A DNA stretch of 61,194 bases from Paraglomus occultum (Eukaryota > Glomeromycota > Glomeromycetes > Paraglomerales > Paraglomeraceae): contig CAJVPJ010000039.1 in NCBI GenBank assembly GCA_910592205.1, positions 1-61,194 of the forward strand, written 5' to 3'. Of this stretch, positions 1 to 61,194 are shown piece after piece (position 1 is the stretch's first letter; every line of letters begins with the position of its first letter). The notes under the pieces were generated by a model, which saw nothing but the letters and a program-made list of their open reading frames with translations, ran no database searches and was not told where the DNA came from. Made by a program: the position numbers and the translations under genes.

Positions 1-105
1 GGCGTTTTGCCTTTTATTGCACCGGAAGTCTTCCATACCTGCAAATTTACTCAGAAATCGGATGTGTATTCATTTGGCATCATTATGTATTTGATTGCTA
101 CTGTC
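1..105 (+). pseudogene. TKL-like kinase fragment, activation-segment end only
   Basis: About 35 codons are open in frame 1 and match the activation-segment end of the intact kinase at 41-43.7 kb: GVLPFIAPEV, then KFTQKSDVYSFGIIMYLIA. This is the APE motif and the start of helix F. Near base 103 the match stops, and the following DNA is the opposite strand of a related kinase gene. The HRD and DFG motifs that should precede it are not in the window, so this is a broken piece or the edge of a gene starting left of the window. It is inverted relative to the kinase gene immediately to its right. Confidence 0.7.
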
Positions 106-2095
106 ATCCATGTGGTCATGCATAACAATGTTTCCGCCATGTAGATCACTGTGCGTTAATCCCGCACTATGAATGGTATCCAGATACCATGCAATATCTT
201 TCAAATGACGTAATTTATCCAACCACGTCAATTTGTTAATTTTTTGAACCAAATAAGACAAAAGACTGTCATTGTTAGCATATTGCATAACAATTATGCA
301 CTCTTTTGTCTCTGGGTCTTGTGTGATTCCATAAAGGGAAGGGAATGAATAACCACACTTGGCATGATTTCTGAACTATTAAATAAATAATAAATAGAGT
401 CAGCTTAAATGTCACTTTAATTAATACTACTAATCATTGCTTACCTCGGAAATAAATAATTCCGACATTCCATCAAAATTTTTAAATCGTTTGAGCACAA
501 CTGTTTCCTTCCTCATACGCTTTACTTCCGAATACTTTTTATACTTTGCAGTATAAACAGTTCCGTAACCACCAGATCCAATCTGTTTAACATCATAAAA
601 GTCGCTATATTGCATGTATTTAACATGTTCGTTGTTTCGTATAAACGTGTCCAGTATTGCATATATGTCGTAATAGAAAACCAAATAATATTCCCGAGTA
701 GATGACTTCTGAGTGATCCCAATTATCCAGACATTATCGGGTGTTAAAATCGTCGGGTATTTCTTAGTTAACTATTTTGAGTAAACAGAATATACATTAT
801 AACATTAATCAATCAGACGTATGATACGCACTTATCGGTTGCATCGTTTAACACGTAACACGTGAAATAATTTACCTGATGAAAATCAAGCGACTGATTG
901 TTTTGTTCGTCAACTATTTTTTTGAGTGTTACACGGGTCAATGTATTCCAGTTTGCTACATGCGTGCATCCATGGCTTAATGGCGTCATCTCTTGTATTT
1001 TTGTTAATAGAGAATATTCAACCCATTGTATATATGCATCACATACGTTCTTCATATTATTCCATGACTCTACAATAAATGAATCTAAAGACTTGTTGCC
1101 AGTTGTCCAATGGAGAGGTCTTGGTGCTTTGCATTCATAACAGAATGCTTTTATCTTGCGTTCTAGATGCTTCGTACACGCCAGACATAATCCACATTTC
1201 TGGTATCCTTTTATTAGACAATACTTTCTCGACTTTGTATTGCATGTAAATCCGATGGTAACCCAAACATCCTTATTGAGAATATCAGGACGCTTATCAC
1301 ATAACTAGTAGAAATGATACATAATAATAAGTCAATAATTATTTAAACTATTCAATAAACGTGACGCATATGTAAATAGTTTACCTCAGCATAATATAAA
1401 TCATCTGTCTCGTCTGTTATCTCAAGCGGAATTAATTTAACCCTATAGTAAGCAGGTAGACCATACAACCATCCATATGTCCCATAATCACCAATACAAT
1501 CGAATGGAATCCATTCCAAATAGGCGTCATTTGGTGAGTTTGTTTGTAGTTGAGATTTCTTAATAAAGTCATCGAGTTGGTGATTGTTGCTAGTCCACCC
1601 ATCGGATAATTGTTTATAACCACAAATGCACCACACGGGACTACATCGGAGTATTCCACATGTGGAGCAGAAGCCATATCGAGAATAACAATGGTAAAAG
1701 CGTTTATCAGCAATCATGTAATAGTTATCGTCATTAGACTTGGTGAATCCATATATGAGGCTGTTGCGTTCTTTAAGCCAATTTGCATGCCGTCCGAACC
1801 GATTAATATCAATGCTATTGTTGTAATTGTGTGTTGGAAGTGAGTATATTCTTGCAAGCTCACTCACAAGTGTTGGTGTGCATTCTTCACTACTTCCAAG
1901 TAACAGTAACATAATCTCATACTCATCATCGTCATCATGCTTGCGAATAGCGCAGTAGACGTTGTCAATTTCAGTCGACTTTACGTTGGTGATTTCCTCG
2001 AAAGGAATCCATTTCAGTCCCAAGTACTTCTTTTCGCTTTCCAAGGAGGATTCAACCAAGTTGGCAATGGCTGGATTATTAGCAAATAACGACAT
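106..2095 (-). CDS. TKL-like protein kinase with Cys-rich repeats (3'-truncated)
   Basis: Four exons on the minus strand: 2095-1385, 1304-876, 771-445 and 375-~106, all with GT-AG introns that keep frame. The layout matches the paralogue at 41.1-43.7 kb exon for exon. The N-terminal two thirds carry two Cys-rich modules (GFCSTCGILRCSPVWCICG; GLCLACTKH...AFCYECKAPRP), each followed by W-T-x-N-x-x-L-D-x-F-I. The kinase domain then starts with a Gly-rich loop, GSGGYGTV, the catalytic Lys in VVLKRFKNF, and the loop HSDLHGGNIV. The reading frame and homology break just after HGGN near base 106, so DFG, APE and the whole C-lobe are absent and no active kinase can be made as drawn. Kinase activity is inferred only for an unbroken allele. 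The ATG at 2095 gives MSLFANN. The family is one expanded in arbuscular-mycorrhizal fungi; substrate is unknown. Confidence 0.75.
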
Positions 2096-2315
2096 GTTAA
2101 TAGTAAGAGTTGAATTAAAATCTTATCTCTCAAGTTAAGATGCCAACCCTTACTTGTGTTACATTGCACGCATCGGCCTCTTATTAGAATGCATTCCGCG
2201 TATGTTAGGTTATACCATACGATAAATTTGTTTTTGTAGGGTGGGTGCAGATTTTCAAATAATTTAGTATTTATTATCTCAGGAAGCAGTAAAATTTTTC
2301 CTTGCGCCAATCAAA

Positions 2316-2414
2316 ATGTCATATTTTCATTCAAGAGACCTAATCGCTCGCTTTTTGGAGTCTGATAAAGATGTGCTGTTTCTCGATAATGATGATATTG
2401 ATGTATTCAAAAAA
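2316..2414 (+). other. Possible orphan first exon
   Basis: An ATG opens 33 codons (MSYFHSRDLIARFLESDKD...) ending at a good donor, gtaagt, at 2415. It lies 220 bp from the start of the kinase gene and points away from it. I find no convincing second exon and do not recognise the peptide. It may be the remaining 5' end of a gene lost by rearrangement, or chance. Confidence 0.2.
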
Positions 2415-2689
2415 GTAAGTCGCTGGTTATTGTTAACTAAATACACACTACTTTCTCATCCTTACAATCTCCAGCAACAAGGGTGATGGGATTAGTTAAT
2501 AAAATTAAAGGTGTAGAGCAGGGTAAATACAATGACAGTAAATGACAGTACTTCAACCATATTTCTTTTCTGTATTGCTGATTCAGAAAAGGGGAGTGCA
2601 GGCAAAAATACGGGATTTAAGCTGGTCAGCTTATCGATATTCCACCTTCATTATTTATGAAAAAAAAAATTCAAAGAACATACAACGCA

Positions 2690-2900
2690 GGAGCAATATG
2701 GGAACGGTTGTTGGTCACGGTTGTTGGAAACAACAAAGCTATGCGTTGCGAATCGTCTTTTTTTATGTTCATCAATAGTAATAGAGATACTGTACTCTAT
2801 CCATTGTATATAGGTATCATACTTATTCTTCACGTCATCGTTATGCCATAGTGAATCAATCCAAAGGCGCTTGTTACCCGCAGAGGTCGTGAAATTCGTT
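2690..2900 (-). pseudogene. Decayed fragment of TKL-like kinase exon 2
   Basis: On the minus strand an open stretch reads AGNKRLWIDSLWHNDDVKN, then YDTYIQWIEYSISI. It lines up with TGNKSLDSFIVESWNNMKN...DAYIQWVEYSLL in the adjacent kinase gene and with the equivalent segment at 42.1 kb. The CxxC motifs before it and the kinase domain after it are missing, so only a scrap of exon 2 survives. It lies just upstream of, and in the same orientation as, the first kinase gene, which suggests an old tandem duplicate. Confidence 0.6.
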
Positions 2901-4610
2901 GATGCTGAAACCATGACTTTGATTGGTTGACCAAGGTTAGTTTCAGCATCAGCTTTATTAATATTAACGAATTTAGTAATACGCAACACCTGCGCCACAC
3001 AAGTTATTAACTGAAACTCATGCTCACAACGTGGCAACAGCAAACGAGCCTACGCAAACTCTGAATACATAATACAGCTCGAACTCGTCACTTGTTAAAC
3101 AAATAAATAAACACGCTGCTGTTTTGATTATTATACGGAGTTTAACCCGGATTATTTGCTAAACGGCTATATATAAGTCCTCCGAAAGTTGAAAGGGGAC
3201 ATTATCCTTTTACTACATGTAACTCGTGTGACGGGAGGCTTGTTGATTTTCGTCATTAATTTCTCAGAATTAAAGAAACTATACAACATTTAGAATATTT
3301 ATTATTGTTCAACCTTTCCTCTGCAGACCATATCTCGTCATTTTCCAAGAATTGTTTTTGAACATCATTATCAAACCGCTTTTATTTCGCAATTTGTAAT
3401 TTGTGTTATCAAGATTTTATAGAGCGATTATTAAAAACTCATCGATAAGAATTTATAACTAACGATTTCAGTTAAAAACTTCCAAATTAGATTAATCTCA
3501 ACGGCCGGATTTTGTCAGCAAGCTATTAAAAATACTGTAAAAATTATCTAAGCAAACGCTTATGATTTTAATCCTTTCGCAAACTCCATCTACCTATACG
3601 ATGTGTTAACGCATCTATGATATCATAGCAACAACAATTATTATGCCACAAAAGTCGAAGAAAAATTATTTAATCTAAATTTAACAGGGCAAACTTCGAT
3701 TTGGCATTTCGACTAGTCGAGGTAAACGTTCACCTGTCTTTTTTTGAACAATAATCGTTTCTGTATTGATTATAGTCTCTCGTCCCATTATTTGCAAATC
3801 GGTTAGCGGCTTGAAGGGGCCGTTTATGTCTTGATTTTACAGTTTTTAAGTGAGCCATTTATAGGTAAAATTTGGTTAATTAATGTTTCAACAATAGAAG
3901 AAAGAACGTAATTCGATTTCACAGGCCATATTCAATATTCCGTGGATAAAATATCTTATCCGCTATTAATCCAACACTGTATATCAAAAATGGTTCGATA
4001 TTTTTTTCCGCCTAATTTTAATAACAGAAATATGAGTATATATATCTTTTTCCGACACGGAAATTTATCACGAAAATTAATTAAAATTATTGTTCTAATT
4101 GTTAGAGAACGAATAAAATTCTAGTTATGACGGTTAAAATAAAAGATTGATTGTTTTTGTTACGGCAAGTCAATCTGATTAGTCATGTAACAAGATCTTC
4201 GTCCATACTTTTCAAATGTTACACGGTGTGACGCATTATTTACAACGGAAAATACATGTTTGTCACTTCTTTTAATTCACAAATTCAGTTCGAATTGCCA
4301 TGAAAAAGTCGATAGTAATTAATTGCAAGCCAGTTCAACGGTCAGAAACTCCTCTTTGCTTATGAGAGACACCGAAAACAATGTACAGTGAACTCTTCCT
4401 AATGCAGATCGTCGGAACCGGCTTACAAAAAACGCGAGCTGACAGTCAATGCCTGCGCTTGGAGAGAGAGAAACATTAATAGGCAGGGGTTGAGAGTTTT
4501 ATCGAGTATTTGGAATGGAGTTATTATGTATCAGGAGTTACGCTGTAACTAGGTGTAAATCGGAGATTCGTACCTAAAGAATATCCACCAGGTCTTGTTG
4601 CGGTTTTAGT
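2901..4610. other. Gene-poor AT-rich spacer
   Basis: No credible gene. Stop codons are dense in all frames and the longest ATG-initiated frame (3942-4124 +) has no family resemblance or splice context. The sequence leads into the dispersed repeat copies to the right. Confidence 0.5.
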
Positions 4611-4619
4611 AACGCATCG

Positions 4620-5110
4620 GTTTTCTAAAGAAGCACGTCGTCTGGCTTCAAGATTCAATGATAAAATAATATTAGCAACGCAACGTTGTATCCAAAATTA
4701 TCGCACATGTTCGGAGACGACACATTTCAATGGAAACAATTATATATTTTCTTGTAATTTTACTTTGTTTGGTTGTTTTCGCTGTCTTAGATGTTGACTT
4801 TATTATGATAATTTAGTCGCACATAGCAAATAATACGTGAAATCGTTTGTATCAAAAAAATTCCCGGGTAAAAATCTCTTATGCTTTCAGCAAACTGATC
4901 TTGTTGTTAGCTTCTAATATTTATCAATTTTTCGTTTTTGATTAGCCAATTTAAGTAATAAACATGAGCATGCAAGTCGATGTAACGGATTACACAGGAC
5001 AGTTGTTATATTGTGGCAATCCGCAAAATCAGAAAATGTTAATATAGCGGGTTTTCTTTATTACCAAATTTGCCAGCATAAAAAGTACAATTTCTAGTTT
5101 TTTTCAATAA
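4620..5110. repeat. Dispersed repeat family, copy 1
   Basis: This stretch shares blocks with two other places in the window. The block beginning cacgtcgtctggcttcaaga (4637) recurs at 5507 with few changes, an offset of 870 bp. The block beginning atctcttatgctttcagcaa (near 4876) recurs at about 48975, followed by a shared run ending in gttatattg. Neither terminal repeats nor a transposase frame is visible, so the class of element is unknown. Confidence 0.65.
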
Positions 5111-5489
5111 ATATTTTTTTTGGTCGTTACATACACGGTGCAACTTATTAAAGTATCACAACGTCGAAACTGATTGAAAAAACCTTGATCACGGTTGTCG
5201 AAAAGTGTTGAATATCTTACTCGAGGGGGGAAACCAAGATTCGCATCATAAGCCCGTGGAAAATTAGTCACTCCAATTTGCAATAAAAGCTAATAGACGA
5301 AGGTGAGATTTTCACAGAGTATTTGTCTAAAATTACGCCGCATTATTGAAAAAGTGTTCTCTCCGTTACCGAAGCCGTGAGATGGAGATAGAATACATTG
5401 ACTATTGAATTGAAACTGGTTTTGACTATGAGTGATCGTTTAATATCAGTTCGTCCAACAGGTACTGGATGTACTTAACAGGGACTGTT

Positions 5490-6140
5490 GGTGGCATGTC
5501 GGTTCACGTCGTCTGATTTCAAGATTCAAGAATCAAATAATATTAGCAACTCCAGAAGTTGGAGACAACGCGTTTCGATGGAAACAATAGTATGTTTTCT
5601 TTTAATTTATAGTTTTCGGGTGTCTTTGTTTACATTGTATTTTTATTAAATGATACGTATCGATGTTTCTTGTATTAATATAAAGATGAAATTGTTTTGC
5701 CTAAAGAAATTTCCGTCATAAATCTCTTACGCAATACTTGTAATGTCATCAATCTATCGTCTTTTCTTAGTCGGTTATTTAAAAAACTTGAGCATAAAAT
5801 ATATTTGCTAGCTTTTCAATAATCTGACATATTTAATTCGTTGCGAGGCAATATACTGCCAAATTTTCATCGCTTCATTCATGTGTCATTCTACTGATGT
5901 TTCCTTTTCAATAGATAATCATTGACCTCTGTTCTTGACAATGTCTGAAACTTGCTGGGTAAAATACGATATTCTTTTGCTGGAGCTTTTTGTCGAGCGT
6001 TTGCAAATATTTTACAACTTGATCTTTATTACACTACGGTACTGTTAATAACGATAATAATATTACTATCGGTTATAACGGATTCATGCCATTTTAATCG
6101 GATCTATATGGGTTCGGTCATTTCCATTATAATTCCGTGG
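5490..6140. repeat. Dispersed repeat family, copy 2
   Basis: The left part repeats copy 1 at an offset of 870 bp (cacgtcgtctgatttcaaga at 5507). The right part, from tgtcattctactgatgtttc (about 5883) through aaacttgctgg, recurs at about 49252 in copy 3. Copies 1 and 2 therefore form a degenerate tandem pair, and copy 3 supplies the same order of blocks 43 kb away. The short frame at 5952-6146 is inside the repeat and has no recognisable product. Confidence 0.65.
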
Positions 6141-6371
6141 TATTGAGCAATGCTTCGTTATATTCCGTTCATCCGAACCGCATCACAATTCAATAGTAAA
6201 ATCCGCTATATCTTATAGACATCATCAACGTGCTTTATTTACACTTTGGTAACCAGGTTGTACTATGATAAAGTAAAGCAGATCAAATCTTTATAGTATT
6301 AAAGTATTCACGACAGAATAACGACAACGTTAACCACGAATCAAACCAATAATAATAATTAGCACAAAGGA

Positions 6372-7466
6372 TCATGATTCTTCATCAGGATCGTAGTCGG
6401 GAGGACAAGCTGCCAAGTCCAATACAGGAGATTTATATCCAAAACGAGTAATAGCAGCAGTGACCTATCCATACATGCAGCTCGATCAGTGAAAAGAAAA
6501 AACCCCCCACCATGCTGGCTATTCAACTTACGCTCTTTGAACCTCCCAATAACCATTGTAAAATCAACACAAACCTGTCCTCGATGATGAGTGGCATGAT
6601 TGAATATGTGAATAAGACACTCTAATTTACTTCGTCTAACTAGAGTACCGCCCATTTTTCTATGTTCCAACACAGCGGAAGATAATGTTAGATCATCGGG
6701 CTCAGACGCAACAAGAGGGATCCAGAGTTTGGCCTATTTTATATAGAAATAGTTATGAAAACGCGTAACTGTTTGATCATCTCATCGAACGTTCTCGATC
6801 GATCCTCACCTGTTCAATAATCATCTTCTCCAACTCTTTCCGATTCGTAATATACTCTTCCCAAATGCATCCGGTCGAATCATGTGGGTCTTGGCCCTCG
6901 GTTTTCACCCAAAACTCGCGGTTCGACGCATATTCATGTGTATCAATTGCAGATGTCAAACGAGCATACCTGAAAAATGAATGCAAATGGTTAATGGAAA
7001 AAATCTTCATGTGATTAATTACATCATTCAAGTGCACATTGACAATCAACGCCCATTGCATAAAATGTTGGAGGTTGCTTTGATGATTGGGATCAAGCGC
7101 ATGGAGTTGGGCATTTGAGAGTACCAAAGGGACAAATATCGATTTTACAAGAAAGCAGCAGTCTACTTTCATAAAGAAAGACGATAGACTATATGTTTCT
7201 GGTTTCTCTATGGGTCAACCTCTTCCAGAACTTTTTACCAGAACTTTTCCCTTAGCGGTTCTCCTAACCACCAAGCCAACGACCAAAAGTACCAACCATA
7301 TTTTGTCAGCCAGTAACAAATGATTAAGTGTTCCGTGAATTGATCTAAAGAAAAGTCCGGCGTGAGCTTTGTAATGTTCGTCACTGACATTTTTGACGGC
7401 TTGAAGAAGCTGTGTATGGGCCCAGACGTTATATCTGGCCAAACGGGTCAAAAGAACGGATGTCAT
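6372..7466 (-). CDS. DinB-like (DinB/YfiT superfamily) protein
   Basis: Four exons (7466-7297, 6969-6810, 6733-6575, 6464-6372) join in frame to 193 aa. DinB-family proteins are four-helix bundles that usually bind a metal through three histidines; bacterial members include thiol-dependent transferases. Visible hallmarks are RYNVWAHTQLLQAV at the N-terminus, SIHGTLNHLLLADKIW (His44 and His49) and HIFNHATHHRGQ near residue 155, the usual position of the distal metal-binding histidines. The start is the ATG that precedes the LARYNVWA helix directly. The first donor (atg|gttggt) is weak but is the only one that keeps frame into YARLTS. Function in fungi is unknown; it is probably soluble. It is divergent from the LisH gene to the right. 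Confidence 0.82.
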
Positions 7467-8248
7467 TAGGAGCGAAGCTGTGATGGAGATGCATATTTCC
7501 AGAAATGGAAAATCGAGGAAATGAGAATTTCCGAAACAGTGCACAAAGAAAAGAGCGAGGGGATAACAATAATGAAGATGATAATTATGGAATATAACTG
7601 ACCATTCTTGATTACCTTTTGATGTCAATGATGATAATAGACATTTCTCGTTCTAATTGTCATGTCTCGATCCATGACGGTAGAGCCAGCGTTTGTCCAA
7701 CGGCTGTATGTTATTATTATTATTATTATTATGTGAAAAGGTTTTTTGTCAATTTAATAATGCTCTGCATCACCTAATAATAATAATCAGATAGTCTATA
7801 TTAAAAATTAACAATGATAATTATTAATTCAGCTTTTCTCATAAATATGAAGACCACAGGATTGGTATAATTTTCCACACTGCCTCCAACATCTCTTTAT
7901 TTTTTATTTTATTTTTTTTCTTGCAAACGAACCCTTTTTATTTCCCCCCCATAAAAATCTCAACAGGCATTTAACATCTCCATTGTCCCCCCCCCCGTTA
8001 CTCCGCCACATTCGTCATCATACACACACAGCTGACTTTTTCTTTTTAACATATATGCGCTCATCGGACTACTCCAGGTTGAACTTACTCTTTATTCCGT
8101 GCTCTATGCTTGTAGTCTCATACATATCCAATACTCATTGCTCCAATCTTTATAATAATACCGATTTGTAGAGCACTCAACTTAATATAAACAACATAGA
8201 TCATACACAATACAACACATACAACAGACTTGCATCACAGAAACCACC
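7467..8248. promoter_or_regulatory. Bidirectional promoter region, DinB-like / LisH genes
   Basis: This 780-bp gap separates two divergent genes. It holds a (TTA)n run at 7712-7731, T-rich and C-rich tracts (a run of nine C near 7987) and a long AC/CT-rich leader just before the ATG at 8249. No clear TATA box or factor site stands out. The C/T-rich tracts are typical of fungal 5' leaders. Confidence 0.4.
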
Positions 8249-9164
8249 ATGTCAACTCAAAATAACCCTTTGCAATCATCGCAACAAATACCATCTGCCC
8301 AAGTTCCGCAAATGCAACGCAGAGCTCCTCAGGGAAATGGAGTCCCGAACGCTCGGCTCGATCCTAACATCATGATCTATTTTTACATATACGACACTCT
8401 CAAACAAAACAACATTATAGACAGCGCTAGAGCTTTGCTGCCGTACCTGAGAGAACATGACCCCTACGAGTTTCTTTCAAAAAAGAACGAGGGATCTTCG
8501 GGTACTGATAACGGTAGCGATTTGCCTAACGTGCAACTACCGTACGAAGCTCCACAGAGCTTTTTGTATGAGTGGTTTACAATGTTGTGGGAGGAACTTA
8601 CATTAAAGAAACAAAACGGAACAGCGATTGCGTCTGGAATGCATATTCCTAACGAGGTACGAACTTGAAAAGGAAAGCAAAGGCATAGAGGAGGGAAGGC
8701 ATAGAGGAGGGGAATGTGTGTTGTTTTGAAATCAAAGTTGATAAATAGAAAAAGAGCACCGCTGGTTGAAGTTTGAATGTATTAGTCGCTTGTAATGAGA
8801 GGAGAGGGCGTGGGATTGTTTACAAGTGGTCGAGCTTTTTCAAACCGACATATATTTATCGGTTCATATGACCATGCTTTTATTTCATTATTGTATTTAC
8901 TAAAGTTTACTTTATTTTTTTTTAAACTCGCAAAATCAAAAAAGCAGACGAGACATACCGTACGGGGAGTACAGCAACCGGATTTGAATCATCAAATGTT
9001 AGCGCGACCACTTTCCGCCGGTCAGCAGGCACTAAATGTTGCTGGTTTTTCTCACCAGAGTCTGGCGTTCCATCAGCGCCGATTTGCACAAGCGCAACAA
9101 GCTCAGCAGCAGGCACAACAGCAGGCACAACAGCAAGTGCAGCAGCAACAGCAGCAGCAACAGC

Positions 9165-9204
<40 letters not shown>

Positions 9205-12188
9205 GCAACAACAACAACAGCAGCAGCAACAGCAACAGCAGCAGCAGCAACAGCAGCAACAGCAACAACAACAGCAACAGCAGCAGCAGCAACAACAGCA
9301 GCAGCAGCAAGTCCAAACACCACAAGTACAGCCACAAGCTGGACAACAAGCACAAGTGCAGTCACAACAAGCCCAACAACAAGCACAGCAACAGCAAGTG
9401 CAGCAACAACAGCCGCAACAGCAAGTGCAAACACCACAACAAGCACAGCAGCAAGTACCAGCAGGACTGCAACAAGCTCAAGTCCAAGTACAAGGACAAG
9501 CTCAAGTGCAACAGGGTCACTTGCAACACCAACAATTCCATAGATCATTACCAAACGGTGCACTGATCGTTACAGAGGGAGCAGCGAATGGAGAATTATC
9601 AGCGCATGATAATAGGACGTTTATGTTTCAACAAGCGACGCAACTTCGGCAGCAGCCACAACGGCTATTAATGTAAGTCTGATACGAAAACAGTTTTAAT
9701 TGAATTTGGATGTTGATGGAATGTGGGGGGGGAAAAGACCTTTAGACGGTTTATACATGTTATTTTATAAGCCATGATTCCTGCTGTTGTCATCATCATC
9801 ATCATCATCACCATCGTCATCATCGTCGTCGTCGTAGTTATGATTACGCTTATAGTACGGTCGCTATACTCGCTTTCATCTTCAATACTAAGTATGTGTT
9901 TCAATTTTTCTCATCTTAGGCCTGGTTACGGAAATAACCAGTTCATAAGTCCATCTCCCATAAGTCAAACCATGCTTCGCATTCCATCTCAAGCAAGCCA
10001 AGCTATGTTGCGACAATCATCACCTCAAACACAGCAAATACAAATCCCTCAAGTACCGAACGCGGCGACTAAACGGCCGGACGCGCAAGCTGCTGGATCG
10101 CCAGCTATGGGTTCGGCTACTTCTCCAAGTAAGAGATAGTGAATTAAAGGGGTTTAATTTCAATTGAATTGGAACATTCATTCAGTCATAACGCGTCAAT
10201 TGTTGAATTATGCCTTAATAAGGGAAACATCATATATATTATTGTCAATGTCTTATAACGTTTTTTTTGTCTTAAAGGAACACCTCGACCGCAACCTCAA
10301 ACCCAAATTCAACAAATAGGCACATCACTTTTGGTAGGTTGGCTTATGACTCGTTGCTTGTTATGCAATTGTTTGTTCTTGGGCTACTTCTCAGGCTTCT
10401 CACGAGCAATTTATATTTTCTTCAATCTCTGAATGCAGCAGCAACACCAACAGGCAACATTACAAACGCAGCAAGTAGCACAAATGGCGCAAGTACGGGC
10501 ACAACAAGCAGTTAAAACGCAAATGATGAATCAACGACGCATTTTGGGTCAAACAAAAATTCCATCACAACTAATTGGACATAATGCACACGATGTTATG
10601 TCTGAACAGGTCGAGGCGTACAAGAACGCAATACAACAACAGCAAATGTATATGAGACCTTACGTTATTGCGAACGGACCGCCTTACAACCTTGGTGGAG
10701 TGAGACCGGTGAGTATTTGCTAGTAAATATAGTATAGGTGAAGTAGATAAAAAGATGCATGGTGTGTTTGGGGCGTTGGTGGTTGGGTAAAGTAGGGTGT
10801 AGTTAGTTTAGCAAGGAATCAAGATAGGCACGTATCTGTAAAGGAGGTCCTGAAGGAAGAACGAATGGAAAGGAGATGGTTGAAGAGCGCAAATTATTGT
10901 TTATACCAAAGAGCATTTACAATAATTTTCAATCTGCTGGCAAAGCATGTCAAGAACGATGAACCTTCAGACTGATCTCTTCGTCATTCATTCTATCCTT
11001 TATTCTCTATCCATACCTCTTTCCTCTTTCCTCTATCCACAACTCTTTCCTCGCTTCCTCTTTCCTCCACCTTCCCTCAACTTGCCTATATTGGTATATA
11101 GCAACAGCGCCCAACCCAAGTTACCGCAAGCGATAGTTTATTAATTCCCACTGGTAACATGGCGGCGCCGAGGGTGCTCTATGCTCAACCGCAGCAACAA
11201 GGTGTGCCACAAGTACCGTCTATGGCTGCGCAGCCAAATCAGACAAATGCTGTTCAGGGAAATAAGGTGAAGCCGGACAGTAAGAAGCCTGTGAATCAGG
11301 TATGGGCGTTGTGAGGGGATTTTAAGCGGAAAGAGCAATGAATGTCGAGGGTTACGACAAGAGTGAAAATATTCGAGAGGTATAAGAGGGAAAGTGGAAC
11401 TGAGGGTAAGAAGACGAGTAAGGATAGAGGTTGATTCGATATTAAAATAAATCAGCGGGTATAAGAGAGAAAGAAACGGAGAAATTGCATATCCTTTCTC
11501 GTACTCGGTCACATTTTTCTTTTCATTTGATAATCATCGAGATATTCCAATTTTCAATAATCCAGTGTACTAAATTTGAACGTAATTTCCTTCATTTTCT
11601 TTCCTCCCCTCCCTATTCTACCTGCCCTTAATCTATTCATACGCAAGGCTCAGACTGCAAATAAACCCACAAACTTTGTGCAAAACGCCAATGCGAATGA
11701 TGCCGCTCAACAGCCAAACATAGTTAATGGGGACGTTGTTGCAAACCAAGCACCACAGCAATCTCAGCAAGCGCAAGTGCCGACACAAGGTCAGGCGCAA
11801 CCAAACCTTACCCCCGGTTATGCGGATGTAAGTTTAAAGGATTGGGGAAGAGAGAGATGGGGGATGTGATTTTGATTATCAAGACAGAGAGTACGTGTGG
11901 TGTAGGTGTGGTGTACGTGTGGTTACGTGTAGTGTACGTGTAGTGTAGGTGTGGTGTACGTGTGGTGTAGGTGTAGTGTACGTGTAGTGTACGTGCGTGT
12001 GGTTGAGGGATTTCTTATGTGATTGGGTGTGCATAGCCGTTACAAATCAATCCTCTAAAATCTAAACTTGTCCATTCCAGTTGGAGATTTACGTAGACGA
12101 TAGTAATATGCAATGGGAGACAGCAGATGGGGTTGAGCAAGACTTCTCCGAGTTTATATCGTACGATGAAGATGGAGTCGGTGAATAA
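8249..12188 (+). CDS. LisH-domain Q-rich transcriptional regulator (Flo8/SSDP-like)
   Basis: Eight exons: 8249-8656, 8948-9672, 9920-10128, 10278-10333, 10439-10708, 11102-11299, 11648-11827 and 12081-12188. All phases agree, giving about 717 aa. Residues 32-100 form a LisH/LUFS-type region (MIYFYIYDTLKQNNIIDSAR, then PQSFLYEWFTMLWEEL), as in yeast Flo8, Aspergillus SomA and animal SSBP/SSDP. LisH mediates dimerisation. Flo8-like proteins are nuclear activators of adhesion and morphogenesis. The rest is low complexity: exon 2 is Gln-rich with a run of 57 Gln, later exons are Q/P/A-rich, and the C-terminus is acidic (IYVDDSNMQWETADG...). Exon 7 could instead start at 11654, losing two residues. 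The role in filamentation is inferred from the family. Confidence 0.8.
9140..9310 (+). repeat. Polyglutamine-encoding CAG/CAA tract
   Basis: 57 consecutive glutamine codons in exon 2 of the LisH gene. CAG and CAA are mixed without long pure runs, which usually lowers slippage. Flanking segments repeat Q-Q-A and Q-V-Q units. Confidence 0.95.
9791..9835 (+). repeat. (CAT/CGT)n trinucleotide repeat in intron 2
   Basis: Imperfect triplet repeat, first CAT then CGT units, inside the intron between exons 2 and 3 of the LisH gene. It opens long spurious frames on both strands. Confidence 0.85.
11888..12003 (+). repeat. GT-rich minisatellite in intron 7
   Basis: About a dozen copies of a decamer-like unit alternating gtgtagtgtac and gtgtggtgtag, ending in gtgcgtgtgg. 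It fills the 5' half of the last intron of the LisH gene. A splice acceptor (ccattccag) follows at 12080, so the repeat is removed from the mRNA. Confidence 0.9.
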
Positions 12189-13131
12189 GAGATGTTGTTC
12201 GATAACCTGAATACACGAGTGGATGGATACCCATCTTCCAACCGGACCATCCGTCCTTGCCACCCGAACGATTTTGTGTTCCGTGAGGTTTCATTTGTGA
12301 TTAACTTGTTGGTTCGGGAGCTGTTATGAGAATACCGAACAGATTGGTTGGAGTAGCCCGTCAGTCAATATTGTTTTTTGGTGTTGAGTTAAAAGATTGT
12401 TTGTTTTCTCTATTCTTTTGTTGGTTCGAGTTAGTGTTTTTATCTCTTTTAAAGTTGGCAGATCTATATTACTATACTGTATATATTATATTTATATTCT
12501 TTAAATATTACTAGTAGAACTTGTCGCTTGCGTTTTTTGATTCAATTCGGTGTTGCATTCAAAGAGAAGCAAAATAAAGCAAAAAATAATGTAAAGTAAT
12601 GATCAAGGTGAATGGAAAATGTGATTGTAATAACCAAAGGATATAAAAACATTATGCACAGAATTCTCAGGTATATGAAGAGCTAGCTATTCTTGTACAT
12701 CATGACAAACCTGTATAAGATCGATTGGGCAATGTCGATGAAAAACCCCGATCCAAGTGACACGAAAAAAATTCCATGACCGCTGTTATTACCGCTGCTG
12801 TCACCATATGACGTTTAAAGGTACATACTCAGCGACTCCAGTCGGCTTTTAATCTTATCTCTTGTATGCTCATGACATATATTGTGCTCACGATATATAA
12901 TAAAGTGCTCTTTTCTTACTCCTGCCGTTTACCTCTTGCCCATGTTTGATTGTTTCGGATGATTAATACGTGTCATTATTATTAATAAACATACACATAT
13001 GTTACACAGACGAGGAAAATGTTACGTACGTATATTTAGGGCCGAAATCACGTCCTCTCACACTATCCTCAAATAGTCTGTCAGTACCATTTAATCAACA
13101 TTCTTATCAATAACGTTTTTTTGCCGCAAAC
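12189..13131. other. 3' flank of LisH gene and 5' flank of STYX-like gene
   Basis: No gene seen. The left part is probably 3'-UTR; aataaag-type signals occur near 12572 and 12900. The right part carries the leader of the phosphatase gene. Confidence 0.4.
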
Positions 13132-14393
13132 ATGGACGACATGATGGTCGACTCGCAACCGCCCACGAGGAATACAAGCACCACGCAAAGCTTTCAGGCG
13201 CTTGTCAACAACAACCAGGTTGTACTCGACTGGAAGTACGTAAAAATACAGACTTGATTGGGGGAAGAGGCGAAGGGGAGAGGGGGATTTTTGGTAGTTT
13301 GCGAGAAGAAAAGAAACACAAGTGTTTAAAATAGGCAGGACTGCGTTCATGTTGTGTCTCGTTTGGGTGTGTCGTGGTTTATATTCATCTAGATTACTAA
13401 CATGACGAGGGCAACAAAGAAATGAGGCGTAGTTTTGAAGTATCAATGTCTATGTTCCGTCTCGTCTTTTTACAAAACATGGTTTTAAATCACAGACAGA
13501 AAGAAAGCCGTTGTTCCTTTTTCCCTTACCTTACCCATTTCTCTCTCTCCCCTCTCTCTTCCCCCACTTCCCTTATTTTTGCCGCAGATACGAAATGCGC
13601 CGCCAAATGCAAGAAATCCTTCCGGGTTTATTTCTCGGACCTTACTCTTACTCCAAGGAATTTAATCAACTCAAAGCCAATGGCATCACGCATATTGTTT
13701 CCATACGAGACGCATCCGAAAAAAGGATCATACGCCCTCGATTTCCCGAACACTTTTTATATTTCGAGATTGAAGTTTCGGATTCTCCAAACGAGCGACT
13801 GATCCCGCATTTTCCGGCAGCCAAACAGTTTATCGACGAGGCATTGAATAGTGGCGGGAGAGTTTTTGTGCATTGTAACGGGGGAATCAGTAGAAGTCCT
13901 GCGTTTGTTGTGGCATATGTCATGGAGACGGCGAAAATGGATTATCAATGCGCATATACGTTTGTGCAGAATAGGAGATTTTGCATGAATCCAAATGAAG
14001 GGTTTAAGGTTCAGTTAAAGGTGAGCGTTATGCCTTGTTGAAGGAAACGGGGGGGAGGAAGCAAAGGACGGGGGTAGGGTGGAAATGAGACGGAGGTTTA
14101 TTAAATACTAATGCCGGAAGTTGATTCAACACAGGAATACGAACCCATCTACTCTGCGAGGGATCAACAAGGCTGTAGAGAACCAGAGCACAACCGTCCG
14201 GCAAGAAGGCGGCCTGCACCTGATGATGACAGGTAGAGAGAGGGAGCTTGTTTTATCTGCGTCATGTACAGTCTGTCAGTTTATTACGTTGTTATTTCAC
14301 ACGTTTCTTTGCCAAACATTTTTTAGTAACGAGTTCGAACAGGCGAGGCGAGCACCAGCATTTCATGAAGAAGAGGCTTCATTTCAAATGTAA
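13132..14393 (+). CDS. STYX-like dual-specificity phosphatase, catalytic Cys present
   Basis: Exons 13132-13235, 13588-14020, 14135-14232 and 14327-14393 give 233 aa. The order MRRQMQEILPGLFLGPYS at 38-55, then the P-loop and RRFCMNPNEGF, is characteristic of STYX (serine/threonine/tyrosine-interacting protein). Animal STYX is a pseudophosphatase with Gly in place of the active-site Cys. Here the loop reads VHCNGGISRS, so C131 and R137 form an intact C-x5-R motif, and D100 in VSDSPNE sits where the general acid is expected. The protein may therefore be an active phosphatase. The Arg/Glu-rich C-tail has no known motif. A nuclear or cytosolic MAPK-pathway role is inferred from the family. Confidence 0.88.
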
Positions 14394-16208
14394 ACCAAAA
14401 GACACTTTAGGCTCACAGCTTTTCATATTCATTCAGCATCATAATTCCCTTATAAAGTTAGTAATTGTACAAAGATTAATATTCGATAAAATTTTATGAT
14501 TAACCCGAATTTTTATCTCATGGCACGAAATTATATGGAGTATTTAGAAATGGTTATATTGATAAAAGATTACATGTATTCTATCGACAATAATGGGATG
14601 GGGAGAAGGTTTAATGATAGGTCCCTGGAGACGAGTAGAGCTTTTTTACGGTTAGTGGATGGCATTTGTGTAGTGTTTTGGGGTATGTATGTATTCAAAA
14701 GACTCGGATTTTATAGAGTCGTAGGTATGAATAATTAAGTGCTTATTTATATAGGTTCATCAAGTCGTTTAATGACTGTGAGTGTATGGATGAAAAAAGG
14801 CATGAAATGTAACATAAGATATTGAATATATGCTCCCCCATTTTTTAATCCAATGTAACATATTACACTTGTCATAACAAGTAACGTCTTTTTTGATCAA
14901 TTTGTATTTCTAATGAATGAAGCATCTTTTTCAACGCATGCATCACATACAGGCGGATAATTTCCGAGTATTGGATGATTGGGGCCACCTGCATATATGT
15001 GACGTGAAGATTATTCAAAAGTCGTCAGCAACGTACAAAGTTAATGGGCAACACCCAAGAACGAGTGAAAATGTATGCGAGTAGAATCATCCAAACCAAA
15101 AAAGAGCGAGGGACTATGTCATGGAAATATAGTATTTACGTGCGCAATGAATTTACAAACATTGTTGATGTAAAAAAAAGAAACAAATATTTTTTCAGCA
15201 AAAAAAGAAAGCATACTAATACTTTGCTTTCGATGGATAATGAATACCGAATTTTATGTGAGAATACTCCAGAAATTATGGACTAGCCTTCCAACGGTCC
15301 AACTACCATCCGAATATAAAAAAAGCAAAATCTCGATGACTTGATGGCGGGAATAATTTAATGCGTCAGAAGTTGTGCTTTTGTAATAGTAAGTGAAAAC
15401 GGATTTCTGATTAATTATAAATCCGTTAAATCGTTGCAAAATTAAAATATTCACGTGCGAATTCAGAGCGTGCTAATAACTTATGCATTAAACCATAATA
15501 TCGTTACTGTCGCGTCCAGTCATAAATGGTTTATTAATTTTACAGAATAAATAATAATAATATAATTGGTTAGATAATGGTTGCACAAACCGGGAATTAA
15601 AAGTGAACAATGGTGAATTTACCTGAATGGGAGGGATTCCAGGTGGTCTTTACATCTTGAAGACACAATGATTTGATACTAATACAATGAAATAATGTAC
15701 TATGCACAATGGATCTAGTCAGAATACTTGTCCATATGTGAAAGTTGCATAGTAGTAGTACATCTGAAATATGTGGATGGTCCGAAAAGAAAAGGACATT
15801 TAGTGGCTTGCTTAATATAATCACGTTCAGAAAGTACAAAAGTTTCTATATGACATGGTATACTAAGTTTTTAATTAAACAAAATTGAATTTTTGGCAAT
15901 TATAGGTTTTGCTTGAAAAGACCTTTTTCGTAGGATTATAATTGGCGTACATTAACTAACAGAATAAGAAGCGATAGTCCTTAATATAGTATACAATATG
16001 TATTCATTTAACATTTAACTATCGTTCGGGATAGCCTTTTTGTTTCCTACACTACACATAAATTGCTTCTTTCAGACCATTCATTTACTAAAAATTTATG
16101 CTAAAAGACAATTCTAAATAGACAAAAAAAAATATATCTTCTTTGTAAATATGGGCTTAAATATTAGAAGGACCACTTGCTGTCGATGGACCACAAGTGG
16201 TTTGTCTA
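14394..16208. other. Gene-poor spacer with possible relic exon
   Basis: No complete gene. At 14953-15084 (+) a 43-codon frame (ADNFRVLDDWGHLHICDVKI...) follows an acceptor-like catacag and ends in TAG. It could be the last exon of a lost gene. Other frames (14496-14738 +, 15044-15286 +, 15597-15839 -) have no family signature. Confidence 0.35.
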
Positions 16209-16847
16209 TCAAGTCATTATGATCGACTTGCTGTGCTCAAGAGTAAGCTCGAAAAATAAAACTCTTTCAAGGCCTTTAGTGCACTTTGCTATTGCGTTCA
16301 GTCTGTTGGGTATGTGACAATGATGTAGAAAATGATTCAACACGACTGTACTGGCGTGGGAATGTATCAAGATACCGCTAATGTACTCTTGGACGGCACG
16401 AGGGACAGACTTGTCGCATAATATTTTATCCAAATCTTTTCGGCAAGCAGCGACCTCGTGTCCTATTTCGGTGTCGAACACATCATGAAGAAATTCCATT
16501 CCTGATGCCTCGGTCGTCTTAAAAAAGTCATGGTAGTCGTTAGAAGTTTTAAAATTCCGTCTTCCAATAGAACTGGAATAGATATGATTGTACACTGATG
16601 AACTTGCAATTATGATGTCATGTGGGTATAACACGTGATTCACCATTGTAGACAACAAAAGACCACAACTTCCCCCTACGAAAGATTGCGTCGTCTTTCG
16701 TCGATAGAATTGCGGTACCCAATTTAGCCGTAGGCGCTTTAGTTTATACGACCAGTTACTTAAGTCTATCCCTTTGATGACCAAACACCTGAACATAAAC
16801 TTGAATACATTGGATACAATCACACAAGATATAATGACGTAACTCAT
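16209..16847 (-). CDS. Hypothetical 212-aa protein, single exon
   Basis: An uninterrupted 212-codon frame starting at ATG 16847 in strongly AT-rich DNA, long for this region by chance. It starts with a hydrophobic segment (MSYVIISCVIVSNVFKFMF) that could be a signal anchor. A basic patch and a His-rich C-terminal part (LIHSHASTVVLNHFLHHCH) follow. I do not recognise a family. The frame has no introns, unlike every conserved gene here, so it may be a lineage-specific gene, a retro-copy or chance. No neighbour suggests a job. Confidence 0.4.
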   Translation of the reverse strand: MSYVIISCVIVSNVFKFMFRCLVIKGIDLSNWSYKLKRLRLNWVPQFYRRKTTQSFVGGSCGLLLSTMVNHVLYPHDIIIASSSVYNHIYSSSIGRRNFKTSNDYHDFFKTTEASGMEFLHDVFDTEIGHEVAACRKDLDKILCDKSVPRAVQEYISGILIHSHASTVVLNHFLHHCHIPNRLNAIAKCTKGLERVLFFELTLEHSKSIIMT

Positions 16848-19014
16848 GTGGTTATAACTCTTGGCGAAGGGGCGCAGTACTATAATACAAGAACTGATGA
16901 TATTTTGAATGGAAAACAGAAATTTGCAATCATCGGCTTATCCATTATAACGATTGATTGTATTTGCATAGAATTATGAAATTGGAATTAATCGAGCTAC
17001 TAATAAACACCCACCAACCGATTTCAACGTACAGTATAATAACTTTAATACCAATGGTCATAACAACAATCTTATAAACTAACGTAATTTACAGTTCGCG
17101 TGACATGTCGAAAGTTGAGGGGTCTCTTACAAATGGTCATTATGACGTCATTAATAGATAAAGCAATTTTTTGTTCTATCAGCAAAAATGGGAGATGCGG
17201 CCAGACAAGTAAGAGGAACAACCCAAATTAAATGAAATCTATTATGTTTATCTTGTTTCTTTGTTGCTCGCCTTTTACCTTTTCCTTTTTAAGTTCCTTA
17301 TCATTTCTAGGCACAACGCCATACTATTTATAGATTTTGCCATCTTGTAAGTTGACGTCTCGTGTAACATGAATCTCACATCGAAAGTGAAACATTGCAC
17401 TACAGAATTAATGGTTACTAAACAGCTGGTTCGACGTTTTAGATCCTCTCATTAAATTATCCGTTTTCGCTAACACAACATATTGGTGTTGCATGTTAGA
17501 TTTAATGATTCGCGTTTTCTAAATTAATTGCCTGCATTATGGCCAATGATGGGTGAAACGACGAGCGAACGTTTTGAGGCAGGAATAATGAAAACATTAC
17601 GCTTTATGAGTGATGATGACTAACTTTTTGCAAATGATTGCGTCCGAGGCAAGGGTGTATATAGCATATACGAATACGGGCGTTATACTATCAGATGTAT
17701 CGTATGACTGATAAGCGTACAAAAGAATATCAAACACACAAGTCTTGCTCAAGAACGCATCCTCCATGTCAAACAGGATTTAAAACCTGGGGTCATGACC
17801 GTGCCATTTAACCATATTTTCAAACCATATTTTTAAAATCGATTATCGCCCGAGTTCTAATTTTGGATCATCCACCAATTAGCAAGAACTCGTTAAAGTC
17901 TTGGCAGCTCCAGAGTGTAAATTATATCAGTTTAGAACTAACATTCTAATTTCTGATTGACAGCGTTCTTGACTATCAACGAGTCCACGAGCGGTTTTGA
18001 CCAAAATAACATTATGCCACGCATATATATATTTATATCCTCGTAAAAGAATCTTGTTACAAATAATAATGAAAATTACAGGTTACATAATTTATATTTA
18101 TTGGATAAATCGTATATGATTGGTCACATAAATATACATGTGTCTTGGGGCCAGCATGCGATACTGTTTAGTATGGCGATTAATAAAGACTATAGCCCTT
18201 CGGAGACGCTTACTATATCGAGCATGGGTTCCTGACCCGTTGATGTGGGAATAGCTGACATAGAAACAAACTAGAAGAGATAGAGTAATATTAGCTACCC
18301 ATAAAGTTATAAAGCAAATGTATATATAGAACTAGACAATCAACTGTTTGTTTTTAGTTGTCGCACAATTCCATTATTTTCAAAGCGAGGGAATGAGAAT
18401 CACCAGACTTTATGACCGTTTCTCAATTAATGTGTGAGAGAATCACTTATTTGTGCATTCTGTACACAGCCTACATGTATATATACCTCGGTATTCGCTT
18501 CTGTTTCTTTCTTAATTTAGTTGCTGTAATTTGATTGATTAATACTCTGCTTTTTTTTATACTATTTATAATCGTTCCCTCTACTGACCCATACTTCATT
18601 TGCACTTATCCCACATTATACACATCCACAAATAGAGTCTGTCTGCAACCATCATTGGTCAAAGTGTATTTTTAGTACCAGAATTTTTCTACAACTCAAT
18701 TATCCCCCTCATATATCCCTTATTGTAACCCCCACTACTTATACAGTAACACATCCCCTGCTCCATCTTTTCCTCCGCTTGTCTTTCTGCTCTCTTTAAA
18801 CTTTTCCAGTCTTTCTTTGGCGACTGTTTTTCGTGTTGCTGACGAGCAGACAACATATAATCTTTAATAAATGCTTTGCTTACAGGATTATATTTACTAT
18901 AATAATATAACATACAACTGAATACTCAGCGAATACACTGAGAATTTAGTAAAAATAAAATAAAACTACCTAGACCAATACTAATATTATACATCACAAA
19001 ACTCTATATCAAAA
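16848..19014. other. Spacer upstream of chitin synthase
   Basis: No credible gene of normal size. A possible 28-codon spliced micro-ORF lies at 17188-17208, 17311-17346 and 17426-17455 (+), beginning MGDAARQ and using good splice signals, but it has no known match. The minus frame at 18689-18913 overlaps the chitin synthase 5' region and looks incidental. The last 100 bases are A/T-rich leader to the ATG at 19015. Confidence 0.35.
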
Positions 19015-22000
19015 ATGCCAAAGAAAAAGTCTCGCACCACAAATCGTCCAGCCTCGGGAATCCCAACCGACGATAGAGTTGACCTCACTCAACTGCTTGC
19101 TTCTGCAAATTCGAGCACTTCAGATGAAGAAGTCGTTCAGCTTTTAGGTGCCAGGCATAGAGCCGATTGCCCTTATACGCGTATCAGTGCTTCGTGCTTG
19201 GTTACTGTTAATCCTTACAAGCCATTAGAATGTATGAACGACGTTAACGCAAAGGAATACGCTGAACAATGGTACAAGGACACGAGTGGCAACAAGACTA
19301 ATCTTCAACCTCACATTTATGAATTGGCCGCGAGAATATACTTGCACATGAGGAGATCCGCCGAAGACCAGAGTGTCATTTTCAGGTATGAATTAAGCAA
19401 TAATAGTAAGACCAATTGGCAATTAATACAACGGGCTTGCCCACAGAATTGAACTAAAACTTATACTCTACCCAATTTTAACCCCAGCGGAATCACGGGA
19501 TCAGGAAAAACAGCGAGTCACAATCATCTCATCCAGCAACTTCTTCTTCTCTCCACACACACAAAGAAAGAATCAAAAATATCCAATCAAATAGAAAATG
19601 CACAGATAATTCTCGAAGCGTTCGGCAATGCAAAAACAGTGCAAAACAATAACGCATCACGTTATGGAAAATATACAGAGCTGCAATTCAACGAACGAGG
19701 CCGTATCATTGGAACAAAGTTTCTAACATACGGATTCGATAAACCACGCGTCACATCTGTCCCACAAGACGAAAGAACTTATCATGTGTTCTACTATTTA
19801 CTGGCCGGAGCTACAAGCGAAGAGAAATCTCAACTGCGTTTACAAGATCCATCTTCTTATCATTATCTGTCTCAATCGAAATGCTATAAAATCGGTGATG
19901 TCAACGACTCTATCAAGATGGACGAGCTCCGTGATGCATTAAGAACGTTAAAGTTCAAACCTAGAACAATAAGCCGAATTTGGCAATTACTCACCGGTAT
20001 ATTATTATTAGGCAACGTTGAATTCGTCGACCCCGGAAAGAATGCAAAAGACGAAGCCGCGGCTATAAAAAACCACCATGTTTTAGAGTCGGCTGCTGGA
20101 CTCTTGGGAGTGCCGCCTGCCAAGTTGCAGTCAACGCTGACGTATAGGGCAAAATTCATCAGGAAAGAACTGTGTACTGTATTCCTGAATGCCGAGGCAG
20201 CCGCCGAACAGAGAGACGGACTCGCCAGAGTCCTGTATTCGATCTTGTTTACGTGGATAGTAGAGCATATCAATTCCAAGTTGATCCAGTCGGACGAACC
20301 ACCAAACTTTATCGGACTGTTGGATCAGCCGGGATACCAAAACTTTGCAAGCAATGGGTTCGAACAATTTACTGCCAACTTTGCCACAGAAGAAATCGAG
20401 AACTTCGTAGTAAAGAACATTTTTGATGATTTATACGGAGAAAATGCTGAACTAAAAAATGATGGCGTCTCGGTAAGAAGAATAATGACTATGGACAATA
20501 AGGAATGTGTAAAACTACTTAGGGGAGATCCTCCCAAGTCGTCAAAGAAACCAGGTGGTCTAATAGGCATTTTGGATCAAGAATGCGCCAAAGTCCAGAG
20601 TGGCAAGGAAACAGTCACTGACAGCCAATTACTTGCCGCTTTTCAAAAGACATACTCTTCCCACCCATCATACGTAGCTAAACCATCCACATCCAAGTTT
20701 TCGTCTAAAGCAGGCGCGTTCGGAATTAGTCACTTTACAGGACAAGTAACATACTCTGTCGACCAATTTATGGATAAGAATCTTGACACCTTATCGCCCG
20801 ATTTTGTTAACTTATTCAGAGATACAACTAACCCATTTATCAACAAACTGTTCTCTGGGCCAGCACTATCTATCGAAAATCACCCTCGATCGGACAAAAC
20901 GGTCGTCATGGCTCAACTACAAACCAAACCAATGAGATCTCCGAGCATGAAGAAGCCAAAGAAAAAGGTAGAAAGCGAATCGGAAAAGGTAGACGACGGC
21001 AGCTCGAAACGACAATCTGGTGTCAGCACAGTTACTACACAACTATATCAAACACTGAACCAACTTCTAGAGACGTTTGCTGAAACTCGTCTGTGGAATG
21101 TTTTCCAAATCCGCCCCAATGATTCACAAGAACCCGATAACTATGACGCAAAAAAAGTCAAAGCCCAAGTCAGAAGCTTTTTAATTCCCGATATCACCGC
21201 TCGTTTAAAGACATCGTATACTGCTCATTATACGTTTGAGGACTTTTTGGCACGTTATGAGTCTATCTTGGCACCTTTGAACCTGGAACCATCGCGTAGC
21301 GATGCTCAGAAAGTCGAGACGTTTGCTACAATATCCGGATGGGACCAGTCATCCATCGCGTTGGGTAGGTCAATGGTGTTTTTGTCAGATTCTGTGTGGA
21401 AAGAACTCGAGGATAGTCTTCGTGCCTCTGAGAAGGAAGAAAGAGCAAAAGCCAAGGCACTCAGGGACGACGATAGTCAGGCTAGCGGGTTTGATGGAGA
21501 CGAGAGATATTTACGAAGCGTACCGAAAGGTGGCTCGCGATCTCGACTGTTACCCAAATTTGCTGGAGCTGATTATCTGGATGATCAAGGGAGCCATGTT
21601 GGTAGCGAAGACGAGTATAATTCGAGGAGCGGGGGAACGGGAACACAATATGGTGGCGATGAAGATGAAGGGAGTTTATGGGGAGTTGGGTGAGTGGCCT
21701 TCTTTTTGGAAAGTTCCCGGCATATTCGCTGTCGGTCATTGGGTTGTTTTACTTAATTGTGTAACGTTGATGCATGTCTAATGTTTCGAAAACCGTACAT
21801 CAACAGTTATACCCACGATATAGGTAAAGCAGATGAAAAGGCGGTAGAAACCCACGAAGAAATCGAAGAGCTCCCCGTCACCCGTATACGCATTTGGTGG
21901 GTCCGCTTTGTCTGGCTTATGACTTGGTGGATTCCAAGCTTTATGCTCACGTATATTGGCAAAATGAAGCGACCTGACATTCGGATGGCTTGGCGCGAGA

Positions 22001-25000
22001 AATTTACTCTCTGTATTCTCATTTTCCTCCTTTCTGCCGTAATCATTTTTTACATCGTCTTCTTTGGTCATTTGATTTGTGCCGGTGACGACAAGGTGTA
22101 TTCTCAAAATGAAGTTGGTTTCCATACTGGCGATACTGACTGGTGGGTTAGTTTCCGAGGGAGCGTATTCGATTTGAGTAACTTTTGGCAGAGTTCGATA
22201 GGTCATTCGGATGTCCTTGGGCAACCTGCAGCAAAGGCGAACATGGAGCCGTATGGTGGTCAGGATGTCTCACCATATTTCCCATTGCCGTTAAGCACAA
22301 CCTGTGCGGGCTTAGACTTTGGTCAGAATCCGGATACTGTCGTACTAACGCAGAACATCAGCAACATTGTTCCAAATGCATTCTTTCATCAGTTTGGGAG
22401 TAAAAATATATACGCGGGTTCTAAACTTGCTAGCCCAGATTGGTATACGAATAACTTTCTTCCTCGTATGAAGACGATGTACAAAGCTCGACTAGTGTGG
22501 TCGCGAAAAGATGTTCTCGAACAGGGACAAGGTGAAAATCCCAGACTGTGGGCCATTATCCATGAAGGAGTGTATGATTTGACTCAGTATTTTGCTACGC
22601 AGAATTCAGTAGGACAAACTTCACGACCCGCAAATGGGCCTAATTATCATTATTTAAGTGACTCTGTCGAAACACTATTCAAAAGTTTTCCTGGACAAGA
22701 TCTAACTAGCAGATTCAACAAGGCTTTTAACACTCAAGAAGATTATCAAAACAATCTCAACTGTCTACAACAAATATTCTATATTGGTGGAATCGACTTT
22801 CGTAAATCATTCAGATGCCAATTCAATAATTACATGCTGCTGACTTTCTCGTGCATGTTGTTTGCTGTCATTGGTGTGAAATTCTTGGCTGCATTACAAT
22901 TAGGATCAAGACGCAAGCCAGAGGATCATGATAAATTTGTCATTTGCCAAGTGCCGTGTTATACGGAAGGGGAAGATTCGTTAAGGCGTACGATGGACTC
23001 TTTAGCAGCCCTTACCTATGATGATAAACGCAAACTGATCTTTCTTATATGTGATGGTATGATTGTCGGATCTGGTAATGACAGACCTACACCCACCATA
23101 GTTCTTGATATCCTTGGAGTCGATCCAAGAATGGATCCTGAACCATTGTCATTCAAGTCAGTCGGAGAGGGCTCTGCTCAGCTGAATTACGGTAAAGTCT
23201 ATTCCGGTCTATACGAATATGAAGGTCACGTTGTTCCATACATAGTAGTCGTCAAAGTGGGAAAACCGTCAGAACAGTCGAGACCCGGTAATCGTGGTAA
23301 ACGTGATTCACAAATCATTTTAATGCGATTCCTCAACAAAGTACACTTTGATTTGGAGATGTATCCACTTGAATTGGAGATTTACCATCAGATGAAGAAT
23401 GTCATTGGAGTCAATCCCAGTTTCTACGAATATATTTTAATGGTTGATGCCGATACTGAAGTAATGCCTGATTCGTTGAATCGCATGATATCGTGTATGC
23501 TTCACGATGCTCGCATCATTGGTATATGCGGTGAGACTACTCTGATCAACGAGGAAGGCTCATGGACAACAATGATACAAGTATACGAGTATTATATCTC
23601 TCACCATTTAGCAAAAGCATTTGAATCGCTCTTTGGGTCGGTCACTTGTCTGCCCGGATGTTTCTGCATGTATCGTATCCGAACTCCAACCAAAAATACT
23701 CCATTGATTATATCCAATCACGTAATTGAGGGATACTCCGAGAATCACGTGGACACGCTTCACAAGAAGAATCTGTTGTCTCTGGGTGAAGATCGATACC
23801 TGACTACTCTCATGATGAAACATTTTCCACAATACAAAATGACATTTACGCCAGATGCAATGAGTAGAACGGCCGCACCTGACAAGTGGAGCGTCTTGTT
23901 GTCACAGCGGCGTAGATGGATCAACTCTACCGTTCACAATTTAATGGAGCTGATGTTCTTGTCTGAAATGTGTGGTTTCTGTTGTTTCTCAATGAGATTT
24001 GTGGTATTTATTGATCTTTTTGGTACTTTGATTCTTCCATCGACTGTCGTTTATATTATATACCTCATATGGTCAGTCGCAACGGAAAGACAAGCATTGC
24101 CTATTATTTCACTGGTTATGATTGCTGCAGTTTACGGTCTACAGGCTGTCATCTTTATTCTCAAGAGACAATGGCAGCACATTGGATGGATGTGTATATA
24201 TTTGCTGGCATTCCCATTATTCTCGTTCTTCATTCCAGTCTATGCGTTCTGGCATTTTGATGACTTCTCATGGGGTAACACTCGCGTCGTAGTAGGTGAG
24301 GGAGGCAAGAAACAAATCATTACTACCGATGATGAGAAATTCGACGAAAAATCTATTCCCAAGAAGAAATGGGCGGATTACGAACAAGAAATATGGGAAG
24401 TTGGCACGACAGGGTCACACGAGTCAGGAGTGTCGCGTGGTAGTGCTGCATCTTACCGCAGCAGAGGATCGCACAGGAATTACGAGCCTAGTTATGCTGG
24501 AAGTGCATATGGTGGAAGTCAATACGGCGGAGGGAGTGACTATTTCAGAGATACGAATTTAGCCGCACCTGAGAGAACAAGAGGAAGGTCGAGATCTCCC
24601 GTGCCCAAATATGAACAGTCAGAAGTACGAAACTCGAGGGCGTTTAGTGCTGTTGGAGATTATTACTCTGAACCAAGAAGCTCTATGATTGTTCCGCGCA
24701 ACCAGGATATGGAATTCTATGGTGCTCAGGTTAATCGATTAAGTGCTTATTCAGCCGCGCTTTCTGACGGGCCAAGCGACGAGGAAGTCTTGGCTGAAAT
24801 CAGAAATATCCTAGCAACTGCAAATCTTATGAGCATTACCAAGAAACAAGGTATGTGGGGTAATAAGGGATGCGATTTATTACGTGAATGTAACTGACAT
24901 GAATATCTCCACTTTCTTACCATCTAGTGCGCGAACAACTGACCGCCACGTTTAATACTGACATGTCTTCTCGTAAGGAATTCATTAATAATAGTATAGA

Positions 25001-25025
25001 ATTGATACTGCAAGGCAAACTATAG
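19015..25025 (+). CDS. Chitin synthase with N-terminal myosin motor domain
   Basis: Exons 19015-19385, 19488-21689, 21807-24850 and 24928-25025 give about 1904 aa. The enzyme polymerises GlcNAc from UDP-GlcNAc into chitin at the plasma membrane. A myosin-like domain (about 30-770) has the P-loop GITGSGKT at 125-132 and the switch-I-like NNNASRYGK near 176. Switch II is degenerate (LLDQPG near 400). After exon 3 begins come membrane helices (VWLMTWWIPSF; FTLCILIFLLSA), two cytochrome-b5-like segments (WWVSFRGSVFDL; LWAIIHEGVYDL), and the synthase core with DADTEV near 1405, EDRYLTT near 1518 and the QRRRW signature near 1558. More helices follow, and the C-terminus matches DEK_C (DEEVLAEIRNIL...). 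Length and order are those of the fungal motor-linked (class V/VII) chitin synthases. Confidence 0.95.
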
Positions 25026-27223
25026 ACAAGGAGACATTGTTATTTAGAGATGAATTTGTACAAGTAGTTTCAACGACTCGCTGAATATCGAATGTGTACT
25101 ACCATTTTTGCCAGTTAATTACTTTTTGAAAGAACATTTTATATTTGTATCGGCTGAACTTTCTGTTAACTTTATATTTTTAGATTTTATTTGTTTCGTT
25201 CTTTTCTTTTTCTTCTTGTAAGATGTTTTTTACCTTTTTGTCTGACAACTGCCGGAAAAAAAAAGAAAATTATTAAAATGTAATCTATTTTATTGTTTAC
25301 TTGTGGGTATATAAAAATAATACTATTTATTAATCAAAGCAGGATGACTTTTTTGTTCATCTTTGTCGTCGTTAATTTTATTGATCGAAGGAACTTTTCA
25401 TCGTGTCAAAGAAATCAATCCTGATTTATTTACTTCCAAACTTAATTTGGGCGTAAGCTTGAGAAACTGACTGCATCAAGCAAGGTTCGACGCCCTAAAA
25501 AACTCACGGGACTGTGTTCATATTAATAATTTCCCAGAAATCATAAACCCTCGTTTGTTTATTAATTTCCCACGTTATTATACTGAAAAATCTCGTGCAT
25601 TTAATATTTCAGTGTACTGTACATCACGTTCTAAACTACTTTAATTTATTGGTGGGCATTCATAATTTACTACTTACCCGTATTTGAATACAAAAGAACG
25701 AACTATTGTAATGAAAGAATTATATTAACCAGAAGTGTAATAGAAAGATTGCGCGATAGCCAATTAAATATTATAATGAAAGCATGAAGTCTGTTTCCGA
25801 TTTCCGCAAAATGAGACCAAGTTGAGTTCGGAATATATTACAATCTACCTGTCAACGTATTGTTCATGAGCACAATTTTGTCATTATAACACAATTGCCA
25901 AAGAAATAAATTAAAACCGTTATAAGCAGGTCTCCGTCTAAAATTGTACAGATAGGCGACAGCAGACGAATAGCGTCTGTTTTCGAATCCAAAACCCCAA
26001 CTTCATAACATATGTTTCACGGCTTAAACCTTCCCCCTTTTATAATTTACAAAAAAGAAGCTTACTTTTGTTTTGCGTGATCGCTCATTTTGGATAGAAC
26101 GTACAATCAATGACGAGTGGAGTTACGGCCCCGCCACACAGCCGCACAGCAACTGTATATCAAAGCCTCAAACTATCGACTCGTAGAAATTAACGTAAGA
26201 TCTCAAAAAAAATTCATAAACCGCCCGTTAAAAACACTACAATACATGTCAAATACTGGAACACATCCTCAAGTTTTTTCCGGCTTAGCGGATGTGTTTG
26301 AATTCACCCAAAGAAATGCATTACTATAAGAAATTTCTATCAAACCCAACCATGCCCTTGGAAACGTTATTCGAGAATGTCGACCAATAAAAGAAGATAA
26401 ATAGAGCATGAAACTAATGATGATAGTATATTTACTAGACTACAACTAATTTGCGGATGAAAAAAACTATCGTTTAAATGATAAATGAGCTCCCATATAA
26501 CAGATGCTCATCAAGAAAAAAGAAAAAATTTTTTCGTCATAGAGATCATTACCTGGCGAATGTGCAAAACCACACGTGGTCCCATCAACATACTCACAAC
26601 TTGAAATCCTTGACAATTATTCCTTTGAATTAAATACAATTTGTCAAACCAATCATGTATCTTATTACCAGCCTAACCAATTCTTGCTCAAATTAATAAT
26701 TATTAGTGTTCATTGAGCAATATATTATTAAAAAGACATCACGTAACCTATTTGGCTTTCAAGCATCCATCTAAGGAATGGGCCTATGACACAATGTCCC
26801 GCGCAAGTCCGTCTATGCCTTAAACGTAAGATTAAGTATACTTAGAAAGAACTAACCAAGAAAAGTTAGTTTATCAGGAAAACAGACGGAATGCTCACCG
26901 AGTCATATAATGTTGGAGACTGTCACTATATGCCAGACGGGGCCTGAGTGTCAGAGCTCACGTGTCGATCGCTGGCGACCGTTTGATGAATTATTGTTTG
27001 AGGATTCTGTACCGATGAAGATTAATAATCAGATACAAGAACAATAGGAGAATAGGTTCTTACTAACGATTAAATCTCTTATTAGATTTTTGGTTCTAAT
27101 TTATTAATAATGTATACCATACACTATTATTATAATTTTAAACATTAAATTTTTAATATTACGTTCATTATCATTGTAGAGTGAGTGCTATTAGTCAAGC
27201 ACTTCAGGCACTCGTACGTTTGA
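25026..27223. other. Spacer between convergent chitin synthase and WNK genes
   Basis: No gene seen. The first 300 bp are probable 3'-UTR of the chitin synthase. The single 70-codon frame at 26117-26329 (+) has no family resemblance. The remainder is AT-rich with no clear repeats. Confidence 0.45.
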
Positions 27224-28982
27224 TTAAAAGATGCCCCGCAAATCTCCATGCGATGATGTCGAAGATACAGATGATGTACTACCAACCTGATGGTCTGACA
27301 TTTCGGATACTGGTCGATGCATCAGTGGGGAGATAGCAGATCTTCCGACAGACGAAGTGGCCTTTACATGGGGGGATTTATGTCGCATTTTTCTGCGATG
27401 TATTAGGACGGCCCATTCCTGCTCATGTTTAGCTTGTAGTTCTTGCGTTTCTCTCCTCTGTCTCTCTCTCAAATCAGATACTAAATCTAATTCATCATCC
27501 TCAGTACTATCATCTTCATCTTGTTCTTCCGCAAAGCGAGAATTTAGTCTATGGGTCAAAAGATCCAAATGTAGTTGTTGTGATGCGTCTGAATTACTAT
27601 TTACATGTCTATTTGAATGATGAATACTGTATTCAGGCGGATAGCCTAGAGAAAACAACGTTATTCAATTAAAAATTAAACTTTTTACGATAGTGACAAA
27701 TTAGTGTAAAAAGAGAAATACCGTGAGATTTAGATGTATATCCAGCATCGGCTATCCCCAATCCAATACTCACTCCTGTCTTCAATCCCGACCCATCAAT
27801 CGTTCCCTGTAAATTTTCGGGATGAAGATGCTCACGTAACAAAAAGTCCGACTGTACAATTGAACTGTCTAGAGCACCGATCGAATGAACGGACGAAAGC
27901 GACCCGGTCGACGAAGTCGGCATTTTTCTCACTAGATGCTCATGCGACATATGATATGCGTCGATATGATGGGGTGTATTCGTATAATATATAGAGAAAT
28001 TAGGCATAAGAGGATTAGAACTTCTTCTTGCTCGGTCGTCTCTAGTAGGCACTATTGCAGGAGACTGTGGCCCGGAAGAATTTGCATGCCGTACGTGTTG
28101 CGGTTCGCCGATGACTAGCATTCCTTCACTATCATATGACTCTGTAGGTACGAAATTAGAACCGGTGTGTGCATCTGTCTCAAGCAACTCTTGCACACGA
28201 TAAGGATCTGTACGAATTGCTAGCTGTTCCACAGTTCCCTCTGAAGACGGTCGAGCAGGAAGGCGTAGTGGAGATTTTAACAATGATTCAGTAGCCGTCG
28301 GTTCATTCATACTAGGCACAAGTGAATTTCCAACAGCGGTAGCAACTGTCTCGGGTCGTATGGCAGATGAGGAAACTTGTTGCGCTATAACTTCAGCTGG
28401 CAGAGCAGATGACAAAGAAGATGATCGTCTTTTTATTGAATGTCCTGAAAAGAAATCCTCTGTCGTGCGTGACGTGGTCCCCATGGTGCTCGGCGATTGT
28501 ACGGGAATTTCATGAGCCACGGATTCTGTTACAGATCTTTCGGCTGGTAACGTAAGTTGAGTACCTGCTGGTTGGAGAAAACTATCATTCATTCTGTCAT
28601 TGCGACTAAGTACTTTTCGGACCTCGTCGTCGGCTTCTTTTTCCCACGAAGGTCGAGTCGATGAAGTATGCGGGAGGCTCTCGACAGATGAAGAAATTCC
28701 GTGGTGAGAGGTCGTTTGAAGTAATTCCATGCTTCCATACGATGACGAAATGTCGGAATAATAATTCGGCGAGGGAAATCCATTAGCACTGGCAGTTACT
28801 TTTGTAGGAGTCGTTCCTGACGAGCCGTCAGGTGCACCATCATGAAAACGTTCTGTTTGACCATGGATAGAGGATGTTCTCGATCGTGGAAGACTAGAAT
28901 ATGATTCTTGTGATTGCAGCAACAGCGGCTGTCCTTGTCGCGATTGTTGTAATGGCACGTCCTGTTGCCGGTATTGTTGTAT

Positions 28983-29019
<37 letters not shown>

Positions 29020-29148
29020 GGTAATTGTTGTCCTTGTTGTTGCTGTTGTTGCTGTTGCTGTTGCTGCGGTAATTGTTGTCCTTGTCCTTGTTGTTGCTGT
29101 TGTTGCTGTTGCTGTTGCTGTTGTTGTTGTTGTTGTTGTTGTTGTTGC

Positions 29149-29191
<43 letters not shown>

Positions 29192-30921
29192 GCTGTTGTT
29201 GTTGCTGTTGCTGTTGCTGTTGCTGCTGTTGTTGCTGTTGTTGCCGTCGTCTATCTTGTTGAGCAGGCGTAGGTGCATCCCAAGCAATCTTACTAACAAT
29301 ATCTTCGATTTTTCGCTGCGCCAACATTTGTCCTTCCGGTTTCAAAATTGACTCACGTACCATCTCGGCCACGACGTTCTGAATCGTATCCTCTTCTAAA
29401 TTGAATGGAAATTTAATCTCCATTTCTGGTTGTCCTGGTTCCGTTATTGTCATTTTCAGTGTAACTTCTTCTCGTGTGAGTTTTTCTACAATTTTGACAT
29501 CACATTTAAATAAATCCTCTCCCTGAACGTTCCGGTCGACAGACGCGTCCGTTATTAGTTGTTGAGCATGTCGTGGTGGCGGAAAAGTAGCTGACCGTAC
29601 TTGGTAAGTTTTGCTTTCTGCATCAATGGTTTTGGTTGCAATTGACAAATTAGGGGGTGGTAGCTGTTTTTTCTGGTCATATGGCTCAATGTTAGTGTTG
29701 TCCGATTGAGCTTTCACTTTTGCGGTTTCGTTAGTAATAGTTTCAGTTGTCGAATGCTGTATAATTTGCGGATTCGGTGGCGATATAGTGGCTATTAATG
29801 TCTCTGGGGTATTTTGATCATATGATACAGATAATAATGGCGAAGTTGCTTGTGTTTGTTCTGATACAGCTATTGGTTCGTTAATCATGCTAACGGAATC
29901 CTTTGGGTCCTCTCGCAGAAATTCATGCTCCAAAAGTTCAGCAGCCGAAGGTCTCTCGTTTGGATCAAACCTAAGACAGAGTTCTACAAACTCCAATGTT
30001 TTCGGATCCTTTATTTTATCTAGTGCTTGTGGCCTTATACCGGACGTAACCTTGCGGAAGATCTGTGCCTGGTTATTACATTCAGAATATGGATACTCCT
30101 TACTTACTAACTCGAGTATGCACATTCCAAACGCATAGATGTCCACCTTTTCGTTGTATTTCTCCTCATATAATTCAGGCGCCATAAATTCGGGCTATGG
30201 GGGTATTGCAAGATTTGGTTTCATGAAAATACAAAGCAAACAATATTAATATGAGCATCTGAAGACAGGGGAACCACACAAGAAGCACAAATTCACCCAA
30301 AGTAGTATATACTACCGTTCCAAGCACCGATGATACGTGGTCTCTGTTTTTGATTATTGCTAGACCGAGATCACCAATCTTGGCCTGGCCATTATTTCCA
30401 TTGATGAAAATATTGTCGCATTTGAGATCTCTGTGGATAATTGGCGGATTTCGCGTGTGTAGATAATTCAGGCCTTTTAATATCTGACGAGCCCATTGCT
30501 TAAGAAGTTTAGGTTTAAGAAGGCCCTTGGTTCTTTTTATGTATTGCTTGAGCGTGCCTGAAGTCATGAGTTCGGTTATGAATATAATATGATCTCTCCC
30601 GTCGGATCCCTTCTTTGCCCAGGATGCGTAAAAGTTAATGACGTTTTCGCAGCGCAATGACTGCAAAATCGAGATTTCGTTCAATATCTTTTCTACGTCC
30701 TTTCTTCCCGAAAAACTTGCTTTCAGCTGGCACCATGCAACTTCAACGGCTTCCTCTTGGTCGAACGCTTTAAACACTTCCTTGTAAGCTCCAATACCCA
30801 AACACTCTTCATATCGTTCAAACCGGCCAGTAGGATCTGTGTCTACGACAACGGGACGACCGTCGTCGTCGTCATCATTATTTTCCGCGTTTTCATTAGA
30901 AAAAGGTATTATATTACTCAT
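27224..30921 (-). CDS. WNK-type protein kinase with polyglutamine tract
   Basis: Three exons (30921-30316, 30194-27722, 27645-27224) give 1166 aa. WNK ('with no lysine') kinases lack the usual lysine in subdomain II and use one in the Gly-rich loop; animal and plant members regulate ion transport and osmotic responses. Here the loop is GIGAYKEV (42-49, with the lysine), and subdomain II reads VEVAWCQLK, Cys replacing Lys near 64. HRDLKCDN is at 163-170, GDLGLA near 183-188, and [20 protein letters not shown] starts exon 2. Residues about 430-505 ([19 protein letters not shown]...) resemble the OSR1_C/autoinhibitory-type domain following WNK kinases. A run of about 52 Gln comes next, then a long disordered Ser-rich tail and an acidic/coiled segment ([20 protein letters not shown]). 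Partner SPAK/OSR1-like kinases are not in the window. Confidence 0.92.
29088..29243 (-). repeat. Polyglutamine-encoding tract of WNK gene
   Basis: About 52 consecutive CAA/CAG codons on the minus strand. Two shorter Q runs separated by GQGQQLP and GQQLP spacers follow down to about 28980, which looks like a duplicated unit. Confidence 0.93.
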
Positions 30922-31201
30922 TTGATCACTATTTTTCTGGGTCTTCTTTGAGCAAGGGAGTTAAAACGTCAAGGAAAGGATTGTGGGGACCAGGAATTTT
31001 CATGCAAAACCCGATTGTAATAGGGTTTCACATGCGGGTTTATCATACAGGCCTGGTGCACATACGCACACAATGCGAGTCATCAAACGCATTCTACAAC
31101 GTCTATTACGCCGGTTCACGTGTTAACTGTATTTAGTATTATCATCAGTATTTAGCATTATGTTTACTATGTACAGTATATCATTTTATTTTTGACAAAA
31201 G
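30922..31201. promoter_or_regulatory. Shared promoter, WNK (-) and NCA2-like (+) genes
   Basis: Only 280 bp separate the two start codons, so the genes probably share a divergent promoter. The sequence is mixed, with a short repeated gtatttagtatt/gtatttagcatt block near 31129-31157 just before the NCA2-like ATG. No specific factor site is claimed. Confidence 0.5.
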
Positions 31202-33906
31202 ATGTGTTTTATTGTCGAACACGTCCAAAAGTTGAATGCTGATATCGAAACACTTTTTAATACACCCAATGCAAAGGCATCCCTCGAGTATCTCTATGAA
31301 CGACTCGGCGCTAACACCTCCGATACAAGCGAGTCTACGTTCGAATCGTTGGCTTTGCTACTTAAACGATCAATTCTGAACATAACTTTAGACAATAATA
31401 CAATTCCCACTTCTGAGAGAATACTATGCGCATTAGGCGGCATGGAAGAACATGTACACAAACATTGGAAAATCGATGTGGATAACGACAACAGTAGAAT
31501 CGCAGAAGGGCTAAAAATGATGGAGTGGATGTTCCTGGCCAAGGTTTTGGTTGCGGTATATGCGAACGTGCTTGAAAACATTCTGGATGCTATCCTACCG
31601 CTATATGATGATATCAGTTACTGGCAAGAATGCGAAGGAAGATCTTTATGGATACTTGGGCATTTTCTACAAAGTTCGCCAAATAATAAGTTGTCATCTC
31701 AAATCGATCGAATTCAATACCCGTTTGATCTTTTATTCGTTTCATCTCTCTGATTGGCTTTTCTTATTTCTCATAATCAGCAACTCCACATCGTGTATAC
31801 GGCCTCAGTCTCGATGTCTTCCATAATCGGTCTTCTCGGTCTTTGTCCTCGATGTTATCTTCCACCAATCTGCTGCACCTCTTTCCTTCTTACCTTCAAA
31901 GGCATTACATAGCTCATCCATCTCATAATATCTTATCGTTAACAAAATTGGAAATAAGACATAAAAAGAAATTTTTAAAGGACGTCATGGATTATTACGC
32001 GACAATTCTGGGACTATTGGTGAGAAAGGGACCGGAATTTGAAGATTATACTGAAGAAGATAAGGAAAGAGTGCATAAAATCGTGGCATTCAAAGTGATG
32101 AAGGGAATAGTGATCATTGAACGAGTGCTATTGCAAGCGAGAGATGTTGGACTGGAGAAAGACAATATGCCTGATGCTGAAGATGCGTTCTGTAGGTAAA
32201 AAAGAGACAGAAATGTGACAGCGTACTTGAAGCCTTCTATACCGTATATTTAAGGCCACTAATCAAATTCCCATATATTTTATTTAAAGTATATTATGAA
32301 GTATCGGAGCCACCCTCTTTCCTATCCTGCTACACTCATATACGTTCCATCCTCACGACCCATTTACCTGCTTATCGTTCTACAAACCAGATGATCCACA
32401 CCACTTACGGCCGACCTTCCGCTATCACACGCTACTGGCTTCCTTCAATTAGTGTTCTCATTTTCGGTACTAAACTCACACGCTACGTGACTGGTCATCA
32501 ACAGAAAATAAAGATTCTGATCAATAATGCCGCAGAAACGTTGGAAAAATTTTGGGCAGACTGGGTCTGGCAGCCAGTTGTGGGAATCATAGAGACTATT
32601 CGACATCGTGAAAGGCGCCTGGCGGTTATGGGAAAGAACAGTCTGAAAGCCGATTTAGAGGTTTGTTTTTGAGTGGGAAACGGGTATATCAATAATTAAA
32701 GAGACAACGAACCAAAACAAGTTTGGGGTTATGTTTTTGTAACACATGATCATAAAATGGTTTTTCGCAGTCTTTAGAGCGTATGGTTATAGACTTTGCA
32801 AAGAAGCGAAATAACTTGACAGAAGAACAATTGGCTGAGCTGACCGAAGAAGTCAGAGAAGGTGATTTGTCAATTGTATTGAGGGCCTATGAGAACGAAT
32901 TACAGGTAAAGAGGTAAACAGTACCCGCCCCAAAGCAAAGTTGCATCAAATACATGTTCGAAATCCGAACTTGCCGGGTGTCTGCTCCAACTAAAGTGAC
33001 TTATGGCATTACATCTCTTGCCAAAAGTCCCCGTAAGCCCTTTCAATCAATTACCGTGTAGTTAACAATAACCTTTGCAGATAAGGTGATATACGGACAG
33101 TTCTGGTTGATTGGCAGGGGTTGCAGACATTATGTTGTCATATAGACTTTGTTCGGATAGTACACTGCAGGCACAAGAGTTGGAACTAGTATGGGCGGTT
33201 ATATTTATTAGTATAATGCGTGTACGTTATATCTAACATTGTTTTATGTTCTAAGAAACCACTCAGATCTGTCGTTCAAGGTTAGTTTATAACGCGCACA
33301 AATTATGATGCAAGCCATTTAACGACTTACCCGACATATTTAATACTTGAACAGGAAAACTGCTTCGAACGTTCTTGATTCAAATCCAGAAAACCAAAGT
33401 TGATATGGACACAGCAATGTCTGCGCTGGACAAACTTTTGAAATCCAATGAGCTGAACTTTGCATTCTTAGCCGTTGGTCCCAGTTTGTTTATTGTATAT
33501 ATTGCATCATCGTGGTTGGGCAATAGTCTGTTGGGAATACGTGGATGGTGGGCCGGAAATCAACGAATAAGGGTAGCCTTAGGGTATGTTGTGAATGATG
33601 TCTTTCAGTCCCTCTCTGGTTAGTGACCGGTTAATAAATAACCACTTTTTTCTTTTCGCCGTTAGACAATTAGAAAGAGTTTTGATTCGGAAAGATCATC
33701 CTCTTTACATGACCGAAGGACTAGTTCTCGCGAAAGCTCACCTGTTACACACGTATGGGACCCATCTGCCGAAACGTAGAAATATTCGAGCGGGTTTCTT
33801 GGAAGATGTCAGAGATCTTGAAGATCCTGACTTGACTCCTGAACAGAAATTACTCCTCTGTGAAAGGATGTGGAGATATTGGAGTTTTCTCAGAGACGAT
33901 AAATAA
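31202..33906 (+). CDS. NCA2: NCA2-like mitochondrial protein
   Basis: Seven exons (31202-31673, 31781-32191, 32290-32660, 32771-32905, 33256-33280, 33355-33583, 33666-33906) join to 627 aa with consistent phases. Yeast NCA2 is a mitochondrial protein needed, with NCA3, for correct expression of mtDNA-encoded ATP synthase subunits 6 and 8. Signature segments are [11 protein letters not shown], then [16 protein letters not shown] across intron 1, [51 protein letters not shown], and the C-terminal [19 protein letters not shown]...[12 protein letters not shown] hydrophobic stretch ([19 protein letters not shown]) is a likely membrane anchor. The first donor (aaa|gttcgc) and the 25-nt exon 5 are unusual but needed to keep the conserved frame. 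Confidence 0.9.
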
Positions 33907-35599
33907 CTATTTTATCTCACGACAGTATACGGAAAAAATTCCGATGTAGTAGTAGTGAATAAATAAATGTAAAATGGGTGGGGCATGCTGCTGCAACAAA
34001 ACCAGGACAAATGAACATTCTATTATGTGACATAAATGGCTGATGTGGCTGAACATTAACTAATTTGACTAATAACATTTGATTATTAATATAGGATTCT
34101 CTCTGTATACAAATAAATATACGAAATTAATTTACATTAAATCTGCCATGGAACCCAAGAATTACAGCACTATTAGAAAAGAACAAGGAGAAAAAATTGC
34201 GCCTTACGTTTCTAAAATCAACAATACCAGTAGTAAACCGTTCCCGTATTACCACGCGTTTTCTTTTTAAGACGTCGGCTGGCATTATTTCATTGCTTCA
34301 GTTGGGCCATTACATTTGCACAAGAACGCATCGCTGATATGATAAATAGTTTGTAAACAATAGAATTTTTTTTTTCATGTGTTAGAGTACAATAGCGTCC
34401 CTGGAGAAGTTCAGCGGCAGTTACAGCTAACGCTCGAATAAATCTCGTAAATGTCGGAAAAAATATTATTGATATATTAATTAAAATATGTTTGATTTTC
34501 CTTAACACGCAATTTTGATTTTATTGATTTGATTGTCTAGATCATATTGTTAGTTTTTAGTAGTTTTACTCACTCTGTTTACGGTTATTATTTTCTGCAG
34601 AATAAGAACACGTCAATGAGAAATTCCCCTATCTAGCCAGACATCCATGGTGTCTTTCCCACAAAGTATATTTTTACTCTACCAAAATCAACTGATAGAC
34701 CTAATAACAACGTAGTCTGCATGTCTGCAGTGTTCATCAAAAACACTGTGGGTAGGTTCAACAAGTTCAAAGGCAGAGAGCTGCTACTTCTTAGAAAAAT
34801 ATCCAGATGCTGATGTCAATTGCCACATTCATCATGCTTTTTGGCCTCTGATATAACATGATAGAACAGTCACAGGTAGGCAACAGCAAGCAGACAATAA
34901 TAAGTTCTGCTTGGAATGCATATTCAGACATTTGACCATTAGAATTAGTAGCCTGGTCAGCAAAGACATGCTGAATGGCCATGCCATGTTTCTTGTAACT
35001 GTTAACATTTCATCAGCATCCAATGGAAGAATAGTATAAGAGACTGTACAACATGGCAGGTAAATTCCTGATTATATATGAACACACCGTCCCTAAAACG
35101 TTCTCTCATAGAAATGATGTGCATATTTTAGGAACACAGCACAGTAACATGAATTTCAAAATGTGATATGCGCAGAAATTCGCGCATCACGCGTTTAGTT
35201 AGAATATCGTGGCTCAAAAAAGATTTGCCATAAAAACGACAGAATTGAGCTATTTTACGAAAAAGCTTCGCGAACTGCTTTGCAAAATCTATCCAACAGT
35301 TTAAATGTTCTCTCTCACAAGCGAATTCATTCTTTGGTTATTGATCGGAATTATCCCTTTATTATGATCCATAAGATAAGCTGCGTTATTATTATTGCAA
35401 ATCAAAAAATTGATGAAGTAATCAATTTAATGGAGCGAAGAAAAAATCTAAGACTGACAAACAAATTGGCCAACGTGACTATCCATCCGAAACCGAAAAT
35501 TTGTAGAACGATTTAATTTATTAATTACTATTACATAGAGATCCAAATTTTTCATTTAACAAAATGGTAGTTTGAAATTCATCAGTTGCTCAGCAAACA
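33907..35599. other. Spacer with decayed, unidentified sequence
   Basis: No intact gene. On the minus strand between about 34560 and 35040 several overlapping frames have a protein-like composition (MDADEMLTVTRNMAWPF...; SSSLPLNLLNLPTVFLMNTA) but shift frame repeatedly. It probably belongs to a transposon relic of unknown class. Confidence 0.35.
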
Positions 35600-36400
35600 G
35601 AAGGCCATTGCTGCATCTACAGTAAGAAATTTTTGCCTTCAAAGAACAACCCCGCGGGAAAAGACCATCGAGGAAAATCCAACGTTGGATCAACAAAGAA
35701 AAGGAAATGCAGGTGTGGGAAAATGAAAATGAATTTGAAGAGATGGATGATAGTGATTACATTATTAGTAATGGCAATAATAATATTTAGATTCGCACCA
35801 GAGTGACCAAAGAATAGGCTATACTCATAAATGGCTTTGGGTCCGAGTATTTTCCTCCCATGCAGTCTGGTTTTGTTGCAGCATGCCCCATATTTGTTTA
35901 ATAATGGCAGTCTTTCACCATTGTTCTCAATAATAAGCTCACAATGTGTTCTCATGGAGTTTATCAAGTTAATCGCCCATTCTCAATTGGGATTAAGTCT
36001 GGCGATTCTGACTGTTGGGAAATTTCCCAAGATTTCTGCTGGGGACCTGAACTCAATTGAGATGTACAGCATGAGCATTCATTACACATTAATAGACCTT
36101 TTCGATACCAACGCAGTGAACATTCTCGTCGCCCGAATAAATTACAGTCAAATATGTGAATCATCCAATTCGTAGGCATACGCCCTCTAAACGTGAAGGG
36201 TTCACACCCCATTGCAGGTCGTTATAGGTTAGAGAAAATCGACATCATTCATAGGGAAAAACCTGGCATCCAGTTCCAATGTCAGTCTCAACATCCGTAT
36301 TAAAAACTTTGGAAAATAGTCAAACCGTTGGCATGACAGAGCACATTACGGTCGCGTGAAAATATCAACATAGTTCGACTCCCCATAATTAGAATTCGGG
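35600..36400 (-). mobile_element. Degenerate Tc1/mariner-like transposase remnant
   Basis: On the minus strand the frame ending at 35964 contains GCEPFTFRGRM and, further on, ESPDLIPIEN. The latter corresponds to the A-Q-S-P-D-L-N-P-I-E-H/N signature around the last catalytic residue region of Tc1/mariner DDE transposases. The frame breaks right after it and resumes one base off (WAINLINSMRTHCEL...). No terminal inverted repeats could be assigned. It is a dead copy. Confidence 0.45.
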
Positions 36401-36737
36401 ATATTCTTAGCAAAGACATTGCATGTTCGTGCTCAGTTACTATTACTATTTACTGTTTACTATTACTGGCTCGCTTACAAATTAACGAAATGCTAATAAC
36501 TACCCTACGATCACCTAACATACCCAGAACATTTAGAATTATAAACAAGTCTTTATTGACCAAGAAAGTGAGGGTATAGTAGAAAAGATTTTCAAAGATG
36601 AGGGAAAACCATCGTACCATCCATAAACTGATGCTTACTCATGGCAACAAATATCAATATTAGCAATGTTCAAATCTGTAATATGTGTACGTCTCGAATG
36701 TATTAATTAGATTCAATGTGGCAGAGATCATTTCATG

Positions 36738-37900
36738 TCACTGTTCGTTTGTTTGCGTTAACCTAAATTTGGCAATAGCAGCATTAACCTTGGCTTTTAC
36801 ACGTTTCTGTAGAGCAGGTCGATATCCAGCGGCAAACAGAACTTCAAGCCATACAAACAAAGGAGCGAGAAGCAATGCTAGATTGCAATCAGATAATCCA
36901 ATATTAGCCATAAAGCGATATATGATCATTAAGTACGATATATAAAAAAGACCAAAGCATTTTGTGACAATAAAGTAACTAATACCATCATTTATTACCT
37001 TGAGCGATATTATCCTTCAAAGCGGGGCTTCTCTTCTCCCAAAATCCGTGACCAATGAACTGACTGATCCAACTTCCAACGTGAACGATTCCAGCAAGAT
37101 AGTTATGACCCGGATACGTCTTCATAAACTCGGTTGCATTATATGCCATTGCGAGGATAAAAGGAGCATATAATAACTGAGATAGTGTGTGTAAAAAAGT
37201 TTATGGGAAGAGTTGTAAGAAAACGGATTGGCTGAAAAAGTGAGACAAATGGTTGGACTGGAGCACACTTGATGAGAGATACGGGAATAATAAACACTAT
37301 TATATACGGGATTGTTGAAAATACCACATTCCCGACCTGATTAATTAGCGCTTCTCTCTTGCTTTACACTTATCAGCCCTCAAACCATTCGTCACTTCGA
37401 GTGACACTGTTGTAACGAAAATCTCTCTCACACTCCTTCTCACTCAGATCAAGAACTCCACTCACCCCGGCGATAGGTTCCAACAGTAGGTAGTAGCACA
37501 CATAAAATAAGGCGGCAAAAAAAGCAAGGTTTGGTTCGAATGGCGTCTTGCTCCACAAGGACTCTTCATCATCTCCAACCAATGGTCCCGTATTAGATGC
37601 CCATACAAACGCACTCCACAAAATTAACGGAACGCAGACTTTGTAAGTCCAAGATTTGATAACATGCATCCCAGAAGGGTATCGTGTTGGAAGTCGAACC
37701 GTTGTTGAGCGAAAAGGTCCATGGATTTGATATAATATGATGGTATAAAATTCGTATCAACGTTTGTGTGTATTTGTTCAAAGTGTCAATGAATTGTATG
37801 AAAATGCAATTGTCATACCAATATGAACAATGACGTTAATCTTGTTGTTATGATATTGTCCATAGAAAGTGAGTTGTTCTTCGAGGTTAAACAGACCCAT
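36738..37900 (-). CDS. MPO1: Mpo1-like (DUF962) ER membrane protein
   Basis: Exons 37900-37819, 37638-37466, 37176-36999 and 36877-36738 give 190 aa. Yeast Mpo1 (YGL010w) is an ER Fe2+-dependent dioxygenase that shortens 2-hydroxy fatty acids in phytosphingosine breakdown. Family hallmarks are MGLFNLEEQLTFYGQYHNNK at the N-terminus, VIVHI before a membrane helix, EPIAGLLYAPFILAMAY, HNYLAGIVHVGSWISQFIGHG with conserved histidines, and LLLAPLFVWLEVLFAAGYRP. Four or more hydrophobic segments fit an integral ER protein. Introns interrupt the conserved blocks but restore frame exactly. The enzyme role is transferred from yeast. Confidence 0.92.
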
Positions 37901-39436
37901 GGTTGTTCTCTCGCCACGCTAGAACGTTTTAAAGGTGGTATTGATCGGGACTAATGAAGGGACTTGAAAAAGAGCGTATGTGGAATATAGAGCGAAAGAA
38001 AGGGAGGAAGGGATGGTTACAGTGGTATTAGTTAGCAGTTGACAACAAAAAGGTCGAATGATTGGCTCGGATGCCATCAACCTACCGAAGATTAAAACGA
38101 TTGTAATAACTTCACCATGGTACGGTTACGTAACTCCAATGCAACGTTAGACAAGCGGGATCTTCCCAAATCGTGTAACGACGTGATTACTGGAATGTCC
38201 CGTGTTTATTGTAATATTAAGTTGCCATGATTATTGTAACCATGCCATGGTAAACGTGGTAACCGTGGTAACTGAGGAAAACAACCTTTTATGGGCTACA
38301 CATTGTGGGACTATCGCTATGCCCTGTCTTTAAGCCATGACAAATAATATGTATTTCTGTATTTTCCGTCAACATATACGGGCTCGTAAAAATTGAGGTT
38401 GGATTTACCAATCGTATTGTTGTAGATGCGTTAAAAGGGTAATAATAAGTATGTACTGTTATTACTGTATAACAATAACGTTCAAGTGTTGAAAGGCATC
38501 GTTCTATGCAGTAGGTATGCATACGACAATGTCACAACGCAGTCTCAGGGGGTCCAGCATTCTCGAGTCATGAGTGTTGACAGCAATCAATGCAACCCCA
38601 AACCTCGTCTGAATATTCTTCCCTCAGCGTCCATGTTTGTTATAATAAATGTAGTGCAGAAACTCGCGGGTTAACATAGTCGTAGTATATGGATAACCGT
38701 GTTTTTTTACTACAGGTAAAATATTAACTTGCGAATTCTTTTTGGGGTATAATAATTTTAAAATTTAAGACTATGTCCTTGGTTTGCTCAGACCTGTAAT
38801 TGTAGCTGTAAACTTTGCTTGGTTTTTGCAGCGTGCAGCATACGCTATTGAAGCAACATTTTGCCTGTTTTTTATTGCGCAAGAATGTATTGTGTACATT
38901 TCAAAGCAGGCGTGGGTGCCAGAGATTGTACATACCAGCTAGCCTCGATCGAGATAACAATAACAATAACAATAACAATAACAATAACAATAACAATAAT
39001 TCGTAACACATCGTAATTACTTATTGCAGAATATCAGAGTAATAGATTTCCCTCATTGATAATAATGTCAATCCGCCAGCTTTTCAATAGTACGCTCGAT
39101 TCTCGTGCTTTCTTCACCAAATATAATTTCTAGTCGGATTAATACTTACCGGCCGGTACATGGTCACTGTCGTTGGGGAATTTCTCTTTCCTTATTCGAC
39201 CGTTAACTTGTGATTCTGCATGTCCTTGTGTGACGTATAATAATAAGTGGCATGCCCCTTAGACCCCGACGCGACAACATTGCGAGTCCACTGGACCTGC
39301 TTTATACTCTTGTGCGGAAGTTGGCCGAATCCCACTTCTCAACGATCGCTAGCCTGGTCGTCACGAACTCCTAGTGCTAAAACTTTCAACTGCAACTATC
39401 AAGCAATTCCCAATACCTCTTTTTTTTTTATTCAAA
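37901..39436. other. Spacer with short palindromic and simple repeats
   Basis: No gene seen. Around 38110-38275 there are several ccatggta/taccatgg-type palindromes and ggtaac units (gccatggtaaacgtggtaac). The microsatellite near 38954 is listed separately. Confidence 0.4.
38954..38998 (+). repeat. (AACAAT)n microsatellite
   Basis: About seven perfect hexamer copies of aataac/aacaat. On the plus strand they produce an accidental poly-Asn frame. Confidence 0.95.
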
Positions 39437-40590
39437 AAGAAAATATCCAAGCAGTCCTACGACGCTTTTGCTCACCCAACATCCCTGATGACTCCCTCTC
39501 GCCACCACAGCACAGACTCCTACGTTCCATCCAATCAACAGCAATCGCAATACTTTGGAATGCCTTCACATCAAGGGCTTTCGGACACAACCCGTTCCCC
39601 CAATCACTGACCAACTGTTAGGACGCCTTCTTTCACTCCGTACAGTAGACATGCAGATAGACCCATGGGTCTACCCAAACAAAATACAATCCCTTATAAC
39701 TGCTGCTCTAGAGTATCAATATAATGAAGCTAGAGATAACAATAAGCTGATAAATGCTCGACATGAACTCAGTTTGTCAACATTAATGAGGATATTGAGC
39801 ATCTGTACTTCTTGCAAGCGTGTCAGTTCGACTTTATCTGTATTGCTGAGTATCAGATTCTCATTGTGTGTGTACTTCTTTCCTGCAAATGCGTCAGTCC
39901 TCTTGAGCTAGCACTTATATCGCAGCGCGCAAAAACTCAGTTTGTCAACGTTTGTAAATAATTTACCCTAACACATATGTAAATAGATAAAAACAGCTTA
40001 ACTGGGCTTTAGCGAGCACCTTGCTGTGAATAAAAGTTCCTCGCGATCTACGACGCTTTTGCTAACCTGGCCTCTATGAGCACCCAATCCGAGAAGTAAG
40101 AACTTTTTACAGACAACACTGATTGGGGATTAGTGAGCTTTATCACGTTTCTCTGTCAGTAGAAATGCGCACCGTACATTACGTTCGAAGCATGGCTATT
40201 GTGGCAGAAGTTGAACGGTGCCACAAACTTGATAGAAACTGCAAGCGCTGCGAAAAGAGGGCATCTCACGAGACAGCAAATACCCACGACACTTTCGCTT
40301 CGGTCTCTGACTACCATGAACACCCATCCTCAAATATGAATACCAACCAATGATACCCATGCAGCTCTACGACCCATCCGCCTCGGTCTACGAATCCCAA
40401 CTCTCAGCGGATGTTAAACTGACCACTATGAACACCCAATCCCCTAATATGAATACCAACCAGCGATACCCAACCAGCTCTACGACATTTTCGCTCCATC
40501 CGCCTCAGTCTACGAATTCCGAGGAAGAAATCCTTACGGCATCGAAGCTAAAGAGAATGCCAGAAGATCTATTATTATGGTTCAGGACAA
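39437..40590 (+). pseudogene. Decayed low-complexity coding repeats (YDAFA / NMNTNQ type)
   Basis: Several short plus-strand frames carry related, disordered, S/T/Q/Y-rich peptides: KQSYDAFAHPTSLMTPS near 39450, IYDAFANLASMSTQSEK near 40045, HDTFASVSDYHEHPSSNMNT near 40290, and LYDPSASVYES and MNTQSPNMNTNQRYPTSS near 40370-40480. At DNA level two units starting near 40311 and 40422 repeat with a spacing of about 112 bp. Stops and frame changes separate the pieces, so this reads as a decayed repetitive exon or gene. The product is unknown. Confidence 0.45.
39991..40048 (+). repeat. Dispersed repeat, inverted partner at 49991-50049
   Basis: The block aaacagcttaactgggcttt, continuing through agcgagcacc and ending in ttcctcgcgat, recurs as a near-perfect reverse complement at 49991-50049. 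The two copies are 10 kb apart in opposite orientation. They are probably the end of a small mobile element. Confidence 0.75.
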
Positions 40591-41081
40591 ACACCTAAAA
40601 AATAAAAAACTCTATGGATCAAAGCTCAAAAACAATACGAGATTTTTTGTGGGCTGGTGATGGTATGATTGAAGCTATTAAGATGACAACCAGAATGATT
40701 CACACTCCTAGAAAGCTAAAAATATTAAAGTACAAAAAATGTTTGCTATTAATATTCACTTATGTCATTATATTTGTGGGAGCTTGAGGTCTGCCGAAAT
40801 AAAAAAAGCAGTCAGTTGTGATTAAAAGATGGTGAAATAAACAATGTGACAAATTGCAGTCTGAACAAAAATCGACATTGATATATAGCCCATCGCTGAT
40901 TTTGCTATTGCGATGCTACGGATAATTCCTTTCGACTAATATGTTGAACAATTGCTGCCTTTTAGACTTGTCGTTTGTATATTCTATTTTCATCACATGA
41001 CCATAGACGCTGAGGATGTAACAATACCATTACTTGTGTGACATCGAGACAGTAACTCTTTGCAATTGTTTGTTCAAAACA

Positions 41082-43653
41082 ATGTCGTCAAACTCAGAGA
41101 TTGAAGACATTAGTATTCTGGAATGTTCAGCAATAAACGATCTGATCAGATCCACCTCACATCTCAGATCCCATAGTCTTAAATGGATTCCTCACTCGGA
41201 AATTACCAACATAGAGACAGTTCAAATTGAAAGCGACAAGACTGTCCGCTACGCCATGCACAAACGACATGGTGATGTAATGTTGTTATTATTAGGTAGC
41301 CATGAAAAATGCACACCAGAATCTGTGGATGAGTTTGCGAGAATTCACTCACTTCCAACACACGAGCACGCTAATCTACCCAACGTTAATCATTTCAAAA
41401 GATATTCTAAATGGTTTTCTTATCGCAATCGAATGATTTGTGGATTTACCAAATATGAAGATAATTATTATATGATGGCCAAGAGACGCTTTCATCATTA
41501 TTATTCTCTCTGTGGATTCTGTTCCGCATGCGGTATACTCAGATGTAGCTCTGTGTGGTGTATTTGCGGGCATAAAGAATTATCTGATGGCTGGTCCAGC
41601 AACAACAAGAAACTTGACAAGTTTATCAAGAACTCGCAAGCACAAACTGTCTCGGCAAATGAAGCGTATATGGAATGGATTCCATTCGATCGTATCAAAG
41701 TTCAAAGATATAGTGCTTATTTAACCGATCTACCCGCTCATTGTACGATAAGATTGATTCCACTTGAAATAACGGAAGAGACTGAGGATTCATATTATGA
41801 CAAGGTAAAGAATTCAGAATATATTATTCTGCTAATTTAATTTGTTGACCATTAACAAAATGTATTCGCCACTAGTTATGCAAAGACCATCCAGATATAT
41901 GTACAACAAACGTTTGGATTACTATTGGATTTACATATAATGCAAAGGAACAGAAATATTATCTAATTAAATTCACAAACGAGATCGGGTTATGTCTGGC
42001 GTGTACGGAACGATTTACAGACAAAATAAACGCATTCTGTTGGAATTGTAAAGCACCAAGACCTCTTGACTGGACTACCGGAAACGATTCTCTCGATTCG
42101 CTTATAATGCAGTCATGGAATAATACGAAAGACGAAGCTGATAGCTACATACAATGGATAGAATATTCTCAACTGAGAGACGTGCAAAAGACGACTTTAC
42201 TATACCATGGATGTACACATGTAGCGGACTGGTTAGAACCGAGAACTAACAAAGTGATAACAGTAATGATGAAAAAGATTAGTGATGGGCAGAACGCTAG
42301 GTCGTTTGACTTTTATCAGGTAAAGTGTTTATACATAAAACGATCTTATTTGCTATCATCTGAATGTTGAGCGTTTTTTTGAACGTTGTATCTTTTATTT
42401 TAAAGTTGACTAAGGACTATCCAGAAATAATAACCCCAGATAATATTTGGATTGTTGGTATAACTCAAGCGATTTCTACCGGAGACTATTTTTTGGTCTT
42501 TTACCGAGACGTACTTGAAATAGTGGAAAGATATGTCTTCATGCATCATGGTAAGAATGTCAAACTTATACCATACACGGATTTCAACGAGATCAAAGAG
42601 ATCGGATCTGGTGGTTACGGGACCGTCTATACAGCCTGGTGTGAGAGTTTGGAAGAACGCATCGTTATTAAACGCTTTAAGAATTTCGAGAGCATGCCAG
42701 AAGTATTTATTTCCGAGGTAAAGCAGTCTCTGATATAATTCGCTCTGATCAATCAATGTCATGTTCTGACCCCTGTGTCTGTTTAATTCTGGTTTAAAAA
42801 GTTCAACAATCATGCCAAGTGTTCTGGTAAATATCCCGCATTCCTTAAGATTTACGGAATCACGCAGCAGCCCGGGATAAAAGATTGCATGATTGTGATG
42901 CAATATGCCAGTGGCGGTAATCTTTTGTCATTTTTGGAACAAAATTTCAACGTGTTGACATGGAAGATGAAATTACATATTCTGCTTGCGATTTTAAATA
43001 ATTTGTATACTATCCATGACAGAGGATTGGTGCACTGTGATCTCCATGGCGGTAATATAGTTTTGAATTGCAATGCGGACGAGATAGAAGGACATATTCG
43101 TTCAGAAATTCCATTCGTTTTAATATGTGATTTTGGTCTTTCTCGATCAAAGAACTCTTCTGGGTCAAAGTCAGCTGTTAAAGGCGTTTTACCTTTTATT
43201 GCGCCCGAAGTCTTGCACGATTACAAGTTTACTCAGCAATCAGATATATATGCCATTGGCATCATTATGCACTTGATTGCTAGTGGCGAGCACCCCTTCA
43301 GAAATAGACCATTTGATGAACATTTGGCAACGGCTATCTGTAACGGGTTGCGACCAGCAATACCCGCCGCAACACCAAAAGCTTATGCAGATCTTGCTAG
43401 AAAACTTTGTGATGCTGATCCCAACAAACGTCCAACTGCATTTGAAACTTATAGAGACATATTTCGTCTTATTGAAGAGGCAGACAAGGACACGTCCGAC
43501 GATAATATATGGAATGCCGTTTACCGCAAGGACGTGGAACCATTATCACGTATTGAAAAGGAGAGCAAGTATTCTAGTAAAGTGGTGCCAGGCGAAAGCA
43601 ATAGGCTACCTAAACCGAAAAATGATGACGATGATTATTCGGGTGCGGCATGA
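41082..43653 (+). CDS. TKL-like protein kinase with serial N-lobe-like repeats
   Basis: Exons 41082-41804, 41876-42319, 42406-42717 and 42802-43653 give 776 aa. The C-terminal kinase domain is complete: Gly-rich loop GSGGYGTV (456-463), VIKRFKNF with the ATP-binding Lys near 478, catalytic loop HCDLHGGN (Asp573, Cys replacing Arg of HRD), DFGLS (603), and APE (627), then a full C-lobe ending in a Lys/Asp-rich tail. Before it lie two Cys-rich linkers (GFCSACGILRCSSVWCICG; GLCLACTERF...AFCWNCKAPRP) and repeated E/Q-W-I-x-F/Y segments that look like incomplete kinase N-lobes. The first ATG is used; the frame is open 16 codons upstream without an ATG. It is an intact paralogue of the truncated gene at 0.1-2.1 kb. 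Substrate is unknown. Confidence 0.88.
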
Positions 43654-44486
43654 AAACAATAATTACGCTTTTTCACGTTAAATTATAAAAGTAAGTATTA
43701 ATTCTATTTTCCATTTGTGTTTTCAAGAGTCTAGTTTTACAACTCCAGTTGGACTTGTGACTTCTGGTATACATTTTATTTTGAGCATGAATCTCGAGAC
43801 GAACAGTGTGATTAATTTCTTGCATTCCTCTCCCAGATTCAAAGCAAATCGATCTCGCACAGATGACTCTGTTTGATACACGTCTGATCAATGGGGATGG
43901 ATATAGGAATATATCTTCTTTTTTTTTGTGCGGATACAGTAATCTTCTAGGAAGGAAAGACGGAATTGAGTCATAAACAGTGTCGTTTATAGTCTTATTG
44001 GACGGAATTGACGTCTATTACCACAAAGAGTAAGGTTTAATGGTCCCTAATCAGTCCGCACGGGGCGTTGTTTAAAATTTCAATAGGAGTTTTTTGATCT
44101 TTTTACTAGCTAATATTAATCAGTTTGCGATAAACCCGTAATAAAGTTATTACCATTTAAGGAGGAGTTTGTGGTAAAAGTTTACGGAATTATGCACTTT
44201 AATATCCCTTATATGTCAGATCGCGGGCGGGACATTCTCTATGGCGTGGAACCATAAACGGAAAGGTCATTTGCAACGTGGTTTCCTAAATTGTTACGAT
44301 CGACAACACTAAATATTTCATGTCCTGACATACCATACTGCGGGGTAAATCAACAAAAAAAAGTCTATTTGTAGAGTTCTCTGAACGTCACCAAAGGAAA
44401 ACTTCAACTATTCTGGCAATAGTCGACATCTCTTATTAAAACTCTCTCTCTGCCAATCCCTTCTTTGTTGACATAAACTTTATAAA
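43654..44486. other. Spacer between kinase and RPB6 genes
   Basis: No gene seen. It contains the probable 3'-UTR of the kinase and the CT-rich leader of RPB6 just before 44487. Confidence 0.4.
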
Positions 44487-45402
44487 ATGTCGGAATACGA
44501 CGACTACGATGGCCAGGAGGATACGTAAGTACTTTCATAGGATCAGACAAGCTGTCTTGTAGATCTCGTCTGGTGATTTGACTAATCTAATACCCTCGTA
44601 CTGTCGCTACGTTCAAACTGCTCCTCTGTAAAGATTCGAAAACGACTACACCATGGTAAAGGCTTTCTGTTCTGTTGTGATCTCGTTCGCACTGTTTTTT
44701 ATTGTTGCCGACGCTGTATAGCTGCCATGATCTCACATGCTTTTCGCGGACACGCAACCTTTCTCGAGCGCAGGACGATTACCATGGCGATGAAGATGAA
44801 GATGACATTGATTTACATCAGCATGACTACGATGCAGAAGGGCCAGGTGATGCAGCGGTAGCCGGGACAGCTGATGGAAATATGGTGGTGCTTCCTAATG
44901 GAGTCGATGGAGGAGTGCAGATGGATGTAGAAGATGGTATCGGAAAGGCCAAAGAGAGAGTAACAACGCCATATATGACCAAATACGAGCGAGCGAGGAT
45001 ACTTGGCACACGCGCATTACAGATCAGGTGAGTCGTTCGTTTACGTATCGCCCAATCTCAATGGTGCTTTGTTCTCATATATTTCTTAAACTTTTATTCA
45101 TTTTTCTTTATTACTTTTGCTCGCTCCTCTTCAGTATGAGCGCTCCCATATTGGTTGACCATGGTAAAGAGACGGATCCGCTCGCAATAGCACGGTTAGA
45201 ATTAAAAGCAAAGATGATACCTCTTATGATTCGTCGATTCTTACCGGATGGTAGTTATGAGGATTGGCACGTGAGAGAGTTGAAGATTCCTGAAGAACAG
45301 GAGCAAACTAGAATGGAAATTTACAAAGAGGAATTGTATAAGGAGGGTGTTAGTACATATGAACCAAAGGATGAACGTGGAAATCCATTGCCTATCATAT
45401 AA
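44487..45402 (+). CDS. RPB6: RNA polymerase I/II/III common subunit Rpb6
   Basis: Exons 44487-44524, 44634-44655 (22 nt), 44774-45027 and 45135-45402 give 193 aa. Rpb6 (ABC23) is shared by all three nuclear RNA polymerases and is needed for their assembly. The conserved core is unmistakable: [20 protein letters not shown], then [28 protein letters not shown] and the C-terminal [11 protein letters not shown]. As in yeast and animals the N-terminus is acidic ([13 protein letters not shown]...DEDEDDID), here extended with an Ala/Gly/Val-rich linker. The C-terminal tail beyond [10 protein letters not shown] is longer than in yeast. The tiny second exon is required to keep frame. Confidence 0.96.
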
Positions 45403-46591
45403 TAATTAAAATCTGCTTCAGACTATGAGCCAAATCATGCGAGTCTTATTTGAAACAGCCATCCTAGATGTTTCGGAACAAGCTATGAATGAATTACTAT
45501 CGGCACATGTCCTCTAGTATTAACATTTTCGTTCACCTGTTACCTGTAACTCTCATTACCATTATTATAATGCAATCGAAAAGAATTGTAATGACCAAAT
45601 TATAAATACACAATGGCTCTCGATAAGTTGAAGTCATTTAGCCGTCTGCGCCTTCATTGTAACAAAAAAATCTTTGTTATATACTAGTCATGCGAAACGT
45701 ATTGTTTAGCTGTCTCTTTTTGAAAAAGATCCAAGGTATCTTGTCGCATCGAATTAATTGAACGTAAAAAGAATATTTCTTTATACTTAACACTGTTTAT
45801 ATTCTTCAACTTATTCCGCAAATTGCTTCAACTCTTGTGACAATAGAAGCCATCCGATTCGCCATATCAATATATCTCTTGATCAGTGAGTTTATAATGC
45901 TTGAAAAGTAATGTTTCCCAGTAATCTTGGCTGAATATTTGTGTTTTCCAATAACATACTGTCTGTTGATTAACATATTCCAAGGCTTTACTATTACAAT
46001 CAAGTTAATAGCCTCATTTGTATAATTATCAATCCACTTAGACACAAGCAATTTTAGATAATGCATTTTCAACTTGTGGATCAGCGGGCGAATAAATCAT
46101 GTGTGTTGTAATGTTGTCTTCTCCTAACAATTTGTTGGATGCGATGCTGATTTTCATAATAAAGTTTTCTATTATAATCAATTAGTAACCAAATAGACTG
46201 CTCTGACAAATTTTCGTGAGGCAGATTTTCTATGATTTACTTACAATGATTGGACAAGCGCTTGAAGGTATATTCGATTTCCTTTCCAAGAATAGCCTGT
46301 ACTGACGTGCAGTATTTTCCTGAATTGTTTAGAATGATTACTCTATATGCGTAAGACAATACGATCAGATTATTGCACAAACATCCTTTATGAAACAATA
46401 AACTAAATTGGATGACTCATGACTTTTAGATTCAAACAAAATAGATAAAGAAAGAACTTACTGACGAGTTGCAAGCTTGTAAAATAGCTTTTCTGATTTT
46501 GGAGTTCAATTATCTATGCTGGCAAACGGACCCCATATTTAGAAGCAAATGTAGACTTTTGTACTGAGTTCATTTTAATTAACGCTTACAG
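45403..46591. other. Gene-poor spacer
   Basis: No complete gene. The minus frame at 45806-46072 (88 codons) has balanced composition, and a second frame to its right on the same strand (NKLLGEDNITTHMIYSPAD) ends one step before it, so it could be a frameshifted relic. No family is recognised. Confidence 0.3.
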
Positions 46592-46818
46592 CTAGACGAA
46601 CATTGCACAGATTTGGTTTGCTGGACGACGTTCTATTTACCGATGATCGAAATTACTGATAAAGAACAAAGGCTACAATTAAGGCCTGAAATCGACAAAT
46701 TGATTCAAAAAGACTGTTAACTTTGCGTTTTTAACTTTCAGATCAACATCAAGCCCACGGTGCTGTACTGGAAGAATTCAACAAAGCACTCAAATTATTG
46801 ATTTCGTTTATACCTTAG
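46592..46818 (+). pseudogene. Possible relic 3' exons of an unidentified gene
   Basis: After an acceptor-like cgcttacag, 43 codons are open (LDEHCTDLVCWTTFYLPMIE...), ending in TAA. Only 26 bases later a second open stretch (QHQAHGAVLEEFNKALKLL...) follows a ctttcag and ends in TAG. The intervening gttaac...ttcag would be a very short intron of 26 nt, or else the gene is disrupted. No upstream exon or family is recognised. Confidence 0.25.
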
Positions 46819-46999
46819 TGACACATTGGGAGAAACTGTATATGGCCTTTTTAATGTTCTAAAACGCGCTCTAGTAAATTACGTCGATTTTGGGTTCGAA
46901 TAAGAGAAAGTTATTTTTCATAAAATTATAAACTTGATATAGAAAAACATGTGCCTTTCAAGTAAAACATTCGAGAAATTTCTATAATACTCCATCATA

Positions 47000-47405
47000 T
47001 ACGTGGCTTATCGGTAGTACAGTAGTAAGTAATTCCACTAGTCGCCTACTGACGTGACCACCCGTGAAAATTACGACACCCAGCTATCATAGAGATAAAA
47101 ATAATACACGTGGCTATTGATAAACCATTGGTCGCTACCTCCTAACTGCCCCGTAAAAATTACGACATTAAGTTATCACAAAGATCAGTTTAATTAAATT
47201 ATACGCGTGACTTATCAATAAAAAAATTTTCACTGACTGGTCTCTACCTGTAAAATATAACTTTTATGACTTAAAAAAGCTTTTACGTAGTACTATGCGT
47301 ACTCCAGAACGTTAGATTTTGTTATTAACTATCATGGAGATAAATTACACGCGCGGATTATTATCTTATTGATTGCTGCCTCCTGACCGCCCGTGGGAGT
47401 AATGA
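47000..47405. repeat. Degenerate tandem array, about 100-120 bp units
   Basis: Four diverged units share the order: acacgtggctta/acgcgtgactta, atcaataaa/attgataaa, ttggtcgctacctcctgac, cgcccgtgaaaattacgaca, ttatcata-gagataa. They begin near 47000, 47105, 47200 and 47345. No coding potential. Confidence 0.7.
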
Positions 47406-48000
47406 AAAACTTTTCACCACTGTACTACACTGATATTGATACCCATTCATGCTTTTCGCGCCCCTTGCTGCGTATGACATCATTTATACTTATAGGGTAT
47501 ATGAGTCATGATTTGCCATCAACACGCGTCTGTTAACATATATATACTCCCCCCTCTCCTTCTCCCCCATCAAAGCGCAAATACAAAGTCTAATAATATA
47601 CAATAACAATTATCTATCGGCACACATACACGCACGAAACAAGTTCTCGGAACAAGAACTCTTGACACCAAACAACGACAACACAGTTTATCGACTGCTC
47701 GCTAACGAAAGACTTATACTCATATTAACTCAGACCTATCGCCGTCCGACAACCACTTCCTTTCAAAAACAAACGTTATTTGCCAAGTTAAACTACAACG
47801 AACAAGCCTTTTTCGCACCCTATATTACGCACGGCAAGGTGCTACAACTCACGGGCAAGTCATCTAACGATACGCGCAGTTTATCTAATAAAGTCCAAAT
47901 ACACGCCGACCATATACGCCCAGACCGCGATAACCGTATTATGAAGAAAACAAGGCATGTGGATGGTTTGGCATGTTTCGTTTGAGTGGGGCCGGGGTGT
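47406..48000 (+). other. Promoter-like block with non-ATG open frame
   Basis: At about 47540 there is a TATA-like catatatatactcc, then a CT-rich stretch and a frame open from about 47575 to TGA at 47983. It lacks an ATG before the last third but has protein-like composition (YRLLANERLILILTQTYRRP...FAKLNYNEQAFFAPYITHGK). It could be an exon with an upstream start, a retroelement remnant or chance. Confidence 0.25.
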
Positions 48001-48240
48001 TTATTCAATTGAAGTATAGTTTTTAGATTGCCACGCATGCCCGTTGACCAGATTTCGCACAAACTCACTCCCATCAAAAGACGTTTGGCATGTTTTTTTG
48101 GGATCCGCATGTCCCTTGACATCGTACAAACTCCCTCTCGTTTTTATGGATAGTTTGGCATGTTCCGGTTGGGCGTTGTGTGTCATATTTATTAAGTATA
48201 GTTCTTTGGGTAGCCTCGATGCTCTTTAAACATGATTCGT
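47967..48240. repeat. Short array of TTTGGCATGTT-led units
   Basis: tttggcatgtt occurs at 47967, 48084 and 48154, each followed by related text. Units 1 and 3 share an attgaagtatagtt / ttaagtatagttc block, and units share a cactcactccc ending. Confidence 0.6.
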
Positions 48241-48535
48241 TCACTCACTCCCTTGCTAGGAATTCGTTCTGACCCCCACCTTCTCTTTTTTTTTAAAGAT
48301 CTAGGCAATCGAATAATGCAAACGCTTGCTCAATAGCACGGTTAAAAAAGAAGCAGTTTATTACTGAAGGACAGTTACAGAAATTGCTCGCGGGTGAAAA
48401 TAGTAATCTTGTAGATTTTAATCTTAATTTGATTATATAACTTTTATTACTAAATCATTTTTTATATAGTTAGTAAAACTTATATCAATTTTAATAGGAG
48501 AAGACTTAGATAGCTGGAAGTGGAGCAAAAAAATA

Positions 48536-48780
48536 GAGCATTCGTGGATCTAGTTCTCACTCTCTGTGATGCTAACAATTCGGTCTCATACTAGTATCTC
48601 CCTCTCTCGTTATGCAAAGCATTCGTGGATCTACTTCTCTTTCCACTCTTTGTGATGCTAATGATTCGGTCTCATACTAGTTCTCCCGCGTTGTTATGCA
48701 AAGCATTCGTGGATCTGCCTCCATTCTCTGTGATGTTAACGATTCGGTCTGTATCCCCTCTTTAAGTGATCTGATTCCGA
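48536..48780. repeat. Tandem repeat, three units of 81-84 bp
   Basis: Units start at agcattcgtggatct (48537, 48618, 48702) and contain ctctgtgatgctaa, attcggtctcatactagt and cgttatgcaa. Similarity is high, and the last unit ends early after attcggtctgta. Confidence 0.92.
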
Positions 48781-48929
48781 AATGCTGTGTGCAAACTGGT
48801 TCGAAATTATAAATCTAAGTCGGTTTTCTCAGTAAATAGTGAATTATAAAACTTTGAAATAAATAAAGTCCAACTACATATTATCAGTATCGATGTCTCT
48901 AGTCGCATTCATTAATATTCTAATTCTGT

Positions 48930-49420
48930 TTGTTGATTACATAGTAAAATCAGTTTTGGTCTGAAGTAGACATCTCTTACGCTTTCAGCAAACAAATCTT
49001 GCTGTTTGCTTCTAATATTTATCGATCTTTCGCTTTTTTAGTTGAATAGTTAACTGAAGCATTGAAGTTTAAAAAAATTAAACCATGAAAGTCAATATAA
49101 CGGATTTCACGAGACAGCTGTTATATTGGGGCAGAAATGGTTTATTATTCTTGATAGTTATCAAGTTTTTTATATTTTCAATAAATAGTGCATTGACAAA
49201 TTTAAGTTGTATGAGACAATAGCTTGTCTACCCGAAATTTTATTGTGTCATTCATATGTTACTCTACTGATGTTTCGTTTTCAATAGACAACATTGATCT
49301 CTGTTTTTGAGAATGTGCAAAACTTGCTGGGGTGAAATAACATATTCTTTTACTAGAATGTTTAGAGGCGTTTGCAAATATTTGACAACATAGTTTTGTT
49401 ACGCTGACGATGGCTTTAAC
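48930..49420. repeat. Dispersed repeat family, copy 3
   Basis: Blocks shared with copy 1 (atctcttacgctttcagcaa near 48975; a run ending in gttatattg near 49130) and with copy 2 (actctactgatgtttcgttt near 49261; aaacttgctgg; gcgtttgcaaatatt) appear in the same order as at 4.6-6.1 kb. It is the most complete reference for reconstructing the element's extent. Confidence 0.65.
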
Positions 49421-49990
49421 ATTACTATGTATTACAATAATTTCGACCACTTTAGTGTGCATTTTTTTGAAAATAAATTACTGTAAACAATTATAACAGA
49501 TACGGCTATGTGCCATACGCAGCGGAAAAAAAAAGTTTCTTAAAATACAGATGGAATTTCGTTTGTTATATCCAATTATTCCGTAGTACTAATTGGACCG
49601 ATCGTTAGCAAGGCTAGTCTAGTTCGCGTAAATGCAAAGTTACAGCCTCTTTGAAAAAGTGTGAGTACGAGATAAAAGAACCGTTACGAGTAATTGTGGG
49701 TAGCTTCTAGTAGTAAGAGTAAAAAGCTGCGGGCGAGTGACAGGTGTATGAGATGGACAGAGAGCGAGAGACATAGAGCAAGAATGAGAAACCAAAGAGT
49801 GAGAATGACAAAGCTACTGTGCGAAATAGCAAGAGTGTGATCACGGTAAAGAGAGCACATTAAAAGCAACTATAACGACACGTTGATATGTGCCCCCGTA
49901 ATTTTAGGAAATGACACACTAAAAAGATCTGTTAGATTGCGATATCATTTTTTTGGTGACACAAAATCACATGTATTTCGCAGTGTAACT

Positions 49991-50049
49991 ATCGCGAGGA
50001 ACTTTTATTCGCAACAAGGTGCTCGCTAAAGCCCAGTTTAAGCTGTTTT
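49991..50049 (-). repeat. Inverted partner of repeat at 39991-40048
   Basis: Reverse complement of the 39991-40048 block (tcgcgaggaacttttattcg, then gcaaca, aggtgctcgctaaagcccag), with a few substitutions. Confidence 0.75.
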
Positions 50050-51012
50050 ATTTCGCAGTGTAACAAGTTACGATTACATGACAGTATTACTATTTAAACC
50101 AATGTTAATATTATCGTGTTTAATCTTAGATACGGAAACAAATCGTATGTACTGCTTCAGTTTCAGCTAGACATAACGTCATCGATTGCTTCCGATTATT
50201 TTTACGAGACATTTTGCTATACAGTGTAAGACAAAAAAAATCAAAATGACAGACTTGTAAATTGCGCAAGAATTGAAAATGCAATACAATAAAAATTTAC
50301 GTATTCGGAAATTAAAATTAGCAGAGTTACTTAAAAAAAAACATTTAGTGTAAATTACATTCACCATTGCTTCTATGACAAGTCCACATAAACATCTCAT
50401 TGATCGTATTAACCCAATCGAGTTAATTGTGGAGTATTATTCCACTCATTCATTATGAAGCGCACACAACTACGAATTTGTTTCAGTAATTTTTTCTCTA
50501 TAATACTCACTATTGGATTCAAATCAGTCACTGTTAGGACGTAGTTTATAGCTTCAGGCATATTATTTTAACAAGGCGGCTAGTATGCTTTAGTTATTGT
50601 CTTAAATCTCTGTAAAGATATTCTGGAATATGCTTATATAAGTGCGTACATTATTATTTCAGAAATTGTTTTAACCCTTATGCGGAATTTCTCCCAAACA
50701 AAAACTTTGTTTCGTCTTCAAGGTAGAATTGAGGTTCCAGGTTATGAGTTTTTTTTTTAATGTTACCAATTGTACCTTGCGTTTATAAATATCCACACTA
50801 TTCTTAATGCCTTGGAGGCATGATTATTATATAGTTTGGAAACTATCTCTTGTCCAGATGTCCTGATTCTAATTGATATTTCTCGAGAAGTTTCAAAGAA
50901 ATTCAAAAAATATTATTAATAAAAAAAACTATAAACGAGCGGTTTAAAATAAAACAAATATAAACTCGTTTGCCTGATTGTTCACATTTTTAATCGACCT
51001 AAAGTTAATACA

Positions 51013-51080
51013 CAGTCAGTTTCGACAAGTCGGCCAACAGTAGCCGGCCTCAAATGACCGACTTATCGAGGAAGCTGACT
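51013..51080. repeat. Small foldback with CAGTCAG ends
   Basis: cagtcagtttcgacaagtcg at 51013 is matched in reverse by ccgacttatcgaggaagctg at 51058. A further cgacttatcgaga occurs at about 51350, so a larger element of about 340 bp is possible. Likely a MITE remnant. Confidence 0.5.
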
Positions 51081-51289
51081 ATCGAAAATTATGTGATCGA
51101 AGATAATACGTTTAATTAATACGTTTATTAATGCACTAATATAATTACATCGTAAAATGGTTAAAAAAATTGACTTGTTTTTCTTGCCTGACGTAAATAT
51201 TCGTTCCTGACAACACAAAACTCACCCACGTTATTCGATTGCTACACATAGTGCATTGCCGAGTTATAAGGAATTGCTACTCATCTCAC

Positions 51290-51307
51290 GGGGGGGGGGG
51301 GGGGGGG
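51290..51307 (+). repeat. Homopolymer G tract (18 G)
   Basis: Eighteen consecutive G in otherwise AT-rich intergenic DNA. The exact length is uncertain because homopolymers are prone to sequencing error. Confidence 0.95.
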
Positions 51308-52337
51308 TCTACCAATTAAATTGAATACGCACAAATTGTCGCATAAAACCGACTTATCGAGACACATCCATCTAAGGTAGTTAGATTCGAGCAACAGTAG
51401 AATAAAATACTTGCATGCGTTTATCTTACCCTTTATAAAGAAAGATACGCATAAAATTTAGTAATTAAATTTTTATACAAGTAATCTTAAATAGTCATAG
51501 TATAAGTGATGCTTACCAGTCTTCATGATAATTCATATTATTGCATTTCATCTTATTTGACTTTGTAGAAAAACCCGGAAAGCCTACTATTACTGTTACA
51601 GTTTAATGCGAGTACGCAATCGCGTTCTTTGGCAGGCATCAAACATCTCCTATATATGAAAATCATAGCGAAATGGTGAGCTTAGCAGTTTATCAAATAT
51701 TACTTACATTCAATCTAATAAACCTTACTTACGCAGACTAAGGAAAAGTAATAAGTTATGAGGGGCTCTTGTGTAAAGATATCCTACATGTAAAGTATTT
51801 GAAGGGTCCGGATTTCAGCAAAGAATGACGGCATTTACCTTTGACCTTGAAATCAGTAAAGAATCAACCGACTGAACTAACTGTTGAGCACTTATTTCAA
51901 CTAACGTGCTAGAGTACGAGTATAGCTGATACGTTTTGTCAAGCGATATTTCGTCTTTTGAATGAGCAGAGGTAAACATCGTTTCAGAAAGATATATGCA
52001 TGCATGCATTTTCGAATTAGGAGTATTATTGATTACGATACATGTATTGTTAGACTGTATAACCTTATAATATCGGAGGCTCTCAATATATTCAGGGCCT
52101 TCTCAACAGCTCGATGTTCCAATTAATGCCATAGAAGCGCTGCATTTAGTAATGTAATATAGAGGGTTTTGTTCTCATATATCAGTTTCTCCGTAAATAT
52201 TGAAGATAATCGCCGACGTTAAAATCTTGCCGATAGTTTTCATGACAGTACTTGAAAAGTATTTGTACTCAATGTTTTGAAAACACTCGCTCGTACTGGT
52301 ACGCTGCTACCGAATGACTTTGTTGTTGACGGATTTC

Positions 52338-53412
52338 TTGGAATTGATTATAACAGAGAGGGTTCGGGCTTTTTTTTCGTTGATTGCACATAAAATTTTT
52401 CTCGTGGGTACAAATTATATATATGCTCATTAACACCTTTCCAAAGCAACACAAATATCTGTTTATGTATCATTTATGAAATGACGAGCTATATTGGACC
52501 AACAAATAACATTTTAATCGACGTGAACAATTACCGTAACGATGGGGATTCAACTGTAAGTAGGTTTTTGGTCAGAACATATACATTAAAATAAAGTAGA
52601 CAAACCATAGTTATAATACTTTATTTAATTAAACTAATGAATACAATAAGAAACGATACAAGTAATTTTTTTTTGGTTTGAACGTCTTAATTCAGTATAG
52701 TCTTATTTAAGTGCATGCGTAAGAGTTTCAGCCTTCATAAAATAAGGTATTGTACAAGGTTCCTCGTTTGGTAAACAAGAACTAACGATAAGTGTGATTT
52801 AATTTTTTTTCTGCATTGCGGTATGGACCTTCAGGAGTTGAAGGGAATTGACTATAACAGACGTTCGGTATCTTTTCGTTGATTGCACATAGGATTTTTC
52901 TCGTGGGTACAACTAATCGGGGAATCTCTCTGACTGTAGCACGCTAGCTGCTAGCAGTTGGGTGAATGTTGCTTATGTCGATTTCCTCGAGAATTGTGTA
53001 TATGGCTTTATACGCCTTCTTTCTTCTTCTGTGCACCCGTCCATCTATTATATTCACAACATAACTGTTTATGCATTATTTGTGAAATGACGAACTATAT
53101 TGGACCAACAAAAAAATTTCAGTCGACGAGAACAATGATCGTAACAATGGGAATTCAACTGTAAATAGGTTTTTGGTCAGAACATACACATTAAAATAAA
53201 GTAGACAAACCATAGTTATAATACTTTATTTAATTAAAATAATGAATACAATAAGAAACGTTACAAGTAATTTCTTTTTGGTTTGAACGTCTTAATTCAG
53301 TATAGTCTTATTTAAGTGCATGCGTAAGAGTTTCAGCCTTCATAAAATAAGGTATTGTACAATGTTCCTCATTTGGTAAACAAGAACTAAGGATAAGTGT
53401 GATTTTTTTTTC
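52338..53412. repeat. Direct duplication of a ~0.5 kb unit
   Basis: Two copies in the same orientation. Unit 1 (52338-52820) and unit 2 (52846-53412) share block A (ttgattgcacataaaa/aggatttttctcgtgggtac, 52381 and 52880) and block B (aaatgacgagctatattgga..., 52480 and about 53085, running through gtttcagccttcataaaata). Block B is nearly identical over 300 bp. Unit 2 carries about 100 extra bases between A and B. Confidence 0.9.
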
Positions 53413-53790
53413 TGCGTTGTATATGTCAGTTTTCTCGTATGGTGTAGTTGAAGCAAACTAATGTAGCTTATCGTCCTTACCATATATAATTAATATAAAA
53501 GTTTTCAATTACCAAAATATCTCTGAAATGGTGAGAACAGTCACATCGGTTTGACTATATACAGTAATTATACAACTATCCGTTTATGTACTATAAGCAC
53601 ACAAATAATAATAATTTGTGTATAATGTGACGAGACTTGTCTAGTTAGAAAAAAAAGTGAAAATTTGTCATACAGTATTTTATTATTATGTTTAGGGATA
53701 ACATCAAAGCAAATAAAATTACGTTTTTGATCGGAAGTTACGCATCATGTGTTATAATTGACTAAGTCTATATGATAGAACAGCATAATA

Positions 53791-54525
53791 CAGTCAACTG
53801 CCTTAATTCGTCCCTCCGATAACCCGGACGCTTGACGCCGGACTCGTTTTTTCATAACATATTCCTTCCTTTTATTCGTCCATAATTATGAAATCTCTAT
53901 AATTAGGTGTAAGTAATCAACCGTATAAATTAAGTATTGTAAAGATAACTTAATTCGTCCATTACAGATCGTTCCAATGTAATAATTTCTCGTTAATTTG
54001 GATGCTTGGATAAAATTCAGTCGTCCAAATCACGAAAGAGTTTGATGGATCGTTACATATACACTTACTAGTAAAAAACGTCCCAAGCCTTACACACATC
54101 TAACTGCTGCATAAATGCAGAAAATAGGTAAACATCGAAGAGACGATGGGTTATTTTGTGTTATACTTATGCTAACATATGGACGACGATATTATTCAAG
54201 ATGTTCTAAAATTGTAATAACAGAAGATAATTCTGATATAAAAAGTTCGTTAAAAAAAGGCGAAGATGCATTAAGGAGGTCATTATCGTTTCTTGAACGA
54301 CAAGATAACATATTCATGCAGATAATTTACTAGTTGTTCGACGACTAATTAGTCGAGTTTTATATTATCGTAAATTACAATATAAACAGTTATCTTTAGA
54401 AACGATAAATATCCAATCCATATTTCATAATAAAATTTGTGGTTATTTTTTGTCAACAGTATGAATCGATAATTCGTCCATCTATGGCCTCGGAAAGTTG
54501 GTGTCCGAATTAAGGCGGTTGACTG
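53791..54525. mobile_element. pogo-like element with TA-flanked inverted ends
   Basis: The left end cagtcaactgccttaattcg (53791) is the reverse complement, with one or two changes, of the right end cgaattaaggcggttgactg (ends 54525). Both ends are flanked by TA, the target of Tc1/mariner/pogo elements. The inner frame 54115-54333 ends in EDALRRSLSFLERQDN, resembling the C-terminal region of pogo/Tigger transposases. At 735 bp it is a non-autonomous, internally deleted copy. Confidence 0.75.
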
Positions 54526-55040
54526 TAGATAACAGCAGGCATCAAGGACAATCATTTGTTGTTTGAGTGCTCCCATAATATAATTGCAAAAACGAATGTC
54601 AATACAAAAGTATTTGAGCAATGATACACAAAAAAATTTTTTTATAAAAAAAAAATACAGCGGTGCAGTAATCTAGACGTTGATCAAGTTCTAAACTTAG
54701 ATATAGATCTATATAAAGATGCCCAATTAAAAAATTGAGAAAAGAAGGTTAGCGCAATTTCCTAATCATGACGGATCAACAGTAGAAAAAATATTGTCAG
54801 ACAAAGTTGCAGAAGTGCACCCGGGCTAAATGTTAATTTGTCATTCCATACGCATTAACGTATGACATGTGCAATATTGTGTACTGGGATTTTTGTCACC
54901 CAAACTCAAGGAGAATGTGTATCAGGGATAATGACATGAATCAATAAAAGCACCATTTTTCGTTTGGGTTCTAATCCTAACTAGAACGTAGCTCGGTTTC
55001 ATTGCCAGTTCTATCCCATTCTTGCATATATATTATATGA
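54526..55040. other. 5' flank of the membrane-protein gene
   Basis: No gene seen. The last part, with a catatatattatatga run just before 55041, may hold the promoter. Confidence 0.35.
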
Positions 55041-58000
55041 ATGATAATGATTAGCAAGCTCTGCTATATCTTACTGTTCGTTCTTATTATTGTTTTTGTT
55101 CCAAGCGTTCGGGCTTTTGAAAACAGTACTTCCGTGTACGATGAAATTGAAGATCTTCTATTCATTGATCTTGACAATGGATTTACGTATCCAGATGGCA
55201 CAGGGTTGATACAATTGTGTCTATTTGATAATATTACGCAGCAAACCGAAAATAATTTGTATATTCGTCTGCTACATCCAAATGGCACGTTGACCAAATT
55301 TACTATACCAACATACAATTTTACTGAATACACCCCGCGTGCTTACCCGCTCAATGACGGGTGTGTTTGTAACGCAGGCAAACGACGACCAAATTATGCA
55401 TGGAAAGTTGGTCGATTGGAGTGGCCAGGTATTACAAAGGTAAGAGTTACTTCAAGCAAGAAAATTGTCGAAAAGTCAGAAAGTGAAACGTTTAATGAGA
55501 GCTTGGGAAATTCTGTTGAATTAATATATTTTGCATTCATGGCATGGATAGTGATGTGATGCTTACCGATGGTCCTCTCAACGACACTTTCATATCTAAA
55601 TCACTCGTAAAGGCTAACGTCGATCCGACTAAGGATTTTCTCGTAGCAACCGAGACTATTGATGAAGTTCAGTGGAAAATTTTTAGTGCGCCGTGAGTAT
55701 AAACATTAAATTTCACCGCAATTACATTCGATGGTAAATCCCACGCTTCATTTTCCACTTATTTCCAAAATAGTAATAGCACGAATCAAATTACCCAACT
55801 GTACAACGGCACTATCACGGGACATAGTGACAACGACCTGTACGATTTCTCAATTTTTCCAACCACGGAAGGCGGTTATGGCATAGCTACTTTAGAAAGC
55901 ATAATATTCAATTATTACGATCCACTCGCCTCTAAAGTATTACATTCTTTTCCACAATGTGTTTTATATGTTAAATTTTGGCAACCTGATGCTTTACAAT
56001 TTGATAGCCCTCATTTAGTCTGGCAGAGCCCCAACCCATGCACTGGAGCGCAAATGAATGGGTGCGAAGTGGCTGCTGAGGGAACGGGATATTTTTGTAT
56101 TATAGGCATTCCTAATGAAACTATACCTACCAGTCTTGGTAGTGATTTCGTAAAGGTGACATTCCTATCTAGTGGCTCTGTAACTGATGTCAACGTAATA
56201 TTGTCTGATACAGAGAAAACTGAAAAAAATATATGGGGAATACGGAGTCTGCCTTATGGCGGATTTCTGTTTATAAATTCGGTCAGAACTTTCGTTTCTC
56301 ACAATTATACATTTACATGTAATGTAACTGTCAAAGATAATAATGGAACGACTATAATGGGCTTTTCAATCAATCCGGAAGCTTATTTCGGTGATTTTGC
56401 TATATTTCCGAACAACACCCTGTGGGTGGCGTTTCGGTGGCGGTCAGAGTTAGATATGGGTTATGTACCGCTTCCCAAACTATTGCCAGAAGGTGAGTTA
56501 ATTTAATACCATAACTATATATATAATTGCTGACGACATGCATTTTTCATTTATTCCGACGCGACGCATTTAATAATCGTCATACTCTTATCTTCAGATG
56601 CTGGATTCAACAATCTTCTTGTAAATTCATCAATTCCGCGATTAGGCGCATATTTGTCTTCAGATACTACGAATATTACACTGATATTCAGGGATCAGGT
56701 TGCGCTTTCGACACAAAACATTTCAGTTTACCAAGAGACTGACGGAAACCCTATTCTCAGGCAGCGCTTCAATGCGAAATCGGATTTTTGTTCTGTTACG
56801 TTAAATGATTCAGCTGTAACATGTAAGATATTCAAAAGTACGTTTAACCAACCCGGTGCTACATATGATGTCGTTGTGGATAACAATTTTGTAATGAGTA
56901 AAAGTTTGAAACAACCACTTCCCGGCGTGACAAAAAAAAATTGGATGTACTATGGAGGTATGCATTATCAAACATTTTTTAATTGTTTGAACATACGTTT
57001 GCTTACCATGATTGTGCATTTACTAGCCTCAACTGAAGCTAAAGGAAAATATACAGGTAAAGCATCATATTCGTTTATAAAATGCTTATGCCCACCTGAC
57101 TAACACTTGTCTTTTCGAACGTAAATATAAAATAGAGACCACGACAGGTCTTTTAAGGTTGACACCTGAAGGAACAACTTTATTTGAACAATTATCTACT
57201 AATGATAAGAACACTTTCTTAGACTCCATGATTACAAAGCTTGCCGAGCTCATTCCCGTTGATTCATCACGTATAAGCACCAACAGACGCAATCAACCTG
57301 ACCCTAATGCACCGGACCGGATATTGTTTCCAGTCACTCTCAAACCAACCGAGGATCTGTCGCAGAAAACAGTACAGCGGGTTATTGATGATCTTGATGA
57401 TTTAATTAAAAACAAGGCTTATAATTCATTCTCGCAGGAGTATCCTACTCTTTATCTTGATGAAACTTATGGATTTTCACCTGTCGGTATGCAATCACAC
57501 AATTCAATCTGTGTTTTTACTGCGTGGAGTGCTAATTAAATGAAAACTAATACGAATTTTATGAAACCTGACTAGCCAATTTGTGGGAAACTTACAAATT
57601 TAAACTAATTGGGTTGCTCGTTGGTCTCTTGATATTATCAATAATATACTTCTTCGCGAGACGGAAGTATCCAGAGGTGAGCTTAAGCTGTCCTGCATAC
57701 ATTGAATGCCGTAATATGATGAAATGTTAATATTAATATGTGAATTGTTTTCACTCAGGGTCAAAGTTTTGTTGTCATAAAGCTTGCAATAATACTCGCA
57801 GATCTGAGTCTTGATATAGCATTTGTACTTTCAAGTGCAAGGAACGTCCCGCAATTACATACGCCAAGGTATTACTCTCTATGATACTTACAATTTATTG
57901 CGTGCACGATCAAATCATATTCGATATTTACTCAATTTGTTCTATTTCAGTATAGCTTTCTTAATAGTTCCTATTGTCTTCAATTCTACTTTGGCATTTT

Positions 58001-58490
58001 CAATCTTAATGACAGAACTAAGTAAAAATACTAAATTTCAAGAATGGTTCAGTCAGAATGTAAGAATAACTTCAGTACTCACTCTGATAGCAAGTGCTGA
58101 CGTTGAAGCTATCACATTTCTCGGATCCAAATTTGCTGGTTGGCAGATGTTCTCTGCACCTCTGTCAAAGACTGCATTGAATTACGTTTTCTGGGTTAGC
58201 ACATTGAATCTGTTTATCGAAGATATTCCCCAATTGGTCATTCAGGTATGTTAAGCAGATACTGGTTTGATCGAATGATACGAGTTTAGATATTGACAAT
58301 TGAATTTGCTGTCATCTCATAGATTCTGTATAGACATCTAACAGTCTCATATGATATTATTCCATTCTTGTCATTGGTAATGAGCTCTATCATCTTAACT
58401 TCTAATATTATCGGACATGTCTATGATGGATATATGAAATGGAAAGAAAAGAAGCTCAACCACCACGCCATACCGAAAGATGAAATATGA
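55041..58490 (+). CDS. Large secreted-ectodomain multi-pass membrane protein
   Basis: Probable exons: 55041-55439, ~55541-55692, 55774-56492, 56598-56957, 57027-57056, 57136-57486, 57576-57676, 57759-57868, 57951-58245 and 58323-58490. A signal peptide (MIMISKLCYILLFVLIIVF, cut near VRA) is followed by a long ectodomain with many N-x-S/T sites and scattered cysteines (CVCNAGKRRP, NGCEVAA). A Ser/Asp-rich stalk (TTTGLLRLTPEGTTLFEQL) precedes about five membrane helices (LIGLLVGLLILSIIYFF; IKLAIILADLSLDIAFVL; FLIVPIVFNSTLAFSIL; VFWVSTLNLFIEDIPQLVI; FLSLVMSSIILTSNII). The EDIPQ motif lies in the fourth. The tail is short and basic. I cannot name a family. It resembles a receptor or channel; that is inference. 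The junction of exons 1 and 2 is not resolved by a canonical in-frame splice. Confidence 0.7.
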
Positions 58491-58807
58491 GTAAACACTT
58501 ATAACATGCATGCTTATGTTTGGGATGAATGAAATATGGGACGGCAGTGCACCACAAAAATTAACGGAAGTTGACTGTAGTCAACAGTAGGAATTTTATT
58601 ATTTACCAATGATATGTATCTCAGTACAAAGCCATTCACGATGTACTATAACTTGATAAGCGTAATAGTAATAAACGCATACAATCAACGAAAAAAATCA
58701 CTGTCTCATAATCAGTCAACGAGATATCAACAGCTTCGATTTTAATCAACCAAATTCTAGTGATCGAAAGAAGATCGAACTACAACAAAACCATTCTGCG
58801 AAACGTA

Positions 58808-59365
58808 CAGTCAACTCTCTTTATAACGACCACCTCGGGCTGATATGCAGCAGCGGTAGTACAAATACATATTACGTGTATATAATGTCATAAGCAGCGG
58901 ACTTAAATAAATTTTTCAAAATATCACTATTATTTTATTACAGTAACCCATCATTTTTGGCATATATCTAACTAGCTTATATCAGGAATATAATTTTGAA
59001 TTTTCGTTTGCTTTTTTGCCCTATTACGCTCGAAAGAAACTCTCTTAATGTAGTATCTCAATCTGAGCAGATCATTAGGATTTACGCTAAAACTATCCCC
59101 TTGCTGCTCTAAGAAAACTTTACCCATATATAAAAATTATTATCGATTGTATTACCGATCACTATTACTATAAAAAGAGTTTTACAAATATATTTTATAG
59201 TATATGGTAATTTGTTTATTAATTGACGGACTTTTGTATAAAGAGATACTAAGACTGGTCGATATAAACAGCTGATTTTAATAGTGATTGAATGTGGCAA
59301 AGCACATGTGGTCATTATAAGGCACCAGTCGGTATAAAGAAGGTCGTTATAAAGAGAATTGACTG
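58808..59365. mobile_element. TA-flanked inverted-repeat element (MITE, mariner/pogo type)
   Basis: cagtcaactctctttataac at 58808 is mirrored by gttataaagagaattgactg ending at 59365, and both ends are flanked by TA. At 558 bp with no coding capacity it is a miniature element. Its ends start with the same CAGTCAACT as the element at 53791 but differ inside. Confidence 0.8.
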
Positions 59366-59560
59366 TACACTGCATACCTTCTCCTGATATAAAATAATTG
59401 CAAGTTTTTCTAAAGCATTCCAACTTCGGCGCTTTTCTCAGTTATAGTAGCTCTTTTCACACACTTGTTTCCATCGCGTTAGCTAGGAAGTAGAGATAAA
59501 TTCTGATGAATTTTTAATATGATAAAATTGACCAATCACATCACTCTGTGAAGGAATTTT

Positions 59561-59689
59561 AAAGTACCCCTAATATAGTACCCTCCTCCATACACAGTAC
59601 CCCGAGTACATCCCCCGGGTACAATTCAAAAACCTGAGGTGCTCTAGATATATACCCGGGGTACTATATTCAGTACTCTACGGTACTTT
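59561..59689. repeat. GTACC-rich foldback element
   Basis: The left arm aaagtacccctaatatagta and the right arm (reverse-complement start aaagtaccgtagagtactga, then atatagtacccc) are inverted copies, with cccgggtac near the centre on both sides. About 129 bp, non-coding, able to fold into a hairpin. Confidence 0.65.
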
Positions 59690-60045
59690 CACAACGGCTC
59701 CCGACACCATCGAAATTGTCATTTTTGCACAAACCCTTGATTACGCGGGTAATTGTACAATTGATCGAATTCGATTTTTTAAATCTCGTATAATGTAAAT
59801 ATAAAAATATGTGATAAAAATACAACTGCCATCTAATTAAATAAACAAATATCATGACTTTGGTAACAAAGCAGTTAGTATTAGAAACTTATTACCAAAA
59901 CACAGGTGTCAAGATCTCGTGTCCATGGAATAGTAGTATCATAAATAATACAGAAATAAAAATTTTAACAAGACTATGCTTAGATTTCTATGCATCTGTC
60001 TATCTCATTCACCCGCCTGAATGTAAGCGCGTGATGAGTTTTTGC

Positions 60046-61163
60046 TCATATTTCATCTTTTTGTAAGGCGCGGTGGCTGAGTTTCTTTTCTTTCCATTTC
60101 ATATATCCATCATAGACATGTCCAATAATATTAGAAGTCAAGATGATAGAGCTCATTATCAATGACAAAAATGGAATAATATCATATGATACTGTAAGAT
60201 GTCTATACAGAATCTATGAAAAGAAACATTCAATTGTAAGCATCTAAACTCGTATCATTTGATTAAACCAGTATCTTCTTCACATACTAAATACCTGAAT
60301 GACCAATTGGGGAATATCTTCAATAAACAGATTCACTGTGCTACCCCAGAAAACATAATTCAGTGCTTTTTTGACAGAGGCGCAGAGAACATTTGCCAAC
60401 CAGCAAATTTGGATCCGAGAAATGTGATGGCTTCAACATCTGCACTTGCTAGCAGAGTAAGTACTGAAGTTATTTTTACATTCTGACTGAACCATTCTTG
60501 AAATTTTGCATTTTTACTTAGTTCTGTCATTAAGATTGAGAACGCCAGGGTAGAGTTGAAGACAATAGGAACTATTAAGAAAGCTATGCTGAAAATAAAA
60601 CAAATTGCATAACAAACGAATATTATTATGGTGCATATCAATAATTTTTTAAAGCATCATAGAGAGTATAAGTAATAGTAATAGTACTAGTAATACCTTG
60701 GCATATGTAATTGCGGGACGTTCCTTGCACTTGAGAGTACAAAAGCTATATCAAGACTCAGATCTGCAAGTATTACTGCAAGCTTTATGGCAACAGAACT
60801 TTGACCCTGAGTGAAAACAGTTTTATGTATTAATAGTCATTCATCATGTAACAAATAGCATTATCGAATGCATGTAGGACAGCTCACCTCTGGATACTTC
60901 CATCTCGCAAAAAAGTATATTATTGATAATATCAAGAGACCAATGAACAATCCAATTAGTTTAAATTTGTAAGTTTCCCACAAATTTGCTGGTCAAGTTT
61001 CATAAAGTTGTATCAGTTTCATTAATTATAGTATTTATGCAATAAAAACACAGCTTAAACCGCGTGATTGCTTACCGACAGGTGAAACCCCATAAGTTCC
61101 ATCGAGATACATAGTATGATTATCCTGTGAAAACGAATTATAAGCCTTATTCTTAATTAAATG
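60046..61163 (-). pseudogene. Inverted partial copy of the membrane-protein gene, frameshifted
   Basis: On the minus strand, exons 61163-61076 (partial), 60988-60888, 60806-60697, 60588-60295 and 60213-60046 match the last five exons of the 55-58.5 kb gene, with lengths 101, 110, 294 and 168 nt against 101, 110, 295 and 168. The one missing base in the 294-nt exon, in a run of A near 60370 (minus-strand CTGTCAAAAAAGC), shifts the frame before FIEDIPQ, so the last helices are lost. Introns also match. The 5' half is beyond the window or absent; similarity fades near 61163 into a repeated cggatgatgctg. Confidence 0.85.
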
Positions 61164-61194
61164 TCACGGATGATGCTGAAATCGGATGATGCTG

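What the first reader, a model, noticed from the sequence alone, without database searches (positions are those of the whole stretch)
41082..43653. Kinase built from three decayed N-lobes in series plus one intact kinase domain
In both TKL-like kinases the segment before the kinase domain repeats the order of a kinase N-lobe three times: a W-I-P-F/W-I-E-Y start, a stretch ending in strands, then a G-F-T/G-I-T strand with a following Y-x-x-L/I-V/I-x strand (ICGFTKYEDNYYMMA; ITIGFTYNAKEQKYYLI; IVGITQAISTGDYFLVF). The same place in the true kinase reads IYGITQQPGIKDCMIVMQY. Cys-rich linkers (CxxC...CxC or CxxC...CxxC, then W-S/T-x-N-x-x-L-D) join the first two to the next unit. Introns 1, 2 and 3 fall at the equivalent point, just before the G-I/F-T strand, in repeats 2, 3 and the kinase itself. 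That is strong evidence of internal duplication of an exon pair. The glycine loops of the repeats are gone, so they may be ligand or scaffold domains.
Basis: partly seen in the sequence, partly recalled or inferred. Interest (0 to 1): 0.85.

Follow-up and report, generated by a model that had tools for sequence, protein, structure and literature searches.

The report
Fungal kinase with serial half-kinase repeats
A gene in what is probably a root-symbiotic (arbuscular mycorrhizal) fungus makes a protein kinase preceded by three copies of only the front half of a kinase, which have lost ATP-binding features but appear to keep the fold; related serial half-kinases occur in many copies in this genome and in Rhizophagus, and my searches found no description of them in print.

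Summary
Gene A (41082-43653, 4 exons, 776 aa) encodes three N-lobe-like units, then a complete TKL-type kinase. The repeat is [Cys4 linker + W(S/T)xxN helix + N-lobe b1-aC | phase-0 intron | b4-b5], the N-terminal layout of ordinary kinases of this genome. An AlphaFold2 model of exon 1 (118 sequences, pLDDT 86) shows b1-b2-b3-aC-b4-b5 for unit 1; the 50 listed structural neighbours are all kinases, at modest scores. Profiles tie units 1 and 3 to kinase N-lobes and unit 2 to unit 3; unit 2's N-lobe alone is weak. At least 150 exon-2 copies occur here, 147 without a stop; dN/dS of close paralogues is mostly 0.2-0.6. The same genome has a gene with six half-kinases before a kinase. Rhizophagus proteins hold up to four N-lobe units in series. 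The nearest named relative of an ordinary kinase here is from Paraglomus brasilianum (77%). Function is inferred: non-catalytic docking modules feeding the terminal kinase. My literature searches found no description.

The parts
41082..41804 (+). Gene A exon 1 (aa 1-241): unit 1, Cys linker 1, first part (b1-aC) of unit 2
   Evidence: splice model; AlphaFold2 pLDDT 85.8, pTM 0.81 with 118 sequences
41127..41492 (+). Unit 1 (aa 16-137): half-linker helix then decayed kinase N-lobe b1 b2 b3 aC (extra helix 102-116) b4 b5; no Lys in beta3 (66-71) and no GxG in 41-60 in 118 of 118; aC Glu E84 kept in 109 of 117
41514..41675 (+). Cys linker 1 (aa 145-198): C147, C150, C160, C162 in 118 of 118 sequences, then W-S-S-N-N helix
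   Evidence: hhalign linker 1 vs linker 2 E 3.1e-11
41673..41983 (+). Unit 2 decayed N-lobe (aa 198-277), interrupted by intron 1 after aC
   Evidence: hhalign with unit 3 N-lobe E 3e-6; not detectable against the kinase N-lobe alone
41805..41875 (+). Intron 1, 71 bp, phase 0, GT-AG
41876..42319 (+). Gene A exon 2 (aa 242-389): b4-b5 of unit 2, Cys linker 2, b1-aC of unit 3; symmetrical 0-0 exon; at least 150 copies in the genome
41984..42154 (+). Cys linker 2 (aa 278-334): C281, C284, C296, C299 in 20 of 20 models, then WTTGN helix; 41984-42238 is a direct hit of an ordinary kinase N-terminus, E 9.3e-6
42155..42510 (+). Unit 3 decayed N-lobe (aa 335-424), interrupted by intron 2 after aC; beta3 Lys kept in 20 of 20, aC Glu replaced (Q in 17 of 20), no GxG in 20 of 20
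42320..42405 (+). Intron 2, 86 bp, phase 0
42406..42717 (+). Gene A exon 3 (aa 390-493): b4-b5 of unit 3, spacer, b1-aC of the kinase
42565..43467 (+). Complete TKL-type kinase domain (aa 443-715, with intron 3 inside): GSGGYG, VIKRF, SEF, HCDLHGGN, DFG, APE
   Evidence: Pfam PF00069 E 1.1e-37, PF07714 E 2.9e-34
42718..42801 (+). Intron 3, 84 bp, phase 0, at the end of the kinase aC helix
42802..43653 (+). Gene A exon 4 (aa 494-776): b4 to the end of the kinase and the tail
73..2095 (-). Gene B, paralogue with the same four-exon layout (2095-1385, 1304-876, 771-445, 375-73), broken off near the contig end

Best explanation
Gene A encodes a TKL-type protein kinase preceded by three C-lobe-less, non-catalytic kinase N-lobes, the last two each carrying its own Cys4 (probably zinc) linker. 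The units descend from the linker + N-lobe of the ordinary kinases of arbuscular mycorrhizal fungi. The likely route is duplication of a phase 0-0 exon (b4-b5 + linker + b1-aC), after which the upstream copies lost ATP-binding residues but kept the fold (descent strongly supported, about 0.93; route inferred). Mechanism (inferred, about 0.4): the half-kinases cannot transfer phosphate without a C-lobe. They act as a string of docking and oligomerisation modules whose conserved aC/b4/b5 face and Cys4 linker bind partner kinases or other proteins, and so bring together or allosterically switch the single catalytic domain at the end.
For: Homology: hhalign, 40 column shuffles, none as good: half-kinases of C749/C1104 vs this kinase's N-lobe E 1.4e-13, vs unit 3 E 3.3e-12 over 137 columns, vs unit 2 E 7.9e-16, mostly through the linker. 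Rhizophagus units vs unit 1 N-lobe E 1.8e-10, vs unit 3 N-lobe 8.8e-10, vs the kinase N-lobe 3e-28, 25 shuffles each, none as good. Fold. Introns: same aC position in units 2, 3 and the kinase, in all seven modelled introns of C749 and in the ordinary kinase C149; the frame changes or stops at the same place in 9 of 10 ordinary kinases, L065 being the exception. Real genes: 20 of 24 models keep one open four-exon frame; 147 of 150 exon-2 matches have no stop; dN/dS 0.16-0.34 for C749 vs C1104 exons and 0.22-0.69 in 31 of 32 cells for the closest window-family pairs. Mechanism: no Lys in beta3 and no GxG in unit 1 of 118 of 118 sequences, while aC (0.89 bits), b4 (1.02), b5 (1.05), the W-x-x-N helix (0.62) and the linker (0.38) are the most conserved parts. 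The terminal kinase keeps its catalytic residues in most models: K 18, aC E 18, HxD Asp 17, DFG Asp 17 of 20.
Confidence: 0.6

Rival explanations
1. Recognition or decoy array: the N-lobe units imitate ordinary kinases (or each other) so that a foreign or non-self factor that targets kinases binds them and triggers the terminal kinase, an idea borrowed (from recall) from plant tandem kinase proteins. The large, divergent paralogue set is then a repertoire.
For: At least 150 divergent copies in one 32-Mb genome; loops of unit 1 (b2-b3 loop 3.21 bits, former glycine loop 2.17) are the most variable parts; Rhizophagus arrays fall in a separate clade, which would fit repeated origin, though one origin is not rejected.
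Against: dN/dS is below 1 in all 32 cells of the eight closest pairs, 0.22-0.69 in 31 and 0.99 in one; variable loops are normal for any protein; no ligand or trigger known.
Confidence: 0.2
2. The Cys4 linker with its W-T-S-x-N helix is the functional element (a partner-binding module), and the decayed N-lobes are mere folded spacers that survive because the linker sits between them.
For: Linker 1 is the most conserved segment (mean pairwise identity 0.77 vs 0.55 for unit 1 and 0.63 for the kinase C-lobe, 19 models); its four Cys are invariant in 118 of 118.
Against: Unit 1 has only a half-linker yet its aC, b4 and b5 are conserved over 118 sequences; a true spacer should drift, as the 425-442 spacer does (0.33 identity).
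Confidence: 0.2
3. Artefact of decay: neighbouring kinase pseudogene fragments are read through as one gene; the protein does not exist.
For: Some copies are broken: 4 of 24 models contain stops, C1104 has an apparent frameshift in its exon 2, and a remnant lies upstream of gene B.
Against: 20 of 24 models have four open exons (phase 0 imposed); 147 of 150 exon-2 matches have no stop; purifying selection; the unit boundary b5-to-linker is the same in Rhizophagus.
Confidence: 0.04
4. The N-terminal units are an unrelated beta-rich Cys4 domain, and the likeness to kinase N-lobes is chance.
For: No Pfam kinase hit in units 1-3; modest structural Z.
Against: Graded series from ordinary kinases through C749, C196 and C83 to the window units, shared intron position, profile E-values to 1e-10, all 50 listed structural neighbours kinases.
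Confidence: 0.02

Closest known systems
Ordinary linker-bearing TKL kinases of arbuscular mycorrhizal fungi (e.g. Paraglomus brasilianum P0008; C149 in this genome)
   Same: Cys4 linker, WTSGN helix, WIPY start, intron after aC (in C149), GITQDPxTxxY strand pair, HxDxHxGN catalytic loop, with variations
   Different: One linker, one N-lobe, one C-lobe; gene A has three extra N-lobes without C-lobes, and no linker directly before its kinase
Rhizophagus irregularis RirG_169100 (P0001) and relatives
   Same: Several linker + N-lobe units in series; three of P0001's four run straight into the next linker without a C-lobe
   Different: N-lobes much less decayed (VALK and YSAIW kept); P0001's fourth unit ends about 20 residues past b5, so that gene model may be cut short; its units form a separate clade, though one origin is not rejected
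JAK-type pseudokinase-kinase proteins and plant tandem kinase proteins
   Same: A non-catalytic kinase-derived part in tandem with an active kinase; JAK structures top the Foldseek list for P0001
   Different: There the upstream copy is a whole two-lobed (pseudo)kinase (recalled); here only N-lobes, three to six in series
RIPK/MLKL-type TKL kinases
   Different: Single complete kinase domains; many other kinases tie within 1 Z

Membership tests
Protein kinase, TKL/Tyr-type (C-terminal domain, aa 443-715) | Significant match to kinase Pfam models over both lobes | tested here: met
   PF00069 1.1e-37, PF07714 2.9e-34
Protein kinase, TKL/Tyr-type (C-terminal domain, aa 443-715) | Catalytic residues: beta3 Lys, aC Glu, HxD Asp, DFG Asp | tested here: met
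   Gene A has all four; across 20 models K 18, E 18, HxD D 17, DFG D 17 (gene B is cut before the activation segment); the DFG Phe is Leu in 13; activity itself not testable
Pseudokinase (units 1-3) | Kinase N-lobe fold | tested here: inconclusive
   Unit 1 met by model and profile; unit 3 by profile only; unit 2 only indirectly, via unit 3
Pseudokinase (units 1-3) | C-lobe present (two-lobed domain) | tested here: not met
   After b5 units 1 and 2 run straight into the next linker and unit 3 into an 18-aa spacer and the kinase
AMF linker-bearing TKL kinase | Cys4 linker and WTSGN helix directly before the catalytic N-lobe | tested here: not met
   In gene A the kinase follows an 18-aa spacer after unit 3; linkers precede units 2 and 3 only
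AMF linker-bearing TKL kinase | Phase-0 intron at the end of aC | tested here: met
   Gene A; ordinary C149
Known zinc-ribbon families (Pfam DZR, zf_Tbcl) | Score above the curated cut-off | tested here: inconclusive
   DZR 14.0 bits vs 27.3, zf_Tbcl 14.6 vs 24 for unit 2; zinc binding itself not testable here
Plant tandem kinase proteins | Two or more (near-)complete kinase domains in one protein (definition recalled) | tested here: not met
   Only one complete kinase domain in gene A

The most novel reading that the evidence does not exclude
The kinase N-lobe (with its Cys4 linker) has become a free-standing repeat domain in arbuscular mycorrhizal fungi: a string of up to six or more half-kinases, perhaps built more than once and perhaps in some proteins without any catalytic domain, that forms a new class of signalling scaffold. 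A sizeable part of the thousands of 'kinases' counted in these fungi would then be half-kinase arrays.
Probability: 0.5. Interest if true: 0.85.

Novelty: new variant of a known kind. Interest (0 to 1): 0.72.

Why it matters
Arbuscular mycorrhizal fungi carry very large kinase repertoires (2,533 kinase genes in R. irregularis by the passage read in PMC10234402). If many such genes are serial half-kinases, kinase counts can mislead and a non-catalytic signalling or recognition system has been overlooked in fungi that colonise most land plants. A kinase lobe turned into a repeat module would also be a direct test case for what an N-lobe can do on its own.

Tried and rejected
units 1-3 of gene A against 5.8 billion proteins, no hit at 1e-3. 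The likely reason is length, as only proteins of about 427-1358 aa were candidates: the profile of eight paralogues cut to 442 aa then found 116 relatives of 232-388 aa, none with a species name; source tags and short contigs suggest metagenomes. Pfam finds no kinase in the six half-kinases of C749; a profile of nine half-kinases finds no kinase in the PDB by sequence; first unit boundaries gave no unit-1/kinase or unit-2/kinase match; better boundaries and deeper profiles helped unit 1 but not unit 2.

One origin versus several for the arrays: the tree puts the C749-type units (with their own kinase N-lobe, 100/100) and the Rhizophagus units (100/99) in separate clades, but the AU test does not reject a joint clade (p 0.417; p 0.187 with C196 and C83). 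The window units sit on stem branches of 1.5 to 1.9 and cannot be placed; with them in, the Rhizophagus clade falls to 66/99.

Dropped before counts: models L013, L050, L052, L056 (stops) were left out of the alignment of 20, and gene B also out of the identity table, leaving 19. Of 162 matches, 150 were merged into 94 places on 83 contigs; one search gave the higher lower bound. In one search two rows (ord_C888, Rord_P0061) were left out. One search kept 85 of 101 Rhizophagus units (140 aa or longer). Rhizophagus unit counts rest on motif patterns, so they are rough; lack of the HxD pattern does not prove lack of a C-lobe, and some gene models may be mis-joined or cut. only admitted proteins up to 1.75 times the query length.

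Corrected on re-checking: P0001 had been called four half-kinases without a C-lobe; its fourth unit runs about 20 residues past b5, so only three are certain half-kinases.

Literature: searches were seen as listings (titles, starts of abstracts), with no paper on N-lobe arrays; only passages of PMC10234402, PMC8778642 and PMC10512289 were read. Most subscription papers are not in that library.

Full report
Anatomy. Gene A (41082-43653) has four exons and three short phase-0 introns (71, 86, 84 bp) and encodes 776 aa. Pfam sees only the kinase at 450-710 (PF00069 1.1e-37, PF07714 2.9e-34). Before it lie three units: unit 1 (aa 16-137), linker 1 plus unit 2 (145-277), linker 2 plus unit 3 (278-424). 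The introns fall at the end of helix aC in unit 2, unit 3 and the kinase; unit 1 has none. Gene B at the other end of the window has the same layout but breaks off at the contig end.

What the unit is. Ten ordinary kinase loci of the same genome (L006, L007, L061-L068) carry variants of: Cys4 linker, WTSGN helix, WIPY start, glycine loop, VALK. L064 lacks the first Cys pair and L065 and L068 depart in the W and WIPY motifs. In 9 of the 10 the reading frame changes or stops at the end of aC, before the GITQDP strand; in L065 it stays open. Splice sites were checked for L007 (intron 101 bp). So the Cys-rich linker is part of the repeat, and each window unit corresponds to the N-terminal half of such a kinase. 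A search with the N-terminus of one of them (C149) reached linker 2 and the start of unit 3 of gene A (window 41984-42238, E 9.3e-6) and linker 1 of many paralogues, though gene A's own linker 1 is not in that list.

Bridging forms. The same search showed rows of hits about 600 bp apart on C749 and C1104. C749 encodes six half-kinases, each with its own linker, followed by a seventh N-lobe that continues into a C-lobe; the seven modelled introns (65-85 bp) are phase 0 at the aC end. C1104 is a paralogue with an apparent frameshift in exon 2; C263 is a third, cut by a contig end. These N-lobes are far less decayed: five of the six half-kinases of C749 keep a beta3 Lys. C196 (two half-kinases and the linker of a third; the rest was not fetched) and C83 (one half-kinase before a kinase with HGNLHSGN) look intermediate.

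Statistics of homology. hhalign with 40 column shuffles, none as good: C749/C1104 half-kinases vs the window kinase N-lobe E 1.4e-13, vs unit 2 7.9e-16, vs unit 3 3.3e-12 over 137 columns, vs unit 1 2.3e-4; unit 3 vs kinase N-lobe 2.1e-7; unit 2 vs unit 3 N-lobes 3e-6; linker 1 vs linker 2 3.1e-11. Weak though above all shuffles: the same half-kinases' N-lobe part vs unit 1 0.0021 and vs unit 2 0.0043; unit 1 N-lobe vs units 2, 3 and kinase 0.0062, 0.0029, 0.0026. Not significant: unit 2 N-lobe vs kinase N-lobe (21 of 40 shuffles as good). With 85 Rhizophagus units and the 118-sequence exon-1 alignment (25 shuffles each, none as good): unit 1 N-lobe 1.8e-10, unit 3 N-lobe 8.8e-10, kinase N-lobe 3e-28, unit 3 with linker 1.4e-16 over 138 columns, unit 2 N-lobe only 2.5e-4 over 7 columns; window kinase N-lobe vs unit 1 1.5e-6. 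Unit 2's N-lobe therefore rests on its match to unit 3, its linkers, the order and the intron.

What decayed and what stayed. In unit 1 none of 118 sequences has a Lys in beta3 (66-71) or a GxG in 41-60; E84 of aC is kept in 109 of 117 and the four linker Cys in 118 of 118. Unit 2 ends its aC with Glu in 15 of 20; unit 3 keeps a beta3 Lys in 20 of 20 but has Gln, Lys or Arg for the aC Glu. No unit 2 or 3 has GxGxxG (0 of 20 each), against 13 of 20 for the kinase. Mean pairwise identity among 19 paralogues: unit 1 0.55, linker 1 0.77, unit 2 0.56, linker 2 0.60, unit 3 0.63, kinase N-lobe 0.59, C-lobe 0.63, spacer 0.33. The terminal kinase keeps its catalytic residues in most models.

Genes, not debris. 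Of 24 models built, 20 keep all four exons open; the builder allowed only phase-0 junctions, and some third junctions (L042, L045b, L048, L054) scored poorly. A search with exon 2 filled its scoring limit with 150 matches (of 439 candidates), 147 without a stop in the matched stretch, some cut short, so 150 is a lower bound. dN/dS (NG86): C749 vs C1104 exons 3-8 0.22, 0.27, 0.16, 0.16, 0.25, 0.34; the eight closest window-family pairs, which share members and do not include gene A, 0.22-0.69 in 31 of 32 cells and 0.99 in one (dS 0.06).

Where else. The C149 query found 80 proteins; 78 carry a species name, all of Rhizophagus, Paraglomus, Glomus, Scutellospora or Gigaspora, and 2 have none. The best identity, 77%, is to Paraglomus brasilianum, and the tree joins them (100/100), so the window is probably from a Paraglomus-like fungus; this rests on one gene. 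By motif count 45 of the 80 have two or more beta4 motifs, 22 three or more, 6 four or more; 23 of the 45 lack the HxD pattern (rough). P0001 (RirG_169100, 671 aa) is three half-kinases and a fourth N-lobe that ends just past the hinge. The profile of window-type units found 116 proteins without species names, so the family is not confined to this assembly; no named Paraglomus brasilianum member appeared, within their length limits.

Origin. The units of C749, C1104 and C263, including the kinase's own N-lobe, form one clade (100/100) and pair by position (six starred pairs; unit 5 had one row), so the array was built by internal duplication before those genes split. The Rhizophagus units form another clade (100/99). 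That suggests repeated origin, but one origin is not rejected (AU p 0.417). Exons made of b4-b5 + linker + b1-aC are symmetrical (0-0), so duplication through introns would keep the frame; this route is inference.

Mechanism. Strongly supported: non-catalytic N-lobes in series, kept by selection, before a kinase that looks active. Inferred: they dock or assemble partners and control the terminal kinase. The conservation of aC, b4, b5 and linker over the lost ATP site fits docking; the variable loops fit recognition; the extreme conservation of the linker fits a linker-centred function. I give 0.4, 0.2 and 0.2.

Literature. PMC10234402 (passages) counts 2,533 kinase genes in R. irregularis; PMC8778642 (passages) reports an MLKL-like family with Sel1 in Glomeromycotina. 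In the listings I saw nothing on half-kinase arrays. Plant tandem kinase proteins appear in the listing; what I say of them and of JAK is recall.

Noticed in passing
L059 (C749:3600-9000) and L060 (C1104:300-5300): Gene with six half-kinases, each with its own Cys4 linker, before a kinase; C1104 is a paralogue with an apparent frameshift.
   Followed up: yes
P0001 (RirG_169100, Rhizophagus irregularis): Three half-kinases and a fourth N-lobe that stops just past the hinge; by motif count many other Rhizophagus 'kinases' contain two to four such units.
   Followed up: partly
L005 (C16:46339-50127), minus strand: An AMF-type WIPH kinase with WTSG helix that reads open with TGA as Trp (8 TGA), so probably a mycoplasma-related endobacterium contig that holds a fungal-type kinase; other kinase hits on C393, C1222, C593, C970, C877, C662 also carry several TGA.
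   Followed up: partly
window 1-111: On the plus strand these bases encode kinase residues equivalent to aa 621-657, opposite to gene B: an inverted piece at the contig end, assembly artefact or a convergent copy.
   Followed up: no
window 2768-2884, minus strand: Decayed remnant of exon 2 of the same family upstream of gene B (E 6e-6).
   Followed up: partly
L071 (C83:32500-35300): One half-kinase before a kinase whose HRD motif reads HGN (no catalytic Asp), so probably a pseudokinase.
   Followed up: no
Rhizophagus proteins of alignment A2: Pfam BCS1_N (PF08740) is matched by 10 of 19 of these proteins; this looks like a misassignment on the repeat.
   Followed up: no
window 18985-24897 and 27669-30960: A myosin-head-like ORF followed by a chitin-synthase-like ORF, and a WNK-like kinase with a poly-Gln tract (family names recalled, not searched).
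   Followed up: no
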